Shown piece after piece: positions 1 to 64,000 of a stretch of DNA of 64,000 bases. Source of the stretch: Frankineae bacterium MT45 (lineage in GTDB: Bacteria > Actinomycetota > Actinomycetes > Mycobacteriales > Jatrophihabitantaceae); NCBI GenBank assembly GCA_900100325.1, contig LT629697.1:1488001-1552000 (forward strand), given 5' to 3'. A model generated the notes under the pieces. It was not told the origin of the DNA and ran no database searches. It saw only the letters and a list, made by a program, of their open reading frames with translations. Position 1 is the stretch's first letter. Each line of letters starts with the position of its first letter. A program made the translations under genes and the position numbers.

Positions 1-145
1 GGCAAAGAAATGTTCATGAATTTGAACGCTCGCGGCCTTGTCCGGCCTTCGGCGCATGACCGTGCGGATTCAGACTCGGACCTGATTGGCTTCGTCACCC
101 CTGTGTTAACCCCAACAAATGTGGGCGTCACCCCACTCGCCGCCG

Positions 146-664
146 CTAGTGGTGCCTTGACCTGGCCCGAACACTGGGGTGCCGTTCGTAGGACGCGAGG
201 ACCTGGTTCAGGGCGACTGTGAGGTCCGGGAGGTCACGGTCGTAGATGTCGCCGCGATCCAGTTGCTTGGCGAGCTCGTGGAGGGTGCCGATCCATTCCG
301 TGTGTCGAGGTGTCCGCGGGGGCGCGGCCGGTTTCTCGATCGGGATCTCAACGCGACGTTCGACCACCTGGACGGCCGAGCGGCCTGATTCCGCCGCTCG
401 CGTCTGCTCCCACGCTCGCTGCCGGCACCCAGCGGAGCACCACTTCGGAATCCGCCCGCGAGGCTTGTACTCGATCGGGCCGCCGCACCAGCCACAGGTA
501 TCAGCGGCGATCCGACGATGGTCGGCCTCGGTGAGAGCCCGGTTGGGCAACTTCATCGGGCGGCGAGTCTCGTCGGTCGGCTGGGTCTGGGCTATGTCGT
601 GGGCGCGTTGACGTTCGCGTGCTCGCCGCAACGCCTCCTGTTGCCGCACCGACTTGCGGACCAC
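146..664 (-). CDS. small zinc-finger-like protein of an integrative element
   Basis: Encodes 172 residues from a GTG start. An AGGAGGG ribosome-binding site lies about 10 bases upstream of that GTG, which supports the start. Around residues 56-80 there is a C-x2-C pair (CGWCGG) followed by C-x3-C (WCSAGC), the pattern of a treble-clef-like zinc knuckle; the N-terminus is very basic and Arg/Gln-rich. Such short Cys4 proteins are frequent on actinobacterial mobile elements, but I do not recognise a named family. A perfect palindrome sits immediately upstream of the ribosome-binding site, so the gene is probably repressed by a dimeric regulator or regulates itself. Nucleic-acid binding is an inference from the Cys4 pattern and charge only. 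Confidence 0.7.
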   Translation of the reverse strand: MVRKSVRQQEALRRARERQRAHDIAQTQPTDETRRPMKLPNRALTEADHRRIAADTCGWCGGPIEYKPRGRIPKWCSAGCRQRAWEQTRAAESGRSAVQVVERRVEIPIEKPAAPPRTPRHTEWIGTLHELAKQLDRGDIYDRDLPDLTVALNQVLASYERHPSVRARSRHH

Positions 665-677
665 GTCTACCGCCCTC

Positions 678-701
678 CTATATTCGTCACGACGAATATA
701 G
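678..701. promoter_or_regulatory. perfect palindrome, candidate operator
   Basis: Two 11-base arms, CTATATTCGTC and GACGAATATAG, separated by AC, form a perfect inverted repeat. It directly abuts the AGGAGG ribosome-binding site of the zinc-finger-like gene on the minus strand and contains AT-rich TATATT, which could be part of a -10 element. Placement and symmetry fit binding of a dimeric helix-turn-helix repressor. Confidence 0.6.
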
Positions 702-868
702 CGCCAGGGTGCATGAGGTGTGTCGAGTTTGGGGTTCGGGTTTAGTGCGCTGGGTTTGCGCCTTGTTCAGTGATCGGTTGACCGAAAGAGAGTCTCGTGA
801 CGGTCTCGGGGGTCATCTACCGGCCTCGATCGGCTCGATCGATCCCGTTTGGTGATTCGACCGGTCGG

Positions 869-1852
869 CTACGCGGCAGCGCTCCTGAGCAGCGTAGGAA
901 GGTCTCGCAGATCGCGCACGACAACCGTGCCGAACGGTCTGTTGATCTTCCGAGTGTTGATCATCCCGGTCCAGCTCTTCTCGGTGACCACGATGTCGCA
1001 GTATGGGATCGCGATCGACAGGGCGCTCACGTCGTTGAGGTCGTTGCCCTCCCACGCCTTCTGTGGGTTCGACTGTCGGACCCGACGTAGCTGCATCTCT
1101 ACCCACCGGCTCGGCATGGCCTCGAGGAACGGCCCCAGAGTGGTAGCTCCTCCGTCAAAGAGCGGGTTTGGATCCACTTCGAGGCGCTGACACGTCGCGA
1201 GAAGCAGGTCCAAGATGTCCGTCACCGCCGTGGCGATCATCATGTCTCCGAGCCGATGCCGGCCGATCTGGTCCAGGCTGTCCCGGACGTCGTTCTGACC
1301 CTTCACGAACTTGTCGCCGTTGAGCCGAGTGTGGTCGTTGAGCTTCATCCGTACGTCGCTGCCTGTCGGATAGTCCGCCAACGTCAGGATCTCAAGGGCC
1401 GCCTGACCGGCCGCGGTCAGAAATTGACGCTGGTCAGCTGAAATGGAGACCCTGTCGACTTCGTCTGGTAGCGCGTAGGCGAACATCTCGGTGCCGTGAA
1501 CATGGTTGGCGCCCTGGCCGAAGATCTCGATGGCCGGGGTCGGCCGATCGAGGCCGAACGTTTCGATCAGAGCCACTTCGATCTCGTACGGCACGATCAC
1601 GTGGGGTGGCGCGATTGCGTCCAGTCCAGATATCTCAAGCATCGTCTTGGCAAGATCCATCCGCTTCTGCGGGTCGCCCTGCTTGTGGGTCTCGAAGTAG
1701 TGCGCTCCGCTCAGCGGGCAGGACGCAGTGCCAGCGGCCCCAGCCGCCTTCAAGACCTCGTAGGCCTCGACGAACTTGGCACCTTCGGGATGACCCGTCC
1801 GGGCGCGCGCAAGGTCGACCCACTTGTTCTGGTCGAGGTAGATGCGCTGCAT
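869..1852 (-). CDS. PIN-like domain protein
   Basis: Encodes 327 residues. It opens with IYLDQNKWVDLA, the first acidic motif of PIN-like nuclease domains (Asp close to a hydrophobic strand), and has later acidic residues in DMMIATAVTDILD (about residues 201-213) and near the C-terminus, YCDIVVTEKSW, the usual fourth-strand motif of PIN folds. The protein is longer than a classic VapC (about 130 residues), so a helical insertion is likely. The ATG at 1852 is the only start that keeps the first motif. No antitoxin-sized partner is visible on either side. Predicted function is RNA or DNA cleavage, perhaps in defence, given the surrounding island. Confidence 0.65.
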   Translation of the reverse strand: MQRIYLDQNKWVDLARARTGHPEGAKFVEAYEVLKAAGAAGTASCPLSGAHYFETHKQGDPQKRMDLAKTMLEISGLDAIAPPHVIVPYEIEVALIETFGLDRPTPAIEIFGQGANHVHGTEMFAYALPDEVDRVSISADQRQFLTAAGQAALEILTLADYPTGSDVRMKLNDHTRLNGDKFVKGQNDVRDSLDQIGRHRLGDMMIATAVTDILDLLLATCQRLEVDPNPLFDGGATTLGPFLEAMPSRWVEMQLRRVRQSNPQKAWEGNDLNDVSALSIAIPYCDIVVTEKSWTGMINTRKINRPFGTVVVRDLRDLPTLLRSAAA

Positions 1853-2372
1853 GCTACGAGTATCCCTGCGGGGTCCAGCGAGGCCTGCGATTATTTGCCC
1901 CCGCCGCTCACGGCGGCTTGGACGTTCCTGTAATCCGAGCGGGCGATGCCGCGCTCAGGGAGCAGATATTGCCGCAGCTGCCGCAGTCCGGGTAGGCGTG
2001 GCACTCGGGGCGGTTGTGCTCGGTCGACGCCAGCGCTGTATAAGTCCCGCCGTGACGGTCGACGGCGCGGGCGGGGCCGGGATCGATTCGATGTACCGGG
2101 AGCTCGCGTGCGGGCGGCCTTTGGCGTGCACCGCGAGCGGCGTTTGGCCGCCGGTGTCACGTCCCGAACCGCCACCGGCCCAGTGGCGCTCCGCCGGACA
2201 GGTCGTCCACCCGATCTTGCAGGCTAGCGATCTGCAGGGTCGCCCGTCCATCGATTCGGCGGTGCTGGATTCGTTCGTTCTGATGGAACAGCGAGATTGG
2301 GCGCGCCGGGTGGCGGCTGCAACCGCCTGTCGGGGCCATCCTGCATGATGATCCCGACGACGAGGGGACCAT
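1853..2372. other. non-coding or decayed stretch
   Basis: About 520 bases between a minus-strand PIN-like gene and a plus-strand SIR2 gene. Open frames here are GC-biased and show no recognisable motif, so I see no supportable gene. The ribosome-binding site of the SIR2 gene (GAGGGGACC) closes the stretch. Confidence 0.45.
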
Positions 2373-4277
2373 GTGACAGAGCCAGTGGAGCCGACCGAAG
2401 TGCCGGCGGAGCCGACCGAAGTGCCGGCGGAGCCGACCGAAGTGCCGGCGGATGCGGTGGCCGTTCCGGTGCCGATCCGGCGCCTCGACCCATTCATCGG
2501 GCTGTCGACTGCTGTGCATGCCGCAGCGGGCGTCTACGCGTTGCTACTTGGCTCGGGCATTTCGACCGCGGCGTCGATCTTCACCGGATGGCAGATCGTG
2601 ACCGACCTCGTCCGCAAGGCTGCGGCAGCCCAAGATCCGACTGCAGAGATCCCGGCCGAGGGGTTCGACCCGGAGGCTTGGTGGATCGAGCATGGCGATG
2701 GCAAGCCGCTCGGATACTCATCCCTGCTGAACTCGCTGGCGCCGACCGCTGCTGGCCGTGACCAGATCCTCCGCACCTATTTCGAGGCCAGCGAGGAGGA
2801 CCGGGCCGAGGGGCGCAAGCTGCCGACTGCAGCCCATGAGGCCATCGCAGATCTTGTCGCCCGGGGCGTCATCAAGGTCATCGTGACCACCAACTTCGAC
2901 CGGCTTCTCGAACGCGCCCTCGAGGCGCGTGGCATCCAAGCTCAGGTAGTCCACCGAAGTGACCAGATCACCGGCATGACACCGCTGCCGCACCGGGACG
3001 CAACGATCATCAAACTGCACGGCGACTACGCCGACTTGGACAAGCGCAACACCGTTGACGAGTTGTCGGAGTACCCGGCGGAGCAGGACGCGCTGCTGGC
3101 CCGCATCTTGGACGAGTACGGGCTGATCATCTGCGGCTGGTCGGGCGAGTGGGACGTCGCGCTGGTCCGGGCCATCGAGCAAGCCAAGTCGCGCCGCTAC
3201 CCGATCTTCTGGTCGAGCTACCAGCTGCCGTCCGAGCCCGCCCGCCAGCTGATCACTCAGATCGGCGCCGTGCGTATCGACAACACCGGAGCGGACGAGC
3301 TGTTCACGGGACTGCGAGACCGGCTGGACGCGCTGGATCGGCTCGCGTCGCCACCGTTAAGCCGGGATATGGCCGTTGCCCGGTTGAAACGATACCTGCC
3401 TGACCCAGCGCATCGGATCGAGACGCACGACTTGGTCATGGACGAGGTCAAGAGGGTCGAAGCACTGATCGGTGACCGCGAGCGTTACCCGGTGGCAGTT
3501 GTCGCTGGAATTTCCAATGACGACTTCTGGGAGCTCTATGACGACTGGGTAAGGCAATACAGAGCCGACGTCGACACGCTTCTGCATCTCCTGGCGAATG
3601 GCACCTACTTCGCCGGGCCGGAGCACAATCCGTTGTGGACGAGAGTCGTTCAACGGCTGATGAGTGCACCCAAGGGTGTGCCGCAGCAGTACAACGGCCG
3701 TCTGTTCAATCTCACCCAGTATCCGACGCTTCTCGCCGTATCGACGGTTCTTACAGTCAGCTCAGTGGTCGAGCGCTCCGACCTGGTCTTGCCGGCGATG
3801 ATCCGTCCTCGGCTCAAACTGATCGGCCGCCAAGCAGAGCAGCCGCCGGCATTCGTCGCCCATCCGTGGCGCGTGTTCGAGAACGATGCCGCCAACTCAC
3901 TACCGCGTTGGGCGGAGAACAAGACCAGATGGCTCTACCCCGAGAGCAAGCTCCTGCGCGGCGAACTGGATGATGTCGTTGCGCCCTTCGAACCTGACAT
4001 CGAGCGCAGGAAGGCGGCCTTCGACCGGGCCGAGTACCTGTTGGGGCTTGCCCAGGTATCGAGTGGAGACACGCCATTCATGGGCGAATACGTGCTGCGG
4101 GGGCAGTATCGAGACGGCCCGCTCGAGGTTGCCGTCGAAGGCCGGTCTCGTGTGCTCGAAGACGGGGGTCCGCTCCTGGTCGATCTGTTCGATGGAGACG
4201 TTGAGATCGCCACGAAAGCACTCGATCGGCTGGAGGGTGAGATTCAACGAGCGGTGTCGCGCGCCCCCTTTCGCTGA
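2373..4277 (+). CDS. SIR2-like domain protein, probable NAD-consuming defence effector
   Basis: Encodes 634 residues from GTG, with GAGGGG correctly spaced upstream. Residues about 50-320 carry the SIR2-like signatures in order: LLLGSGIS (NAD-binding loop, about 60), TTNFDRLLE (about 172), IKLHGD (His, about 214) and IICGWSGEWD (about 253). Proteins with this arrangement (SIR2_2 type) are NADases in several anti-phage systems such as Thoeris ThsA, Dsr and short prokaryotic Argonaute partners. The roughly 310-residue C-terminal part has no motif I recognise and could be the sensor. An N-terminal linker contains three exact repeats of EPTEVPA. No Argonaute or TIR partner is adjacent; the nearest TIR gene is 3.4 kb downstream, so it may act alone. 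NAD cleavage is inferred from family. Confidence 0.85.
   Translation: MTEPVEPTEVPAEPTEVPAEPTEVPADAVAVPVPIRRLDPFIGLSTAVHAAAGVYALLLGSGISTAASIFTGWQIVTDLVRKAAAAQDPTAEIPAEGFDPEAWWIEHGDGKPLGYSSLLNSLAPTAAGRDQILRTYFEASEEDRAEGRKLPTAAHEAIADLVARGVIKVIVTTNFDRLLERALEARGIQAQVVHRSDQITGMTPLPHRDATIIKLHGDYADLDKRNTVDELSEYPAEQDALLARILDEYGLIICGWSGEWDVALVRAIEQAKSRRYPIFWSSYQLPSEPARQLITQIGAVRIDNTGADELFTGLRDRLDALDRLASPPLSRDMAVARLKRYLPDPAHRIETHDLVMDEVKRVEALIGDRERYPVAVVAGISNDDFWELYDDWVRQYRADVDTLLHLLANGTYFAGPEHNPLWTRVVQRLMSAPKGVPQQYNGRLFNLTQYPTLLAVSTVLTVSSVVERSDLVLPAMIRPRLKLIGRQAEQPPAFVAHPWRVFENDAANSLPRWAENKTRWLYPESKLLRGELDDVVAPFEPDIERRKAAFDRAEYLLGLAQVSSGDTPFMGEYVLRGQYRDGPLEVAVEGRSRVLEDGGPLLVDLFDGDVEIATKALDRLEGEIQRAVSRAPFR
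2388..2450 (+). repeat. three 21-bp tandem repeats inside the SIR2 gene
   Basis: The unit GAGCCGACCGAAGTGCCGGCG occurs three times in a row without mismatch and encodes EPTEVPA. It creates a Pro/Glu-rich N-terminal linker and is prone to in-frame length change. Confidence 0.95.
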
Positions 4278-4349
4278 TTCACCACTTTCATCCCGAGCCA
4301 GGTCACCGGTGATTGATTCGGCGGCCTGGCTCTCTACGTGACGAAGTTG

Positions 4350-4772
4350 GCCGAGCGTCGGGTCCAAGCCATACACGGCCCACCGGCGCACTCGCGTGGC
4401 GGCATCCCGCGCTTCGCATCTCGTCCCTGCAGTCGATCTGGACTCGGCCGCGGGAGTCCATGGTCCAGCGCAGCGCGCCAAGCTCGGCTGCGAGCAGGTT
4501 ATCGTCGACGTCGAGCGCACCGAGCTCGAACGCCTCACGAAGCTTCAGTAGCGCTCGGCCAGGACGTCGATGAACTGCTCCTTGTCGATGGGTGATGTGC
4601 CGCCGTTGAAGCCCACGACATCCACGTCGGGTTCGAGTAGGCGGTTGGCTTGATCGTGGACATCGTCCACGAACTGCTTGTGGCTCTCGCCTGCGATGTG
4701 CGCGATGGGCAGGGCGTGGATGGGTTCCGCGGTTCGCGCGGAAGCCCCGAGCGAACCGTAATGAACTCTCAA
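4350..4772 (-). pseudogene. decayed phage terminase large subunit, C-terminal part
   Basis: The minus strand reads VVGFNGGTSPIDKEQFIDVLAERY near 4545-4620 and then a stop. Shifting frame at that point continues as LKLREAFELGALDVDD and LGALRWTMDSRGRVQID, and a further shift gives KRGMP near 4400. This is the nuclease-domain C-terminus of large terminases, where the sequence normally runs ...DKERF..LRAE.YW.LRE.FE.G.ID.D....L...LG...W..DSRGRI.IE.K..MRKRG.PSPD. At least two frameshifts and the lack of any upstream ATPase domain show it is dead. It is direct evidence that a prophage or phage-derived element once occupied this island. Confidence 0.7.
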
Positions 4773-5153
4773 CCCCAGATCATCGGATGGGCATAGATCG
4801 CCGACTATGGATGGATTGGCAACCGGGCCACCGCTGATCGCTTCGGCGCTATGCGCGGGGTTGGCTGGTCGATGCGTTGATTGTCGTGGCCAGCGTCTGT
4901 TGCTCCCGGCCTAGGCACCGTTGTCGGGGCCGTGGCTGATGCCCTCGTTGGTGAGTCGACCGACGAGCTGGCGATCGGGCCTGGAGCAGCGCTGACTTGT
5001 AAGCGCCCCGTGTCGTTGGTGCTTTGACGGTACTCGACGGCTTGAGGAAACTCGGTGAATTCCAGAAGGGTGGCGGCACGCGAGAGCAGTTTGTCGCGGA
5101 CCTCGGCCGGGGTTGGGTAGAAGCGACTAGCTAGGGCTAGCTAGACAGCGCTC
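4773..5153. other. decayed stretch with one coding-like scrap
   Basis: Roughly 380 bases without an intact gene. On the minus strand, 5012-5125 reads in an open frame as a protein-like fragment (contains FYPTPAEVRDKLL and TLLEFTEFPQ) but has a stop just upstream and no start codon, so I take it as another gene remnant of unknown family. At 5127-5144 CTAG CTAG GG CTAG CTAG forms a short palindromic repeat. Confidence 0.4.
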
Positions 5154-6605
5154 CTACGGGCCGGTTTCATGCTCCGTGTCATCACCCGGCCATGCAATGC
5201 TGTCCCACGCATCATCGAGCAGCCGGTTGCGGCCCAGCTCGCGGCCTTCTAGGAGCGGTTTGATCGAGTGCCCGTTGCGTTCAGGGTCGCTCATGTACTG
5301 AAGGAGTTGGCCGCCGACATCGTCGGCATGCAGACGTACAAGTCCCTCGACCTCCTCTGCGCTGCAGATTCGGTAAGGAATCGAGGAGTTCGGTAGAGCG
5401 GTAGCAACGAAGGGCGTGTTCACGACGTGGAACGGCTCCATCGTGACCACTAGTCCAATGACCGGGCGGTCGGCTGGGATGTGGGCGAAGTCCGGATGAC
5501 GATCGGCGATCCACGTCGCGGTTCGTCCGAGCTGCGTGACGCCCTTTTCCAGTGAACTCGTGATTTTCTGTGCGGCGACGGATCCTCCCCAACGGATTTC
5601 CTCGGTCGGCCGAGTTGACTTCACTTCGACGAGCAGTACGCATTCGTCGAAGACGACGATCCAATCGACTGACCGGATGCGCTGTTTGGCCTGCCCGAAC
5701 TCGATCTCGGGAATCACTGTGCCATTGAGCTCGCCGAGATTGTCTCCGATGTAGCCCTCGAACGGTGCGCCGATGTCGTCGGCGAACGCCTTACCGAACT
5801 TGTCGAGCCCAGCGAAGAACACGCCGATCGGGCTGGCCTTGCGCAGCAGGAGTTGCGGCACTGGCATGTACCACCGGTCATCCAGGCCGGAGACGACTGG
5901 ATACTTCGTGATTGGGTTGAACCCGAACCGACGGTAGGCCGGAGAGGGATGGCCAACCTGGAGCCGGACGTCCCGCTGCGTGGCGATGAGCTTCTCACGA
6001 TCGGCCACGAAATGGAGCGCGAACACTTTGCGCAGCAAGTCTGCGGCGATGAACTCTCGGACCTGGGCGAACTGCGGCTGGTCGATCCATGCCGGGTCGA
6101 ACATGCCGGAGTTCTTGAGTGCCCCGACATGCAGCAGGAACGCGGCGTTGAGGTAGGCGCCCAAGCTGCAGCCGAAGACCTGCTCGTCCCAGTCACCGAC
6201 AAGAACCTTCGGTGGCCGGTCCGGATCAGGCGGGCGTTGAAAGACGGCAGCAGCACGGGCGAGGTCATGGAAGACTTCCTGCTGGTAGATCAGCTGCTCC
6301 CCTGCGGTTCGCAACAGGAACGCACCGACGGCGCCGGGAGTGTGGCGTCGCAGATCAGGGTCATCGATGTTGGTGTATGCCGCGACGCAGGCACGGACGT
6401 CGTCCATCGTTGCATCGGTTCGGTTGAAGTCGGTACCTAGCACCAGGGCGACGCGGGCGATCTCGGCGAGCGCCCACGGCGGCGGAGCTCCTGCGCTCAG
6501 CCAGTCAGCACGTTCAGCGTGTAGCGCACCAAGCTGTGCGACTAGTGGAACGACGCTGGCCGCGGTGTGCCGCCGGACGCGGGCAACGAACTCACCGTCG
6601 CTCAC
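5154..6605 (-). CDS. PD-(D/E)XK nuclease-like protein
   Basis: Encodes about 483 residues if translation begins at GTG 6605 (VSDGEFVARV); the frame is open back to 6683 but those extra 26 residues are Arg/Pro-rich and unlike the rest. Near residue 315-330 there is SVDWIVVFDECVLLVEVKSTR, a strand-Asp-strand-EVK arrangement typical of the PD-(D/E)XK restriction-endonuclease fold, flanked by GYIGDNLGELNG and a downstream helix. The N-terminal two thirds look helical and have no recognised domain. The family is unknown to me by name. It lies between a dead terminase and a PIN gene, pointing to a defence or mobile-element role. Start choice is uncertain because no clear ribosome-binding site is visible. 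Confidence 0.7.
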   Translation of the reverse strand: MSDGEFVARVRRHTAASVVPLVAQLGALHAERADWLSAGAPPPWALAEIARVALVLGTDFNRTDATMDDVRACVAAYTNIDDPDLRRHTPGAVGAFLLRTAGEQLIYQQEVFHDLARAAAVFQRPPDPDRPPKVLVGDWDEQVFGCSLGAYLNAAFLLHVGALKNSGMFDPAWIDQPQFAQVREFIAADLLRKVFALHFVADREKLIATQRDVRLQVGHPSPAYRRFGFNPITKYPVVSGLDDRWYMPVPQLLLRKASPIGVFFAGLDKFGKAFADDIGAPFEGYIGDNLGELNGTVIPEIEFGQAKQRIRSVDWIVVFDECVLLVEVKSTRPTEEIRWGGSVAAQKITSSLEKGVTQLGRTATWIADRHPDFAHIPADRPVIGLVVTMEPFHVVNTPFVATALPNSSIPYRICSAEEVEGLVRLHADDVGGQLLQYMSDPERNGHSIKPLLEGRELGRNRLLDDAWDSIAWPGDDTEHETGP

Positions 6606-6974
6606 GCGACGGTTGTACAGCGCTGGCGAGCGACTGGTCCGCGGGCGAGGCTCTTGCCCGGGACGTACGCGATTTCGACCCATACCTCCACCCTATGGGT
6701 CGCGGCGACCGACTCCGTTCTGCAACGAAGCTGACGTTGCTTCCTGACGTTGACGGCATGCCGTGATGCCTCGAATTCAATCAGCTTGAGCAGCCCGTGT
6801 CGATGCACCTGGTGACTCGCAGCGTCAGTGGCTGAAGTCGCGGATGAAGTCGGGCGCATCACCCATCTATCTGGTGTCGGAAGAATCCGAGCTGCCGCTT
6901 AGATAGCCCGTCCATGACTGTCGGAGGTGCTCCGTCAGATTCCTACGGGTACCGCGTGTCTGACTGCCGCCGGC

Positions 6975-7523
6975 CTAGCGCTCGAGTAGTGAAACTGCTG
7001 CCCGCGGGGACACGACGCGGATACCCGTGCGATCCCAGAGCACATTTCTCCTCTTCAGAATATCGTCGCGATCGCTTGTTACGAACGCGTCGTGTCCTGA
7101 TTGGTGATGGGCGACAAGATGCTGAACGTCGTTGGTCCGGCGTCGCCAGCGGCTCATGAGCTCTTTGTCTGAGGCGTCGAATCGACCTGCACGCAACTTC
7201 AGTGGCAAGACAATTTCCTCAACGATCGCAGACAGACTCCGGATCGACTCGTCAACCAGAACATCTCGGCCGTCGAGGATGGAGTAGTCCAACCTGAATG
7301 GACCTGGCAGGTGCCGAACCACGGGTCGACTCCGAAGCCAATCGAGGTTCGCCTGACGGTGCTCATCAGAAGCCCGTGCAAGGTCGGCCTCGAAGGCCTC
7401 AGCTAGGGAAAGGCCGACCGACCCGTCCCGGGCTAGATCGACCATTTGATTGATGAAGTCACCCTCGCTCTGATTCTGAGCGCCGTGAATCACGCAGCTC
7501 GTGTCGAGAGTCAAAGTAAGCAC
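6975..7523 (-). CDS. PIN-domain protein
   Basis: Encodes about 182 residues beginning LTLTLDTSCVIH, where the Asp-Thr pair is the first catalytic motif of PIN nucleases. The C-terminal half carries DVQHLVAHHQSGHDAFVTSDRDDIL and GIRVVSP, the usual D-x-x-x...TxDxD strand-helix end of the fold. I chose GTG 7523 because it sits just before the first strand and has a weak GGATG upstream; the frame stays open to 7556. It is slightly longer than VapC toxins and no antitoxin gene lies beside it. Likely a ribonuclease of the island. It is transcribed away from the TIR gene, with about 180 bases between them. Confidence 0.7.
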   Translation of the reverse strand: MLTLTLDTSCVIHGAQNQSEGDFINQMVDLARDGSVGLSLAEAFEADLARASDEHRQANLDWLRSRPVVRHLPGPFRLDYSILDGRDVLVDESIRSLSAIVEEIVLPLKLRAGRFDASDKELMSRWRRRTNDVQHLVAHHQSGHDAFVTSDRDDILKRRNVLWDRTGIRVVSPRAAVSLLER

Positions 7524-7689
7524 AGAGACATCCTGCACCTTGGACCGACCCGGCAATGTCCTCCGGGCCCACCGGATTCGCCCGAAAGATCAAATCGAGA
7601 TATACCGCCAAAGTGCCGGATCTTGCCATCGCCGCCGAACCATCTTGCTTTCACGTTCGTAGTGTCGCAAGCATATGACCCGTTTTCGG

Positions 7690-7695
7690 TATTAT
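7690..7695 (+). promoter_or_regulatory. -10 element of a probably leaderless transcript
   Basis: TATTAT ends 7 bases before the ATG of the TIR-like gene, the spacing that puts the transcription start on the start codon itself. No Shine-Dalgarno sequence is present between them. Confidence 0.5.
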
Positions 7696-7702
7696 CCAAA
7701 GC

Positions 7703-8440
7703 ATGTCCGCGCCCTCACCACCTGTCCGGCTTTTCCTTGGCTCGTCGTCGGAGGGCCGTGATATCGCTCGGCACCTCCAGGCTGAACTGGGGCCCACGAT
7801 CGAGGTCGTACGTTGGGATCAAAATGTGTTTGAGCCTGGCGGCTACACCCTGGACTCGCTTATCGCTGCCGCGACAAGCGTCGATTTCGCGGTTTTGGTA
7901 GCTACGCCTGACGACACGACGGTTAGCCGCGGTGAGGCTAAGCCTTCAGCGCGCGACAACATCGTGCTGGAGTTTGGTCTGTTCACCGGTGCCCTTGGCC
8001 GGCAACGGACCTACCTGATGGCCACCGGAGAACTGAAATTGCCTACGGACGTACTCGGCCTGACCCGCCTGCCATACCGGGCCCAATCGAATCCGCGGGC
8101 TGCTGTCAATGACGCCGCTCTCCAACTAGAGGAGCGAGCTCGCAGCTTGGGCCCCCTCGCGCGAGAAAACTCGCGCGCCGAACTCGGTATTTCAAGGACC
8201 GCGTTGGATCGAGAGGTCGACCTCTTGTGCGAGAACGCGGTGTCTCAGGGCTGGATTGTCAAGACCAACTCTGCGACTACGCTTCGTCTCCGCTCACCTG
8301 GCAAACGGGTCTTCACGCTGTCAAAGAGTCAGACGGAGCGGACGCGCTCAGAGCTTCGCCGCTTCGCCGCCGAGCTCCGTGCAACTGGCTTACGCGTAAA
8401 TAGCGTCGTGCGAAGGCCGGAGGCGGAGTCACCACTGTAG
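7703..8440 (+). CDS. TIR-like nucleotide-binding protein (Cap12/PycTIR type)
   Basis: Encodes 245 residues. Residues 8-110 match the TIR-like family found in CBASS Cap12 and Pycsar effectors: RLFLGSSSEG (10-18), VRWDQNVFEPGGYTLDSL (36-53), DFAVLVATPDD (61-71) and ARDNIVLEFGLFTGALGR (83-100), with Glu90 in the place of the catalytic glutamate that cleaves NAD. The remaining 130 residues include a helix-turn-helix-like segment (LGISRTALDREVDLLCENAVSQGWI) and a basic tail, unlike the STING domain of TIR-STING. No cyclase (CD-NTase or PycC) gene is visible nearby, so either it senses something else or works with a distant partner. Predicted role is abortive NAD depletion on phage infection, from family knowledge. 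Confidence 0.8.
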   Translation: MSAPSPPVRLFLGSSSEGRDIARHLQAELGPTIEVVRWDQNVFEPGGYTLDSLIAAATSVDFAVLVATPDDTTVSRGEAKPSARDNIVLEFGLFTGALGRQRTYLMATGELKLPTDVLGLTRLPYRAQSNPRAAVNDAALQLEERARSLGPLARENSRAELGISRTALDREVDLLCENAVSQGWIVKTNSATTLRLRSPGKRVFTLSKSQTERTRSELRRFAAELRATGLRVNSVVRRPEAESPL

Positions 8441-8984
8441 CTCACGGGCATGTCCCCCTGCTGGCGCTTCCATTGCGGACTCGGCCAACAGGGGGACGGC
8501 GCTCCAACTCGGGCTTTACCGAGAGCACCCGTCAAGCTGACGGGTATCGCCGCGCCTCGACCGCTTATCCACAGCTCGGGTGCTCAGGGGCGTCGCGCCC
8601 GCGAGATCCGCCGCCAGGGCGGTGTGGGCCCGAACGTGCGGTGCCACGGTGATGCTGATACTAGGCGATCGCGGACGCCAACCGCGAGTGTCTAGTCTGT
8701 CGACGGGCCTGGCGTTAAGTTCCCCATTGATCCAAATGCGCGAGTCGATTGAACTGCTACGGCCGCGCAGAACGACGGATATCGAGTGGCTCCGATGTTT
8801 ACGTGGGCCCAGTGAGCTGGCGACCTTGGCAGCAGATGGTCGAGGGCGGTCCGCGACGTACTGGTGACCCCCAGATCATTGGTGTGGCGGTGGCCAGAGG
8901 GGAGGGGCTCGCTGCTCGGGTCCCGTTCAGCTCGACATTGTGATGCGCACGATGGCGGAACGGGTCGCTAAGGCCGATATGAGG
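8441..8984. other. intergenic stretch with an inverted repeat
   Basis: About 540 bases with no frame I can support. GTCCCCCTG at 8452-8460 is the reverse complement of CAGGGGGAC at 8489-8497, placed 12 bases after the TIR-like stop codon, and could act as a weak terminator. The rest shows no motif I recognise. Confidence 0.45.
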
Positions 8985-10100
8985 CTATTGAGCTGATTGC
9001 GCGTTTGCCGCGATCAAGCCATCGAGCGCCGCGACGATCGTTGAGACGGCCAGTGGATTGGTGAAGAGTGGCTCGGCTGGGATCGAAGGGCGACGTGCCC
9101 AGCTCACGTACTGCGCGTCGGTGGCGGCATTTGCAACACCTGGTAGTTCCAGCAGCAATGCTCTGAACGCGATGATCGAATCTTCGGGTACGCCCTTGCC
9201 TTTCTTGAAGATCCAGTCGTAGTTGACGGCCCAGGTGTCTTTTCCTGCCGCGCCCATATAGAACGTCCACGGCTGGATGTCTCCGTGATTGGTGTGGAAC
9301 CAAGGCGTCACGCTGGGGTGCTCGCCGGTGCCCCAGTAAAGGTGACTGAACGCCTCGTGAGCGGTCGCGTGTTCGAGAAGCGCGCTGACTGCCGTCGCAA
9401 TGTCGGGTGAGCACCGTTCGGTGAGCGTGGTTCGGAAACTCGACTCGTCATGCTGAGCGACCTTCGCAGCCTTGCGGGCGGCTGCTTCCGCTCCGTAGGT
9501 CTGAGGAATCAGAATTTGGACATCGCCATCCTGGATGTAGTCGAACTCCATGGCAATCACTTCTAAGTCGTCTGCAGTTCGACGATTTAGGAACTCCACA
9601 ATTCGGCGCAGCTCGGGCGTAATGTTGTCGACCGCCAGAATCAGGCGAAAGCTTCCGGCAGCAAGGTTTCGATCCAGCGCGCGGCGAAACGCCACCTCGT
9701 CGAAGTCCAGTTGCTGCCCCGCGGCTAGTTTCGATGCCTCGTCGACCAAGTCGCGCCCAGCCATGCCGCGCCAGGATGATTCGAGGTCCCGTGACGTCCA
9801 GCTGCTCATCGCTGATGCGTACGCCATGATCTGCCCAACGATTTCACGCCGGATCTCCGGGTTCGAACGCAGCTTGCATTCGGCTAGCGTCAGCGATCCG
9901 TCCAGGCTCACCACCGCGATGTCGAGGCGCCCGGTCCCGGCGATCTGGAGCTCCAGCGCAACCACGGAAGTCGCCGATTCGACTCCATGCAGCAAGCCGG
10001 GTGACTCGGCCAGGATCGTCTGAAGAGCCGCTTCGTTGGTATACGTCGTAGTTTGCGGTATCCGCCAGAAGTCATCGCCGTCACGTCGTAGGAGAGCCAC
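8985..10100 (-). CDS. PD-(D/E)XK endonuclease-like protein (NucS/DUF91-like core)
   Basis: Encodes about 371 residues from GTG 10100. I prefer this start over the longer frame to 10175 because TAAGCT, a TANNNT -10 match, ends 7 bases before it, and the conserved-looking part (VALLRRDGDDFWRIP) begins there. Near residues 57-95 the segment GTGRLDIAVVSLDG then SLTLAECKLRSNPEIRREIVGQ gives the Asp...ECK signature plus helix of the PD-(D/E)XK fold, as in NucS-like and DUF91-type nucleases. The C-terminal half has aromatic-rich segments (PWFHTNHGDIQPWTFYMG) of unknown role. A DNA-targeting nuclease in the island is the most likely reading. Confidence 0.7.
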   Translation of the reverse strand: MALLRRDGDDFWRIPQTTTYTNEAALQTILAESPGLLHGVESATSVVALELQIAGTGRLDIAVVSLDGSLTLAECKLRSNPEIRREIVGQIMAYASAMSSWTSRDLESSWRGMAGRDLVDEASKLAAGQQLDFDEVAFRRALDRNLAAGSFRLILAVDNITPELRRIVEFLNRRTADDLEVIAMEFDYIQDGDVQILIPQTYGAEAAARKAAKVAQHDESSFRTTLTERCSPDIATAVSALLEHATAHEAFSHLYWGTGEHPSVTPWFHTNHGDIQPWTFYMGAAGKDTWAVNYDWIFKKGKGVPEDSIIAFRALLLELPGVANAATDAQYVSWARRPSIPAEPLFTNPLAVSTIVAALDGLIAANAQSAQ

Positions 10101-10211
10101 AGTGGGTAGCTTAGACGCGCAATGTCCTTGTCGTGGGAGCGCTGGCGTCGCACAGTGTGTTCCCTGCCAGTCCACTACTTGTTCAGCGGCGGCGGGAGTA
10201 GTCGTTCGGGA

Positions 10212-10562
10212 CTATCTTGACTTGTCCGGGGCTTCACCGAAGACTTTTGCGATCGGAAACCGTTCCTGCGCGGCCTCCAACTTGCGGACAGCGGCCTCGA
10301 TCAGATCGATGCCCAGCACGTCAGCCAACGCCGACAGGTATATGAATACGTCGGCTAGTTCTTCCTCGGCCCGGGTGCGAAGTGGATTGACCGACGCCAG
10401 GTCTACCGCCTCCGCCGCTGGCACCCACTGGAACAGCTCCGCGAGCTCGCCAACCTCGCCGACGAGCGCCAGGATCAGAGACTTCGGGTCGTGAAACTGG
10501 CCCCATCCGCGTTCTTGCGTGAACTCACGGAAGGCCCGCCGTACATCCTCGATATTGGACAC
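10212..10562 (-). CDS. MazG-like nucleotide pyrophosphohydrolase
   Basis: Encodes about 116 residues from GTG 10562 (VSNIEDVRRAF). The helix pair GEVGELAELFQW and EEELADVFIYLSALADVLGIDL supplies the E-x2-E and E-x2-D metal-binding motifs of the all-alpha NTP-PPase superfamily (MazG / dCTPase RS21-C6 type). These enzymes hydrolyse NTPs or dNTPs to the monophosphate and pyrophosphate. Codons upstream of 10562 are open but read Arg/Pro-rich. It is divergent from the DUF2075 helicase gene, with about 180 bases between start codons. In my recollection small MazG proteins accompany DUF2075 and DUF3427 helicases in other genomes, which suggests one functional module. Confidence 0.85.
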   Translation of the reverse strand: MSNIEDVRRAFREFTQERGWGQFHDPKSLILALVGEVGELAELFQWVPAAEAVDLASVNPLRTRAEEELADVFIYLSALADVLGIDLIEAAVRKLEAAQERFPIAKVFGEAPDKSR

Positions 10563-10743
10563 GCCGCCAGGATGCCACGCCCCGTCGTGCCAGGCACGGA
10601 TAGCATCTACTTGCGGCCCGACGGGCGTCGCTGTCCGGCCTCGTTGACGACAGCGGCACATGCCCCCACCCGCACGATTCGATTCGTGCTGCCTGGGGAC
10701 AAGTTCGTTGACGCTTCGCTATTCCGCAACCTCTCTAGCGTCT

Positions 10744-12600
10744 GTGGCGAACCCGAATTCAGTGGTGGAACAGTTGGTCGAACAGCTGATCTACAGCTCG
10801 CTACGACGACCTGCCCCGAGCGAGGTGCGATCGTGGGAGCGAAGCATCCCAGTGATTGCCCGCGACCTGGTGGATGCGGGCCTGGGCTCGGTTGAGGTCC
10901 TTCTCGAGTACCAGCTACCGCTTTCCTCGCTGCGCGCGGACGTTGTTCTTGCCGGCGCACACCCGATCACTGGCCGACCGTCGTATGTAATCGTCGAACT
11001 CAAGCAATGGACACACGCACACCATTGGGAGGACGACCGAAATCTCGTGACCGTTCCGGGCATGCCGGGCGGCCCGAAGTCCCATCCGGTGCGCCAGGTC
11101 CGAAACTACTGCACGCACATCACGGACTTCGCCCGAACGCTCCAGGGCAACACTGATGCGGTTGCCGGAGTCGCCTACCTACACAACGCGGTCAACCGCG
11201 AGTCCGTCGCCGACCTGTTCGACTATGACCTTGATGTGCACGGACAGCTCTTCACTGGCGGCGACCGAGGGCGCTTTCATGACTTTCTGCGTACGCGGTT
11301 GGACAGCCAGGTGGCTGGTGCGTCGTATGCCGATGAGCTGCTACGGTCCGCTGCTGGACCGTCCAGGCAGCTTCTGGCCCTCGCGGCAGAGGAGGTGCAG
11401 AGCCGTCAACAGTTCACTCTTCAGGGCAGTCAGCAGCTTGCGGTCGATCTGGTCATGCACGAGGTTCAGCAAGCGCGTCGGGCAGACCATAAGTCCATCA
11501 TTCTGGTCTCAGGTGGACCGGGCAGCGGAAAGAGCGTGATCGCACTATCTTTACTGGGCGAACTGTCGCGAGAGGGCCGTCAGGTTCTGCACGCGACCGG
11601 ATCTCGCTCGTTTACTCAGACGCTGCGGAAGGTTGCCGGCAAGCGGGCCCCGCGAGTGCAGAAGATGTTCATGTACTTCAACCAGTTCATGGACGCTGAC
11701 CGAAACGGTCTAGACGTCCTCATCCTCGACGAGGCCCACCGAATTCGAGAGACATCCGCAAATCGTTACACGCGAGCGAATTTGAGGACAGGCCGACCAC
11801 AGCTCGATGAACTTGTCTCAGCCGCCCGGGTTCCAGTATTTCTCCTTGACCAGAATCAGGTCGTCCGCCCAGGCGAGTCGGGCTCGATTGAGACGATCAA
11901 GGCATACGGAGACGCGAACGGGCTGCGCGTCCACGAGATTGCGCTGGATGAGCAGTACCGCTGCGGGGGGAGCGCGGCCTACGTGCAGTGGGTAGAACAG
12001 CTGCTGGGGTTGGTCGACGCGGCGCCGGCTCCGTGGAGCGGTGACGAGCACTTCCAGCTGGCGGTCGCGGATTCTCCGGAAGAACTCGAGCAGATGCTGT
12101 TGGTGAAGGAAGCAGATGGATACACCTCACGGATGGCCGCGGGATACTGCTGGCCGTGGAGTGATCCTCGTCCCGACGAGACGCTGGTCGCCGACGTGGC
12201 AATCGGAGCTTGGGCGAGGCCTTGGAATGTCAAGGGCGAACGCCGGGTTGGCGATGCACCCCCGGCTGCGCTCTGGGCGTTCGATCCGGGTGGGGTCGGT
12301 CAGGTCGGCTGCGTCTACACCGCTCAAGGCTTCGAATACGACTGGAACGGCGTGATCATCGGGCCGGACCTGCTTTGGCGCAATGGTGCTTTCGTCAGCA
12401 ATCGATCCGCGAACCGTGACCCGGACTTCCGAAGTCAGAAGAACGTGAGTGATCAGCACTTTGACGAGTTGGTCCGCAACGTTTACAAAGTGCTGATGAC
12501 CAGAGGAATGGTCGGTACGGTGCTCTATTCGACTGACGCTGAGACACGGGATGCGTTACGGACGCTAGTCTCCTCTGGACCTCGGATATCCCGATTTTGA
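10744..12600 (+). CDS. DUF2075 (Schlafen-like group) helicase with N-terminal nuclease-like domain
   Basis: Encodes about 618 residues from GTG 10744; the frame is open to ATG 10660, and I see no ribosome-binding site to settle it. Residues 40-110 include SLRADVVLAG and SYVIVELKQW, an Asp...ELK pattern of a PD-(D/E)XK-like domain. From about 255 there is the P-loop SGGPGSGKSVIAL, then VLILDEAHRI (Walker B, about 335), FLLDQNQVVRPGE and a C-terminal VGCVYTAQGFEYDWNGVIIG, where TAQGFE is the motif V/VI region of UvrD-like SF1 ATPases. This order is that of DUF2075 proteins. It ends 7 bases before the next helicase gene, so the two are co-transcribed. Role is probably nucleic-acid processing in phage defence. 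Confidence 0.85.
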   Translation: MANPNSVVEQLVEQLIYSSLRRPAPSEVRSWERSIPVIARDLVDAGLGSVEVLLEYQLPLSSLRADVVLAGAHPITGRPSYVIVELKQWTHAHHWEDDRNLVTVPGMPGGPKSHPVRQVRNYCTHITDFARTLQGNTDAVAGVAYLHNAVNRESVADLFDYDLDVHGQLFTGGDRGRFHDFLRTRLDSQVAGASYADELLRSAAGPSRQLLALAAEEVQSRQQFTLQGSQQLAVDLVMHEVQQARRADHKSIILVSGGPGSGKSVIALSLLGELSREGRQVLHATGSRSFTQTLRKVAGKRAPRVQKMFMYFNQFMDADRNGLDVLILDEAHRIRETSANRYTRANLRTGRPQLDELVSAARVPVFLLDQNQVVRPGESGSIETIKAYGDANGLRVHEIALDEQYRCGGSAAYVQWVEQLLGLVDAAPAPWSGDEHFQLAVADSPEELEQMLLVKEADGYTSRMAAGYCWPWSDPRPDETLVADVAIGAWARPWNVKGERRVGDAPPAALWAFDPGGVGQVGCVYTAQGFEYDWNGVIIGPDLLWRNGAFVSNRSANRDPDFRSQKNVSDQHFDELVRNVYKVLMTRGMVGTVLYSTDAETRDALRTLVSSGPRISRF

Positions 12601-12607
12601 GCCTGCC

Positions 12608-15600
12608 GTGGGGCAGACTCAGCTCGTGACCGACGAACTCAGCCCGGGTCTGTACGAGACGATCCTCGACGCCGCGCTGGATGAGCGTTTGGGCGACGTT
12701 GACTCGAGGCTGGTGAGGCGCGGTGTGCTTCGCTCAGCTGATGCCTCTGACCGGATCGCTCAGCACCTGGCCCGGTTGCTGCGTCGAGCACTTGAGTCGG
12801 TTCCTGACGTCGACCGAGCCGCGGTCGGAGTTGATGTGCTTCGGCGGTTGTTGAGCGAGGTCGGTGCTCATATCCCGCAGAGCAATGCGGACGACGCTAT
12901 GCCTCTGGAGACGGGGGAGACGCTTTACGGCATTGGCGAGTGGCGACCAGACGGGTCGGTCCGTATGCCCCTCGGTCCCCTTATCCCGCTGCTGGACACA
13001 ACCTTGTTGACCAACGCGCCAGGCGAGCCACGGGTTGGGCAACAGGTGTTGCGGGAGATCGAGTCGGCGGACGCCATCGATGTCGTGATGGCCTTCGTCC
13101 GGCGCAGCGGACTACTGCCGCTCGCGAGTGCGCTGCGCGAACACTGCGCTCGAGGCAGACGCCTGCGAATTCTGACGACGACGTACACCGGCTCGACTGA
13201 GGCGAAAGCACTGGAACTGCTTGCCGATCTTGGAGCGGACGTCAGGGTCTCCTACGACCTCACGACGACGCGACTACACGCGAAGGCCTGGGTCTTTCAT
13301 CGTCGCTCGGCGTTCAGCACCGCCTACGTGGGTTCGTCGAATTTGACTCACTCGGCGCAGGTCGCCGGGATGGAGTGGAACGTCCGAGTCTCGGGTGCTC
13401 GTAACCCCGATGTGATCGACAAGATCGAGGCTGTGTTCGAGAGCTACTGGCAGGGCGGTGACTTTGTTCGGTATAGCGCTGACGAATTCCGGGAAGCGAT
13501 AGCTCGATCTGGGCGCGCCGCCGATTCGTCCGGGCAGATAATGAGCCCCGTCGAAATGCGACTCGAACCATTCCAGGAGCGGCTGCTCGAACTCATTGCG
13601 GTGTCTCGAGCTCGGGGCCACCATCGCAATCTGCTCGTCTCCGCGACAGGTACCGGGAAGACGGTGATGGCCGCTATCGACTACGCACGTCTTCGAGCCA
13701 AACTGCCTAGGGCGCGACTGCTCTTCGTAGCTCATCGCGAGGAGATCCTTGACCAGAGTCGAGCGACGTTCAGACACGCGATGCGCGACTACGCGTTCGG
13801 CGAGAAGTGGGTCGGCGGCGTTCGGCCGGCAGAATTCGAGCACGTATTTGCGTCGGTACAGAGCCTGAGTGTCGCGAACCTCGAGCACCTGGACCCGGAT
13901 CACTTCGACGTGGTGATCATCGACGAGTTCCATCATGCCGCTGCGCCGTCATATCAAGCGCTCCTCGACCGGTTGACTCCGCAAGAGTTCCTCGGACTCA
14001 CCGCGACGCCCGAACGATCGGACGGGCTGTCGATCCTGCACTGGTTTGATGATCGGATCGCGGCGGAACTTCGACTCTGGGACGCGATCGAGCAGCATCG
14101 ACTGACGCCGTTCGCGTACTACGGGATCCACGACGGGACCGACCTGACAGGTGTTCCGTGGCGGCGAGGTCGTGGCTATGACACCACTGCGCTGACCAAC
14201 GTGTATACAGCAGACGACGCCTGGGCCCGGCATGTATTTGGGCAATTAGATGACCACATCGACGACGTCTTCACGATGCGCTGCCTCGGCTTCTGCGTCA
14301 GCGTCGCGCACGCTCAATTCATGGCACGACATTTCCAGGCGCTGGGGGTTTCGGCGGTCGCTGTATCCGGGGACACTCCGCGCGATGAGCGGCGGGATGC
14401 CCTTCGGGATTTAGCTGATGGACGCGTGCAGGTCATCTTCTCCGTTGATTTGTTCAATGAGGGTATCGATGTCCCAGCGGTCGACGTCGTGCTGATGCTC
14501 CGCCCTACGGAGAGCGCGACCCTGTTTCTCCAGCAGCTCGGCCGCGGGCTACGCACAGCGCCGAATAAGACCGTCTGCACGGTCCTCGACTTCGTCGGCG
14601 CACATCGCAACGAATTCCGATTCGATCTGCGCTACCGAGGCCTACTCGGCGGAAGCAGACGAGAGCTTGAACATGCGGTGGAGGCGGGATTTCCGTTCCT
14701 GCCGGCCGGTTGCCACATGGAACTCGACAGAGTTGCACAGGACATCGTGCTACGGAGCATCCAACAAGCGATCCCGTCTCGCTGGCCGGCCAAGGTGGCT
14801 GAACTTCGGGCACTCACTGCGTCCCGAGGTGCCGTCTCTCTCGCCGACTATCTCGCCGAGACCGGCCTGGAGCTCACGGACATTTACGCCGGCAATCGTT
14901 GCTGGTCCGACCTTCAGGTAGCGGCCGAGGTTGCCGTCGCGCCCGTGGGCCCGAATGAGGCTGCCCTCCGCCGCGGGATAGGCCGCATGACGCACATCGA
15001 CGACGACCAGCGAATTGCCATGCTGTCGCGATTCGTTCGGCACAGCTCCGCTCCGATCGCGGCGAACATGAGCCAGGTTGAGAGCCGAGTGGCGCGAATG
15101 TTCATCGCAAACCTCTCGGGCAACGTGATCGACAAGAGCGGCTCGCTGCAGGACGCCATCGACATTGTGTGGCGCCACCCGCAAATCATTGCTGAAATTG
15201 GCAATTTGCTCGATGTGTTGCGAGGCAAGGTCGATCACATCCACACCGAGGCAATGCCTGGAGTTCCTCTACAAGTACATGCGAGGTATACCCGAATCGA
15301 GATCCTGGCCGCGGTTGGCGAGGGGGCGGTTGCGAAGACTCCGCAATGGCGAGAGGGCGTATACGACTCAAAGGTGTCTGGAGCTGACCTGCTCGCCTTT
15401 ACCCTCGACAAGACCAGCGGCGACTTCTCGCCAACCACCCGATACCGCGACTACGCAATCTCCCGCGAGTTGATCCACTGGGAAAGTCAGTCGGTCACGC
15501 GAGCAGAGAGTCCGACCGGACTGCGCTACCGGAACCACGTGTCCTTGGGCCGTTCAGTGTTGCTCTTCGCGCGAGCGCGTACTGATGACCGCGCCTTCTG

Positions 15601-15721
15601 GTTCCTCGGCCCCGCAACCTATGTCAGCCACGAAGGTGAAAAGCCGATGGCAGTTACCTGGAAGTTGCAGACCCCGCTTCCAGGGGACCTGTTCGCAGCG
15701 TTCGCCGCTGCCGTGGCTTAG
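12608..15721 (+). CDS. PLD nuclease - DEAD/DEAH helicase - DUF3427 fusion
   Basis: Encodes 1037 residues from GTG (or GTG slightly downstream, VTDELSPG). Residues about 150-290 are a phospholipase D-like nuclease domain with the HKD core LHAKAWVF and GSSNLT (about 222-240). An SF2 helicase follows: ATGTGKTVMAA (motif I, about 344), IIDEFHH (motif II, about 438), GLTATPERSDG (motif III, about 465), FSVDLFNEGIDVP (motif V, about 617) and QQLGRGLR (motif VI, about 641). The last 250 residues match the DUF3427 C-terminal region, with LLAFTLDK and DYAISRELIHWESQS. A single PLD motif means it probably works as a dimer. It cleaves or unwinds DNA or RNA, presumably foreign. Operonic with the DUF2075 gene. 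Confidence 0.9.
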   Translation: MGQTQLVTDELSPGLYETILDAALDERLGDVDSRLVRRGVLRSADASDRIAQHLARLLRRALESVPDVDRAAVGVDVLRRLLSEVGAHIPQSNADDAMPLETGETLYGIGEWRPDGSVRMPLGPLIPLLDTTLLTNAPGEPRVGQQVLREIESADAIDVVMAFVRRSGLLPLASALREHCARGRRLRILTTTYTGSTEAKALELLADLGADVRVSYDLTTTRLHAKAWVFHRRSAFSTAYVGSSNLTHSAQVAGMEWNVRVSGARNPDVIDKIEAVFESYWQGGDFVRYSADEFREAIARSGRAADSSGQIMSPVEMRLEPFQERLLELIAVSRARGHHRNLLVSATGTGKTVMAAIDYARLRAKLPRARLLFVAHREEILDQSRATFRHAMRDYAFGEKWVGGVRPAEFEHVFASVQSLSVANLEHLDPDHFDVVIIDEFHHAAAPSYQALLDRLTPQEFLGLTATPERSDGLSILHWFDDRIAAELRLWDAIEQHRLTPFAYYGIHDGTDLTGVPWRRGRGYDTTALTNVYTADDAWARHVFGQLDDHIDDVFTMRCLGFCVSVAHAQFMARHFQALGVSAVAVSGDTPRDERRDALRDLADGRVQVIFSVDLFNEGIDVPAVDVVLMLRPTESATLFLQQLGRGLRTAPNKTVCTVLDFVGAHRNEFRFDLRYRGLLGGSRRELEHAVEAGFPFLPAGCHMELDRVAQDIVLRSIQQAIPSRWPAKVAELRALTASRGAVSLADYLAETGLELTDIYAGNRCWSDLQVAAEVAVAPVGPNEAALRRGIGRMTHIDDDQRIAMLSRFVRHSSAPIAANMSQVESRVARMFIANLSGNVIDKSGSLQDAIDIVWRHPQIIAEIGNLLDVLRGKVDHIHTEAMPGVPLQVHARYTRIEILAAVGEGAVAKTPQWREGVYDSKVSGADLLAFTLDKTSGDFSPTTRYRDYAISRELIHWESQSVTRAESPTGLRYRNHVSLGRSVLLFARARTDDRAFWFLGPATYVSHEGEKPMAVTWKLQTPLPGDLFAAFAAAVA

Positions 15722-16569
15722 CTCGGCGCACTCGAACCCGTGTTGCGACTGGCGGGACTAGCGCCACTCGCGGGTGACCGGGGACCAGCTCCCCTGATCC
15801 GGCACCCGGGTGACGCTGCGTATCCCGTCGGCAAAGATGAGAACGGGTTGAAGTACGTCAGCGAAGCGTGCCGGAAGCCGGTCGTCAAGGCTTTGCTTCG
15901 CCCGCCAGGCCAGCCACCTCGACTGGCCGACAGCCGTGTGTCCGGCGAGAGTCACACCTGCTCACGGTCGCGCTCTGTCCCAACCGTGTGATCAGATCTG
16001 GTTGCCAAGCTGGTTGCCAAAGCGAGCGTTCGCGGAGGTCCGCGACGGATTCCGTAGGTTCACTCAGGTGCTCATGCCCCTTGTTTTAAGGGATTTTCGT
16101 ACTCCGGCGACTCGTCGCGAACCGGGCTTTGGGGTGCTGGCAGTGTGGGGGTCAGCGGTTCGAACCCCTCTGCTTCACCCCTTGTTGTGAGTCGCGCGAT
16201 TGTTGACAGATGAGTCGCGTGACTGACGACGACGATGGGCCGTGGCGCTTGCTGGGGCCTTTCGTGTTTCGGCGTGCTGGCCAACGGCAAAGACCCAGCA
16301 ATGACGACGCGTGGCTGCGGGATGTTTGCGGCGGTGGCCCGCGACGCAGCGGACCCACGACGACCCTGGGGTGAACACCGTCGGATAACAAGCACGGGTG
16401 CACCCTGACGCGGCGGACCGGCACGCGCTGTGCGGATTAGCGACTGCCGGGGTCGAATCCCACCGAACCGGACCGTAACCCTGACCTGGCGGTCCGTGTT
16501 CGCGCAGGACAGGGACGGTGCACGCCGGTAAGGTCTGTGGCCGTTGACGAGAGGGACACCGAACCACCG
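15722..16569. other. right border of the accessory island, no gene
   Basis: About 850 bases with no supportable gene. Within it lie TGGTTGCCAAGC and TGGTTGCCAAAG in tandem (16001-16020), a tRNA-3'-like segment (16151-16180) and a near-identical 12-base direct repeat, TGAGTCGCGCGA at 16188 and TGAGTCGCGTGA at 16211, 23 bases apart. A 426-codon frame on the minus strand through this area is a GC artefact: it crosses the tRNA-like segment and runs opposite the secreted-protein gene. Confidence 0.5.
16151..16180 (+). other. tRNA 3'-end-like remnant, candidate att site
   Basis: The segment GTCAGCGGTTCGAACCC followed by CTCTGCTTCACCC resembles the end of a tRNA: variable region GTC, T-arm AGCGG, TTCGAAC loop, then an acceptor 3' strand CTGCTTC and ACC. 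The 3' side of the T stem is one base short (CCCT instead of CCGCT), and no 5' half of a tRNA lies upstream, so it is not a functional gene. Such 3' fragments are left by tyrosine-integrase elements that insert at tRNA genes. Confidence 0.5.
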
Positions 16570-18546
16570 ATGAGAACCACTACATTTCGCCTGGGCGCTG
16601 CTCTGGTCGTTTCGGCGTGCGGGCTGGTGTTCCCAGGTATGGCTTCCGCTTCCACGCCGCCGTTGTCCGCTCAAAGCGGCTTCGTCGTCTTCCCGACGAT
16701 CGCGTCCGCGCATGCCGATGCGGACTATATTCAGCCTGGCGGCGAGCCGCATCTGTCGGCGTCGTTCAGCTCCAACGGCGTGCCGCGCGACAAGACCCGT
16801 GTCACGTTGACGGCCACTGGCGCCGACGGCGACGTTTCGGTGACGACGTTGCTTACCGACGCCGACGGCACGGTGGCTACCCGGATTAATTCGATTGCTT
16901 ATACGACCACGTACCGGTTTGACATGGACGCGACGGACACGGCATCTGCCGCGACCGCGTCGGTGCAGGTGAAGGTGGGCACGACGTCGTGCCCGGGCCC
17001 GACGCTCAGCGGTAGCGGTTCCGTCGCTCCTGGTCGTGCGGTCACGCTCACCTTCACGAGGCTCTGCGGCGGCAGCATTTGGCCGGCGACTGTCCGACTG
17101 TGGGCGAACGGCGCCCCGACGGGTGCAATCGGCACCGTGGATGACGACGCTCACGTCAACTTCGTGGTCCGCCCGACGGTTACCACCGTGTACACCGCCA
17201 TGGTTGAGCGGTACGAATTCCATGACGGCGCCGCGGCCAGTTTCACGCAGGTCGTGGACGGTAAGCCGCTGGTCGCGTCCACCATGGCGGTGACGTCCAG
17301 CACGAAGCTGCTGGTCACGGGGCAGTCGGCCATGCTCACTGCCACGGTCCAATCTGGTGGCCGGCCTGTCGCCGGCGGCACGGTCAGCGTCGTCGCCGGT
17401 GGGCGAACAGTCGTCACTGGCAAGACGAGCGCTGCCGGTGCAGTGAGCTTAGTGGTGAAACCGTCCGCCACAACGACTTACTTCCTGGTGTTCACGCCCG
17501 CGAACGCCGCGGCGGCCAGTGGTCACACGGTTTCGGCGGCGAGCCCCGCCGTAGTGGCGAGGCGTTCGGTCCCAGTGAGGCACCCGGTACCGCCGAAGCA
17601 TATTGTCCCGCCCAAGCTTGTGGTCCCGCCCAAGGTCCCGGTCGCGGCGCCAACGATGGGCGGTTCTTCCTCCAGCACTACGGTCGAGGTCGATGGACCG
17701 GCGCCGGTGAACCTGAACTTCGCAGCCGGGCAGACCGTGCCGGGCGAACCGGGAACTGCCACGACCGCCACCGCGTCGGTCACACGCAACGGTGTGCCGT
17801 TGATCAACATGCCGGTCACGATCGAAGACACCCGTACCGGAGCAACCGTCGCCGACACGACCACGGACAGCGACGGCAACGTAGCCGTCACGGTTGCGCC
17901 GACCGCGACGACGTTCTACCGGGCCACGGTCGAGGACACCGGCACAACCATCGGCACCTCCGCCGACACGGCAGTCTGGGTGCTTGAGAACGGCAACCAT
18001 CAGAGCGCGGTGGATTTCACCAACTTCCAGGATGGACAGCTGTCATCGTTCCCAGGCGTGAAGGTCGTACTGGACAGCGCAACCGTCGACAACGGCGGGC
18101 GCGGGTACACGCACGCTGCGGTCTGGCATGGGCATATCGCCGCGAGCGGGCCGTGGGGGCAGGTCTTCGACAGCACTAACTTCGTCGGCACGCCGGTAAC
18201 CATCAACATCCCGCTGGGCCAGGTGCTCTTCTTCGAGCAGATGACCAACCGCGGGCAGAACACCTGGGAGGCGGGGCCAGAATTCACCGCGCAAATGCTC
18301 GGGTGGATCACTGCCGGCTCGCCGACCTACCTGCCGGGCACCGTTCTCAGCTTGAAGGGCCACGTCTACGGGGACACGTCCGGTCTGACGGTGGATGTCG
18401 CTGACGGCGGCGACGCCTCGAACGACCGCGGGAACTGGCCATGGGGCACGCCAGTGATTACTGCCCTGCTACCCCGAGCTAATAACGTGCCGCTGACGTT
18501 CGATGACGCCTGGTGTCTCCGATATGAAACGCCGTGCACGCCGTAA
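16570..18546 (+). CDS. secreted multi-domain Ig-like repeat protein
   Basis: Encodes 658 residues from ATG 16570. The N-terminus RTTTFRLGAALVVSACGLVFPGMASAS is a clear Sec signal peptide with an ASA-S cleavage site. Residues 35-310 and 365-455 form successive bacterial Ig-like (Big) domains, visible from recurring TTTYRF, VTTVYTA, ATTTYFL and ATTFYRA ends of beta sandwiches. A Pro-rich spacer (VPVRHPVPPK, VVPPKVPV) at about 330-355 separates the halves. The last 190 residues contain two Cys near the end (WCLRYETPC) and no enzymatic motif that I recognise. Likely an exported adhesin or matrix protein; no LPXTG anchor is visible. It lies just outside the island border. Confidence 0.8.
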   Translation: MRTTTFRLGAALVVSACGLVFPGMASASTPPLSAQSGFVVFPTIASAHADADYIQPGGEPHLSASFSSNGVPRDKTRVTLTATGADGDVSVTTLLTDADGTVATRINSIAYTTTYRFDMDATDTASAATASVQVKVGTTSCPGPTLSGSGSVAPGRAVTLTFTRLCGGSIWPATVRLWANGAPTGAIGTVDDDAHVNFVVRPTVTTVYTAMVERYEFHDGAAASFTQVVDGKPLVASTMAVTSSTKLLVTGQSAMLTATVQSGGRPVAGGTVSVVAGGRTVVTGKTSAAGAVSLVVKPSATTTYFLVFTPANAAAASGHTVSAASPAVVARRSVPVRHPVPPKHIVPPKLVVPPKVPVAAPTMGGSSSSTTVEVDGPAPVNLNFAAGQTVPGEPGTATTATASVTRNGVPLINMPVTIEDTRTGATVADTTTDSDGNVAVTVAPTATTFYRATVEDTGTTIGTSADTAVWVLENGNHQSAVDFTNFQDGQLSSFPGVKVVLDSATVDNGGRGYTHAAVWHGHIAASGPWGQVFDSTNFVGTPVTINIPLGQVLFFEQMTNRGQNTWEAGPEFTAQMLGWITAGSPTYLPGTVLSLKGHVYGDTSGLTVDVADGGDASNDRGNWPWGTPVITALLPRANNVPLTFDDAWCLRYETPCTP

Positions 18547-18677
18547 CACTGGTCGAGGTGTGACATCTGTGGGAGGCGGGTCATCGGGTTCGTCATGCTG
18601 GACCTAGCGGTCGGCCGAACGCGTCAATCGGTCGGTCGCTGCTACCCATGCGGATTGCGCTGGCACCTGTGTCGACC

Positions 18678-19007
18678 ATGTTCCATGTCAGTTCGGTCCG
18701 GAACCGTCACTCGATCCAAAGCTATGGCCTCGACGCGTCGCGCATGGGCGCTGCTCCAGGGATCGCCGGGAGTACACGACCGGAGGCTGAAGGGATTTTT
18801 CTCTCGGCTGAGAAGTGGGACGTTGACTGGTTTGTGCGGATGAACAACACCGGTGGACCGGTCGATGTGTGGCAGGTCGATGGTGTCGACGCCGACAGAA
18901 TGGTCGGCAATGGGAGTGGATACTTTTACTTTCCCGGGCGGATAGCGGTTGACCAACTCACCCTTGTCGAGTGCGATATTGCCGGCCGGGATCAGCCCCG
19001 GGCTTAG
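18678..19007 (+). CDS. conserved hypothetical protein (MFHVS / RMGAAPGIAGS family)
   Basis: Encodes 109 residues from ATG 18678; the frame extends to 18648 without a better signal. The stretches GLDASRMGAAPGIAGS, RPEAEGIFLS and FVRMNNTGGPVDVWQVDGVD look strongly conserved, and I recall similar short proteins of unknown function in many actinobacteria that begin MYHVS or MFHVS. The opening, HVSSVRNRHSIQSYGLD, resembles the start of ADP-ribosyltransferase-like (RES/DarT-like) folds, where a residue pair HxS..N..SI..GL recurs, but that is only a suggestion. It overlaps the longer open frame of the next gene but not its preferred start. Confidence 0.75.
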   Translation: MFHVSSVRNRHSIQSYGLDASRMGAAPGIAGSTRPEAEGIFLSAEKWDVDWFVRMNNTGGPVDVWQVDGVDADRMVGNGSGYFYFPGRIAVDQLTLVECDIAGRDQPRA

Positions 19008-19021
19008 AGCTGTGGGAAGCG

Positions 19022-19726
19022 ATGTCGCACGTGGGAAAGGGCATTCCGCCACCATCGGTCGGCGCGAGACCTCTACGTCAGCCCAGTCTGCGAATAGTCG
19101 CCGGTCGCGCTGTCGGTGTTGTGGCGGTGGCGTTGGACAGCTGGTGGATCGTCGCCGGCCTCGATGGCATGGTCACCAGTCCGGATGACTTCTTCAGCGA
19201 CCTTGAAGCCCAGGGGCGTCCTCATGCCGCGGTGTTCAGCCACCTTGACGTCGCGGCTGGGCTGCTCACGATATTGGCGCTCGTGCTTCGCGGTAGTAGG
19301 GCTAGATCTGGTCGCCGCCCGGAGTGGCTGTGGTTGATCGGCTACGCGGCCGCAGGGGCAGTCGGTGGTCTCTTTCCGTATGTCTGCGCCGAGGGCGTCG
19401 ACGCTGCGTGCCGGACCGCGGAGTGGCATCTGCGGTTGCCGCTGCACCACTACGTTCACGTGATCGCCGGCATCTGTGAGTTCGCTGCCGCGTCGGTCGC
19501 CATCACGTTGGCGTGGCGCCGCAGCGTCGTCGGCGTCGATCCGGTGGCGAAGCCCATCCGAGCGCTGGGGTGGATTCTGCTCTTCTCCTACCCGGCATTG
19601 GGCTACGCGTATCTCAGTGACCGACTGGGCGCATTCGTCGAGCCCATCTTCTTCATAGTGTTCTCGGCGATGGTCCTCATCGAACTCTTCGAACGAGGCC
19701 CGACTGAGGTCAGCTCAGAAGAGTAG
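19022..19726 (+). CDS. DUF998-like integral membrane protein
   Basis: Encodes 234 residues from ATG 19022, chosen because GGGAAG sits 5 bases upstream. Six hydrophobic helices are visible (starting near residues 30, 75, 105, 155, 185 and 205), including HLDVAAGLLTILALVL and ALGWILLFSYPALGYAYL. The second loop contains GLFPYVCAEGVDAACR, a Cys pair with the layout of DUF998 proteins that have a cysteine-bearing exterior loop, followed by HHYVHVIAG. Function is not known. The gene is 15 bases from the upstream hypothetical gene and may share its transcript. Confidence 0.7.
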   Translation: MSHVGKGIPPPSVGARPLRQPSLRIVAGRAVGVVAVALDSWWIVAGLDGMVTSPDDFFSDLEAQGRPHAAVFSHLDVAAGLLTILALVLRGSRARSGRRPEWLWLIGYAAAGAVGGLFPYVCAEGVDAACRTAEWHLRLPLHHYVHVIAGICEFAAASVAITLAWRRSVVGVDPVAKPIRALGWILLFSYPALGYAYLSDRLGAFVEPIFFIVFSAMVLIELFERGPTEVSSEE

Positions 19727-19833
19727 GGAATGCCGATCCGTGCGGGTCGGTGCCCGGGCCTCAGAGCTGGTGAGTCGGTCGCTACGCTTGGTGCTCGCAG
19801 AGCCGGAGAAGAGCAACAGCGATCGGAGCGACG

Positions 19834-20280
19834 ATGACGACGAAGTCTGATTTCACAGCCGAGGAGTGGCGAAGCATTCTGGAGGCTCCTCCGAGCGCCG
19901 GCATGATCGTGGTCACCGCCCAGCGTGGGGGCTCGTTCCGCGAGACGATAGCGATGGCGAAGGCCTACGTGGAGACGCGTCAGCAGCACGGTCAGAGCGA
20001 ACTCCTCGATGAGATCGTGTCGGCTAAGCCGGAACGCGATCACACGCACTATCACTCTCCGGAGGAGCTCAAGCAGAGCGGGCTGCAGCACCTGCGCGAA
20101 TCGGTTGAGTTGCTCGAGAGCAAGGCGACGCCGGCTGAGGTGGCGGAGTACCGCCAGTTCATCGTCAACCTGTCGCACAAGGTCGCGGCGGCCCACCGCG
20201 AAGACGGCGTGGACGTCAGCGTGGCCGAGCAGGCGGCGATCGACGAGATCGTGGCCGCCATGAACACGTCCTCCACGTAG
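19834..20280 (+). CDS. conserved actinobacterial hypothetical protein
   Basis: Encodes 148 residues, soluble and acidic. It starts TKSDFTAEEWRSILEAP then SAGMIVVTAQRGGSFRETIAMAKAY, a pattern I recall from short actinobacterial proteins of about 150 residues that are often annotated only as hypothetical and have an EF-hand/TerB-like all-helical look. The tail EVAEYRQFIVNLSHKVAAAHRE resembles the helix before the end of TerB-like domains. ATG is supported by a purine-rich stretch (CGGAGCGACG). Function unknown. Confidence 0.7.
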   Translation: MTTKSDFTAEEWRSILEAPPSAGMIVVTAQRGGSFRETIAMAKAYVETRQQHGQSELLDEIVSAKPERDHTHYHSPEELKQSGLQHLRESVELLESKATPAEVAEYRQFIVNLSHKVAAAHREDGVDVSVAEQAAIDEIVAAMNTSST

Positions 20281-20454
20281 GAAGACGCGTGGCACCACGC
20301 AAGGCAGATGGCCGTCTCGGCGTGGTCAGTGTTCAGGAACGTGACGTAGAAGGCAGCGAACCGAACTGTGAGATCTCAGACTCTCACAGCACTTGTCGAT
20401 CGCAACATTCCAGCGCACTGTGTGGATGTAAGGCAATGGGAGAGGGAGAGCGAA

Positions 20455-20649
20455 GTGGCGTTCTGGTTGGCCCTGGCAGTGCCAGTTGCGGGAGTGTTGT
20501 GGCTGTGTTGGCGCGTTGATCGAAAAATGGGCCCGCGCTCGAAGCCCGTTGCGGTCGAGCCATTCATGGTAAGCGAGGCGGCGGCGCCCCTTATGGCACA
20601 GCACAGCGCCGCCGGCGGATTGAGCGGCCCGGGGGTTCTCGGCGGATAG
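20455..20649 (+). CDS. small single-span membrane protein
   Basis: A 64-residue frame from GTG 20455, preceded by GGGAGAGGGAGAGCGAA, a good purine-rich ribosome-binding region. The first 22 residues (VAFWLALAVPVAGVLWLCWRVD) form one transmembrane helix followed by a positively charged stop-transfer (RKMGPRSK) and a small Ala/Gly-rich tail. No homologue is recognised, and coding status rests on start signal and topology only. Confidence 0.4.
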   Translation: MAFWLALAVPVAGVLWLCWRVDRKMGPRSKPVAVEPFMVSEAAAPLMAQHSAAGGLSGPGVLGG

Positions 20650-20774
20650 ACCTATCTATCGATGGCCCAATTGGCTCACTGGCGGGAGACTGTACGACCT
20701 CGGCCGTCCGCCCGACGAGTCAGGCCACCTCACCCGGGCCCAGTCCGCGTACGGCCGTTCGCCCGAGCACTTCT

Positions 20775-21056
20775 ATGGTCATCCGTCTTCGAGGCTGTCG
20801 TATCGACGGAACGCAACCGTTCGTGGATTTCTTTAGTTCCGACGTGACCACGGTGGGTGAACGCGTCGATCGTCTTGTCTGCGAACCTCTCGGAGAAGCT
20901 GATCGCTGTGTCGACACCAGGTGTCTCGACGGCCAGTTGCCGCTTCGTTCCCCGGTACTCGCCGCGAGTGCGGCTTCGCCCGCCTGGCGGAGTTCGCTGT
21001 AACTGCAGTTGGCCCGTAGCGCTGGATAGACCTCGGTCGCGAGGTGCGTGGCGTTG
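20775..21056 (-). pseudogene. degraded partial copy of the hemerythrin-like gene
   Basis: The minus strand reads NATHLATEVYPALRANCSYSELRQAGEAAL, a frameshift, then RQLAVETPGVDTAISFSERFADKTIDAFTHRGHVGTKEIHERLRS. These correspond, in the same order, to the last third of the hemerythrin-like protein encoded at 24686-25309. The 5' two thirds are absent. It is a decayed partial duplicate. Confidence 0.85.
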
Positions 21057-21221
21057 TCAGTGCTTGAGGAACCTGAAGTAGAAGGCAACGAACACCAATA
21101 CGATGCCTATGTTCACGGCCAGCCGCGCCCAGAAATGGTTCTTGAAGAAGAGAACATCCACACTGACGATCACGGCGATCATCACGAGGACGAGTATCGC
21201 TGCGGTCGCCTGCTTAGCCAT
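21057..21221 (-). CDS. small two-span membrane protein
   Basis: A 54-residue protein from ATG 21221 that is too short for most gene callers. It reads MAKQATAAILVLVMIAVIVSVD then FFKNHFWARLAVNIGIVLVFVAFYFRFLKH, giving two hydrophobic helices joined by a short polar loop FFKNHFWAR. I recall small actinobacterial proteins of this shape with the phrase VDVLFFR..F..RL..N but no function. The terminus abuts the pseudogene exactly at 21057. Residue composition is clearly membrane-type rather than random GC-rich frame, which supports coding. Confidence 0.65.
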   Translation of the reverse strand: MAKQATAAILVLVMIAVIVSVDVLFFKNHFWARLAVNIGIVLVFVAFYFRFLKH

Positions 21222-21260
21222 GGCGTTTGCCTCTACAGAGAAGGGGTGGCCGGAGGCCTG

Positions 21261-21626
21261 CTAGCTCTCGTCCGGGAGCGGCCGGGGTACCTGGAAGCGT
21301 CGTACTTCCTGCGGCCACCCGCAGGCCACCGCGATCTTTCCCGCCCACAGCCGTGCCGCGTCCTCGTCGGCGACGTCCACGACGGCGAAGCCGCCGAGAT
21401 GCTCCTTGGACTCAGCGTATGGGCCATCGGTGAAGAGCGGTGTGCCGCTCGAGGCGTCCACGCTGAACGCCGGTGCAGCTTCGTCCAGGCCGCCGAGGAA
21501 GATCAAGACCTCCGCCGCCCGCATCTCCGCTATCAGCGGGCGGAGAGCCCTGGACTTCGCCTCGATTTCTTCGGGCGTGTGCTCGGGGACCCACTCGTCG
21601 TTGAAAGCGATGAGGTACTCAGGCAT
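21261..21626 (-). CDS. YCII-related protein
   Basis: Encodes 121 residues from ATG 21626 with a strong AAGGAGG 7 bases upstream. It begins PEYLIAFNDEWVPEHTPEEIEAKSRALRPLIAEM and continues GTPLFTDGPYAESKEHLGGFAVVDVADEDAARLWAGKI, the full YCII (PF03795, DGPF subclass) dimeric alpha-beta barrel fold with the DGPYAE motif. Members of this family are often co-encoded with ECF sigma factors; none is adjacent here. The extra upstream frame to 21887 is not needed for the domain. Confidence 0.9.
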   Translation of the reverse strand: MPEYLIAFNDEWVPEHTPEEIEAKSRALRPLIAEMRAAEVLIFLGGLDEAAPAFSVDASSGTPLFTDGPYAESKEHLGGFAVVDVADEDAARLWAGKIAVACGWPQEVRRFQVPRPLPDES

Positions 21627-21785
21627 GTCGCCTCCTTGCCCGGTGGCCCCTGCGGCCACCTCTCCACCCACTCCACGAACGACGACACCCAAATCCGACA
21701 CCGAAGGGCCTGCCTCATCCGAGGACGATGCCAACGATCGTCGCGCCCGCTCGCCCACGCAAGTGTGAGTCGGTTGGCGGTAGCC

Positions 21786-21815
21786 CTCGGGCCGGCACCG
21801 AAGTGCCGGCCCGAG
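21786..21815 (-). terminator. strong hairpin after the S53 peptidase gene
   Basis: CTCGGGCCGGCAC, loop CGAA, and GTGCCGGCCCGAG form a perfect 13-bp stem with a stable tetraloop. It lies 52 bases past the stop codon of the minus-strand S53 peptidase gene. There is no T-tract, as is common for terminators in high-GC actinobacteria. Confidence 0.75.
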
Positions 21816-21867
21816 AGTCGATTCCCGACGCGACGGTTGCCCAATCAGAGTGTGTTGGGCAGCGAGG

Positions 21868-24405
21868 TCAGCTGCTCCGCGCCACAAACGTCTGATCGGT
21901 GTAGGGGATGGTGCTGCCGCCGGCCGTCGTCACCGTGAACGTGTAGTGATAAGTGACCCCCGGAGTCAGTCCGGTGATGTTCTTCCACGTCGTGACTCCG
22001 GCATAGATGCCATTGGATGCGGTCGCGGTCATGGTCTGACTGAGCGACGAGCCGTAAGCAGTGGTCGTTCCCCACTCGACGACCGCTGTGGCCGTGGGTT
22101 CGGTGTAGGTTACGGCCTGGACCTGGAAGTTTGCCGTACCGATGGCTGGCGAAAACTCATAGCCTGCGGTGATCAACGGCGCTTCCTGTACGACAAAAGT
22201 CTGGTCAGGCAAGGTGACTGTGCCATGAGCGGTGTTCACCGTATAGGAGTAGTGATAGGTGGCGTACGGGGTCAGGCCGGTCACCGCGTCGAAGAGTGAG
22301 CTGGTAGCCGTGTACCCATTGGTGCCTGGAGACACATTCATCGGCTTCGTCAAGGCCGAACCGTAGGCCGAGGTCGGCCCCCAATTCAGGGTCGCGGTGG
22401 CCGCGGAATCGGTATAGGTATTCGCCGAAACAGAGAAGTTCGCCGTCCCGCCCCTGGGAGATGTGCCGGTGGCACTGGTGATCACCGGCGCGCCAGCGGC
22501 GATAAACGTCAGATCCCCAGACGTCGTTGAGCCGTTGGTGTCGTAGAGGGTGTAGCTGTAGTGGTAGGTCGCCCCCGGCGTCAGCCCGGTGGCTGCGCTG
22601 GTCCAGAGCGCGGCGAAGTTGTACAGCGCACCGGTCGACGAGGTGGCCAGAGCCTTGCTCAGCGTCGAACCGTAGGCCGTCGTCGTACCCCATTTCACTG
22701 TCGCTGTGAGTGATGGCGTGAGCGTGGTGGCTTGGACCAGAAAGGTCGCCTGGCCGGGGCCCGGGCTGATCTCCACGGCACTGGTGATGCCCGGCGCGCC
22801 TGCGACGAAGGTCTTGTCCGGGCCGATGAGTGTTCCTGACGGTCCGTAGAGGACAACGCGATAGTGGTAGGTCAACTTGGTGGTCAGGCCGGTGAAGGAA
22901 GTTGTGAACGGGGCGTTGAAGCCGCTGGACAGGTATATCGCCGCCTGCGATTGCGAATAGCTCGTCGTCGTTCCCCACTGGAAGACCGCTTTGACGGATG
23001 AGTCGCCGAAGGTGTTGGCGTGGCCAAGTACCTTTTCAGCGGTCGGATTCAGCGGAGTGGTACTGAGGTCGTTGAGCACTGGAGCGCGGCCGGGTAGTGC
23101 GAAGGCGGCCGACCCGTTCGGCGTGCCGAGGCCGGTCGGTCCATCCCACCCGGCGCCTGCGGTGCACCACTGCGTGGTGGGGCAGGTGCCATTGTTGCCG
23201 CTGGTGATATCGAAGAGACTGCTCGCGTGGGCATAGGGATAGCTGTTCGGATAGTCGGACGTCCACGGCGTTCCGGCCAGTGCGTAGACCGAGGCGATGA
23301 TCGGCGTCGAGGCGCTTGTGCCGCCGTAAACCCCCCAAGCGCCGTTGGTGTAGACAGCGAGGTTCAGAGCGACAGCCGAGACGTCAGCGGAGGCGCGAGT
23401 GCTGCAGCCGGTGCCGACCGAAGCCTGGAAAGCCGGTTGCGCGTTGTTTGGTGAGCAGCCGCTTCCCGCTTGGCCCCACGCCGCCTCGTCCCAGCCGCGG
23501 GCCGACGCCGAGTCCGGAGTCAGCGTTGTTCCGCCGACCGCAGTGACGTACTTCGAGACGGCCGGATAGGTGGCGCCGTAGCCGCTGTCGCCGGTCGCGA
23601 CCGTGATCGCGACTCCCGGGTGGTTGTAGTCCCCATCGAAGGCCGTCGCGTCCGGAGCGTCGCTGCTGAAGCCGTAGCTATTGGAGACGAACTTGGCGCC
23701 GAGGGCGACCGCCTGATCGACGCCGGCGGCCAGGCTCCAGCCGGCGTCTTGGTCTGTACTTACCAGCAAGATGTGACAGAGCGGGCAGGTGGCCGAAACC
23801 ATGTCGACGTCGAGGGCGATCTCCGCCTGCCAGCCGGGTAGTGCAGCCGGCAGCGGACTGGCTGCGCCGGCCTGATTCACCTGCTGAAAGCAGCCATTGG
23901 CCGTCGTACAGGCCGGCAGCCCGTAAGTCGCCCGGTAGGTGGCGAGATCGGCCTCGACGGTCGGCGAACCTCCGGCATCGACGATGGCCACCGTCTGACC
24001 AGCTCCCTTGGTGGCGTCGAGCTTGTAGGCCGAGGCGAGATCGGCCGGCCCGTATCCGGTGGGCAGGGTCGTGGCCGCCGAGGCCGGGCTGAGGCGCCGG
24101 TTGACGTTGGCCGGTTCGGCGGGGTTCACCTGGCGAACACTGAAACAGGTCATCCGGCCAGCAGCTGCCGGCGGACAGACCGGTACCGTCGCGGCGGCCG
24201 ATGCTGCTGCAGGTGGGACCGCAACCGGCGATGCGACCGCATCGGGTGCGGTGATCAGAGTGCTCAGGCCAGTGAAGACCATGGCGGTGATCGCGAGAGC
24301 TGCGACCGATCGCGAACGTCGGGAACCTTGCTTAATTAGATTAGAGTCCAATAGTGTGGACGAAGCGGTCCCTTGATGCTCCGTTCGGAGCCGGTAGAAC
24401 TTCAT
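21868..24405 (-). CDS. secreted S53 (sedolisin) peptidase with four C-terminal repeats
   Basis: Encodes 845 residues; GAGAGGG precedes the ATG. A signal peptide (about residues 30-58, SRSVAALAITAMVFTGLSTLITAPDAVAS) follows a long basic lead. The catalytic domain runs about 112-435: LPTGYGPADLASAYKLD, WQAEIALDVDM (Glu and Asp of the triad), TVATGDSGYGA (oxyanion Asp) and GGTSASTP (nucleophile Ser), closing with the calcium-loop-like GWDGPTGLGTPNG. Four repeats of about 100 residues follow, each containing V.WGTTTAYG or WGPTSAYG and LTPGATYHY, which look like fibronectin-III-type modules. There are only about 110 residues before the catalytic domain, so the usual 180-residue pro-domain is missing or much reduced. 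Acts outside the cell at low pH by family. Confidence 0.9.
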   Translation of the reverse strand: MKFYRLRTEHQGTASSTLLDSNLIKQGSRRSRSVAALAITAMVFTGLSTLITAPDAVASPVAVPPAAASAAATVPVCPPAAAGRMTCFSVRQVNPAEPANVNRRLSPASAATTLPTGYGPADLASAYKLDATKGAGQTVAIVDAGGSPTVEADLATYRATYGLPACTTANGCFQQVNQAGAASPLPAALPGWQAEIALDVDMVSATCPLCHILLVSTDQDAGWSLAAGVDQAVALGAKFVSNSYGFSSDAPDATAFDGDYNHPGVAITVATGDSGYGATYPAVSKYVTAVGGTTLTPDSASARGWDEAAWGQAGSGCSPNNAQPAFQASVGTGCSTRASADVSAVALNLAVYTNGAWGVYGGTSASTPIIASVYALAGTPWTSDYPNSYPYAHASSLFDITSGNNGTCPTTQWCTAGAGWDGPTGLGTPNGSAAFALPGRAPVLNDLSTTPLNPTAEKVLGHANTFGDSSVKAVFQWGTTTSYSQSQAAIYLSSGFNAPFTTSFTGLTTKLTYHYRVVLYGPSGTLIGPDKTFVAGAPGITSAVEISPGPGQATFLVQATTLTPSLTATVKWGTTTAYGSTLSKALATSSTGALYNFAALWTSAATGLTPGATYHYSYTLYDTNGSTTSGDLTFIAAGAPVITSATGTSPRGGTANFSVSANTYTDSAATATLNWGPTSAYGSALTKPMNVSPGTNGYTATSSLFDAVTGLTPYATYHYSYTVNTAHGTVTLPDQTFVVQEAPLITAGYEFSPAIGTANFQVQAVTYTEPTATAVVEWGTTTAYGSSLSQTMTATASNGIYAGVTTWKNITGLTPGVTYHYTFTVTTAGGSTIPYTDQTFVARSS

Positions 24406-24685
24406 GTTTCCCTCTCGGAGAGTCGTTGAGCGACGACCCTGAGTGGTCGACCAAAACGGAGCATACGACGCAAATCGGGCCGAGACAATAGCGACTTTCA
24501 GCCCAAATGGCCGGGCGGTCGCGGCAATCGAACCAGCGTGAATGGCGTTTCCAGCCGTCGCTCAAACCACTCGGCTACGCCGCCGTGCTGTCGCTACGGT
24601 CGCGGCCGTCCGCCGGGCGAGTGCAGGAGAACCTCAGTGCAACGAGGCGGCGTCGAGGGCCGTTGCGCCCCAGTACGACGAATCG

Positions 24686-25309
24686 TCAGTCGGCTTCGAG
24701 GTTGTCGTATCGCCCGGAGCGCAGCCTCTCGTGGATCTCTTCGGTTCCGGCGTGACCACGGTGGGTGAAGGCGTCGATGGTCTTGTCGACGAACCCCTCG
24801 GAGAAGCTGATGAGGGTGTCGACACCAGGCGTCTCGACGGCTAGATGCCGTGGCCGCGTCGGTCCGCGGTACTCCGCCACGAGTGCCGCCTCGCCCGCCT
24901 GGCGGAGTTCGCTGGAGCTGCAGTTGGCACGAAGCGCCGGATAGACCTCCGTCGCGAGATGCGCGGCGTTGGCCAGCCAGCGGTCCCGGACCTCCCCAAG
25001 GATCGCTCTGAACTCAGTCGAGGTGACGTCTGCGGACTCCAGCCTGCGTAGACACGTCTCCATCTGCCGATGAGTGTGGAACTGCTCCTCCGCAACGGCG
25101 TCGCCAGCCGGTAGATGACGGCGAATCAGTGGGTGCAGAGTCAGCTCAGCCGCCGCCTGGCTCTCGACGATCTCGCGAACCAGTTGCGCAGTCTCCACCT
25201 CGTCGTCGAAGCGATCCGTGGTTTCGGCGAGGCTCACCGCCAGCGCCGTGATGCCCCGGGCATCGCTCTCGAACACATCCACGATCGACTCACCGGGCGC
25301 CTCGCTCAT
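24686..25309 (-). CDS. hemerythrin-like (HHE-type) protein
   Basis: Encodes 207 residues from ATG 25309 with GGAAGGTGG upstream; the extra frame to 25504 is Ala/Pro-rich and crosses palindromic operators, so I exclude it. The middle part LVREIVESQAAAELTLHPLIRRHL, AEEQFHTHRQMETCLRRLE and LATEVYPALRANC has the helix pattern and order of bacterial HHE domains (LHPAIR..L..GD.L..E....H), though the usual HxxxE pairs are partly replaced (AAAELTLH), so metal binding is uncertain. A C-terminal extension (LISFSEGFVDKTIDAFTHRG) is shared with the pseudogene copy at 20775. Likely a stress-sensor or diiron protein; exact function unknown. Confidence 0.75.
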   Translation of the reverse strand: MSEAPGESIVDVFESDARGITALAVSLAETTDRFDDEVETAQLVREIVESQAAAELTLHPLIRRHLPAGDAVAEEQFHTHRQMETCLRRLESADVTSTEFRAILGEVRDRWLANAAHLATEVYPALRANCSSSELRQAGEAALVAEYRGPTRPRHLAVETPGVDTLISFSEGFVDKTIDAFTHRGHAGTEEIHERLRSGRYDNLEAD

Positions 25310-25360
25310 GTCGACCACCTTCCCACGGACTCGCGACTTCATCACGCACGGGACAGCAAG

Positions 25361-25376
25361 CCGCACGTTCGTGCGG
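25361..25376. promoter_or_regulatory. inverted repeat, proximal copy
   Basis: CCGCACGTTCGTGCGG, within a longer shared sequence AAGCCGCACGTTCGTGCGG. It lies 52 bases before the hemerythrin-like start codon and matches the copy at 25422 except at the central base. Confidence 0.65.
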
Positions 25377-25421
25377 CCATGTGTCGAGTGAGCGTGCTGG
25401 CTAGCCTGAATCTTGACCAAG

Positions 25422-25437
25422 CCGCACGTACGTGCGG
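25422..25437. promoter_or_regulatory. perfect palindrome, distal copy
   Basis: CCGCACGTACGTGCGG is a perfect 16-base palindrome. It is centred 61 bases (about six helical turns) from the copy at 25361, and both are preceded by AAG. The pair suggests cooperative binding of a dimeric repressor upstream of the hemerythrin-like gene. Confidence 0.65.
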
Positions 25438-25536
25438 AATCGACGAGAAAGTGAGCCGGGGCCGGAGCCGGGGCCGGGTTAGGCCCCGGCGCGTCCTTGC
25501 TCACCGGCGCAAGAATCTCGGCTCAAACTAAACCTC

Positions 25537-25590
25537 ACTTGACGAGGAATCCATCGTATCCATAAGCACTTTCGACGATCCCGCAGCACC
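25537..25590 (-). pseudogene. scrap of the metX 3' end
   Basis: The minus strand reads IVESAYGYDGFLVK and then a stop, matching the end region RIESPYGHDGFLIE of MetX encoded at 26247. At DNA level, 25541-25578 aligns with 26298-26335 with only about five mismatches. The intact metX lies 0.7 kb downstream on the other side of a DUF1003 gene. Confidence 0.75.
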
Positions 25591-25617
25591 AATGCGGCTC
25601 GCTGATATGGTCTGCGG

Positions 25618-26238
25618 GTGCGCCTGACGCCGACGCCGGCCCGACGGTTCACACTTGATCAGCCCGGGGTGTCCCGACGAGTGAGCCCTGTCCAGGCGGC
25701 ATCGAACCGTCTGCATGCGCTATCGCGCAACGGTGGCCGGTACTTGGGGTCGGGAAAATTTATCCTTACCCAGACTGTGGTTTTTGCGCTCTGGATCGCG
25801 GTAAATGCCGCGCTGCAATTCCACTATGTACGCCACGATCCTGGCTGCCTTCGGATCGTCAGCGGCGTTCCGAAGTATTTGCCGATTCCAAGGTGCCAGA
25901 CCGCAATAAAACCATTCGACCCCTACCCGATGGGCCTGCTCACCCTGATCCTCTCCGTTCAAGCAGCGACCTGCGTGCCCCTGATCCTTATGTCGCAGAA
26001 CCATCAGCGGGATCGCGATGCGGTGAATCTGAATTCAGATCGAGCACAACGGCGTCGAGGAGATGAGGATCGTCAGTATTTGTTAGAGCAACTGATGCAA
26101 GCTCGATTGGTCGTCGAGGTCGCGCCGACACGTGCCGATCTCCAGAAGGGGTTGGCGGATTTCAGCGCTGCCTACCTAGCGATGGCTGCCGAAGCTCGAC
26201 CGACTGACCGTCGACCGAGGTGTCGCCAGCAAACCTGA
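25618..26238 (+). CDS. DUF1003 membrane protein
   Basis: Encodes up to 206 residues from GTG 25618. RYLGSGKFILTQTVVFALWIAVN (about 42-63) and DPYPMGLLTLILSVQAATCVPLILMSQNHQRDRDA (about 101-135) are the two transmembrane helices and the QNRQ-type motif that define DUF1003. A charged cytoplasmic helix DEDRQYLLEQLMQARL follows. Function of the family is unknown. Start is uncertain; an internal GTG is possible. It is convergent with metX, ending 8 bases away, and is flanked by two copies of the metX 3' end, suggesting it was placed here by recombination. Confidence 0.85.
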   Translation: MRLTPTPARRFTLDQPGVSRRVSPVQAASNRLHALSRNGGRYLGSGKFILTQTVVFALWIAVNAALQFHYVRHDPGCLRIVSGVPKYLPIPRCQTAIKPFDPYPMGLLTLILSVQAATCVPLILMSQNHQRDRDAVNLNSDRAQRRRGDEDRQYLLEQLMQARLVVEVAPTRADLQKGLADFSAAYLAMAAEARPTDRRPRCRQQT

Positions 26239-26246
26239 AGTCGGCG

Positions 26247-27368
26247 CTACCGCTCTTCCATCGCCTGGGCAACGACCGCGCCCACCGCCTCGGTCTCGAT
26301 GAGGAATCCGTCGTGTCCATAAGGACTTTCGATGCGGTGCAGCGCGGCGCCGGCGATGCCATCGGCCAGTTCCTCCTGCTGGGTCGGCAGGTAGAGACGG
26401 TCGGAGGAGATTGAGACGACGCTGGTCGCGGCACTCACGCGGGCCAGTGCCGCGGCAACGCCACCTCGGCCCCGGCCGACGTCGTGACTGTTCATCGCAC
26501 GGGTGAGGGTGACGTAGCTGCCGGGATCGAAGCGCCGGCCCAGCTTCGCGGCGTGGTGATCCAGATAGGACTCGACCGCGTAGCGCCCACCGTCGAGCGG
26601 ATCCTCGTCCCGCTGAGCACCCCGTCCGAAGCGCGCCGCCAGCTCCAGTTCGGAGCGGTAGCTGATATGCGCGATTCGTCGCGCTATCCCCATCCCGACG
26701 ACCGGCCCCTCCGCGCCGGCGTGAGCAGAACCGGGGTCGGCGTAGTAGTCGCCGCCGCGCCACGCCGTATCGGACTCGATCGCGTGGATCTGGGTCGAGC
26801 AGAGGGCGATCTGTTCGGCCGTCGCCGCCGCCCCGCAGGCCACCAGAACCAGGCGCTCCACCCGGTCGGGCTCAGTTACCCCCCATTCGACCGCGCGCAT
26901 CCCGCCCATCGAGCCGCCCAGCACGGCCCGCCACCGACCAATCCCCAGCTGATCGGCGAGGGCGATCTCGGCGGCTACCTGGTCGCGGACGGTGAGTCGG
27001 GGGAAGCGCGACCCGAAGGGCGTGCCGTCCGGCGCGACCGAGCTGGGCCCGGTGCTGCCCTGACAGCCACCCAGCACGTTCGTCGCGACCACGAACCAGC
27101 GACGGGTGTCGAGCGGACGCCCGGCCCCGATCAGGCCATCCCACCAACCAGGAGTGGGATGGCCTGACTGTGCCGCTCCGGTGACGTGTGAGTCCCCGGT
27201 CAGCGCGTGCTCGACCAGGACCGCGTTGTCACCGGTGAATTCGCCCCATGTTTCATAGGCGATCTCGCTATCCGCAAGCTTCTCCCCAGACTCGAGATCC
27301 AGCGGTCCCGTCGTCACGAATCGGCGCCGCCCGATCGGGTCGCCGGGGCGCCAGTACGAGGTGGGCAC
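26247..27368 (-). CDS. metX: homoserine O-acetyltransferase
   Basis: Encodes 373 residues, the normal length for MetX (EC 2.3.1.31), which makes O-acetyl-L-homoserine from homoserine and acetyl-CoA. The family phrases are present: ALTGDSHVTG (about 55), NVLGGCQGSTGP (97-108), GGSMGGMRAVEW with nucleophile Ser153, VSISSDRLYLP (catalytic Asp) and ESPYGHDGFL (catalytic His). GTG start. It follows metY by 40 bases, so the two are an operon whose product is homocysteine from O-acetylhomoserine and sulfide. The 3' end has been copied 0.7 kb away as a scrap. Confidence 0.97.
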   Translation of the reverse strand: MPTSYWRPGDPIGRRRFVTTGPLDLESGEKLADSEIAYETWGEFTGDNAVLVEHALTGDSHVTGAAQSGHPTPGWWDGLIGAGRPLDTRRWFVVATNVLGGCQGSTGPSSVAPDGTPFGSRFPRLTVRDQVAAEIALADQLGIGRWRAVLGGSMGGMRAVEWGVTEPDRVERLVLVACGAAATAEQIALCSTQIHAIESDTAWRGGDYYADPGSAHAGAEGPVVGMGIARRIAHISYRSELELAARFGRGAQRDEDPLDGGRYAVESYLDHHAAKLGRRFDPGSYVTLTRAMNSHDVGRGRGGVAAALARVSAATSVVSISSDRLYLPTQQEELADGIAGAALHRIESPYGHDGFLIETEAVGAVVAQAMEER

Positions 27369-27408
27369 GCTCTACTCGATCAGTTGAGGAATCACGGATG
27401 GACGGGCG

Positions 27409-28728
27409 TCACGCCTTGGCGGCCGCGAAACCCTGCTCCAAGTCGGCCAGGATGTCATCGATCCCCTCGATGCCGACGGCCAGCCGCACCAGCCCCGGTG
27501 TCACCCCGGAGGCGAGCTGCTCCTGCGGGCTGAGCTGCGAGTGCGTAGTGGAGGCCGGGTGGATCACCAGGCTCCGCACGTCGCCGATGTTCGCGACGTG
27601 GCTGTGCAGGGTGAGCGCCTCGACGAACTTCACGCCGGCGTCGAGTCCACCGGCGATCTCGAAGGCCAGCACGGCGCCCGCCCCCTTCGGTGCGTACTTC
27701 TGGGCCAGGCTGTAGTACGGAGACGACGGAAGGCTCGCGTAGAGCACCTTCTCGACCTGCCCGTGCCCCTCCAGATAGCGGGCCACCGAGAGTGCGTTGG
27801 CGATGTGCCGCTCCACCCGCAGGCTCAGCGTCTCCAGGCCCTGGATGAACTGGAAGGCGTTGAAGGGCGAGACGGCCGCCCCCAGGTCACGGAGCAGTTG
27901 CACGCGGGCCTTGAGGATGAACGCGAGGTTGGCCCCAAGCGGGGATCCCACTCCGAGCGCCTCGGCGTAGACCAGACCGTGGTAGCTCGGGTCAGGCGTG
28001 TTGTAGTTCGGAAAGCGCTGCGGATCCTGGGCGAAGTCGAAGCTACCGCCGTCGACGATGACCCCGCCGATGGAGGTTCCATGCCCACCGATGTACTTGG
28101 TGGCCGAGTGGACGATGATGTCGGCGCCGTGCTCGAAGGGGCGGATCAGGTAGGGCGTGGCGATCGTGTTGTCGACGATCAGCGGGACACCGAGCTCGTG
28201 CGCCACATCGGCGACGGCGCGGATGTCGAGGAGATCCGACTTCGGGTTCGGGATCGTCTCGCCGAAGAAGAGCTTCGTGTTCGGACGAGCGGCCGCCCGC
28301 CAGCTTTCGGGCGAGCCCGGATCGTCGACGAAGCTGACCTGAATTCCCAGCTTCGGCAGGGTGTAGTGGAAGAGGTTGTACGTACCGCCGTAGAGCGAGG
28401 AGGAGGAGACGATGTGGTCGCCGGTCTCGGCGATGTTGAGGATGGCGATCGTCTCAGCCGCCTGGCCGGAGGCGACGAGCAGTGCGCCGACGCCGCCTTC
28501 GAGGGCAGCGATTCGCTCCTCGACCACGGCCTGGGTCGGGTTCTGGATGCGGGTATAGATGTTGCCGAACTCGCTGAGGGCAAAGAGGTTGCGAGCGTGG
28601 TCGGCGGAGTCGAAGACGTACGAGGTTGTCTGGTAGATCGGGACCGCGCGGGCGTTGGTGTTGCTGTCCGGTGCGGCTCCGGCGTGGACCTGCTTGGTCT
28701 CGAAGGACCAGTTGGCGGGATCGGTCAT
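27409..28728 (-). CDS. metY: O-acetylhomoserine (thiol)-lyase
   Basis: Encodes 439 residues, the length of MetY (O-acetylhomoserine sulfhydrylase, EC 2.5.1.49). The PLP-binding lysine is in HSATKYIGGHG, preceded by DNTIATPYLIRPFEHGAD; the N-terminus WSFETKQVHAGAAPDSNTNARAVP and the end GVEGIDDILADLEQG are typical. A cytosolic tetrameric PLP enzyme that converts O-acetylhomoserine plus sulfide to homocysteine. AGGAGA precedes the ATG. Upstream on the same strand lies a short Cys-rich reading frame that could attenuate it according to cysteine supply. First gene of the metYX operon. Confidence 0.97.
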   Translation of the reverse strand: MTDPANWSFETKQVHAGAAPDSNTNARAVPIYQTTSYVFDSADHARNLFALSEFGNIYTRIQNPTQAVVEERIAALEGGVGALLVASGQAAETIAILNIAETGDHIVSSSSLYGGTYNLFHYTLPKLGIQVSFVDDPGSPESWRAAARPNTKLFFGETIPNPKSDLLDIRAVADVAHELGVPLIVDNTIATPYLIRPFEHGADIIVHSATKYIGGHGTSIGGVIVDGGSFDFAQDPQRFPNYNTPDPSYHGLVYAEALGVGSPLGANLAFILKARVQLLRDLGAAVSPFNAFQFIQGLETLSLRVERHIANALSVARYLEGHGQVEKVLYASLPSSPYYSLAQKYAPKGAGAVLAFEIAGGLDAGVKFVEALTLHSHVANIGDVRSLVIHPASTTHSQLSPQEQLASGVTPGLVRLAVGIEGIDDILADLEQGFAAAKA

Positions 28729-28835
28729 GGCTGTCTCCTGACGACGTATGTGGATAGGGCAACGCAGGCCGGTCCAGCCTGATGTAGGCCAGAACGGGTA
28801 CGGCTGAAGAGGCGAACGGGCAGTGAAGATGAGGG

Positions 28836-28852
28836 TGTCGCGCTCAGCGACA
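28836..28852 (-). promoter_or_regulatory. hairpin overlapping the leader stop codon
   Basis: TGTCGC and GCGACA form a perfect 6-bp stem with a 5-base loop. It overlaps the tandem Cys codons and the stop codon of the candidate leader peptide, so a ribosome at those codons would prevent it from folding. Confidence 0.5.
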
Positions 28853-28924
28853 ACAGCCCGAGCAGCGGCTGAGACGGCCGCGGAGGATGAGACGCCCGCT
28901 ACGAAGGCGGTACGTAGTTGTCAC
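28844..28924 (-). CDS. candidate Cys-rich leader peptide upstream of metYX
   Basis: A 26-codon frame from GTG with the end RCSGCCR, followed by stop. Five of its last seven residues are Arg or Cys, with two adjacent Cys codons (TGT TGT) right before the final Arg. Similar cysteine-ending short leaders precede sulfur-assimilation genes in mycobacteria and other actinobacteria, where stalling at Cys codons senses cysteine. It is in the right place, 115 bases before metY, and its last codons overlap a small hairpin. No strong ribosome-binding site is visible, which lowers confidence. Confidence 0.5.
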   Translation of the reverse strand: MTTTYRLRSGRLILRGRLSRCSGCCR

Positions 28925-29049
28925 CGGTTGCACCGGTTCAGAGTAGGTCGGCGGCCCGACAATGTCCACTAAACCGATATGTGTACTGCCGATGGGAGTA
29001 GATTTCTCTACTAGTTCAGTGGAGTAAATGTGAGGATGAGGAATCTCTT

Positions 29050-30234
29050 GTGGTAGCACCGGTCTTTCATTGGTTCCTGCCGACCGGCGGGGATGGGCGA
29101 CGGCTGGGCGGCTCGGTGCACGGCCTCGGGATCGGCGTCACCCAGGCTGCGGCCCAGACTCGCACGGCCCAGACTCGCACCGCCCAGACTCGGGCTGCGG
29201 CCGAGCCAGCGGCGGGGGAGCGGGCGGCGTCCCTGGAGTACCTGAGCCAGATCGCCCAGGCCGCTGACCGGCTCGGGTACGAAGCGGTGCTGACGCCAAC
29301 CGGAGCGCACTGTGAGGACGCCTGGGTCGTGACGGCGGCGCTGATCGCCCAGACGAGCAGGCTGAAATTTCTCGTCGCGTTCCGTCCGGGCCTTACCGAA
29401 CCGGCGCTGGCCGCCCACATGGGCGCGACCTTTCAGCGGCTCTCCGGCGGGCGGCTGCTGCTCAACGTCGTGGCCGGGAGCAGTGACGCCGAGCAGCGCA
29501 GCTTCGGTGATCGGCTGCCCCATGACGATCGCTACCAGCGGGCCGAGGAGTTCCTGGACGTGGTGCGGCGGTCCTGGACCGGCCTCCCCTTCGACCATCA
29601 TGGGCGCCACTACGACCTGGAGCACTCGCTCCTGCGCCAGCCACCGGACCCACTACCGCAGGTGTATCTGGGCGGATCGTCGCAGCCTGCCCTCGACCTC
29701 GCCGGCCGGCACGCCGACACCTACCTGACCTGGGGCGAGCCCCCGGCCATGGTGGCCGAGAAGGTGGAGCGGGTCAGTGAAAGAGCCGCCGCGCACGGAC
29801 GGCGGCTGCGCTTCGGCCTGCGCATTCACGTAATCAGCCGGGATACCTCGGCGCAGGCCTGGCACGACGCTGATGCGCTGATCGCCGGCCTCAGCGACGA
29901 GACCATCGTCGAGGGGCAGCGGCGGCTGCGCACGCTTGAGTCGGTCGGTCAGAGTCGGATGCTCGCCCTGCACGGTGGGTCGCGGGATCGCCTGGTCGTC
30001 GCGCCGAATCTCTGGGCCGGTATCGGTCTGGTCCGCGGGGGCGCCGGCACCGCGCTGGTGGGTAGCCACGACGAGGTGGCCGAGCGGATCGCCGAGTATC
30101 AGCAGGCCGGAATCGACGAGTTCATCCTCTCCGGCTACCCCCACCTCGAGGAGGCCTACAGCTTCGCGGAAGGCGTCATCCCCCTCTTCGCCCCGGACAC
30201 CGCGGTGAGGAGATCCGTGGGTCCGTTGCTGTAA
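29050..30234 (+). CDS. SsuD-like FMNH2-dependent alkanesulfonate monooxygenase (LLM family)
   Basis: Encodes 394 residues from GTG; SsuD is about 380. It is a luciferase-like TIM barrel: FHWFLPTGGDGR at the start, GYEAVLTPTGAHCEDAWVV (about 77-95), LKFLVAFRPG, TFQRLSGGRLLLNVVAGSS (about 123-141) and PQVYLGGSSQPALDLAGRHADTYLTWGEP. These phrases match alkanesulfonate monooxygenases, which release sulfite from sulfonates using FMNH2 and oxygen; the reductase partner SsuE is not in view. Divergent from metYX with 320 bases between them, consistent with shared sulfur regulation. An in-frame repeat (AQTRT three times, about 37-51) lies in a loop unusual for the family. Confidence 0.85.
   Translation: MVAPVFHWFLPTGGDGRRLGGSVHGLGIGVTQAAAQTRTAQTRTAQTRAAAEPAAGERAASLEYLSQIAQAADRLGYEAVLTPTGAHCEDAWVVTAALIAQTSRLKFLVAFRPGLTEPALAAHMGATFQRLSGGRLLLNVVAGSSDAEQRSFGDRLPHDDRYQRAEEFLDVVRRSWTGLPFDHHGRHYDLEHSLLRQPPDPLPQVYLGGSSQPALDLAGRHADTYLTWGEPPAMVAEKVERVSERAAAHGRRLRFGLRIHVISRDTSAQAWHDADALIAGLSDETIVEGQRRLRTLESVGQSRMLALHGGSRDRLVVAPNLWAGIGLVRGGAGTALVGSHDEVAERIAEYQQAGIDEFILSGYPHLEEAYSFAEGVIPLFAPDTAVRRSVGPLL
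29152..29196 (+). repeat. three 15-bp tandem repeats in the SsuD-like gene
   Basis: Three copies of a GCCCAGACTCGCACG-like unit (the last with two changed bases at its end) encode AQTRT AQTRT AQTRA, inserted between strand 1 and helix 1 of the barrel. Confidence 0.85.
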
Positions 30235-30295
30235 TAAATTCACTCCACGCGGACACCTACCTGTTGACGGTGCGCAGCATCGCGAAGGAGGGGCA

Positions 30296-30832
30296 GTGGA
30301 GGACGCCGAACGGCGCATCGTGACGGATGAATGGTTCCGGGCGTACTCGTCCCGCGTTCTCGCCTACCTGCTCCACCGGACCGACCCGCAGACTGCGCAG
30401 GACGTGCTCCAGGAGGTATTCGTGACGGCATTTGGCAAGGCGGAGGAGATAACCGAGTCCCCGCTGGGCTGGCTCTTCGGCGCCGCCCGCCGGTTGTTGG
30501 CCAATCGCTACCGCGGTTTCCGGCGACACGACGAGTTGATCGCGCGGCTCATGGACGACGCGAGCCTGGCCGCCGACAGCGACGAGATTGAGCTGAAGCA
30601 GGCGTTTGCCCACACGCTCGCCTCGCTCCCCGCCGGTGACCGAGAGGTCCTGACCCTCACCGGCTGGTACGACCTGACACCGGCCCAAGCGGCTCAGGCG
30701 CTCGGCTGCAACCCGGCGACCTATGCGGTGAAGCTGCATCGGGCCCGCAAGCGCCTCGCAGCCGCGCTGGATGCCGCCGGATACCGCGGCAGTTCGCCGG
30801 CCGGTCAACTCGCGGCGGCGCTCCGTGGCTGA
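30296..30832 (+). CDS. ECF-type RNA polymerase sigma factor
   Basis: Encodes 178 residues from GTG with AAGGAGG 6 bases upstream. Region 2 is RVLAYLLHRTDPQTAQDVLQEVFVTAF with the DVLQEVF core; region 4 is LASLPAGDREVLTLTGWYDLTPAQAAQALGCNPATYAVKLHRARKRL, a canonical sigma-70 r4 helix-turn-helix. No region 3, so it is a group 4 sigma factor. It overlaps the next gene (beta-propeller protein) by 8 bases, a sign of translational coupling, which makes that membrane protein the likely partner or anti-sigma regulator. Confidence 0.9.
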   Translation: MEDAERRIVTDEWFRAYSSRVLAYLLHRTDPQTAQDVLQEVFVTAFGKAEEITESPLGWLFGAARRLLANRYRGFRRHDELIARLMDDASLAADSDEIELKQAFAHTLASLPAGDREVLTLTGWYDLTPAQAAQALGCNPATYAVKLHRARKRLAAALDAAGYRGSSPAGQLAAALRG

Positions 30833-32954
30833 GCGCGGGAAGGATGAGGACCTCAGCCGTCGGCTGCGCGCACTGCGCCCCGATACGGCGGCTGATCACG
30901 ACTGGGTGAGCACCCCCGAAGCGGACCAGGCACTGGCCGCGATTCATAGCCGTGTCGATCGGGGCGTTACGCCCTCCCGACGACGGTCACTGGCGCAGGG
31001 CCTCACTCGGCGCCGGACCTGGCTGCCGGCCGGGGCGCTCCTGGCCGCGGCCGGCGTCGTCGCGGCAGTGGCGATCGCGGCCAACCCACCTGCGGCAACG
31101 CCATCCGTCGGCGGCGAGGCGAGCGGGCCGTCTGGAAATTCGCTGGGCCTGCCGGCGATTCGCCCGGCGGCCAAGCTATTGAAGACAGAGTCATCCTGCC
31201 AATCGCTGCTGGCTGATCTGCGGGACCGCGCCGCGGCCAGCGTCACGCCGTATGGGCTCCCTGGCCTGTCGGGCTCCTTCGGGAACGGGTACTCCGGGGG
31301 CGGGACAGAGCAGCTGCCTTCCGCCTCCGACGCGATAGCCGCTACCGCCCAGGCAGATACATCAGACACCAACGTGCAGGAAGTTGGCGTTGACGAGCCG
31401 GACATCGTCAAGGCCGACCACGGGCGGGTCATCACCATCACCGACGGCGTACTGCGGGTGCTGGACCAAACTACGGGAAAGATCACCGGACGCCTCGACC
31501 TGACGATGTACGACGGCTGGTCGGACGCGACGATGCTCGTCGACGGAGACCATGCACTGGTTATTCTCAGTAGCACCTCCACCGCCAACACGTACGAAGG
31601 CGGCCTGATCGTGGGCGCCGCGGTGCAGCCCACGAGCCTACGTTCCACGTACCTCTTCGTGGACCTGAGCGCAGCTCCCAAGGTGTCCGGCCTGCTGAGG
31701 GCGTCGGGGGACTTCCTCGACGCACGCATGGTCGGCTCGACCGTCCGACTGGTCGTCAAGAGCCAGCCGGTGCTGAGCTTTGCGCCGTACAACGGGGGAA
31801 CGGCTGCTTCGCTTGCGGCAAATCGAAAGGTTATCGAAGACGCGCCGCTTTCGACCTGGATTCCCCAGTACTCGCTCACCCTAGGTTCGCAGACGACCGA
31901 GCACACGGTGCCCTGTAGTCAGATCAGCCATCCCGTCGACTACACGGCGGCGTCCATGTTGTCGATCTACACCCTCGACCTCACCCACCTGGCCGCACCG
32001 CCGGCGCCGGTGACGCTCGCCGCCGACGGCGACACCGTCTATGCCTCGTCTGACAGTCTCTACGTCACGAGCAACCCGGCTTGGAACTGCTGCGAGAGTC
32101 GCCCTGCGGCCGTCAAAGCGGATCAGACCGAGATCCATCGTTTCGATATCGCCGGGAATGCACCGCCGACCTACCTCGGTTCAGGCCAGATTCCCGGACG
32201 CCTGCTCAGCGCGTATTCGCTCTCGGAGTACAACGGGTCGCTGCGGATCGCCACCACCACTGACGGCTCCCCAGCACCCCTGCAGACGAGCATCTACGTG
32301 CTGAACGCCGACACTCTGGCCACCACCGGGCACGTCGGGGGCCTTGGGAAGAACGAGCGGCTCTACGCGGTGCGATTCCTTGGGCCACTGGCCTACGTAG
32401 TCACGTTCCGCCAGGTTGATCCGCTGTACACCGTCGATCTCAGCAACCCCGCCGCTCCGCATGTGGCCGGAACGCTGAAAATTACGGGATATTCCGACTA
32501 TCTGCACGATGCCGGGGGCGGCCGCCTGATCGGAGTCGGCCAAGCTGTATCCACCCGGGGCCAGATTGCCGGGGTGCAGATCTCGCTCTTCGACGTGGCC
32601 AATCCGGCCGCAGCCAAGCGCACGGCTCAGGTCGCGCTGCCGAACACGCCGGGCTGGAGCACTCTCGATCCGCACGCATTCCTGTACTGGCGGCCGACGG
32701 GACTGATCGTGGTGCCGGTGCAGACGTGGGCGTCGGGGCAATCCGGCAAGGTCCTGGTCGTGCGGGCCGCTGGCTCGGCGCTGACCACGGTTGGCCTGCT
32801 GGCCAACCCGCTCACGCCGGGAGTGCCCGACGATCAACTGGGCATCCAGCGCAGCCTCATCGCCAACGGTGATCTCTGGACCGTCTCGGGCGGGGGAGTT
32901 CAGATCACCAACCCGGCGACGCTGGCGCGGACGGCTTGGATCCCCTTCAACTAG
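30825..32954 (+). CDS. membrane-anchored beta-propeller protein, sigma-linked
   Basis: Encodes 709 residues from GTG 30825, inside the stop region of the sigma gene (GTGGCTGA). Residues 1-55 are cytoplasmic and charged; RRTWLPAGALLAAAGVVAAVAIAAN (about 59-83) is a single transmembrane helix; the rest is extracytoplasmic. It carries TNVQEVGVDEPDIVKADHGRVITITDGVLRVLD (about 185-220), the conserved opening of the secreted beta-propeller family PF09826, and the C-terminal propeller blades with PLYTVDLSNPAAPHVAGTLKITGYSDYLH. The cytoplasmic head could bind the coupled sigma factor, and the propeller could sense an outer signal, but that is inferred from gene order. Confidence 0.85.
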   Translation: MAERGKDEDLSRRLRALRPDTAADHDWVSTPEADQALAAIHSRVDRGVTPSRRRSLAQGLTRRRTWLPAGALLAAAGVVAAVAIAANPPAATPSVGGEASGPSGNSLGLPAIRPAAKLLKTESSCQSLLADLRDRAAASVTPYGLPGLSGSFGNGYSGGGTEQLPSASDAIAATAQADTSDTNVQEVGVDEPDIVKADHGRVITITDGVLRVLDQTTGKITGRLDLTMYDGWSDATMLVDGDHALVILSSTSTANTYEGGLIVGAAVQPTSLRSTYLFVDLSAAPKVSGLLRASGDFLDARMVGSTVRLVVKSQPVLSFAPYNGGTAASLAANRKVIEDAPLSTWIPQYSLTLGSQTTEHTVPCSQISHPVDYTAASMLSIYTLDLTHLAAPPAPVTLAADGDTVYASSDSLYVTSNPAWNCCESRPAAVKADQTEIHRFDIAGNAPPTYLGSGQIPGRLLSAYSLSEYNGSLRIATTTDGSPAPLQTSIYVLNADTLATTGHVGGLGKNERLYAVRFLGPLAYVVTFRQVDPLYTVDLSNPAAPHVAGTLKITGYSDYLHDAGGGRLIGVGQAVSTRGQIAGVQISLFDVANPAAAKRTAQVALPNTPGWSTLDPHAFLYWRPTGLIVVPVQTWASGQSGKVLVVRAAGSALTTVGLLANPLTPGVPDDQLGIQRSLIANGDLWTVSGGGVQITNPATLARTAWIPFN

Positions 32955-32972
32955 CTCCGCGCTCGACTCGGG

Positions 32973-32992
32973 GGCCGGCTGCACAGCCGGCC
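32973..32992 (+). terminator. hairpin after the beta-propeller gene
   Basis: GGCCGGCT, loop GCAC, AGCCGGCC is a perfect 8-bp stem located 18 bases after the stop codon. No T-tract follows. Confidence 0.6.
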
Positions 32993-33115
32993 GGTGAAAT
33001 TCGGTGCAGCACGCCGATGACCAGCGGGAGTGGCGCCCATTAGCGTCTCCACGGCGGAAGCGACTGGCGGCATCGGGCTGCTCTGGGAAACGGCTTCCCG
33101 CAGACGGGAAAGAGC

Positions 33116-33790
33116 ATGCATATCTCACGTATGGGCAGGCGACTGATCGCCGGACTCGGCTGTGTCGCCGTCGCGGCGGCGGCTGCCGTCGGCGTCGGCG
33201 GAGGCGAGGGGGCGGGAGCCGTCACCGCCACTGCGGCGACCTGCACGCCGGCGAAGTTGATCGTCGCGCGCGGGACCTTCGAGATCGGAACGCTGGGCTT
33301 CATCGTCGGCGACACCCTCATCTCCAACCTGAACAAGAAGGGCCCGGGCGTCTTCTCCTCCGAGGCGATCGACTACCCGGCGAACATCGACACGCAGTCG
33401 CCGGTGAAGGGCGATCAGGCCGAGGTCGCGCAAGTTACGGCCGCCGTCGCCGCCTGCCCGAATCAGAAGATCGTCCTCTCCGGGTACTCCCAGGGCGCGC
33501 AGATCGTCGATGAGGCGCTCGGCTATGACATGACCGGAACGATCAACGGCGGGAAGCCGACGGCAGTCTTCTCCGACGCCGTGATCTCGCACATCTCAGC
33601 GATCGTCCTCTTCGGCAACCCGCTCGGCTCGATCGGCAAGCACATCGTCGGCCCGCTGGCCAGCCGGACCAAGGAGTACTGCGCCGACGGTGACCCGGTG
33701 TGCCAGCCGAATCAGATCAACATCTTCGCGCACCTGTCGTACTTCACGCAGACCGAGGACGCCGCGAACTTCATCATCTCGAAGCTGTAG
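33116..33790 (+). CDS. secreted cutinase-family serine esterase
   Basis: Encodes 224 residues. Residues 1-40 form a signal peptide (MGRRLIAGLGCVAVAAAAAVGVGGGEGAGA). The catalytic Ser is in VLSGYSQGAQ (Ser125), followed by YCADGDPVC (catalytic Asp between a Cys pair) and HLSYF (catalytic His) near the end, the cutinase order. Cys residues at 43, 114 and in the CADGDPVC loop provide the disulfides of the family. Acts outside the cell on esters such as cutin, lipids or polyesters; mycobacterial relatives are culp esterases. GGGAAAGAG precedes the ATG. No operon partner. Confidence 0.93.
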   Translation: MHISRMGRRLIAGLGCVAVAAAAAVGVGGGEGAGAVTATAATCTPAKLIVARGTFEIGTLGFIVGDTLISNLNKKGPGVFSSEAIDYPANIDTQSPVKGDQAEVAQVTAAVAACPNQKIVLSGYSQGAQIVDEALGYDMTGTINGGKPTAVFSDAVISHISAIVLFGNPLGSIGKHIVGPLASRTKEYCADGDPVCQPNQINIFAHLSYFTQTEDAANFIISKL

Positions 33791-33822
33791 CGGCATCCGG
33801 CACGCGGCACCAAGTCGTCGGC

Positions 33823-34962
33823 CTAGCTCATCGCTTCGGGCTGCAACTGCGCCTGGCGACGGGCCAGCCAGATCAGGCTGCGGTCCGCCGTGGCGTCGAG
33901 ATTCAACCCCGTGAGTCGCTCAATACGCCCCATCCGGTTGGTGAGGGTATTGCGATGGACGGGGAGCGAGGCGGCGGTCGCCGCCCGGTCGAATCCGTGA
34001 TCGACCAGGGCGTCGAGGGTATCCACCAGCTCCTCGGGTAGCGCACCGTAGACCCGGCGGTGGAGTTGGATAGCGATGTCGGGTGCGGCCCGGATCAGTT
34101 GCTCGGTGAGTAGCTGATCCGGCCGCACCTCGCCGCGGAGTTCGAGCGAGCGGGCGATCTCGATGACCGACCGGACCCGGGCCAATTCGCGGCCCAATTC
34201 GGTGAGCGGCACCGTCTCACCGGCAACAAAAATAAGGGATTCGGCCAGTTCGCGGGAAGGTGGCCCGTCGGGGCCGATCGCGGTGAGCTGCCGTCCGCGG
34301 GCGATCGCGAGGAAGCCATCGTCGCGATACTGCTGGGCCAGGCTCAGCCAGAAGCTCATCGGCTGTGGAGGGCCCGCGATGATGAACGGGCGGAGTTGGG
34401 TCGCCTGGTTGATCCCGATGCGGGCGCTGAGGCGTGCCTGCTCGTCGATGAGTTCGGCACCGTCGACGATCGCGTCGAAGAGTTCCTGGGCGCAGCGCTC
34501 ACGGGCCGAGGCGCCGCCCAGACGACTCGCCTCCTCGTAGGCCTCGGCGAAGGCGCGGGTGAAACGATCAACGAACTCAAACAGTAGGTCGGCGCCTCCG
34601 TGGAGCTGGGCTCGCTCCTCGTCGGTGGCCTGCTCCATCAGCGTTCGCCAGGCGTATCTCGCGCCGCGACGGTAGTTGGCCGGGATGGTGTCGACGCCCG
34701 TGCCTTCCGAGGCCGAGATGCGTGCAAGCTCGCGAAACCCCTCCAGTTCGGCTTCGCCCGGGCCGTCGCCGTCGGCCGACCAGCGCATCATCATGTCGAC
34801 GTTCCAGCGCACCCACGCCCGCAGCACCTCCTGCGGCGGGCGTAGCGACTGGAAGTCGGGGCTGCTGACGAAACTGGCGAGCACTCCGTCGGTGAGCTGG
34901 TCGAGGTCGACCCGCGCGAGGAGGGTGCGCATCAACTCGCGACGGGGCATCGGCGACGGCAT
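33823..34962 (-). CDS. PucR-type transcriptional regulator
   Basis: Encodes 379 residues. The C-terminus (about 310-375) is the PucR C-terminal helix-turn-helix: LVDTLDALVDHGFDRAATAASLPVHRNTLTNRMGRIERLTGLNLDATADRSLIWLA, with the invariant HRNTL. The N-terminal part (about 1-180) has RVDLDQLTDGVLASF and a four-helix look of the RsbRD-like N-terminal domain often fused to PucR. It begins 21 bases after the MFS transporter gene on the same strand, so it probably regulates that transporter and itself. Ligand unknown. Confidence 0.85.
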   Translation of the reverse strand: MPSPMPRRELMRTLLARVDLDQLTDGVLASFVSSPDFQSLRPPQEVLRAWVRWNVDMMMRWSADGDGPGEAELEGFRELARISASEGTGVDTIPANYRRGARYAWRTLMEQATDEERAQLHGGADLLFEFVDRFTRAFAEAYEEASRLGGASARERCAQELFDAIVDGAELIDEQARLSARIGINQATQLRPFIIAGPPQPMSFWLSLAQQYRDDGFLAIARGRQLTAIGPDGPPSRELAESLIFVAGETVPLTELGRELARVRSVIEIARSLELRGEVRPDQLLTEQLIRAAPDIAIQLHRRVYGALPEELVDTLDALVDHGFDRAATAASLPVHRNTLTNRMGRIERLTGLNLDATADRSLIWLARRQAQLQPEAMS

Positions 34963-34983
34963 GGCCCATTATGTACAAACGGT

Positions 34984-36537
34984 TCAGTCGCTGGCCTCCG
35001 GACCGGTGTTACCGGTGCGGGCCGGCCAGACCAGCACGACGACGATCGTCGCGAGAACCCCGACGACGCCCGTGATGATGAAGGCATCCGCCACGCCGTC
35101 GGTGAAGGCGGACTTCGCCACCCGGGTGACGGTCGCCTGCAGTTCCTGGGGCAGGTGCGTCAGTGCGTCGGAGAATGAGGACGACCCGACGAGCGCCTCC
35201 TTGGTCTGGGTGACCTGCTGGTCGGTGAGCCCGGCCAGCTGTGCAGCGTCGGTGGTGTGCTTGCTGCCGAAGCTACGGGCGAAGGCGGTGAGCAGGGCTA
35301 CCCCGAGCGCGCCACCAACCATGCTCGACATCTTGAAGACGCCGGCCGCCGTTCCGGCGAGGTCCTCGGCCACATCACCCACCGCGGTGTTCGAGATCGG
35401 TGTCGAGAGCAACCCGAGCCCTAGTCCGGTGATCACCAGGGCCGCCATGATCAGGCCGAGGCTGACGTCCTCCCGCACCAGTCCGAGCACGAGGATGCCC
35501 GCGCTCATGATGAGCAGGCCGATGTACACCGGGCGTCGTGAACCGACCCGGGACGACATCCGCCCGCCCAGTGGGATGAAGAGGAAAATGCCGAGGGTGG
35601 ACGGGAGCATGAGCAGACCGGCCTGGATCGCGTCGTAGCCGCGGACGTTCTGCAGCCAGAGCACCAGCAGGTAGTTGAGGCCGGCGAAACTCAGGTTCAT
35701 CGTCAGGTTGGCGATCAGCGCGCCGTCGTAGGGCTTGATCTTGAAGAGACTGAGGTCGACCAGAGGCTCCCGGACCCGACTCTCGATGAAGTACCAAGCA
35801 ACGCCGAGGGCCACCGCCGCCACCGCCAGTGCGACGACCAGCGGATCGCCCCAGCCCGCACTCGGACCGTCGGTGAGCGCGTACAGCAAGGCGAAGACGG
35901 CCAGGCCGATGGTCGCCAGCCCCGCCCAGTCGATGCGCCGCGAGGCGCCGGGGTCGCTCGACTCCGGCGTGAACGCCCGCACGACCAGAAAGGCCAGCGC
36001 CGCGAGCGGCAGGTTCAGCCAGAAGAGCCATCGCCAACTCAGCGTCTCGGTGAGCACCCCGCCGACCGCCGGCCCGACCGCCTGCCCGCCCCAGGCCACG
36101 GCCTGCCAGACCCCGAAGGCGGTGAGCTGCGCGGCGCCGGAGAACTGCGGCGGGATCAGGGCGAGCGTGGCCGGCAGGATCAGCGCCGCGCCGATGCCCA
36201 TCAACCCTCGTCCGGCGATCAGCAGGCCGGAACCGTTAGCGACGGCCCCCACCACCGAGAACGCCGCGAAGAGGACGGTGCCGAGCAGCAGCATGCGCCG
36301 CCGTCCGAAGATGTCGCCGAACTTCCCGGCGGCGATGACGAGGGCGCCGGTGACCAGGCTGAAGGCGTTGTTCGCCCACTCCAGGGTGCCCAGATCGGCG
36401 TGGAACTCGTTGGCGATCGTCGGCAGCGCCACACCCAGGTCGGCGAAGGCGAGCCAGACGATCCCGGCCGCGGTACAGATTCCGGCCAGCGAGACCCATC
36501 GGCGAGTAGCGACATTCGCCGCTGCCGTTGGGGTCAC
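34984..36537 (-). CDS. MFS transporter of the DHA2 (EmrB/QacA) type
   Basis: Encodes 517 residues from GTG 36537 (VTPTAAANVATRRWVSLAGI). The frame is open to 36807 but that would overlap the divergent CYTH-CHAD gene. Fourteen hydrophobic helices are expected for DHA2; motif A variant GKFGDIFGRRRMLLLG (about 77) and RGLMGIGAALILPATLALI (motif C region, about 117) are visible, plus the interdomain loop with FKIKPYDGALIANL. A proton-driven drug or metabolite exporter in the inner membrane. Followed after 21 bases by a PucR regulator, so the pair forms an operon. Substrate is not predictable. Confidence 0.88.
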   Translation of the reverse strand: MTPTAAANVATRRWVSLAGICTAAGIVWLAFADLGVALPTIANEFHADLGTLEWANNAFSLVTGALVIAAGKFGDIFGRRRMLLLGTVLFAAFSVVGAVANGSGLLIAGRGLMGIGAALILPATLALIPPQFSGAAQLTAFGVWQAVAWGGQAVGPAVGGVLTETLSWRWLFWLNLPLAALAFLVVRAFTPESSDPGASRRIDWAGLATIGLAVFALLYALTDGPSAGWGDPLVVALAVAAVALGVAWYFIESRVREPLVDLSLFKIKPYDGALIANLTMNLSFAGLNYLLVLWLQNVRGYDAIQAGLLMLPSTLGIFLFIPLGGRMSSRVGSRRPVYIGLLIMSAGILVLGLVREDVSLGLIMAALVITGLGLGLLSTPISNTAVGDVAEDLAGTAAGVFKMSSMVGGALGVALLTAFARSFGSKHTTDAAQLAGLTDQQVTQTKEALVGSSSFSDALTHLPQELQATVTRVAKSAFTDGVADAFIITGVVGVLATIVVVLVWPARTGNTGPEASD

Positions 36538-36629
36538 CAGGCCGCCCAGTTCACCAACTGATAGTCGCGTGACGTCGGCGCCGGTCGCGTCACCCGCCCG
36601 GCATGAGCACTGCGGCGTAGGGTCGGTGA

Positions 36630-38117
36630 ATGACGCCGAAGCGGTCGCTGGAACGCGAGGAGAAGTGGGACGTACCGGCAACCTTCGTACCGCCGGAGCT
36701 GATCCCGGACCTGCCGGAAGGTGCGACGGTATCCATCGCCCAGGTGCATCTCTCCAGCACCTACTTCGACACCGATCGCCACGACCTGCTGAATGCGGAC
36801 GTCTCACTGCGCCGTCGCACCGGTGACACCGACACCGGCTGGCAGGCGAAACTGGCTAGCCGGACTGAGCACCGGATCGAGATCACCCAACCTCTGCAAC
36901 CATCTTCGGTCGATGAGAACGTGACACCGCCGGAGTCCATCGGCGAGATTCTGGCCGGGCTGGGGCGGGGCCGCACCCTGCGCCCGATCGCCATCGTGCG
37001 CACGGCCCGGACTCTGCACAGCGTCCACGACGCCACCGGAACGTTGTTGCTGGAGCTGGCCGACGACACCGTCCACTCGACGGCGATCGGACCGACGGCG
37101 TCGATACAGGCCTGGCGTGAGGTGGAGGTCGAGCTGAAGCAGGGTTCGCCGAAGTTGCTGCGACGCCTCGGCAAGCAACTACAGCGAGCCGGCGCCATGC
37201 CCCGCCCTGGTTCGTCGAAGCTGACGCGGACCCTTGAGCTCGACGATGCCGTGCCCCCGCCCATCGCCGCGCCGATCGCCCGCTACCTCCATGAGCAATA
37301 CCTCGCCCTCCTCGCCGGCGACCTGGACCTGCGGATGGGTAACGACGCGGTGCACCCGACCCGGGTCGCCTGCCGGAGACTTCGCAGTACTCTGCGAAAC
37401 TTTGCGCCGCTGCTGGCCGATGACGGCGCCACCGGCGATGCGGACGTTGACGCCGATCTGGACGCCGATCTGGACTTCGATCTGGACACTGAGATCGCCT
37501 GGTACGCCGCGCTCCTGGGTGATGCGCGAGATGCCCAGGTCATGCGTGCCCACTTTCGCCAGGCGTTGGGTGACGTCCCGGTGGAACTGACGCTCGGCGC
37601 GGTGGCCGCCCGGATCGCGACCAGCATCGACCAGTGGGAGCGTGACGCGCTGGCCGTCCTGGGCGAGGCGATGCACAGCCCCCGCTACTTCGCTCTGCTG
37701 GATGCGGTCGAGGCCTTCGTCGAGCACCAGGCGGCGGCAAAGCCCCCGAAGCGCAAGCAGATCGAGAAGCTCGTCGCCCAGGCCGAGCAGAAGTACCAGA
37801 AGCGGCTGCGGCGCGCACTGCGTTCGCCCAAGGACGACGCCGCCCTGCACCGAGCCAGGAAGGCGGCCAAGCGGGCCCGCTATGCCTATGAGGCCACCGA
37901 ACTCGACGGCGCCCGCCGACGAATCCGCGACTTCAAACGGCTGCAGACGACGCTCGGAGAGTTCCAGGATGCCGTCGTGGCCAAGGAACTCCTGCGCAAA
38001 TGGGGGGCGGCTACGAGCGCGCTCCCCGACGAGAACGGCTTTACTTTCGGCCTGCTCTGGCAGCGCGAGGACGAGAACCAGCGCCGGATCAGACGGGCGC
38101 TCCGCCACGCTGGGTGA
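36630..38117 (+). CDS. CYTH-CHAD domain protein
   Basis: Encodes 495 residues. Residues 5-205 are a CYTH (triphosphate tunnel metalloenzyme) domain: REEKWDVP (EREEKW opening), STYFDTDRHDLLNADVSLRRR and WREVEVELKQGSP. Residues 215-490 are a CHAD domain with conserved histidines and Arg in GNDAVHPTRVACRRLRSTLRNF, GDARDAQVMRAH and a helix DAALHRARKAAKRARYAYE. CHAD binds polyphosphate granules; CYTH acts on triphosphates, so the protein likely handles polyphosphate. An acidic repeat DADLDADLDFDLD (about 273-290) sits in the CHAD loop. The next gene is a Pit phosphate transporter, consistent with phosphate metabolism. Confidence 0.92.
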   Translation: MTPKRSLEREEKWDVPATFVPPELIPDLPEGATVSIAQVHLSSTYFDTDRHDLLNADVSLRRRTGDTDTGWQAKLASRTEHRIEITQPLQPSSVDENVTPPESIGEILAGLGRGRTLRPIAIVRTARTLHSVHDATGTLLLELADDTVHSTAIGPTASIQAWREVEVELKQGSPKLLRRLGKQLQRAGAMPRPGSSKLTRTLELDDAVPPPIAAPIARYLHEQYLALLAGDLDLRMGNDAVHPTRVACRRLRSTLRNFAPLLADDGATGDADVDADLDADLDFDLDTEIAWYAALLGDARDAQVMRAHFRQALGDVPVELTLGAVAARIATSIDQWERDALAVLGEAMHSPRYFALLDAVEAFVEHQAAAKPPKRKQIEKLVAQAEQKYQKRLRRALRSPKDDAALHRARKAAKRARYAYEATELDGARRRIRDFKRLQTTLGEFQDAVVAKELLRKWGAATSALPDENGFTFGLLWQREDENQRRIRRALRHAG

Positions 38118-38202
38118 ACGAGAGTTGGCGCTGGTCTGACCATCGGATGAACAGTCGCCGGAAACGGTTTCACGGGCCCACCGGCCAGGGTATCGCTGAG
38201 AT

Positions 38203-39399
38203 ATGGCCAATGATTTCCTGCTGATCATCGTGGTAATCACGGCGTTGTCCTTCGACTTCACCAACGGGTTTCACGACACCGCGAATGCGATGGCGACGTC
38301 GATCGCCACCGGCGCTCTGAAACCAAAGGTCGCCGTCGCCGTCTCCGGCGCCCTGAACCTGGTCGGCGCGTTTCTCTCCTTGAGCGTGGCGGCAACGATC
38401 GCCAGTGGGTTGGTGAATACCCATCTGGTGACGCTGACCGTGGTCTTCGCCGGCCTCGTCGGCGGGATCACCTGGAACCTGGCCACCTGGTACCTGGGGA
38501 TCCCGTCCAGTTCGTCGCACTCGCTCATCGGCGGCGTCGTCGGAGCCACCATCGCCGCGGCGGGTGGGAGTGCGGTGAAGTGGCAGGGCCTGGTGTCGAA
38601 GGTGATCATCCCGGCCGGCCTCTCGCCGATCATCGCCGGCCTCATCGCCACGACCGGCACCTACCTGATCTATCGGATCAGTCGCGGAGTTCCGCAGAAG
38701 GCCCGCTCCCACGGGTTCCGCATCGGGCAGATCGGTTCGGCCTCGATGGTGTCACTGGCCCACGGCACCAACGATGCCCAGAAAACCATGGGAATCATCA
38801 CGCTGGCCTTGATCGTGAACGGCAACGTGCCGGCCAATGCCCAGGCACCCTTCTGGGTCATCCTCTCGTGTGCGCTGGCGATCAGCCTGGGCACCTACGT
38901 CGGCGGATGGCGGGTGATCCGGACGATGGGCAAGGGCTTGGTGGAGATCGATTCGCCGCAGGGTATGGCGGCGGAGTCGGCCTCGGCCGCGACCATCCTG
39001 CTCTCCAGCCACTTCGGCTACTCGCTGTCGACGACCCACGTGGCCACCGGATCGATCCTCGGAACCGGCCTCGGAAAGCGGGGCGCCGAGGTGCGCTGGT
39101 CGGTGGCCGGGCGGATGGCGATGGCCTGGCTGGTGACCCTGCCGGCCTCCGGACTGGTCGGCGCTGCCGCGTATTTCGTGGCCAACGGCCTGGGTGACCC
39201 GGCCGGAGTGCTGGTAATGCTGGCGATTCTCATCGTCTTCGCCTCCGTGCTGTACGTCCGTTCGCGCAAGACGTCAGTACACCCCGGCAACGTCAATGCT
39301 GAATGGTCGGGCACCGTCGTTCCGGCCGAGGAGCCGGTCGCCGTGGGAGCCTCAAGTACCGCGGGCACCGCGGTCAAGCAAGAGAGGAACTGGTCGTGA
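38203..39399 (+). CDS. low-affinity inorganic phosphate transporter (PiT family)
   Basis: Encodes 398 residues with about ten transmembrane helices. Both PiT signatures are present: DFTNGFHDTANAMATSIATG (about 18-38) and SMVSLAHGTNDAQKTMGIITLAL (about 183-205), plus LGIPSSSSHSLIGGVVGA and SLSTTHVATGSILGTG. It imports metal-phosphate complexes with protons. It ends GTCGTGA, where the GTG of the next gene overlaps the stop, so the downstream 84-residue protein is coupled to it. Its neighbour upstream is the polyphosphate-binding CHAD protein. Confidence 0.95.
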   Translation: MANDFLLIIVVITALSFDFTNGFHDTANAMATSIATGALKPKVAVAVSGALNLVGAFLSLSVAATIASGLVNTHLVTLTVVFAGLVGGITWNLATWYLGIPSSSSHSLIGGVVGATIAAAGGSAVKWQGLVSKVIIPAGLSPIIAGLIATTGTYLIYRISRGVPQKARSHGFRIGQIGSASMVSLAHGTNDAQKTMGIITLALIVNGNVPANAQAPFWVILSCALAISLGTYVGGWRVIRTMGKGLVEIDSPQGMAAESASAATILLSSHFGYSLSTTHVATGSILGTGLGKRGAEVRWSVAGRMAMAWLVTLPASGLVGAAAYFVANGLGDPAGVLVMLAILIVFASVLYVRSRKTSVHPGNVNAEWSGTVVPAEEPVAVGASSTAGTAVKQERNWS

Positions 39400-39650
39400 A
39401 TCAATGGATCAATCTCCATGCTTTATGGCAGATTCTCGTGCTCGGGATGATCTGCGGGGCCGGTCTGCCGGCGCTCTTCGCGGTCGGCCTGCGGGCACTG
39501 AGCGCGCCCGGATCGCGAACCGCGTCCGGCCCGGAGGAGGATCAGATCGTCGGCGGGAGTGTGGTTGGCATAGCCACCGCCGTTGTGTGTTTCGCTGTCG
39601 TAGTCGTCGCCATCGGGTGGGGTCTCTACCTGATCGTCTCCGGTAGCTGA
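39396..39650 (+). CDS. small membrane protein coupled to the phosphate transporter
   Basis: Encodes 84 residues from GTG 39396 inside GTCGTGA; GAGAGG lies about 8 bases before it. Two transmembrane helices, WQILVLGMICGAGLPALFAVGLRAL and VVGIATAVVCFAVVVVAIGWGLYLIV, are joined by a polar loop. I recall short proteins like this located behind Pit genes in actinobacteria but not their function. Perhaps an accessory subunit. Confidence 0.75.
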   Translation: MNQWINLHALWQILVLGMICGAGLPALFAVGLRALSAPGSRTASGPEEDQIVGGSVVGIATAVVCFAVVVVAIGWGLYLIVSGS

Positions 39651-39672
39651 TCAGCCAAGCGAGGAGGAAGAG

Positions 39673-39993
39673 ATGTCGACGTTCGTCGATTCCATCGTGA
39701 CGTTTCTACGGGCCGGCTACCCCGAAGGGGTGCCTGAGCGCGACTACTTTCCGCTCTTCGCGCTGCTGGCCCGCCAGTTGACCGATGACGAGGTCGCCCA
39801 GGTCGCCGACGTCCTCACCGACGAACTGCTGCGCACCGGCCACCCGACCTCGGGGGAGTCGATCCGGGCTGCGATCGCCGACATCACCCGTGAGAAGCCG
39901 CTGGATGCCGACATTGCCCGGGTCAGCGCCCACCTTGCCGCCGGTGGTTGGCCGCTGGCCGCGCCGCACCGGGCCGAGAGCGGCGTCGACTGA
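39673..39993 (+). CDS. DUF3349 protein
   Basis: Encodes 106 residues. The opening STFVDSIVTFLRAGYPEGVPERDYFPLFALLARQLTDDEV and the middle ESIRAAIADITREKPLDADIARVSAHLAAGGWPLA are the characteristic DUF3349 sequence, a small all-helical cytosolic family confined to actinobacteria. AGGAGGAAGAG precedes the ATG. Function unknown; it lies 23 bases after the small membrane gene in the Pit operon. Confidence 0.92.
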   Translation: MSTFVDSIVTFLRAGYPEGVPERDYFPLFALLARQLTDDEVAQVADVLTDELLRTGHPTSGESIRAAIADITREKPLDADIARVSAHLAAGGWPLAAPHRAESGVD

Positions 39994-40065
39994 TCGCATT
40001 CTCTGGCCGATCCGCCGGCCGGCATGGTTAGAGTTGAACCTGCCGCTGCCGAGAAGGAGACGACC

Positions 40066-41103
40066 ATGCCGGAGGATGCCCCCAGGGCAGTTACCTATCA
40101 GCAGACCGGCGGCCCGGAAGTGCTGCAATTGGTGGATAAACCGCTGCTCGAACCGGGTCCCGGCGAAGTTCGGGTCCGTATTCACCGCTCCGGGGTGAAC
40201 CCGACCGACTGGAAAGCCCGCCAAGGCGGCGAATCAAGGAGCATCGTCCCGGCTCAGGTTCCCAACCATGACGGTGCCGGGTTGGTCGACGCGGTCGGGG
40301 CCGGTGTCGAGGTCGCGGTGCTCGGGCTGCGGGTCTGGATCTGGGAGGCGGCGTACCAGCGCCCCGAGGGGACCGCCCAGGAGTTTGCAATCGTCCCCGC
40401 CCGGCAGCTGGTCATGCTTCCCGACAACGCCTCCTACGACCTCGGGGCCTCACTCGGGGTCCCGTTCATCACCGCGCACCGCTGCCTCACCGTCACCGAG
40501 GAGGGGCCGCGACGCCTCGGTCCGGGCACCCTGACCGGCCGGGTCGTCCTCGTCGCCGGCGGAGCCGGAGCGGTGGGAAATGCGGCCATTCAACTGGCCC
40601 GTTGGTCGGACGCGACCGTGATCAGCACCGTCAGCAGCCCGGCCAAGGCGCAACTCGCGGCAGCGGCCGGAGCTGACCACGTCATCAACTACCGCCAGCA
40701 GGACGTCATCGCCGAGATCCGCCGCATCAGCTCGCGGGGTGTCGACACGATCGTCGAGGTCTCCGCCGCCGCGAACGCCGAGATCGACGCCGCGGTCATC
40801 GCCCCGCTCGGGTCGGTGGCGATCTACGCCGACAACGGCGGCAGCGACTTCACCCTCCCGATCCGTCCGCTGATGGCGCCGAACGCGAGATGGCAGTTCG
40901 TGCTGCTGTACACCGCACCGGCGCGGGCCAAGGGGCAGGCGATCGAGGACATCTCGGCGGCCATCCTGGACGATGCGATCGGTGTTGGCGACGCCCACGG
41001 GCTGCCGCTGCACCACTTCCCGCTGGCCGAGACGGCCGAGGCGCATCGCGCGGTGCAGGATTCGGTCACCGGGAAGGTCCTCATCGATGTCGCTGCCGGC
41101 TGA
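40066..41103 (+). CDS. NADPH:quinone reductase-like medium-chain dehydrogenase
   Basis: Encodes 345 residues from ATG 40066, which has AAGGAGA 8 bases upstream. The GroES-like half shows HRSGVNPTDWKARQG and VPNHDGAGLVDAVG; the Rossmann half has VVLVAGGAGAVGNAAIQLARW (about 170), and ADHVINYRQQDV. There is no structural or catalytic zinc cysteine set, so it belongs to the zinc-free quinone oxidoreductase/crotonyl reductase branch. Substrate not predictable. The final codons overlap the start of otsB. Confidence 0.9.
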   Translation: MPEDAPRAVTYQQTGGPEVLQLVDKPLLEPGPGEVRVRIHRSGVNPTDWKARQGGESRSIVPAQVPNHDGAGLVDAVGAGVEVAVLGLRVWIWEAAYQRPEGTAQEFAIVPARQLVMLPDNASYDLGASLGVPFITAHRCLTVTEEGPRRLGPGTLTGRVVLVAGGAGAVGNAAIQLARWSDATVISTVSSPAKAQLAAAAGADHVINYRQQDVIAEIRRISSRGVDTIVEVSAAANAEIDAAVIAPLGSVAIYADNGGSDFTLPIRPLMAPNARWQFVLLYTAPARAKGQAIEDISAAILDDAIGVGDAHGLPLHHFPLAETAEAHRAVQDSVTGKVLIDVAAG

Positions 41104-41932
41104 GCGCAGCGGCGGCGGCGACCAATTCGGCGGCGACCATGGCGGCGGCGCTGCCGCGCCACTGGTGGCTGCGCTTCGAGCCCACCTGCCGCAGAGCCTC
41201 ATCGCCCTCGACTTCGACGGCACCCTGGCCCCGATCGTCGCGCGCCCGGCCGATGCCCGGCCAATCGACGGCGCCCTGGAGGTGCTGCGCGGGCTGGTCG
41301 AGGGTGGTGCGTCGGTGGCGATCATCACCGGACGGGAGGCTCGCACCGCTCTGGAGCTGAGTGGTGTGGGCGAGCTCCCCGGCCTCGTCGTCGCCGGCCT
41401 CTACGGCGCGCAGACCTGGCGTGACGGCGAGCTGGAGACGGTGGAGGCGCCGCCCGAACTCGACGAGGCCCGCGCCCAGCTCCCCGCGCTTGTGGAGGGC
41501 GTCTCATCCCAACTGTGGATCGAGGAGAAGGGCCTGTCGCTGGTGGTGCACGCCCGGGGCCTTGACGATCCGGATGCCGCGATCGACTCGCTCCGCCCGT
41601 CGGTCGAGGCGCTGGCCGCCCCGCTCGGCCTCGAAGTGCACGCTGGGCGGCGGGTGCTGGAACTCCGCTTGGCCGGTTTCGACAAGGGGCGAGCGCTGCG
41701 GGAGGTCGTGGCCGCCGCCGGCCGGTCGCAGCTCCTCTACGCCGGCGACGACGTGGCTGACCGTCCGGCCTTCGCTGTGGTGCGGGAACTGCGCGCGGCC
41801 GGCCGATCGGCGTGGGCGGTCGCGGTGAGTTCACCCGAGGTCCACTGGAGCGAGCAGGGCGACGGTCTCGATGCCGTGGTCGATGGGCCGTCGGGCCTGC
41901 TGACCCTGCTACGAGCTGTTCTTGGCGGCTGA
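41087..41932 (+). CDS. otsB: trehalose-6-phosphate phosphatase
   Basis: Encodes 281 residues from ATG 41087, inside the upstream gene's last codons, with GGGAAGG about 10 bases before. The HAD motif I is IALDFDGTLAPI (about 40), where the first Asp is the nucleophile; motif III/IV is LLYAGDDVADRPAF, and AIITGREA is motif II. It converts trehalose-6-phosphate to trehalose. It converges on and overlaps otsA by 24 bases at the 3' ends, an unusual layout for a trehalose pair, since they are more often in one operon. Confidence 0.92.
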   Translation: MSLPAERSGGGDQFGGDHGGGAAAPLVAALRAHLPQSLIALDFDGTLAPIVARPADARPIDGALEVLRGLVEGGASVAIITGREARTALELSGVGELPGLVVAGLYGAQTWRDGELETVEAPPELDEARAQLPALVEGVSSQLWIEEKGLSLVVHARGLDDPDAAIDSLRPSVEALAAPLGLEVHAGRRVLELRLAGFDKGRALREVVAAAGRSQLLYAGDDVADRPAFAVVRELRAAGRSAWAVAVSSPEVHWSEQGDGLDAVVDGPSGLLTLLRAVLGG

Positions 41933-43372
41933 GCGGACCTGCCGCAGCTGCTCGTCGAACCACTCTGCCGGTGGGAACTGGCTGGCCGACGCCCGCAGTC
42001 GCGCACTCCGTTCGTGGCCCGTCTCCTCGCCACTCTCCCGTTCGCGCTGCACGGTGGTGAGGGCCTGGTCGAGGGCGGCCGCGGTCTGCCCGACGTCATA
42101 CGGGTTCACCAGAAGCGCGTCAGCGCCGAGGACGTCGGCGGCTCCGGTCTCGCGGGAGAGCACCATCACCGGGTCTCGTTCCGAGAGCAGCACCGCCTCG
42201 AACGCGACCAGATTCATGCCGTCCCGGACGGAGTTGATGAAGACGACATCGGTGAGGGTGAGTGCGGCCAGCGCGCTCGGGTAGTCCTGCTCGATGGTGA
42301 GCAGCAGCGGCGTCCAGTCGTCGGTGCCGAACTCCTCGTCGATCTCGCGCCCCAGCCGCTCCACCGCCGCGGTGTACTCGCGGTATTCGGGGATGTCCTC
42401 CCGGGACGGATTGTCGAAGACGGCGTGCACCACCCGGCTTTGCCACTGCGGAAACCGGTGCAGTAACTCCCGGTAGGCCAGCAGCCCGCGGTAGACGTTC
42501 TTCGACAACTCGGCCCGGTCGACCCGTCCGATCACCAGCCGGTCACCAATCTCCTCGCGGAGCTCCCGGACCGCACTCCGGACGTCGGCCTGCCGCTGCA
42601 ACCCGGCCATCTCCTGCGCGTCCGCGGTGAGGCCGTAGACCTGCAGCTGGTCGTGCGGGACCTTGCCGAGGACGGCCTGGCAGCACTGCTGGAACTGCTC
42701 GGCCCAGCGCCAGGTGTGGAAACCGACGACGTCGGCGCCGAGGATTCCGGAGAGGATGTCGTGGGCGACGTCGTCGGGTAGAAGGCCGAAGTAGTCGGGG
42801 GAGACCCAGGGCGTATGGGTGAAGAAGCCGATCTTCAGGTCGGGCCGACGTTCCCGGAGCAGGGCTGGCAGCAGGAAGAGGTGGTAGTCCTGCACCATCA
42901 CGGTGGCCCCTTCTTCGGCCACCCGGTCCACCGCCTCGGCGAAGCTCTGGTTGTAACGCTCATACGCCGCCCACTGCCCCCGCCACGCGGCGTCGAAGAG
43001 CGGGCGCCGGGTCGGTTCGAAGAGCATGTGCAGCACGAACCACAGGGTGGCGTTGGCGATGCCGTTGTAAGCCCGGCGGAAGGTGACGCCGTCGATGGGG
43101 AGCATCACCACGTCGAAGTCGCCGCCCGCAGCGTCATCGCCGCCTGACCCGCTGAACGTGAGTGGCGCACCGCCGGCCCGCCGAGCCACCGAACGCTCCC
43201 GGTCGGTCATCGCCGAGCAGACCCAGACCGCGTCGCCGGCTGAATCCAGCGCCGCCTGCATGCCGCTGACCAGACCTCCGCCGCCACGGACGGTCTGCTC
43301 CTCGCCGTCCGAACCGACCGATATCGACACCGGCCCTCGATTGGACGCCACTACCAGGCTGGCCTTCGTCAT
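41909..43372 (-). CDS. otsA: alpha,alpha-trehalose-phosphate synthase (GT20)
   Basis: Encodes 487 residues from ATG 43372 (TKASLVVASNRGP), because GGAGG lies 10 bases before it; nine more codons are open upstream. GT20 motifs are visible: ASNRGP, GGGGLVSGM, VQDYHLFLLP, GFFTHTPWVSPDYF, ADVVGFHTW, VDRAELSKNVYRGL, and FINSVRDGMNLVAFE. It transfers glucose from UDP-glucose to glucose-6-phosphate. The HTPW..PDYF variant and longer loops are unlike E. coli OtsA, so a related GT20 role such as glucosylglycerol-phosphate synthase cannot be excluded, but the adjacent otsB favours trehalose. Confidence 0.9.
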   Translation of the reverse strand: MTKASLVVASNRGPVSISVGSDGEEQTVRGGGGLVSGMQAALDSAGDAVWVCSAMTDRERSVARRAGGAPLTFSGSGGDDAAGGDFDVVMLPIDGVTFRRAYNGIANATLWFVLHMLFEPTRRPLFDAAWRGQWAAYERYNQSFAEAVDRVAEEGATVMVQDYHLFLLPALLRERRPDLKIGFFTHTPWVSPDYFGLLPDDVAHDILSGILGADVVGFHTWRWAEQFQQCCQAVLGKVPHDQLQVYGLTADAQEMAGLQRQADVRSAVRELREEIGDRLVIGRVDRAELSKNVYRGLLAYRELLHRFPQWQSRVVHAVFDNPSREDIPEYREYTAAVERLGREIDEEFGTDDWTPLLLTIEQDYPSALAALTLTDVVFINSVRDGMNLVAFEAVLLSERDPVMVLSRETGAADVLGADALLVNPYDVGQTAAALDQALTTVQRERESGEETGHERSARLRASASQFPPAEWFDEQLRQVRSAAKNSS

Positions 43373-43512
43373 CTGCGGTTCATCCTCCGGTTTGCTCATT
43401 CGTCAGCGAAAGGTCTGTATCGAATCCTGCACTCGGTGTACCCGCCAGGAGGCTTCTGCAATCTCGGACACAATCTCCTCCCACTCGGACGCGCCCGTGC
43501 TTCCATATTGCG

Positions 43513-44034
43513 ATGACGAGCCCCGAGGAACCACCGTCTCCGGCCTTTCGGCCCTCCACCGTGGGGAGCCTCGGCTACGGCGAACGCTACGCAACAGACC
43601 AGCCGGAGGAAGTGGCCCTGCCGTGGCTGGGCTGGGCGATCATCGTCACTGCCGTCCTCACCTCTCTCGCCGCGCTGCTTCCGTGGGCCCGAATTCCGCT
43701 GCTGTCGCTCGTGATCTCCGGTACCGATCTAGGCAAGCTGCTCGCTCTGCTACCCATCCTCGTTGCGCTGATCGGCGTCCTCGTGCTGCTGCGGTGGGGG
43801 ACGCTCTGGGTATGCATCGCCGCCGTGGCGTTCAGTGCCTGCGAGTTGATGCTGGTCTTCGTCGAATCCGTCGGCCTCACCGCCGATCAGGCCACCGAAC
43901 ATCAGGTCTCGCCAGATGATGTCGCGCTGGCCTACGGGCTCTGGGTGACGCTCTTCCTCGCCGCGGTCTGCTTGATCTGCTGCGTATGGGCGCTCTCGGC
44001 CCGGCAAGCGAAACCGCGCAGTCAGCTGCGCTAG
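43513..44034 (+). CDS. hypothetical four-span membrane protein
   Basis: Encodes 173 residues. A polar N-terminus of about 38 residues is followed by four hydrophobic segments: LGWAIIVTAVLTSLAALLPW, LLALLPILVALIGVLVLL, LWVCIAAVAFSACELMLVF and YGLWVTLFLAAVCLICCVWALS. Only the loop E-SVGLTADQATEHQVSPDD is long. I do not recognise the family. Convergent with the phosphatase-superfamily gene that follows. Confidence 0.7.
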   Translation: MTSPEEPPSPAFRPSTVGSLGYGERYATDQPEEVALPWLGWAIIVTAVLTSLAALLPWARIPLLSLVISGTDLGKLLALLPILVALIGVLVLLRWGTLWVCIAAVAFSACELMLVFVESVGLTADQATEHQVSPDDVALAYGLWVTLFLAAVCLICCVWALSARQAKPRSQLR

Positions 44035-44060
44035 TCGGGTTCGTCAGGCCCGAGACGACG

Positions 44061-45758
44061 TCAGTGTGGTTGGCCGGTGCTGTTCGACGGCCCGTAGGCG
44101 GTGAGGAACCGATCACGGAAGGCGTCCATCGGCCAGACCGGCGCCGTCGGCGAGGGCAGCAGGCCGTCCTGCCAACCCCAGCCGGCGATCTGCCCCAGGA
44201 CGCTCGGGTCATGGGCGATGATCGAGATCGGCACCTCGTGGTTGGCGCCGGCGCCGCTGACGATCGTCGCCGGCTGATGGTCGCCGAGCATCACCAGCAC
44301 GAGATTGTTGTCGTGCAGGTTGGTCACCCAGCCGACGAGTGCGTTCAGGGAGTACTGCACCGATTCGCCGTAGCTGGCCTGCACCTTGGCCGCGTTCGGC
44401 CAGATGGCGCTGGGCTGCCGACCCTGCGCCGGCATCTCGTCGAAGACCGACCCGTCACCGACCGCGCTCCAGGGCACTAGCCGGGGCAGTGGTGCCCACG
44501 GGGTGTGGGAGGAGACGAGATCTATCTCGGCCATCACCGGTGCGTGCCCCGGCTTGAGTTCCGCCCGCTGGAACGCCGAGAGCGTGTACTGGTCGGGCAT
44601 CGACGCGTAGGAGAACTTCGGACCGGCATAGCCGACGCCGCGTTCGTCGTAGAGCCGGTCATAGTGATAAAACGACGTGCCCTGCGCCCAGACGCCCTCA
44701 TTTGACGGCACATCGCCCACCGTTCGCCAGCCCGCCCGCTTGAACGCGTCGGAGAGGGTGAGGCGGTTGCTTGAGACGAGCTGGTTGTAGCGCTGCTGAT
44801 TGTTGACCCAGAGCCCGGACTGCAGGGTCGAGTGGGCCAGCCAGCTGATGCCGCCGAAGGTCGGTGAGGTGAGGAAGGCGCTGCGGGCCGAAAAACCGGC
44901 CGACCCCAATGTTTTGTTGCCGGTCTGCAGCACCTGGTCGATGGGCGGGGAGAAGGAAGTGCCCTGTACGGCGACCTGTCCGTAGCTCTCGACGAAGGCG
45001 AAGATGACGTCCTTCCCGCGCAGGCTGGTGAGGAGGCTGCTCCCCGATGCGGCGCTGAATGCGTCGTGAGATCCGAGTAGTGACTCGAAACGCTGCTGGT
45101 CCTGCACCGCCGTGCCGGCGTCGCGTACCTGCTCGGCCGCCAGCTGAGAGACGCCGTGGGCGGCGACGGGAACGCCGGAGACGGCGCTGACGCTGAACGC
45201 GGCGCAGAGGATCCACACGGCGGCCAGCGCCCCGATCACCCGGCCGGCCGCCCGGCGATGGGAGGCGCCGAGGGTGGTGAGTCGGATCGCCGAGATGGTC
45301 ACTAGGACGATCAAGCCGGCGACGACGGCCAGCGCCACCACGGCCGCGGCGTCGGCCTCGGCGCGCCCGATGGAGTCCTGTACGACACCGAAGCCCGGCC
45401 CGATACTGCTCCAGTCGATGATCGGGTTGAAGGGACGGTCGAGCTCCTCGTAGAAGCCGATGTCGAGCAACTTCACCACGACCAGCAGGCCGAGCAGCAG
45501 ACCGGCGACCGCAGCCAGCACCTGACGCGGCCGCCGTGGCAGGACGAGTGAGAGACCGACGAGCAGCAGCCCCTCGATCGGGATCTGGAGGGCGGACGCC
45601 GGGGTGAGCTGCTCCAGACGGTTCGGAAATATCAGGGCTCCCCAGACGATGAGGAGCGCCAGCACGCTCCAGGCCAGTCGTGCCGCCGGCCGCCACCGGT
45701 CCCGGATGCTGCGCTTCGGGCTGGACGGGATCGCGGGCGCGGGTGCCGGGTCAGACAT
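44061..45758 (-). CDS. membrane sulfatase/alkaline-phosphatase superfamily enzyme
   Basis: Encodes 565 residues from ATG 45758, with its first codons overlapping the stop of the CDP-alcohol gene (ATGTCTGA). Four or five N-terminal transmembrane helices (to about 215) are followed by an extracytoplasmic catalytic domain: DVIFAFVESYGQVA (about 255, metal site and nucleophile region), SPTFGGISWLAHSTLQSGLW (Thr/Ser of the active site), VMLGDHQPATIV (metal-binding DH), as in lipoteichoic-acid-synthase-like and phosphoethanolamine transferases. The usual ESxSxxN is ESYGQVA, a variant. It might transfer or remove a phospho-group on a lipid-linked glycoconjugate. Part of the pterin/GT locus. Confidence 0.8.
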   Translation of the reverse strand: MSDPAPAPAIPSSPKRSIRDRWRPAARLAWSVLALLIVWGALIFPNRLEQLTPASALQIPIEGLLLVGLSLVLPRRPRQVLAAVAGLLLGLLVVVKLLDIGFYEELDRPFNPIIDWSSIGPGFGVVQDSIGRAEADAAAVVALAVVAGLIVLVTISAIRLTTLGASHRRAAGRVIGALAAVWILCAAFSVSAVSGVPVAAHGVSQLAAEQVRDAGTAVQDQQRFESLLGSHDAFSAASGSSLLTSLRGKDVIFAFVESYGQVAVQGTSFSPPIDQVLQTGNKTLGSAGFSARSAFLTSPTFGGISWLAHSTLQSGLWVNNQQRYNQLVSSNRLTLSDAFKRAGWRTVGDVPSNEGVWAQGTSFYHYDRLYDERGVGYAGPKFSYASMPDQYTLSAFQRAELKPGHAPVMAEIDLVSSHTPWAPLPRLVPWSAVGDGSVFDEMPAQGRQPSAIWPNAAKVQASYGESVQYSLNALVGWVTNLHDNNLVLVMLGDHQPATIVSGAGANHEVPISIIAHDPSVLGQIAGWGWQDGLLPSPTAPVWPMDAFRDRFLTAYGPSNSTGQPH

Positions 45759-46473
45759 GGCTCTGCGCGCTGACCAGCAGCACCGGCGCCGGCACACCCC
45801 GATGCCGATACAGCCAGAGCACCTCCCGACCGAACGACTCGGCCAGCAACCCCAGGGACGTCAGCAGTAGCAGCACGGCAACCCCCACCGGCAGCAACTG
45901 CGGCGCGATCGCGGTGAGGAGGATTCCCTGGATCGCGGCCACCACCTTGCACCAGTAGCGCGGCGGGGCGGGTTCACGCAGCCACGGCCAGAGTGATCCC
46001 GCGGCCAGCAGCAGGTAGCGGGCCGCTCCGATCAGCAAGACCCAGCGTCCGAAGAGGCGCGCGTCGTAGCAACTGAGAGCCAGGATCAGCAGCGCGTCGG
46101 TCTCCAGATCGAATCGCGCGCCGAGCGCGGATACGGTGCCGGTGGCTCGGGCCACCCGGCCGTCGACGCCGTCCAGGATGAGCGCCACGGAGGCTAGGAC
46201 GACCAACGCCTTCAGTGAGATCGCCCCGCTGATGGACGAGACGATCAGCGCACAGACCCCACCCACCAGGGCGGCCCGTAGCAGGGTTACGCGGTCGGCC
46301 GGTCCGACCGTGGTTCCGGCGCGAGCCAGCCCGGAGGCGAGTAGCCCGTTCACGACCAGGGCCACCGCAATGCCGACAAGCCAGCCGCCGAACGTCAAGC
46401 CGACGGTCAGGCTGAGCCCGGCGAGTACCGCCAATCCGGCGGCGAACCCGATGCCCAGAGCTGCTCGAACCAT
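45751..46473 (-). CDS. CDP-alcohol phosphatidyltransferase family protein
   Basis: Encodes 240 residues from ATG 46473; GGAGGTGCG precedes it. The signature D-x2-D-G-x2-A-R-x8-G-x3-D-x3-D is intact in LILDGVDGRVARATGTVSALGARFDLETDALL (about 98-128), so it should catalyse displacement of CMP from a CDP-linked alcohol. Six to seven hydrophobic helices. Extra upstream frame to 46812 overlaps the divergent dehydrogenase and is not used. Substrate unknown; position beside PTPS, GT4 and RibD genes suggests a lipid attachment step. Divergent from the dehydrogenase, 85 bases away. Confidence 0.9.
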   Translation of the reverse strand: MVRAALGIGFAAGLAVLAGLSLTVGLTFGGWLVGIAVALVVNGLLASGLARAGTTVGPADRVTLLRAALVGGVCALIVSSISGAISLKALVVLASVALILDGVDGRVARATGTVSALGARFDLETDALLILALSCYDARLFGRWVLLIGAARYLLLAAGSLWPWLREPAPPRYWCKVVAAIQGILLTAIAPQLLPVGVAVLLLLTSLGLLAESFGREVLWLYRHRGVPAPVLLVSAQSHV

Positions 46474-46558
46474 CAAGGTCGCACCTCCGTATAAGTGGTG
46501 TATACCGTTGATACGGAGTGTGCCCTGACTCGGTTCACTTCCGAAGGAGGGTTCGTCG

Positions 46559-47536
46559 ATGGCGGGTAGCGCGCGGGCGTTCTGGACCACCGCGCCCGGG
46601 GTCGGCGAGATCCGCTCCGTCCCGGTTCCCGAGCCCGGGCCGGCGGACGTGCTGGTGCGGACCCTGCGATCCGGTATCAGCCGGGGGACGGAATCCCTCG
46701 TGTTTCGCGGCGAAGTGCCGGCGAGTGAGTACCTGACGATGCGAGCCCCCTTCCAGGAGGGCGACTTCCCGGGCCCGGTGAAGTACGGGTACCTGAACGT
46801 CGGGGTGGTCATCGGCGGGGTGCCGGAACTCCTCGGCCGCGAAGTCTTCTGCCTTTACCCCCATCAGACGCAGTACGTGGTCCCGGCTCGCTCCGTCGTC
46901 GCGCTGCCGGAGGGGCTTCCGACCGGGCGCGCCGTGCTGGCCGGCACCGTTGAGACCGCGGTGAACGCCCTCTGGGACTCCCCGCCGCTGATCGGCGACC
47001 GGATCTCGGTCGTCGGCGCCGGCATGGTCGGCTGCTGCCTGGCCCGGCTACTCTCCCGCGTTGCTGGAGTGCGGGTCACCCTAATCGACGTCGACGAGAC
47101 CAGGGCCAAGACCGCGGCCCGGCTGGGTGTGAAGTTCGCGCTCCCCGGCGAGGCGGAGGGCGAGCAGGACGCCGTCTTCCACGCCAGCGCCAGCGCGTCC
47201 GGGCTGCAACTCAGCCTTGCACTCCTTGCGCCCGAGGCCGAGGTGATCGACCTGAGTTGGTACGGAGACCGGGAGGTGACCCTCTCCCTCGGCGGGGCGT
47301 TTCACTCCCGGAGGCTGGCGGTGCGGGCCAGCCAGGTCGGTTCCGTGGCGCCGGCCCGGCGATCCACCCGGGCCCTGCGCGACCGGTTGACCCTCGCCCT
47401 CGACCTGCTGGTCGACGATGCCTTCGACGCGCTGCTGGATGGCTCATCGCCCTTCGCCGAGCTCCCCGACTTCCTACCCCGAGTGGCCGCCTCGTCCGGT
47501 CTCTGCCACACGGTGACATATGAGAAGGAGAGCTAG
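46559..47536 (+). CDS. MDR-family zinc-free-like dehydrogenase
   Basis: Encodes 325 residues. The Rossmann motif is [19 protein letters not shown] (about 141-160), with DVDETR at the end of beta-2 and a GVKF following strand; the N-terminal half has [17 protein letters not shown] and [18 protein letters not shown], the layout of sorbitol/threonine dehydrogenase-like proteins, but the zinc ligands C/H/E are not obvious ([17 protein letters not shown] is the only candidate). Such dehydrogenases with GTESLVFRG accompany PTPS-like genes in actinobacterial loci I recall. It starts the cluster on this strand. Confidence 0.85.
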
Positions 47537-47538
47537 GA

Positions 47539-47937
47539 ATGTTCAGCGTGACGGTGCGCGACCACCTGATGATCGCCCATAGTTTCCAGGGTGAAGTCTT
47601 CGGCCCGGCCCAGCGACTGCACGGTGCGACCTACGTCGTGGACGCGACCTTTCGCCGCCCCGAACTCGACGATGACGGGATCGTCGTCGACATCGGTCAG
47701 GCCACCCAGCAGTTGCACAAGGTGCTGGCCGACCTCACCTACCGCAACCTCGACGAAGTGCCCGAATTCGCCGGTGTCAACACCTCGACCGAGTTCCTGG
47801 CCCGGGTCATCGCCGACCGCCTGGCCGCCCGGGTACATGCTGGCTCCCTCGGCGCCGGGGCCGGTGGCCTGACCGGACTCACCGTGACGCTGCACGAATC
47901 CCACGTCGCCTGGGCCGGGTACGAGCGATCGCTATGA
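47539..47937 (+). CDS. divergent 6-pyruvoyl-tetrahydropterin synthase (PTPS/QueD) homologue
   Basis: Encodes 132 residues, the usual PTPS length. Fold markers are there: MIAHSFQGE (first Zn His at 14), RLHGATY (His28), [31 protein letters not shown] (about 47-76), [15 protein letters not shown], and [15 protein letters not shown] (Glu that anchors the pterin). Two catalytic features are changed: the Cys four residues before His28 is Ala24, and HGH is HGA, so the third Zn ligand is absent; the catalytic His of LDHHYLND is replaced (LTYRNLDE). It therefore should not make 6-pyruvoyltetrahydropterin or carboxytetrahydropterin; it may bind a purine- or pterin-like ligand or catalyse another aldol step. 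Coupled to the GT4 gene by a 4-base overlap. Confidence 0.88.
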
Positions 47938-49040
47938 GGGAGGTGCAGTTCGTCGTTGCGGAGGGGATCGACGATCCGGCCCGTCCCAGCGGTGGCAACA
48001 GCTACAACCGCCGGGTGCGGGACGGCCTCCTCGCCGCGGGGTGGGGTCTGCGCGTCGACGAGGTGGCCGGCGCGTGGCCGGCCGCCGATCCGGCGGCCCA
48101 CGCGAGGCTGAACTCGCTACTGAGCGCCGCGCCCGACGGCGCCACGCTGCTCATCGACGGTCTGATCGCCTCGTCCGTACCGGAGATTCTGGCTACCCAC
48201 ACGCGCCGTCTGCGCCTGGTCGTCCTACTGCACATGCCTCTCGGCCTCATCACGGGCAATGAGGACGGCCGGCGGGCGGAGGAGGCGGCACTCTCGGCCG
48301 CCGCGGCGATCGTGACGACCAGCGGCTGGAGCCGCGACCGGCTCCTCGAGCTGTACCCGCTGGACCCGACCCGGATCAGCGTCGCCCGGCCCGGGGTTGA
48401 AGCGGCCCCGCTCGCCGCTGGATCGGAGTCCGGTCAGGAACTCCTCTGCGTGGGTGCGCTGGCCGAGCACAAAGGGCAGGATCTCCTGCTCGCTGCCCTG
48501 GCCGAGTTGCCGGACCTCTCGTGGCGTTGCCGCTTCGTCGGCCCGACCGACCGAGACCCGGCCTACGTCGCCCACCTCATCGCGAGGAGCGCAGAGAGTG
48601 GGCTTGCGGATCGTGTCAGCTTCGCCGGCCCTCGGTCAGGTGCGGAGTTGGCGGGCAGCTACGCCGAAGCCGACGTCCTGATCCTCCCCTCGCGGTTCGA
48701 GTCCTACGGCATGGTGATCACCGAGGCCCTGGCCCGGGGGATTCCGGTGATCGCGGCAGCCGTCGGGGGCGTCCCGGAGGCGCTCATGCCGGCCCGCGAT
48801 GAGCGTCGCCCTGGCCTGCTGCTCCCCCCCGAAGACCCCGCTGCGCTCGCCGAGGCGCTGCGGCGCTGGTTGAGTGAACCGCCGCTGCGCCGATCGCTGC
48901 GCGCGCTCGCCCGCGAGGTGCGCCCGGAGCTGTCAGGATGGGAGGAGACCACCGCACGACTGGCTCTGGTGCTGGACGGAATCGGCCGCCAGGGTGAACT
49001 CGTGTCGGCGCCGGGTCGTATCTCTCTACGACGGGGTTGA
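47934..49040 (+). CDS. GT4-family glycosyltransferase
   Basis: Encodes 368 residues; ATG overlaps the PTPS stop (ATGA). The GT-B core is visible: [20 protein letters not shown] (about 165-182), [39 protein letters not shown] (about 243-282) with the EX7E motif (E-SYGMVIT-E) of retaining enzymes. The N-terminal half begins [27 protein letters not shown]. It would add a sugar from a nucleotide donor to an acceptor that is presumably the pathway product. Cytosolic or membrane-associated. Part of a tight operon. Confidence 0.93.
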
Positions 49041-49057
49041 GGGAGGTCAGGAGGAGC

Positions 49058-50056
49058 ATGCAGGCGATGCTGCGCAGCTGGTGGCGTCCGGTGACGGGCG
49101 CGGTGATCCTGCTTCTGCTCGGCTGGCGCATCGGCGCCGGGCCGTTCCTCGACGGGCTGCGCGGCCTGAGTCTGGCCACGCTCCTCGCGGCCGTCCTCGT
49201 CACCGCCGTGACCACCATCTGCTCAGCCGCCCGGTGGCGGGTGATCGCGGCCGGCCTCGGCGTCGGCCTCACGCTGCGTGGTGCGGTCGCGGCCTACTAC
49301 CGCTCCCAATTCCTCAACAGTGCCCTCCCCGGCGGGGTACTGGGTGACGTCCACCGCGGCATGCGCCACGGCCAGGACGTCGAGAACGTCGGCGGTGGGC
49401 TGCGGGCCGTCGCGCTGGAGCGTACGGCTGGCCAGTTCGTGCAGACGACGCTGGCCGTGGTGGTGCTGCTGGTACTGGCCTCTCCGGTTCGCTCGGCGAT
49501 GCCGAAGGTCCTCCTCATCACGGTGCTTGCCGTGCTGGTTGCGGCGCTTCTGGTCCGCCGATTCCGTCTCTCCCGACTCCGTCTCGGCCGGGCGATCGGC
49601 TCCGACCTGCGCCGCGGGCTGCTGCACCGCGGCGCGTGGCCCACGGTCCTGGCGACCTCGGCCGCAGTCGTCGCCGGGCACGCCGTCATCTTCTTCATCG
49701 CGGCTCGGGCCAGCGGCGCCGAAGTCTCCTGGACCCGGCTGCTTCCCCTGACAATGCTGGCCCTTCTCGCCATGTCGGTGCCGTTGAGCGTCGGCGGCTG
49801 GGGTCCACGCGAGGGCGTGACCGCGTGGGCCTTCGCCGCGGCCGGCCTTGGCGTCGACCAGGGAATCGCCACCGCCACCGCCTACGGGGTGATGGCGTTC
49901 GTGGCGACGCTCCCCGGCGCAATACTGCTGGTCACCGACGCACTGCGCCGCCGACCGGTCGCCATCACCGCAGCCGTGCCGATGCCGATGCCGATGCCGG
50001 TGCCGATGCCGGTGCCGGTCCATGCCATCGCCGGAGCCGGAGCCGGCCATGGCTGA
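49058..50056 (+). CDS. UPF0104/LPG synthase-like membrane protein (flippase-like)
   Basis: Encodes 332 residues from ATG 49058, with AGGAGGAGC 5 bases upstream. About eight helices; FLNSALPGGVLGDVHRGMRHG (about 85-105) and PLSVGGWGPREGVTAWAFAAAGL (about 245-268) are the conserved loops of the lysylphosphatidylglycerol-synthase TM region/UPF0104 family, members of which move or export lipid-linked products. The C-terminus ends in a low-complexity PMPMPVPMPVPV tail, coded by near-perfect 6-bp repeats. The gene overlaps the RibD-like gene by 8 bases (ATGGCTGA). Confidence 0.85.
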   Translation: MQAMLRSWWRPVTGAVILLLLGWRIGAGPFLDGLRGLSLATLLAAVLVTAVTTICSAARWRVIAAGLGVGLTLRGAVAAYYRSQFLNSALPGGVLGDVHRGMRHGQDVENVGGGLRAVALERTAGQFVQTTLAVVVLLVLASPVRSAMPKVLLITVLAVLVAALLVRRFRLSRLRLGRAIGSDLRRGLLHRGAWPTVLATSAAVVAGHAVIFFIAARASGAEVSWTRLLPLTMLALLAMSVPLSVGGWGPREGVTAWAFAAAGLGVDQGIATATAYGVMAFVATLPGAILLVTDALRRRPVAITAAVPMPMPMPVPMPVPVHAIAGAGAGHG

Positions 50057-50837
50057 GGTCCCCTACACGCTGCTCAGCTGCGGAGTCTCCATCGACGGCT
50101 ACCTGGACTCGGCGACCCAGCCCCGGCTCACCCTCTCCAACCAGGCCGACTTCGACCGGGTCGACGAGGTGCGGGCCGGCGTCGACGCCATCCTCGTCGG
50201 TGCCGCCACCATCCGGAACGACAACTGCCGCCTGCTCGTCCGCTCGCCGGCCCGCCGCGCCGCGCGGGTGGCCCGCGGGCTGGCCTCGTCGCCGGTGAAG
50301 GTCACGCTGACCCGGCGGGGCGACCTCGATCCGGCCGCGAACTTCTTCAGCTGCGGCGACGGGGCGAAGTTCGTCTACTGCCCCGGCGGGGTGATCGACC
50401 AGGCCCGGGCCCGTCTGGGGTCGGTGGCGACGGTGATCGACGCCGGCGGTGGGCCGGACGTGGATCTGCGCATCGTCTGCGAGGACCTCTTCGCTCGCGG
50501 CATCCGGCGCCTGATGGTCGAGGGCGGCGGGACGATCCATACGCAGTTCCTCACCGCCGGACTGGCCGACGAGCTGCACCTGGTGGTGGCACCGATATTC
50601 GTCGGCGATTCCCGGGCCCGCCGCTTCGTCAACGACGGCGACTTCCGCTGGAGCGGACAGGATCGGGCTGAGCTCATCGAGGTCCGTCAGATCGAGGACG
50701 TCGTACTGCTGCGGTACGGGCTCTCGGCCCGCGCCACTGACCACGCGGACTCACCTCAGGGTCGTGTCGGGGTTGTACCTGATGTGTTTTCCCGGCGACG
50801 CGTGAATGATGACCCCATGGTCGCGCGCGAGCGCTAG
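50049..50837 (+). CDS. RibD C-terminal-type (dihydrofolate reductase fold) reductase
   Basis: Encodes 262 residues from ATG 50049, in the stop codon region of the flippase gene. The reductase domain alone is present: LLSCGVSIDGYLDS (about 8-21), EVRAGVDAILVGAATIRNDN (about 39-58), RRLMVEGGGTIHTQFL (about 156-171) and DELHLVVAPIFVGD. No N-terminal deaminase domain, so it is not the riboflavin enzyme RibD itself but a paralogue that may reduce a ribosyl-pyrimidine to a ribityl one or a similar sugar. The C-terminal 30 residues are unlike the family. Confidence 0.88.
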   Translation: MAEVPYTLLSCGVSIDGYLDSATQPRLTLSNQADFDRVDEVRAGVDAILVGAATIRNDNCRLLVRSPARRAARVARGLASSPVKVTLTRRGDLDPAANFFSCGDGAKFVYCPGGVIDQARARLGSVATVIDAGGGPDVDLRIVCEDLFARGIRRLMVEGGGTIHTQFLTAGLADELHLVVAPIFVGDSRARRFVNDGDFRWSGQDRAELIEVRQIEDVVLLRYGLSARATDHADSPQGRVGVVPDVFSRRRVNDDPMVARER

Positions 50838-50890
50838 GCGGGTTCGGGGCGAGTCGTCGCCGGCCCGCGGCCGAACCGGAGGAGGTTGCG

Positions 50891-51868
50891 GTGGTGGCTG
50901 CAGGAACGTTGTCCCGAGAGAAGCTCTCCGAAGGCGACGAGCAGTGGGCGGTGCAGACACAGGGGTTGGTCAAGAAATTCGGCTCGAACGTCGCGGTGGA
51001 CGGTGTCGACCTGCGTATCCCGCGCGGCTGCGCCTTCGGCTACCTGGGCCCGAACGGGGCCGGCAAGACCACGCTGATCCGGGTGCTGCTGGGGCTCACC
51101 TCCGCCGACGCCGGCTCGATGTCGCTGCTCGGCTACCCGGTGCCGAAACACCGCGATCGGGCTCTGGCCCGGGTCGGCGCGATTGTCGACGAGCCTCGCT
51201 TCCACGGCCACCTGACCGGGCGGCAGAACCTGCGCCTACTGGCCGCGGCCCGGGAACCGGAGGCCCGCAGCCGGATCGATCCGGCGCTGGAACGGGTCGG
51301 CCTGAACCAGCGCAGCGGTGACAAGGTGTCGAGATACTCGATGGGGATGCGGCAGCGACTCGGTGTGGCCGCCTGCCTGATCGGTGACCCCCAGCTGCTC
51401 ATCCTGGACGAGCCGATGAACGGCCTCGACCCGGCCGGCATGCACGACATGCGCGACATGATCCGGTCGCTGGTCGATGAGGGGCGCACCGTCGTGCTCT
51501 CCTCGCATCTCCTCGACGAGATCGAGCGGACCTGCGACGCGGTGGCCATCGTCGATCGCGGCACCGTCATTCGGCAGGGTCCGATCAACGATCTCCTCGC
51601 CGGTACCTCGATCACCCTGCAGATCGACTGCTCCGATCCCGATCGGGCCCGGACCCTGCTGGCGGCCACGAATCTCGCCGCGGCGGTCGAGACCCTCGAC
51701 GACGGAGTGACGGCGACGCTCCACGGCGACGCCCAGAACGACGTGATCGCCGAGATCGCCCGCATCCTGGTCAGCGAACGCATTGACCTGTATCGACTTC
51801 AGCCCGTCCACGCCTCGCTCGAGTCGTGGTTCCTGCAAGTGACGAGCCGGCTCGGTGATCCCAAATGA
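50891..51868 (+). CDS. ABC transporter ATP-binding protein
   Basis: Encodes 325 residues from GTG with GGAGGAGG 7 bases upstream. Walker A GPNGAGKTTLIRVLLG (about 54), signature YSMGMRQRLGVA (about 150), Walker B LLILDEPMNGLDPAG (about 171), and H-loop SSHLLDEI. It belongs to the CcmA/DrrA-like subfamily of exporters for drugs or lipids. Overlaps the permease gene by 4 bases, so the two form one two-component transporter. Confidence 0.93.
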   Translation: MVAAGTLSREKLSEGDEQWAVQTQGLVKKFGSNVAVDGVDLRIPRGCAFGYLGPNGAGKTTLIRVLLGLTSADAGSMSLLGYPVPKHRDRALARVGAIVDEPRFHGHLTGRQNLRLLAAAREPEARSRIDPALERVGLNQRSGDKVSRYSMGMRQRLGVAACLIGDPQLLILDEPMNGLDPAGMHDMRDMIRSLVDEGRTVVLSSHLLDEIERTCDAVAIVDRGTVIRQGPINDLLAGTSITLQIDCSDPDRARTLLAATNLAAAVETLDDGVTATLHGDAQNDVIAEIARILVSERIDLYRLQPVHASLESWFLQVTSRLGDPK

Positions 51869-52998
51869 CAACGATGAGCGACCCGATACCGCCGGTCGAA
51901 TCACCGGCGGCCAGCCCGGCGAGCGATCACCGGGGTTCGCCGATTCCGACGGCAGCGATGATCGTGACCCGCTTCATGGAGTTGCGCCGGCGGCGTGGCT
52001 TGATGATCACGCTGATCCTCATCACCGTCGGCCTACCGACCGTCTACCTCGCGATCCGATTGCTGCTGCATGCCATCTCGCCGCACACGTACGGAGTGGC
52101 CGGTGGGTACGACACGTACACCGGCCTGTCGGCCGGAGTGCTCTACACCTTCGGGTTCATCGCCGCGGCAACGCTGGGCTGCACGGCCGGATCCATCGAT
52201 CTCTCCGAGGGAATGTTCCGTCACCTCGTCATCACCGGCCGCTCCCGCCTGGCCCTCTACCTGGCACGCATCCCGGCCGGGCTCTCCATCATCGTCTCGC
52301 TGGTCGCGCTCGGTTTCGCGATCGTCTGCACGGTCTGCGTGCTGGCCGCCCCGGCGAAGCTCACCTTCAACGGCATGACGGTGCCGGCCGGACTCTCGCG
52401 AAGCGGGTTCGAGAACTGGGCCGTCGAACACCCCACCGACGCCCTCTGCGACCTGCCCTACGACGGGGGCGTGGGCTGCGACAACCGCCCAGGCCAACCG
52501 GCTCGGATCATGGCGGCCACCGGCCCAGGCGAGATCGGGCCGGCCACGGACGCGCAGATCAAGCAGGCCGCGATCGCCGTCGCCGACCAGAACTACCACG
52601 ATTACCAAGGCCAGTTCCGCTACCCGTCGGCCGGACTGATGATCAAGACGCTGCTCTGGCTGGAACTCGAGGTGACGATCGGGTTCCTGGTCGGCCTGGG
52701 TCTGGGATCACTGCTCGGGCAGCGCACGGTGGCCGTCACCCTGATGATCGTGCTGGAGATCATCCTGACGCCGATCGCGATCCGGGCCCAGATCCCGCAC
52801 TTCATCAATGTGCAGAGGGGAATCGTCGGCGTCGCCACGGCCCGGCTGGAACCGGGTCAGCTTCCGCTGCTCTTCGGCGGTGGCGGGATGGACTTCCGCG
52901 TCACCGAGTCCACGCTGACCGCGGTGCTCGTGATCCTGGGCTGGATCACTGTCTGGAGCGTCCTCGGGGCTTGGCGAATGATGACGCGAGACGCCTGA
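51865..52998 (+). CDS. ABC transporter permease
   Basis: Encodes 377 residues. Helices are visible near 45-65 (GLMITLILITVGLPTVYLAIRLLL), 85-105, 130-150, 255-275 and 345-365. A large extracytoplasmic loop (about 165-245) carries several acidic residues and two Cys (ALCDLPYDGGVGCDN). It is the membrane half of the transporter coded by the preceding gene. Substrate unknown. Confidence 0.85.
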   Translation: MTTMSDPIPPVESPAASPASDHRGSPIPTAAMIVTRFMELRRRRGLMITLILITVGLPTVYLAIRLLLHAISPHTYGVAGGYDTYTGLSAGVLYTFGFIAAATLGCTAGSIDLSEGMFRHLVITGRSRLALYLARIPAGLSIIVSLVALGFAIVCTVCVLAAPAKLTFNGMTVPAGLSRSGFENWAVEHPTDALCDLPYDGGVGCDNRPGQPARIMAATGPGEIGPATDAQIKQAAIAVADQNYHDYQGQFRYPSAGLMIKTLLWLELEVTIGFLVGLGLGSLLGQRTVAVTLMIVLEIILTPIAIRAQIPHFINVQRGIVGVATARLEPGQLPLLFGGGGMDFRVTESTLTAVLVILGWITVWSVLGAWRMMTRDA

Positions 52999-53014
52999 TG
53001 ACGACCGGACGCCC

Positions 53015-54610
53015 ATGACCGAATGGTTGCTGACCGCCGCCGAGCGAGGCAACGCGGATACCGGCCTGGACCGGCGCCACCCCGACTCGGTGGCGTGGAC
53101 CGGCGGCAACGAGGTGACGCCACTGGTCCACGGGGGGAGCTACTTTCCGGAACTCCTGCGCTGCGTGGGGCAGATGGTGGCCGGCGACCTGCTCCTCTTC
53201 ACCGACTGGCGCGGCGATCCGGACCAGTTGCTCGACGGCGCCGGCACCGAAGTGTCGACGGTCTTCGCGGCCGCCGCGGCCCGCGGAGTGCTGGTGCGGG
53301 GACTGGTCTGGCGCTCGCATCTGGATCGCTTCGCCTTCAGCGAGCAGCAGAATCGCCATCTCGGTGAGGAGATCGAGGCCGCGGGCGGGGAGTGCCTGCT
53401 CGATATGAGGGTGCGCCCCGGCGGCTCCCATCACCAGAAGTTCGTGGTGCTGCGACACCCGTCGCGCCCGGAACTCGACGTCGCCTTCGTGGGCGGGATC
53501 GATCTGTGTCACAGCCGAAATGACGACCACCGTCACGCCGGTGACGACCAGAGCCAGCCGATGGCCGCGGTCTATGGAGCTACCCCTCCGTGGCATGACA
53601 TCCAGGTCGCGCTGCGCGGCCCGGCGGTAGGCGATGTGGAGAGTGTCTTCCGGGAGAGGTGGAGCGATCCGGCGCCTTTATCGAGGAATCCCGTCAACGT
53701 GCTGAGCGAGCGGCTGCGCGGCGACGACCATCGCGCTCAGCCGCTGCCGCCCCAGACACCCGACCCCGAGCCCCACGGGTCGGCCCGGGTACAACTGCTG
53801 CGCACCTATCCGCGGCGTCGCCCCGGCTACCCCTTCGCCCGCGACGGGGAGCGGAGCGTGGCCCGCGGCTATCAGAAGGTCATCGCCCGGGCCCGCAGCC
53901 TCATCTACGTCGAGGACCAGTACCTCTGGTCGAGCGGGATCGTCCGCTGCTTCGCCACCGCCCTGCGCCGCAACCCCGAACTCCGCATGATTGCCGTGGT
54001 TCCGCACTACCCGGACCAGGACGGCCGGATCAGCTTGCCGCCGAATCTGATCGGGCGGCGGCAGGCGCTGCGCGAACTCCACGCGGCCGGCGGCGACCGG
54101 GTGGCGGTGTACGGCATTGAGAACCACGCCGGCACCCCGGTTTATGTGCACGCGAAGGTCTGCGTGGTCGACGACGTCTGGGCCTGTGTGGGCTCCGACA
54201 ACATCAATCGACGCTCCTGGACGCATGATTCCGAACTCTCCTGCGCCGTCGTCGACGAAGCTCTCGATGAACGCGAGCCACGCGTGATCGACGGCTACGG
54301 CGACGGCGCCCGGCGATTCGCCCGGGAGCTTCGCTTGCGGTTGGCCCGTGAGCACCTCGATCGGAGCGACGACGAGGATGGCGATCTCATCGACCCGGTG
54401 CAGGCGTTCGACGCCTTCGCCCGCAGCGCGTCCGAGCTGCAGCGGTGGGTGACCGCACCCGCCGAGCTGCCCCGCCCGTCCGGACGGCTCCGTCCGTACC
54501 GGATGCCACAGCTGTCGCGGCGGACCAGAGCCTGGGCCACGCCGCTGTACCACCTGATCTACGACCCGGACGGGCGCCCGCTGGAGCTGCGCCGCAACGA
54601 TTCGTTCTGA
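53015..54610 (+). CDS. phospholipase D family protein
   Basis: Encodes 531 residues. Two HKD motifs are intact: SHHQKFVVLRH with D in ELDVAFVGGIDL (about 140-160), and VHAKVCVVDDVWACVGSDNINRRS (about 378-402). The order and length resemble bacterial PLD-like hydrolases/transphosphatidylases (PF13091 pair). No signal peptide is evident, so it is probably cytosolic or membrane-associated. It begins 16 bases after the ABC permease and may be co-transcribed. Substrate could be phosphatidyl lipids. Confidence 0.9.
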   Translation: MTEWLLTAAERGNADTGLDRRHPDSVAWTGGNEVTPLVHGGSYFPELLRCVGQMVAGDLLLFTDWRGDPDQLLDGAGTEVSTVFAAAAARGVLVRGLVWRSHLDRFAFSEQQNRHLGEEIEAAGGECLLDMRVRPGGSHHQKFVVLRHPSRPELDVAFVGGIDLCHSRNDDHRHAGDDQSQPMAAVYGATPPWHDIQVALRGPAVGDVESVFRERWSDPAPLSRNPVNVLSERLRGDDHRAQPLPPQTPDPEPHGSARVQLLRTYPRRRPGYPFARDGERSVARGYQKVIARARSLIYVEDQYLWSSGIVRCFATALRRNPELRMIAVVPHYPDQDGRISLPPNLIGRRQALRELHAAGGDRVAVYGIENHAGTPVYVHAKVCVVDDVWACVGSDNINRRSWTHDSELSCAVVDEALDEREPRVIDGYGDGARRFARELRLRLAREHLDRSDDEDGDLIDPVQAFDAFARSASELQRWVTAPAELPRPSGRLRPYRMPQLSRRTRAWATPLYHLIYDPDGRPLELRRNDSF

Positions 54611-54640
54611 AAAATAACGGGAAACGTCTGACCGGCGTGA

Positions 54641-55840
54641 TCAGGGGCGGCGCACGACGAGCAGCGCGGTGTCGTCCTGTAGCGGCGATCCGGCGACGAG
54701 ATGATGCATCAGGTGCTGGCAGACGGCCTCGGGGTGTGCGTCGATCATCGCGTTGCGCAGCCGCATCAGCCCCTCCTCGAGGGGTTCGCTGCGCCGCTCC
54801 ACGAGGCCGTCGGTGTAGAGGACCAGTTCAGAACCACGCGGGAACTCGTGCCGGGTGGTCACCCGAGGCTGGGTCGCGCGGACTCCCAGCGGCGTCCCGA
54901 CGGCGATGGGGGCGAGGTCAGCCGGCTGTCCTGGGGTCATCAGTACCGGTGGGAGGTGCCCGGCCGAACTGATCCGGATCTCGTCATAGGGCGGGCGGAG
55001 GGTGGCGCAGACGATGGTCACCATCCCGCCGGCCTCGAAATGCTGAAGTTTCCGATCGGTGAGGGTGAGGACCTGGGCGGGATCATCCTCGACGAGGGTG
55101 AAGGAGCGCAGCGCGCTCTTCATCCGGCCCATGATGACGGCGGCGTTGAGGCCGTGGCCCGCGACGTCGCCGGTGACCAGCCAGAGCTGACCGTCTGGGG
55201 AGAGGAAGGCGTCGTACCAGTCACCGCCGACCGCGCTCCCTTCGGCCGGGACGTAACGGGCGGCGAACTCCAACTCTGGGATGCGGGGCAGCGCCGCCGG
55301 TTGCAGGCTCCGTTCGAGCAGGCGCGCCGCCGCCGTCTCGATCGCCTGCTGGCGGACCTGCGCAGCCGCGCTGACCCGCGCCGCCACCACCTCCAGCAGT
55401 TGGGTGTCGGCCCCGGTGAAGGTCCGGTTCTCCAGTCGGCCGACGTGCAGTACCCCGACGACTTCGTCCCCGCGCAGCAGCGGAACGCCGAGCATGACCT
55501 GGATGCCCTTCTCCCAGAGAATCGGGTTGTGCACCGTGGTCGAGTCGATGCGATCCAGCAGCAGCGGGCGACCGGTCGCGGCTATGGACCCGGCGAAGCC
55601 CTTCCCGATCGGTATCCGCACTCCCTGCCGCACCTCCTCCTCGAGGCCGCAGGCGGCCCGGGCAACCAGGTAGTCCGTCCCCTCGGCCACCATCAGCACG
55701 GCAGCGGTATCCGCGTCGAGGATGCTGCGCACCCGGGCCAGCAGGTTGACCAGCAGGTCATCGACGTCGAGGGCGTCGAGTGAGGCGTCAACCAGTGAGA
55801 GGAGGTCCCGCTGAAAATCCGGGTCGGGTGCCTCTTCCAT
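54641..55840 (-). CDS. GAF-domain PP2C-type (RsbU-like) serine phosphatase
   Basis: Encodes 399 residues. A GAF domain occupies about 18-165 (VLMVAEGTDYLVARAACGLEEEVRQGVRIPIGKGFAGSIAATGRPLLLD). The SpoIIE/PP2C domain at about 190-395 has EGSAVGGDWYDAF (metal-binding Asp), VTGDVAGHGLNAAVIMGRMKSALRS, LVLYTDGLVERRSEP and DDTALLVVR. It dephosphorylates an anti-anti-sigma factor by analogy to RsbU, thereby freeing a sigma factor. Convergent with the PLD gene. Confidence 0.93.
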   Translation of the reverse strand: MEEAPDPDFQRDLLSLVDASLDALDVDDLLVNLLARVRSILDADTAAVLMVAEGTDYLVARAACGLEEEVRQGVRIPIGKGFAGSIAATGRPLLLDRIDSTTVHNPILWEKGIQVMLGVPLLRGDEVVGVLHVGRLENRTFTGADTQLLEVVAARVSAAAQVRQQAIETAAARLLERSLQPAALPRIPELEFAARYVPAEGSAVGGDWYDAFLSPDGQLWLVTGDVAGHGLNAAVIMGRMKSALRSFTLVEDDPAQVLTLTDRKLQHFEAGGMVTIVCATLRPPYDEIRISSAGHLPPVLMTPGQPADLAPIAVGTPLGVRATQPRVTTRHEFPRGSELVLYTDGLVERRSEPLEEGLMRLRNAMIDAHPEAVCQHLMHHLVAGSPLQDDTALLVVRRP

Positions 55841-56012
55841 CCCGAAATCTAATCACGGCGGGGGCCAACAGGGGAGATGCGCGCCGATGAGACGCCGCGG
55901 TGCGGCCGCGGCCTGCGACAAGAGTTCATCCTGTAGGGATGATGGACGGCCGCGCCGAGGAGGCAACTATCAAATCTGATTGATAGCTGGAACCTATCGG
56001 AGGTTGGATCAA

Positions 56013-56432
56013 GTGATCAAAGCGCACCAAATGATCGAAGCAAGTGGCTTCGGGACCGGACAGGTTTTCTGGTCCATGTTGTGGTTCTTCCTCTTCTTCA
56101 TCTGGATCTGGATGCTGATCGTCGTCTTCGGCGACATCTTCCGCAGCGATGATCTCGGAGGGTGGAGCAAGGCCCTGTGGACGATCTTCATCATCATCCT
56201 TCCTTACCTCGGGGTGTTCGTGTACCTAATCGCCCGTGGTTCGAAGATGGGGGCCCACGCGGCGGCCGAGGCCCAGCAGCGTGATGCCCAGTTCCGGCAG
56301 TACGTCCAGACAGTCACCAGTGACTCCGGGGGAGGAGCGGCCGCCGAGATCGCGCGACTGGACGACCTGCGTAAGCAGGGCGTGCTCACCGACGCGGAGT
56401 TCCAGGCAGCAAAGGCGAAGGCGCTCTCCTGA
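56013..56432 (+). CDS. PLDc_N/SHOCT small membrane protein
   Basis: Encodes 139 residues from GTG 56013 with CGGAGG 8 bases upstream. Helices FWSMLWFFLFFIWIWMLIVVFGDIF and WTIFIIILPYLGVFVYLIARG form the PLDc_N-type two-span domain with the conserved DIFR. The C-terminal EIARLDDLRKQGVLTDAEFQAAKAKALS is a SHOCT domain. Function unknown. Confidence 0.88.
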   Translation: MIKAHQMIEASGFGTGQVFWSMLWFFLFFIWIWMLIVVFGDIFRSDDLGGWSKALWTIFIIILPYLGVFVYLIARGSKMGAHAAAEAQQRDAQFRQYVQTVTSDSGGGAAAEIARLDDLRKQGVLTDAEFQAAKAKALS

Positions 56433-56454
56433 CGCGCCTGCCTGGGCAATGACA

Positions 56455-56505
56455 GTTGCCAGGCAATGGCATTTGGCAAGCGTTGGCAAGGCATTGGCAG
56501 GGCAT
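56455..56505 (+). repeat. TTGGCAAG-like short tandem repeats
   Basis: TTGGCAAG at 56473 and 56483 and TTGGCAG at 56494 are spaced 10 and 11 bases apart, each followed by GC(A). They are preceded by TTGCCAGGCAATGGCA, which is a partly inverted version. Lies between a stop codon and the next promoter region. Confidence 0.6.
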
Positions 56506-56530
56506 TTCACCCCTCGTGGGTGATGGCGCC

Positions 56531-56568
56531 GCCCCGCCGTCGGACTTCACTGTTGTCGGCGGCGGGGC
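56531..56568 (+). terminator. possible weak terminator stem
   Basis: GCCCCGCCG at 56531-56539 pairs with CGGCGGGGC at 56560-56568 across a 20-base loop, 100 bases after the SHOCT gene. The stem is strong but the loop is long, so its role is uncertain. Confidence 0.35.
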
Positions 56569-56610
56569 CGCGCTTCACACAAGTTGAGCGTTTAGCAATC
56601 GGGAGAAACG

Positions 56611-57003
56611 ATGTCACAGAGCAGAAGTAGTACTGCGGTCGGGCTGACCCTCTTTGCCGCCATCACCATGATGGTTCTCGGCGGCTTCGACATCCTGCAG
56701 GGCCTTGCCGCGATCATCCGCCAGCATTACTACGTGATCGGAACCAACTACGTCTACAAGGTCAACGTCACGACCTGGGGCTGGATCCATCTGATCCTCG
56801 GTCTGCTCACACTGGCCGCCGGTATCGGCCTGCTCAGTGGCTTCCTGTGGGCTCGGATCTTGGGCATCATCTTCGCGGTCGGGATCGCGATCACCAACTT
56901 CATGTGGCTGCCCTACTACCCGATCTGGGCGATCCTCATCATCGCTACCAGCGTGGTGGTCATCTGGGCCCTCGCTGCGCACGGCAGAGAGATAGCCGAG
57001 TAG
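56611..57003 (+). CDS. DUF7144 four-span membrane protein
   Basis: Encodes 130 residues. Four helices: VGLTLFAAITMMVLGGFDILQGLAAI, WGWIHLILGLLTLAAGIGLLSG, WARILGIIFAVGIAITNFMWLP and YPIWAILIIATSVVVIWAL. The phrases NVTTWGWIHLILG and FMWLPYYPIW are typical of DUF7144 proteins of actinobacteria, whose role is unknown. A gggagaaacg region precedes the ATG. A strong intrinsic terminator follows at 57019. Confidence 0.85.
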   Translation: MSQSRSSTAVGLTLFAAITMMVLGGFDILQGLAAIIRQHYYVIGTNYVYKVNVTTWGWIHLILGLLTLAAGIGLLSGFLWARILGIIFAVGIAITNFMWLPYYPIWAILIIATSVVVIWALAAHGREIAE

Positions 57004-57018
57004 CAGCATCCGCTCTCT

Positions 57019-57060
57019 GCAGTGAGGCCGGCGCATGTCGCCGGCCTCACTGCTTTTTTT
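57019..57060 (+). terminator. intrinsic (Rho-independent) terminator
   Basis: A perfect 15-bp stem: GCAGTGAGGCCGGCG, loop CATGT, CGCCGGCCTCACTGC, followed at once by seven T residues. It starts 16 bases after the stop codon of the DUF7144 gene. It is the only terminator in the window with a T-tract. Confidence 0.95.
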
Positions 57061-57272
57061 ATGTGCGAGTGCCGGCGTGGAGCCCCCGTTTTCCCGGCAC
57101 GGGGGCACTTTCATTCGATGTGGATGAGCCGCGTGTGAACTGCGCGCGACACGCTTTGTCGGGACTCTCCGAATCCTGCCTGAGACGGCCTGTAGTGCTC
57201 GGCAAGGGACGCCGCCGGTCCTATCGCTAGTGCACAGGTAAACACTCAGGTTGGTAGCTCAAGGGAGAGTTC

Positions 57273-58748
57273 ATGTCCGCAATGGATGTACCTGCCAATG
57301 ATCTGACCGCGAGCAAGTCAGCGGCCAAGGCGGTGCCGATCCCCAAGCCGAACAAGATCACCTGGCTTTCGCTGGCGTTCATGACCACGGCGTCGGTGGC
57401 CAGCCTCCGCTCGGCCCCAACGATGGCCGTCTACGGGCTCGCCTGCGTCTTCCTCTACGTCGTGCCGGCGATCGTCTTCCTGCTGCCCCAGTCGCTGGTG
57501 GCGGCAGAGTTGGCATCGGGATGGTCGGGCGGGGTGTTCCGCTGGGTGACTGAGGGGCTATCCGGGCCGTGGGGACTGCTGGCCGTCTGGTGCCAGTTCG
57601 CCATGACGATCTTCTACTATCCGACGCTGCTCGGCTTTGTCGCCAGCACCCTGGCCTACGTCTTCAACCCCGATCTCGCCTCCAACGGCGTATACACCGG
57701 GATCGTGATCATCACCGTCTTCTGGCTCGGGGTCTTCATGTCAGCCCGAGGCGGCACCGGCGGGATCGCGAAGCTCGCCTCGAGCGGGCTGATCGTCGGC
57801 ACGCTGGTTCCCGGCGCCATCCTCGTGGTGCTCGGCATCATCTACCTGCTGCAGGGCAACGCCTCGGCCGCGCCGATGGACTCGGCCCACCTCTTCCCGG
57901 CCTGGACGGGCGTGGCCAGCCTAGTGCTGATCGTGAACAACTTCCTCTCCTACTCCGGCATGGAGATGAACGCGGTGCACGTCTCGTCGCTGCGTGATCC
58001 CCGCAAGGACTTCCCCAAGGCGATGTTCTTCGCCGCCGGCCTGGTGCTGCTCATCTTCATCCTCCCGGCGCTGGCCATCAGCTGGGTCGTCCCGGCCGAT
58101 CAGCTCAGCCTCACCGCCGGTGTCATGCAGGCCTTCTCCGAGTTCTTCGCCTACTTCCACATCACCCGGCTGGTCCCGATAGTGGCGATCGCCCTGGTCT
58201 GCGCGTCGGGCGCCGGAATGCTGACCTGGCTGGCCGGCCCGTCGAAGGGTCTGGTGCTCATCGCCAACAAGGAGGGGTACCTGCCGCCGCTATTCCAGCG
58301 GACGAACGAGAACGGCATCCCGGTGAACATCCTGGTGGCTCAGGGGGGCGTCACCACCGTCATCGCCCTGCTTTACGCGCTCATCCCGTCGGTCTCGAGC
58401 GCCTACTGGATCCTCAGCGTGATGACGACGCAGGTGTATCTCATCGTGTATCTGCTGATGTTCGTGGCCGCCGTCCGGCTGCGCCGCACCCAGCCGGACG
58501 TGGATCGCGGCTACCGCGCCCCGATGCTCAGCTTCCTCTGCGGAGTCGGCTTCCTGGCCTCGGCGGCGGCGATCGTGATCGGCTTCGTGCCACCGTCGCA
58601 GTTCGCGAACGGAAACGCCGGCGCCTATGTCGGGATCATCCTGGCCGGCACGGTGCTGATCGGGCTCCTCCCGCCGTGGCTCTTCCTGAAGCTGCGTAAA
58701 CCAAGCTGGAAGGTTGAGGAATCGGCCGATGCGGCGGTGACGTCATGA
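57273..58748 (+). CDS. APC-superfamily amino-acid permease
   Basis: Encodes 491 residues with about twelve helices. The segment KITWLSLAFMTTASVASLRSAPTMAVYGLA and the loop SYSGMEMNAVHVSSLRDPRKDFPKAMF are those of the glutamate/GABA antiporter (GadC-like) and amino-acid permease group. GGTGGIAKLASSGLIVGTLVPG and TWLAGPSKGLVLIANKEGYLPPLFQRTNENGIPV further match it. Substrate is probably a glutamate-like or branched amino acid. Ends with ATGA-type overlap on the following gene. Confidence 0.88.
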   Translation: MSAMDVPANDLTASKSAAKAVPIPKPNKITWLSLAFMTTASVASLRSAPTMAVYGLACVFLYVVPAIVFLLPQSLVAAELASGWSGGVFRWVTEGLSGPWGLLAVWCQFAMTIFYYPTLLGFVASTLAYVFNPDLASNGVYTGIVIITVFWLGVFMSARGGTGGIAKLASSGLIVGTLVPGAILVVLGIIYLLQGNASAAPMDSAHLFPAWTGVASLVLIVNNFLSYSGMEMNAVHVSSLRDPRKDFPKAMFFAAGLVLLIFILPALAISWVVPADQLSLTAGVMQAFSEFFAYFHITRLVPIVAIALVCASGAGMLTWLAGPSKGLVLIANKEGYLPPLFQRTNENGIPVNILVAQGGVTTVIALLYALIPSVSSAYWILSVMTTQVYLIVYLLMFVAAVRLRRTQPDVDRGYRAPMLSFLCGVGFLASAAAIVIGFVPPSQFANGNAGAYVGIILAGTVLIGLLPPWLFLKLRKPSWKVEESADAAVTS

Positions 58749-59206
58749 CGACCACCGAGAACGCTCCGGTCGCGCCTGAGTCGGAGAAGAGCAATCGGGT
58801 TCTGTACTGGGTAGTGGCGATCGTCGTGGTGATCCTCGTCGTCATCGGCCTCTTCGCCTTCAAAGAGGCGAAGACCAACCAGGATGCCAAGGACAAAGCC
58901 CATACGCTGTCACAGAAACTCACCTCCGCCGGGCTGACGGCCCCGAAGGAGGAGACGCTGGTCCGCACCTTCGGCACCGACGGCGGTGCGGTCTGTGAGA
59001 ACCCGGCCAATGCGCTCGGGAAGGCGACTCTCCTCTCCCTGCTGAGCAACGGGGCGTCCTTCGTCGGGCAGCGTCCGGTGATCGTGGACCGCCGGGTGCT
59101 GCAGGGTGAACTGCTGATCCTGCAGACCTACTGCCCGGAGAAGGTCAGCAAGTACCAGGACGCGATCGACAAGCTCAAGACGGCCGACGTGATCCGGCAG
59201 AAATGA
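58745..59206 (+). CDS. membrane-anchored hypothetical protein
   Basis: Encodes 153 residues. NRVLYWVVAIVVVILVVIGLFAF (about 18-40) is one transmembrane helix; the C-terminal 110 residues are extracytoplasmic and contain two Cys (VCENPANALG and TYCPEKVSKYQ) that may form a disulfide. It overlaps the permease by 4 bases and the MFS gene by 4 bases, so it is part of their transcript and may be an accessory lipoprotein-like component, though it has no lipobox. Confidence 0.75.
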   Translation: MTTTENAPVAPESEKSNRVLYWVVAIVVVILVVIGLFAFKEAKTNQDAKDKAHTLSQKLTSAGLTAPKEETLVRTFGTDGGAVCENPANALGKATLLSLLSNGASFVGQRPVIVDRRVLQGELLILQTYCPEKVSKYQDAIDKLKTADVIRQK

Positions 59207-60720
59207 CCGCAACCAGCCAGGCCCCTCAGGCCGGCACCGCAGCGCACTGGGGTGTCCTGGCCGCAGCCTGCGTGTCGGCACTCGTGGTCAACGCCAACAC
59301 CTCGGCCGTCACGATCCTGCTGCCGGCCATCAGTGAGGACCTGCACGCCCCCATCTCGCAACTGCAGTGGGCGGTGACCGGCTACATGCTGGTCGGGGCC
59401 GCGGTGATCGTCACGTCCGGAGCGCTGGGTGACGTCTTCGGCCGGCGCCGCATCTTCATGGGCGGCCTGGTGCTCTTCGTCGCCTCCTGCGTGCTGATCG
59501 CGCTCTCCTCGAACTCGGCCGGGGTGATCATCGGTCGGATGATCCAGGGCGCGGCCGGATCCACGATCCTCGCCTGTGGCATGAGCCTGCTCTCGGTGGC
59601 CGCCTCCGGCGCCGCCCAGATGAAGGCGATCACGCTCTGGGGAGCGGCCTCGGCCGCCGGAGCCGCCCTCGGCCCGCTGCTCGGCGGGCTACTCGTCAGC
59701 TCGACCGGCTGGCAGGGACTCTTCTGGATCGACGCCCTGATCGCGGCCGCCTGCATCCCGCTGACGATCTTCACGGTGCAGGAGTCACGCGACCCGAATC
59801 GTTCGCACTCGATCGACGTCTACGGCACCGTGCTCATCGCCGCGATCCTGGTGCCGGTGGTGCTGGCCCTGAGCGAAGGCAGCCAGTGGGGCTGGCTCTC
59901 GGTGGCCACCATAGGCTGCCTGGTCATCTCGGCGGCCAGCGTCGTCGGCTTCGTGGTCGTCGAGCGCCGGGTGGCCGCACCGCTCGTCGACCTCCAGCTC
60001 TTCGCCAACCGGGCGCTGGTCGGGGCAACGCTGGCCATCCTCATCGTGGCTGGCGTCCTGAATGGCCTGATGTATGTCCTCAGCCTCTACTTCCAAGACC
60101 CGGACGCGTACGGAATGACCGCCTTCGAGGCTGGCCTGGCCACCCTGCCGGCCGCCGCCGCGCTGATCGTGATCACCCCGGTGATCACGCCGATCGCCGT
60201 GAAGATCGGCACCCGGGCCGCGGTCGTGGCCGGCTTCATCGCGGCCACCGTCGGCCTGGCCGTCCTCTCCTTCGCTCACGCCTCCTGGACCTACGGGGTT
60301 CTGGTCGTCCCGCTGCTCATCGCCGCGGCCGGGCTCGGGCTCTCCAACGGCCCGGCCTCGGCCGCCTCAACCGCCGTAGTGTCGGCCGACGAGGTCGGGC
60401 AGGCCTCCGGCATCTCGAATATGGCCCGCTACGTCGGTGGTTCCCTCGCGGTCGCCGCGGTGGGGGCCGTCTACTCCAGCGTGACGGCCAACCATCTCCA
60501 CGGCGGCTCGAGCCCAGGAGACGCGCTGGCCACCGGCCTGGCCCGGGCCTGCCTGCTCATGGCGATCATGTGCGCCGCCGGGGTCGCGCTGGGGGTGCTG
60601 GCCGCGGTTCGCCACCGTCCATCCTCGTCCCGTCCGGTCGACCGGGCCGCCGCCGCAGCCGCGGTATCGCACACGATCGCACCGCCGGCCCAGGTGCCGG
60701 CTGGTTCAGCAACCAGTTGA
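59203..60720 (+). CDS. MFS transporter of the DHA2 family
   Basis: Encodes 505 residues with 14 expected helices. Motif A is GALGDVFGRRRIFMGGLVLF (about 69-88), and GRMIQGAAGSTILACGMSLLSVAA (about 109-132) and WGAASAAGAALGPLLGGLLVSSTGWQGLFWID (about 147-178) are the DHA2 phrases. Probable proton-driven exporter of drugs or metabolites. It overlaps the previous gene (ATGA) and is 11 bases from the peptidase gene, so it is in the same operon. Confidence 0.9.
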   Translation: MTATSQAPQAGTAAHWGVLAAACVSALVVNANTSAVTILLPAISEDLHAPISQLQWAVTGYMLVGAAVIVTSGALGDVFGRRRIFMGGLVLFVASCVLIALSSNSAGVIIGRMIQGAAGSTILACGMSLLSVAASGAAQMKAITLWGAASAAGAALGPLLGGLLVSSTGWQGLFWIDALIAAACIPLTIFTVQESRDPNRSHSIDVYGTVLIAAILVPVVLALSEGSQWGWLSVATIGCLVISAASVVGFVVVERRVAAPLVDLQLFANRALVGATLAILIVAGVLNGLMYVLSLYFQDPDAYGMTAFEAGLATLPAAAALIVITPVITPIAVKIGTRAAVVAGFIAATVGLAVLSFAHASWTYGVLVVPLLIAAAGLGLSNGPASAASTAVVSADEVGQASGISNMARYVGGSLAVAAVGAVYSSVTANHLHGGSSPGDALATGLARACLLMAIMCAAGVALGVLAAVRHRPSSSRPVDRAAAAAAVSHTIAPPAQVPAGSATS

Positions 60721-60731
60721 AGGGATAGCCA

Positions 60732-62099
60732 ATGTCTGCCGACCTCCGGGAAGCAGTAGCCGGGTTGATGGATCGCGCGCGGGAGGACCTGACTCAACTC
60801 GTCTCGTTCAAGTCGGTGGCCGATCCGAAGCTTTATCCGCAGGAGGAGTGCACCCGCACCGCGCAGTGGATCATCGACGCCTTCACCGAGTTGGGGCTGC
60901 AGGAGGTGAGCATGTCGCCCACCCCGGACGGGAGCATGGCGGTGCACGGCAGCGCCCCGGTTCCCGACGGCGGGTCGGAGGTGCCGACGGTGCTCCTCTA
61001 CTGCCACTACGACGTCCAGCCGCCGCTCGGCGAAGAGAACTGGGGCACGCCCGTCTTCGAACTTACCGAGAAGGATGGCCGCTGGTTCGGTCGCGGTGCG
61101 GCCGACTGCAAGGGCAACATCGTTATGCACCTCACCGCACTACGGGCCCTGAAGCAGGTCTACGGCGATTTCCGCTGCGGAATCAAGCTGATCAGCGAAG
61201 GTTCGGAGGAGCAGGGCACCGGCGGTCTCGAGGAGTTCGTACCGGAGAACACCGAGTTGCTCCGGGCCGACGCGATCCTGGTCTGCGACACCGGAAACTT
61301 CGCCGTCGGCATCCCGACGCTCACGACGACGCTGCGCGGGATGACCAATATCGACATCACCCTGGAGGCCCTCGACAGTCCGATGCACTCCGGGATGTTC
61401 GGCGGCCCGGCCCCCGACCCGGTGGCGGCGCTGCTCACGATGCTCGCCTCCATGCGGGATGCCGAGGGAAACACGACCATTGACGGCCTGGAGAACACCC
61501 AGCGATGGGAAGGGGTCGACTACCCGGTCGAGCAGTTTCGGGCCGACTCCAACGTCAACGACGGCGTCGAGCTCATCGGCAGCGGCTCGGTGGCCGACAT
61601 GCTGTGGGCCCGGCCGGCGGTGACCGTCCTCGGCATCGACATCCCGCCGGTGATCGGATCCGCCTCCGTGGTGCAGGCCTCCGTCTCGGCCCGGGTCAGC
61701 CTGCGCGTCCCGCCGGGGATGGACGGAAAGGCGGCCCAGGACGCGCTGGTGGAGCATCTGCGTTCCCGCGTCCCATGGAACCTCGGCTGCACGATCGAGC
61801 GGGTGGCTCTCGGTGACCCGTTCGTCGGGACACTGCACGGTAAGGGTTTCGACGCGCTCAAGAGCGCGATGGAGGAGGCCTACGGCCACCCCCTGGCGAC
61901 CGCCGGGCAGGGCGGTTCGATCCCGCTCTGCAACGTCTTCGCCGACACCTTCCCGGAGGCCGAGATCTTCCTGATGGGCGTTGAGGAACCGCAGTGCCTG
62001 ATTCATGCGCCCAACGAGAGCGTCGACCCCTCGGAGATCGAACGGGTCGCCCTGGCCGAGGCGCTCTTCCTGGCCGGCTACGCCGAGGCGGGGCGCTGA
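60732..62099 (+). CDS. M20-family dipeptidase
   Basis: Encodes 455 residues, normal for M20 dipeptidases (CNDP/PepV group). Metal-site residues: LYCHYDVQPP (His about 92), GRGAADCKGNIVMH (Asp about 124), SEGSEEQGTGG (catalytic Glu pair about 158), VCDTGNF (Asp), and the C-terminal ECQ-type LIHAPNESVDPSE. A zinc peptidase that removes C-terminal or N-terminal amino acids from dipeptides. Overlaps the M24 gene at TGATG. Confidence 0.93.
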   Translation: MSADLREAVAGLMDRAREDLTQLVSFKSVADPKLYPQEECTRTAQWIIDAFTELGLQEVSMSPTPDGSMAVHGSAPVPDGGSEVPTVLLYCHYDVQPPLGEENWGTPVFELTEKDGRWFGRGAADCKGNIVMHLTALRALKQVYGDFRCGIKLISEGSEEQGTGGLEEFVPENTELLRADAILVCDTGNFAVGIPTLTTTLRGMTNIDITLEALDSPMHSGMFGGPAPDPVAALLTMLASMRDAEGNTTIDGLENTQRWEGVDYPVEQFRADSNVNDGVELIGSGSVADMLWARPAVTVLGIDIPPVIGSASVVQASVSARVSLRVPPGMDGKAAQDALVEHLRSRVPWNLGCTIERVALGDPFVGTLHGKGFDALKSAMEEAYGHPLATAGQGGSIPLCNVFADTFPEAEIFLMGVEEPQCLIHAPNESVDPSEIERVALAEALFLAGYAEAGR

Positions 62100-63211
62100 T
62101 GCAGGAGTTCACCACAGCTGACTTCCGTCAGCGGATGCAGCGGGCCGTCGAAGAGGCTGCCCGGGCCGGGCTGACCGGGCTCCTGGTAACCCCGGGCCCG
62201 GATCTGGTGTATTTCACGGGGTATCAGCCCACGGCCATCACCGAACGCATCACGATGCTCGTCCTCTCCCAGGAGCGTGACCCCGCCCTGATCGTCCCGG
62301 TCCTGGAGCGTCCCGACGCTGAAGGGGCAGTCGGGGTGGCCGCCACCACGATCAGCGACTGGAGCGACGGCAGCGACCCGTACGCCGCGACGATGCAACT
62401 CCTCGAACCGTCCGGGCGCTATGCCATCTCCGACAGCGCGTGGGCGATGCACCTCCTCGGCCTGCAGTCGCACCTGCCGCAGTCCAGCTACACCTCGATG
62501 ACCGAGACGCTGCCGATGCTCCGCGCGATCAAGGACGAGGATGAGTTGGCCCGCCTGGCCTCGGCCGGCGCCGCGGCCGACGCCGCCTACTCCGAGATCG
62601 TGGACGTCACCTTCGCCGGGCGTAGCGAGCGGGACGTCGGCAATGACCTGGCCGATCTGCTGCGAAAGTATGGGCATTCGCAGGTCGACTTCACCGTTGT
62701 CGGCTCCGGCCCGAACGGTGCGAACCCGCACCACGAGATGAGCGAACGGATCATCCAGCCCGGCGACATGGTGGTGCTGGACTTCGGTGGACTCAAGGAC
62801 GGGTACGGATCTGACACCACCCGCACCGTGCACGTCGGCGAACCGACCGACCTGGAACGAAGCGTCTTCGAGATCGTGCGTGAGGCGCAGCAGGCCGGGT
62901 TCGAGGCGGTCCGTCCCGGGGTGGGTTGCCAGGAGATCGACCGCGCTGCCCGCAAGGTCATCACTGACGCCGGCTATGGCGAGTACTTCATCCACCGCAC
63001 CGGGCACGGCATCGGCCTCACCACCCACGAACCGCCCTACATGGTCGAGGGTGAGGAGCGGGAGACCCAGCCCGGGATGTGCTTCTCGATCGAGCCGGGC
63101 ATCTACCTGCCTGGTCGCTTCGGCGTCCGCATCGAGGACATCGTCACCGTCACTGAGACCGGCGGGCGTCGGCTGAACAACACCAGCCACGAGCTGCACA
63201 TCGTCTCGTGA
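62099..63211 (+). CDS. M24-family Xaa-Pro aminopeptidase
   Basis: Encodes 370 residues from ATG 62099. The pita-bread catalytic domain has VLDFGGLKDGYGSDTTRTVHVG (two Asp metal ligands, about 224-245), FIHRTGHGIGLTTHEPPY (His about 303), FSIEPGIYLPGRFGVRIEDIVTV (two Glu). The N-terminal half is creatinase-like. Probably acts on peptides with Pro in the second position, complementing the M20 enzyme. Starts within the M20 stop codon, so they are co-translated. Confidence 0.94.
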   Translation: MQEFTTADFRQRMQRAVEEAARAGLTGLLVTPGPDLVYFTGYQPTAITERITMLVLSQERDPALIVPVLERPDAEGAVGVAATTISDWSDGSDPYAATMQLLEPSGRYAISDSAWAMHLLGLQSHLPQSSYTSMTETLPMLRAIKDEDELARLASAGAAADAAYSEIVDVTFAGRSERDVGNDLADLLRKYGHSQVDFTVVGSGPNGANPHHEMSERIIQPGDMVVLDFGGLKDGYGSDTTRTVHVGEPTDLERSVFEIVREAQQAGFEAVRPGVGCQEIDRAARKVITDAGYGEYFIHRTGHGIGLTTHEPPYMVEGEERETQPGMCFSIEPGIYLPGRFGVRIEDIVTVTETGGRRLNNTSHELHIVS

Positions 63212-63269
63212 CCTAGACAGCGGCGGCGGCACCATCGATGATGGCTGCACCTTACAAATAGGCGGGGAT

Positions 63270-63761
63270 ATGACAGCAGACTGGGCACGACAACCCAACG
63301 GGCCGCAAGCGACGAGTCAGCAGCCGGGTCGGCACACCGTCGTCAACGCCGGTCGGCTCTGGGCCGGCGGGGTGGCCACCGGTGTCGTCGCGGCCCTCTT
63401 CGCCGTTGCCGGCATCGTGGTCGTCCGCGGCGTCTTCGACATTCCCGTGCTCGCGCCCAAGGGGTCGGGCGTCTGGGGGAGCGCCAACACGGTCACCTAC
63501 GCCTTCGGTGCCTTCGCGTTCAGCCTGGTGGCCTGCGGGTTTCTCCATCTGCTGCTGGTCGCGACGCCGTCGCCCTACGTCTTCTTCGGCTGGATCATGG
63601 CGCTCTGCACCGTGATCGGGACGCTCGCGCCATTCGGAAACGGTGCGTCCCTCTCAGCCAAGGTCGCCACCGCCGTCATCAACCTGATCATCGGTATCGC
63701 GATCTGGTCGCTGTTGACGAGCACCGCGCACCGCTCGGTCCGGCGCGTCATCGTCGCGTAG
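63270..63761 (+). CDS. DUF6069 membrane protein
   Basis: Encodes 163 residues. Four helices: RLWAGGVATGVVAALFAVAGIVVVRG, VTYAFGAFAFSLVACGFLHLLL, FGWIMALCTVIGTLAPFG and KVATAVINLIIGIAIWSLL. The pattern FDIPVLAPKGSGVWGSANTVTYA with ATPSPYVFFGWIMAL is typical of the DUF6069 family in actinobacteria. GGCGGGG precedes the ATG. Function unknown. Its 3' end overlaps a convergent partial frame by 14 bases. Confidence 0.85.
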   Translation: MTADWARQPNGPQATSQQPGRHTVVNAGRLWAGGVATGVVAALFAVAGIVVVRGVFDIPVLAPKGSGVWGSANTVTYAFGAFAFSLVACGFLHLLLVATPSPYVFFGWIMALCTVIGTLAPFGNGASLSAKVATAVINLIIGIAIWSLLTSTAHRSVRRVIVA

Positions 63762-64000
63762 TGCTACCCGGGCTGCCCGGCCCCTTGGGGTCCCGCCCTC
63801 CACGCGACGAGCCGTGCGTCTCACGCGATCGGGCTGGTCGCGCCCGCCGCCACGACGTCTGAACGATCGCATGCTGCAGGTCCGGGACGCGCGCCGCACC
63901 GGTGGCGCCCACTCCGTAGATCGAGACGCCGCAGAGGACGCCCAGCGCGATCGCGACGATCGACACGACCGGCTGGATCAACGCATCCGTCGTGGAGTTC
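63748..64000 (-). CDS. partial hypothetical protein at the window edge
   Basis: The frame enters from beyond the right end (first visible residues NSTTDALIQPVVS). It has one hydrophobic segment, VVSIVAIALGVLCGVSIYGVG, then a basic Arg/Gly/Pro-rich tail of about 45 residues. It is the C-terminal part of something longer, perhaps a membrane protein; coding status is uncertain. Confidence 0.35.
   Translation of the reverse strand, partial: NSTTDALIQPVVSIVAIALGVLCGVSIYGVGATGAARVPDLQHAIVQTSWRRARPARSRETHGSSRGGRDPKGPGSPGSTTRR

Follow-up and report, generated by a model that had tools for sequence, protein, structure and literature searches.

Enzymes of the 6-pyruvoyltetrahydropterin synthase (PTPS) fold hold the 2-amino-4-oxo edge of their substrate with a glutamate. 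In lipoteichoic acid (LTA) synthesis the lipid is the product of a CDP-alcohol enzyme, and LtaS then transfers the phospho-head group, its reaction being the transfer of glycerol phosphate from phosphatidylglycerol; pteridine glycosides are represented by solapterin and by cyanopterin from cyanobacteria. The GTP cyclohydrolase II (GCHII) paralogue SCO6655 was reportedly found by Spoonamore in 2006 to be FAPy-forming, and we take it to carry Met in place of Tyr105. In the passages of PMC5445326 that deal with it, PTPS-IV is marked by the signature FGPAQ, a neighbourhood of PF00925 and RibD_C, and AGeNNT cluster-node 62; the PF00925 neighbour is read there as FolE2/GCH I. The creatininase-family protein BrbF deformylates FAPy, according to the abstract of PMC9478397. 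In PMC2853524, SCO6655 belongs to a list of genes of which the majority rise in stationary phase.

Here we report on a seven-gene locus (Table 1) in 64,000 nucleotides of the Frankineae bacterium MT45 genome, the whole stretch being referred to as the window. The cluster that it represents is common to many bacteria and some salt-loving archaea, and the window locus is a reduced version of it, without methyltransferase and GCHII. Such clusters probably start from a product of GTP breakdown and make from it a compound that carries sugar and is linked to the membrane. Among the matches listed in open-licence literature PTPS-IV is named in two papers, but we found no description of the cluster in full or of what it makes, nor do the passages of PMC11888242 or PMC13118837 describe it. 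The initial annotation had called the locus undescribed, which may hold for the cluster and product as a whole but does not for PTPS-IV with PF00925 and RibD_C, already in print (passages of PMC5445326), nor for 3d7j, already solved.

All seven reading frames are open at the coordinates of Table 1 (44061-50837), and the Pfam families above cut-off are CDP-OH_P_transf, PTPS, the GT4 families, LPG_synthase_TM (UPF0104) and RibD_C. The tight packing noted at the outset, with overlaps of 4-8 bases, holds for the LTA-synthase-like and CDPOH genes (8 bases), PTPS and GT4 (4) and GT4 and UPF0104 (4); UPF0104 and RibD overlap by 8 or 35 bases, set by the RibD start codon, but MDR and PTPS are separated by a 2-base gap. 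Both divergent ATGs, that of CDPOH (chosen here at 46473) and that of MDR, are preceded by a GGAGG-type ribosome site. Of the proposed single divergent promoter, the divergent layout with its 85-base gap stands, but a simple scan of 43900-51000, gap included, found no sigma-70-like site, so it is the layout on which the promoter rests. Five flanking genes used as queries (otsA, a 173-aa membrane protein, an ABC transporter, its permease and a PLD-like gene) showed no cluster-wide recurrence in the fetched loci at E<=1e-20. Apart from the locus in the window itself, matches came from three random control loci and, for ABC proteins, from three loci of f19, a distant family, and the proposed boundaries therefore hold.

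Table 1. Genes and intergenic region of the window locus.
Feature	Coordinates	Strand	Evidence
LTA-synthase-like, putative membrane phosphoalcohol transferase (alkaline phosphatase superfamily)	44061..45758	-	565 aa; invariant residues and predicted model
CDP-alcohol phosphatidyltransferase (CDPOH)	45751..46473	-	240 aa; PF01066 47.9 bits
Divergent intergenic region	46474..46558	.	85 bases between ATGs of CDPOH and MDR
MDR-family dehydrogenase, BchC-like	46559..47536	+	TIGR01202 BchC 47.7 bits, below cut-off
PTPS-IV-type 6-pyruvoyltetrahydropterin synthase homologue, FGPAQ	47539..47937	+	PF01242 86.9 bits
GT4-family glycosyltransferase	47934..49040	+	PF00534 109.2 bits
UPF0104 / LPG_synthase_TM flippase-like membrane protein	49037..50056	+	PF03706 99.2 bits
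RibD_C-type reductase without deaminase domain	50022..50837 (start 50022 or 50049)	+	PF01872 126.5 bits

Pattern matching in species genomes gave at least 594 stretches that code for PTPS-IV relatives, a count in which a single gene can appear as two stretches, and linkage was scored in the best 80 of these, a sample rich in Streptomyces and Micromonospora, so that its loci are not independent. Among these best 80 relatives, PTPS has MDR immediately on its 5' side in 78 and GT4 immediately on its 3' side in 78, UPF0104 and a methyltransferase are each found in 77, CDPOH in 73 (divergent to MDR in 65) and GCHII in 72. The RibD-like reductase gene (RIBD) is within the locus in 35/80 and absent from it in 45/80, and the LTA-synthase-like gene, present in 15/80, is an optional member. 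Twenty control stretches of 18.5 kb gave zero matches to any reference protein, and with the 80 loci set against these controls unlinked hitchhiking was rejected. Rather than being scattered singly, the homologues are strongly linked, with CDPOH, GT4, UPF0104 and MDR recurring as a set in this actinobacterial sample, and, as the initial annotation proposed, a GCHII paralogue adjoins similar sets in other actinobacteria.

Beyond this sample, 13 of the 14 loci of family f19 (14 of 17 genomes covered) carry RIBD-MDR-PTPS-GT4, with identities of about 30-46%. A PTPS-GT4 fusion suspected there from a long open frame was rejected, a stop codon separating the two genes; 'acyltransferase' and tRNA-synthetase-like matches were also seen near f19 loci. 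MDR lies directly 5' of PTPS in all eight proteobacterial plasmid loci and just upstream of it in all eight haloarchaeal ones (16 of 26 plasmid and 8 of 10 haloarchaeal records covered), and cytochrome b561 is sometimes linked to the proteobacterial copies. The close partnership of GT4 and methyltransferase with PTPS would also suit a pterin or pyrimidine glycoside that is soluble and secreted, like cyanopterin, with something else as the target of the CDP-alcohol and LtaS-like genes, and MDR-PTPS-methyltransferase indeed occurs without CDPOH in 7 of the 16 proteobacterial and haloarchaeal stretches. We consider such a product unlikely given the frequency of CDPOH and UPF0104 in the actinobacterial loci, and given that CDPOH is found again, at different positions, in 4/8 proteobacterial and 5/8 haloarchaeal loci, while absent from the rest of the stretches read.

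The window PTPS matches SCO6650 (PDB 3d7j) over 132 of 132 residues (E 4e-65), which suggests that SCO6650 too is a PTPS-IV member; the Streptomyces coelicolor cluster of this type would then hold SCO6650 and, by locus-tag spacing, SCO6655. FGPAQ stands at residues 21-25, as in the PTPS-IV signature, and G, P, A and Q at 22-25 are found in 100/100 main-class rows with letters there, placing the window protein, by its sequence, in the named PTPS-IV subfamily. The CxxxHGH motif, with its Cys nucleophile and zinc His, is absent (A24 and A30 in 100/100 main-class rows with letters), whereas a QueD-type control (L015) has the C and H at the motif positions. Absent too is the Asp-His dyad, the window protein having T67/Y68 and all main-class rows (101/101) a Tyr at 68, and the third zinc His is Ala in PTPS-IV, two of the three zinc His being kept. 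The proposal that this copy has lost its catalytic residues is thus borne out in the alignment for the Cys, the Asp-His dyad and one zinc His. The pterin-anchoring Glu120 is kept in all 119 PTPS-IV rows (101 main, 14 f19, 4 haloarchaeal). Public records annotate the cluster PTPS gene as QueD, which its residues contradict.

A role for archaeal PTPS-IV in coenzyme F420 synthesis appears in a passage of PMC5041015 as a quoted, unpublished statement, and the cluster might by extension serve F420. CofG is encoded in the window's genome and in 9/10 genomes with main-class PTPS-IV, but it occurs in 191 of 396 Actinomycetota genomes, 182 of the 191 being without main-class PTPS-IV, and one genome with PTPS-IV (G008) has no CofG match at E<=1e-40. 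On this co-occurrence over 396 genomes, Actinomycetota only, an F420 role is unlikely in that group; to our knowledge, F420 synthesis also requires neither a CDP-alcohol transferase nor a flippase, and we give the idea very little credence.

The window reductase scores 126.5 against a cut-off of 24.1 for PF01872 and matches no other Pfam family, with no deaminase domain. Its best NCBIfam model is that of the archaeal-type diaminopyrimidine reductase, TIGR01508 (119.8 bits, missing the cut-off of 186), which is also best for L003, L026 and L034 and hence for four of the nine reductases scanned; the bacterial RibD C-terminal model is best for another four (L020, L021, L025, L011) and bacterial RibD for L159. 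Because five of the nine fit bacterial models best, the case for retention of the 2-amino group is weak in branches other than that of the window. In six genomes that group with Streptomyces the nearest RIBD homologue lies outside the cluster; in all five of these homologues that were scanned the reductase is joined to a deaminase domain, and a GCHII-like protein is found near the homologue in 5 of the 6 Streptomyces-group loci fetched. PTPS and RIBD co-occur strongly across the 396 genomes (PTPS in 10, RIBD in 14, both in 9; Fisher p 3e-14), a result given little weight because the outside homologues scanned (5/5) are deaminase-fused and the genomes sampled are not independent of one another in phylogeny.

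These outside copies favour a flavin- or lumazine-like product, that is, a derivative of 5-amino-6-ribitylaminouracil that is glycosylated and exported, as does the riboflavin-type nature of GCHII and RibD. The deaminase fusions (5/5) and the four bacterial-type reductases among nine led us to weigh this reading up and pterin-type readings down. It nonetheless seems doubtful to us, in that a deaminase domain is missing from the window reductase, which, with three relatives, best matches a reductase acting before deamination; moreover, a PTPS fold that retains the Glu suits a 2-amino-4-oxo edge, and the pterin gene folB lies beside 13 of the 14 f19 loci, though these are one family.

GCHII (PF00925) is not in the window: both matches in the whole genome lie outside it, one of them weak (81 bits), so that a hidden copy was rejected and the locus is, as first noted, without a GTP cyclohydrolase. 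The genome's RibBA, which has Tyr at the GCHII key position, could supply the GCHII product in trans. A creatininase-family protein stands alongside GCHII in 56/56 cluster copies that are without the key Tyr (residue 105) and is absent beside 28/28 cluster copies with Tyr105, three of the latter (L010, L051, L067) lying on stretches <15 kb where absence is weaker evidence. The underlying table has 86 of 87 rows, L017 being left out for its weak GCHII-like match, and its 30 Tyr rows include two not of this cluster (L015 and L016). The correlation amounts to one change on the GCHII tree and therefore does not represent many independent events. In the Streptomyces fungicidicus cluster, GCHII has Met at the position of E. 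coli Tyr105. No creatininase was found anywhere in the window's genome, in agreement with a Tyr-type RibBA. Two Haloarcula loci have the unrelated GTP cyclohydrolase III (GCH III) among their genes, and a creatininase is found in two other haloarchaeal loci. An entry reaction from GTP to a diaminopyrimidine is thus well supported. A methyltransferase acting in trans was looked for with the G204 protein, which matches nothing in the window's genome.

The remaining enzymes were assigned less specifically. The MDR protein is above cut-off only for the generic nucleotide-binding models ApbA and NAD_binding_8; Pfam ADH_zinc_N, the threonine-dehydrogenase models and BchC (TIGR01202, 47.7 bits against 291) fall below theirs. 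The best NCBIfam similarity of GT4 is to MshA (96.9 bits, below the MshA cut-off). The CDPOH motif D..DG..AR(8)G...D...D is intact. The 44061-45758 protein has no Pfam or NCBIfam match, but E257, T300, H418, D493 and H494 show no variation across the 15 sequences aligned, that of the window among them, and presumably correspond to the conserved Thr and metal ligands of LtaS. Its AlphaFold model has a low mean pLDDT of 64.6; of the 33 ten-residue blocks in residues 231-560, 24 reach 75 or more, and the best Foldseek matches are LtaP/LtaS (4uop, 4uor; E 3e-8, 14-16% identity, TM 0.29-0.47). The match of residues and predicted model places the protein, with a putative enzyme activity, in the alkaline phosphatase superfamily, within its LTA-synthase group, and agrees with its earlier description as a phosphatase-superfamily membrane enzyme.

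Taken as a whole, the gene content fits the suggested scheme in which a heterocycle is made and glycosylated and lipid-alcohol chemistry follows; from it we infer both the product and the step at the lipid. We see an even chance that the cluster makes a GTP-derived 2-amino-4-oxo-pyrimidine or pterin-type polyol, conjugated to a sugar and a membrane lipid; a glycosylated, lipid-linked product is what the gene set suggests. GCHII, or GCH III in some haloarchaea, would open GTP to the formyl- or free diaminopyrimidine (FAPy or APy ribosyl phosphate), a creatininase-family formamidase acting where FAPy is formed and RibBA supplying APy in this genome. The RibD-like reductase would, judging by its family, convert ribosyl to ribityl with the 2-amino group retained. 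More speculatively, MDR and PTPS-IV might remodel the intermediate, Glu120 holding the 2-amino-4-oxo edge, and here our preferred route is that C2' is oxidised and the ring then closed, giving a 7,8-dihydropterin. GT4 would then glycosylate and, in most relatives, the methyltransferase methylate; the CDP-alcohol enzyme would put the product alcohol onto a phosphatidyl group, UPF0104 would move it to the other side of the membrane, and the LTA-synthase-like enzyme of some members may transfer the phospho-head group outside. Linkage, the residue-105/creatininase pattern, GCH III, Glu120, the archaeal-type reductase match, the membrane genes and the LtaS-group fold all speak for this pathway, while the single change on the GCHII tree, the mixed reductase models, the deaminase-fused outside homologues and, among the best 80 relatives, the absence of RIBD from 45 loci and of CDPOH from 7 and an LtaS-like gene in only 15 speak against it.

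A bolder joint reading, which we think rather improbable, is a second pterin route bypassing GTP cyclohydrolase I and ending in a glycosyl-pterin membrane lipid. The diaminopyrimidine from GCHII or GCH III would undergo a mimic of the Amadori shift by the RibD-like and MDR enzymes (C1' reduced, C2' oxidised), the T-fold PTPS-IV, without its old catalytic triad, would close the ring, and the glycerol-like side chain would be glycosylated and phosphatidylated. If true, this would be a new membrane lipid class, with a redox-active glycosyl-pterin head group, in actinobacteria, proteobacteria and haloarchaea; a pterin lipid would likewise be a new kind of membrane cofactor. The cluster, found around nearly all of the best 80 relatives and around the haloarchaeal copies, offers a use for the FAPy-forming Streptomyces GCHII and for PTPS-IV (3d7j), and predicts a guanine-derived, sugar- or lipid-linked compound.

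Each of the known systems accounts for part of this cluster. Lipoteichoic acid synthesis likewise pairs a CDP-alcohol transferase with an LtaS-like enzyme of shared fold and alkaline phosphatase-superfamily residues, but the cluster adds enzymes for a GTP-derived heterocycle, and the resemblance to LtaP/LtaS, at 14-16% identity, is known from sequence and model. With the pteridine glycosides it would share a pterin and sugar transfer; unlike them, the cluster relatives enter by GCHII or GCH III, not GCH I, and a membrane arm is added. The presumed Met-for-Tyr105 exchange of SCO6655 is shared by the S. fungicidicus cluster GCHII, whereas the window locus is without such a gene and the genome's RibBA keeps Tyr. 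Like QueD and PTPS, the window PTPS has the PF01242 fold family, the pterin-edge Glu and two of three zinc His; unlike them, it is without the Cys and Asp-His dyad and has Ala as the third zinc position. GT4, MDR, methyltransferase, CDPOH, UPF0104 and the LtaS-like gene are absent from the PTPS-IV neighbourhood as described in the passages of PMC5445326. With that PTPS-IV node and with SCO6650 (3d7j), the window locus, itself without PF00925, shares FGPAQ and RibD_C, and its relatives share PF00925 as well.

We confirmed that all seven genes proposed for the cluster are present at the positions given in the table. The CDP-OH_P_transf, PTPS, GT4, LPG_synthase_TM and RibD_C domains of their products all score above the Pfam cut-off, and the CDP-alcohol motif is intact; the MDR protein exceeds the cut-off for generic nucleotide-binding models only, with below-cut-off resemblances to BchC and threonine dehydrogenase. 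For the first gene, which has no Pfam match, structure prediction lends good support to an LtaS-like fold: among the best PDB matches of the model (mean pLDDT 64.6, higher in the catalytic part) are LtaP/LtaS, GacH, EptC and MCR-1, followed by sulfatases, with modest TM-scores, and E257, T300, H418, D493 and H494 are common to 15 aligned sequences. LtaP/LtaS, GacH, EptC and MCR-1 are membrane phospho-alcohol or phosphoethanolamine transferases. The tight, overlapping packing described in the initial annotation holds for same-strand neighbours (overlaps of 4-8 bases, or 35 with an earlier RibD start) except at MDR/PTPS, which are separated by a 2-base gap; 85 bases lie between the divergent ATGs of the CDP-alcohol phosphatidyltransferase (CDPOH) and MDR. 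Conservation does not extend to the flanking otsA, ABC-transporter and PLD-like genes, and the GT20 trehalose-phosphate synthase of the window has no match among relatives' loci.

Coordinates of the cluster and of additional features noted in the window, its genome and related loci
Sequence	Positions	Strand	Feature	Remark
Window	44061-50837	- and +	Seven-gene cluster	LtaS-like, CDPOH (-); MDR, PTPS, GT4, UPF0104, RIBD (+)
Window	46474-46558		Divergent gap	Putative inverted repeat CCGTAT ... ATACGG, spotted by eye; might be an operator
Window	40973-43399		Trehalose phosphatase and GT20 trehalose-phosphate synthase genes	Near the cluster
G000:C1 (window's genome; L017)	273968-274366		Second, weak GCHII-like match	81 bits, inside a 392-aa open frame
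L038 (Pseudonocardia MAG)	13360-14544		GCHII and RIBD matches	Share a stop-free frame; possible fusion
L036			GT4 and methyltransferase matches	Share a stop-free frame; possible fusion

Species genomes scanned with the PTPS alignment yielded at least 598 pattern matches, at least 594 of them confirmed, and the best 80 (73-80% identity) were kept; by title these are actinomycetes, among them Streptomyces, Micromonospora, Actinoplanes, Actinomadura, Pseudonocardia and Amycolatopsis, with a few metagenome-assembled genomes. As the initial annotation had anticipated, CDP-alcohol, GT4, UPF0104 and MDR genes recur with PTPS. Among these best 80 of at least 594 loci (in brackets, the 63 with full flanks), tblastn at E<=1e-6 found MDR in 80 (63), GT4 in 78 (61), methyltransferase in 77 (62), UPF0104 in 77 (62), CDPOH in 73 (60), creatininase in 49 (43), the RibD_C-type reductase RIBD in 35 (25) and the LtaS-like gene in 15 (12). 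GTP cyclohydrolase II (GCHII), named in the initial annotation as a neighbour in other actinobacteria, was indeed present in 72 (58). Control stretches (20, each 18.5 kb long, taken from other parts of five cluster-bearing genomes) gave no matches. MDR lies immediately 5' of PTPS and GT4 immediately 3' in 78/80 loci each, and 65/80 retain the divergent CDPOH-/MDR+ pair.

The gene set extends well beyond these relatives. Among 396 genomes sampled evenly across the phylum, PTPS close to the window copy (main class) occurred in 10 (56-100% identity, window's genome included) and a distant PTPS (36-44%) in 18, of which 17 belong to one family, f19; the other, G185, has a QueD-type protein, used as control L015. 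Loci from 14 of the 17 f19 genomes were examined: 13 have RIBD-MDR-PTPS-GT4 in that order, and the remaining one, L114, lies near a contig end and has no GT4 match. A folB homologue adjoins 13 of these 14 clusters (two Pfam-confirmed), and in a single case, L118, GCHII lies just upstream. Annotated plasmid records gave 26 PTPS matches, 16 of which were examined, including 8 from Proteobacteria; the unannotated L107 was assessed by tblastn. In the proteobacterial loci MDR and PTPS are adjacent in 8/8, with methyltransferase in 8/8, RibD in 7/8, and GCHII, CDPOH, LtaS-like and cytochrome b genes in 4/8 each. The linked cytochrome b (L019, L021, L022, L108; b561-type PF01292 confirmed in L021) is a hint that the product may be a redox-active compound of the membrane. 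In L020 and L106 (Methylosinus, Neorhizobium), MDR-PTPS-GT4 is adjoined by a gene with the annotation mdoH (membrane glucan glucosyltransferase), perhaps a different carrier or sugar arm. Of 10 haloarchaeal records matched by a haloarchaeal query, 8 were examined: MDR lies just upstream of PTPS in all (separated from it in L112 by one gene of opposite orientation), methyltransferase is present in 8/8 and CDPOH in 5/8; in L171 the PTPS match is split in two and has no gene annotation. 'Hypothetical' proteins at the methyltransferase position (L020, L106, L171, L174) match methyltransferase domains at weak to moderate strength and are homologous to annotated methyltransferases of their own groups.

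The PTPS of the window matches SCO6650 (PDB 3d7j) over its full length and carries FGPAQ, given as the PTPS-IV signature in PMC5445326. The catalytic residues are lost, as first proposed: Cys and the third zinc His are Ala in 100/100 main-class rows with letters there (compared with QueD-type control L015), and Thr-Tyr replaces the Asp-His dyad (Tyr at 68 in 101/101 main-class rows). The protein is therefore not QueD or PTPS by mechanism. The f19 and haloarchaeal rows retain the third His and lack the Cys, while Glu120 is kept throughout (main-class 101/101, f19 14/14, haloarchaeal 4/4). Judged from these alignments, PTPS-IV probably binds the same 2-amino-4-oxo edge as QueD/PTPS. Most annotated plasmid records (for example L018-L025) label it 6-carboxytetrahydropterin synthase (queuosine), probably a systematic misannotation of a protein without the CxxxHGH Cys and Asp-His dyad.

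A GTP-derived entry into the pathway is well supported. GTP cyclohydrolase III forms FAPy, the formylated diaminopyrimidine ribosyl phosphate, and Spoonamore is said to have reported in 2006 that SCO6655 does likewise. GTP cyclohydrolase III is encoded in two haloarchaeal loci, both of which annotate it as GTP cyclohydrolase IIa (the single copy scanned scores 272.6 bits for PF05165), and two others carry creatininase. The most telling evidence for a start from GTP via FAPy or its deformylated form, APy, is that unrelated enzymes catalysing one reaction accompany this gene set in both bacteria and archaea. In the GCHII of the Streptomyces fungicidicus cluster, Met120 occupies the position that aligns with Tyr105 in the E. 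coli enzyme (2bz0). Among 86 GCHII sequences from fetched loci (87 found, L017 dropped), 56 are non-Tyr here (45 Met, 9 His, 1 Gln, 1 Cys) and creatininase accompanies 56/56; of the 30 with Tyr (28 once the non-cluster L015 and L016 are set aside), 0/30 have it. Tyr loss is a single change on the GCHII tree (support 97/81), so that the association, although perfect, does not represent many independent events. Deformylation of FAPy has been demonstrated for BrbF, an enzyme of the creatininase family (PMC9478397).

The window's genome (4.23 Mb, single contig, 99.92% complete) encodes no creatininase-family protein, consistent with its sole strong GCHII being a RibBA (DHBP_synthase and GTP_cyclohydro2 domains) with Tyr at the place of E. 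coli Tyr105. Its best RibD_C match lies about 1.4 kb from the GCHII match of RibBA, and we take the two as the riboflavin locus; the cluster protein ranks second of ten RibD_C matches.

The archaeal-type reductase TIGR01508 acts before deamination. Nine reductases were scanned: those of the window, L003, L026 and L034 match TIGR01508 best, below its cut-off; L020, L021, L025 and L011 match the bacterial RibD C-terminal model best (L011 above its cut-off), and L159 matches bacterial RibD best. RIBD is missing from 45 of the best 80 loci. In six genomes grouping with Streptomyces on the GCHII tree (L159-L164) the nearest homologue (52-59% identity) lies outside the cluster, with a GCHII-like protein nearby in 5/6. 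Of these outside copies five were scanned, and all five carry a fused deaminase domain; together with the absences, this makes it less certain that the RIBD step is required in all members. The same fusions would be compatible with a flavin-type product, a possible alternative. In the route we infer, RIBD would perform a reduction to ribityl, and the product would be glycosylated and methylated, attached to lipid and then flipped across the membrane. More speculatively, RibD, MDR and PTPS-IV might together achieve a GCH I-independent ring closure to dihydropterin.

The locus is not wholly undescribed: PTPS-IV had been named before, and PMC5445326 describes a node of 561 sequences whose neighbours are PF00925 and RibD_C. 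In the open-licence papers searched, nothing was found that describes the complete cluster or what it makes. Unpublished work is cited for a PTPS-IV role in archaeal F420 (PMC5041015); among CofG-bearing Actinomycetota genomes 182/191 are without main-class PTPS-IV, and CofG is absent from 1/10 PTPS-IV genomes. In S. coelicolor, PMC2853524 lists SCO6655 (r -0.61) and the GCHII SCO2687 (r -0.52) among genes with expression opposing predicted flux, most of them upregulated in stationary phase. Such expression would be in keeping with a special product; SCO6655 would fall into the SCO6650 cluster by its locus-tag spacing and by the gene order of other Streptomyces.

This is thus a genuine biosynthetic cluster, conserved but only partly described, and of more interest as a whole system than in the window copy, which is a reduced variant. 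The metagenome-assembled L073 (titled Micrococcales; 8.1-kb contig beginning at CDPOH) has the window's CDPOH-to-RIBD order, likewise without methyltransferase or GCHII. In G204, which belongs taxonomically to the same order as the window's genome, the full cluster runs LtaS-like, CDPOH, MDR, PTPS, GT4, methyltransferase, UPF0104, GCHII, RIBD; the window cluster keeps this order but lacks GCHII and the methyltransferase, the G204 copy of which has no match in the window's genome.
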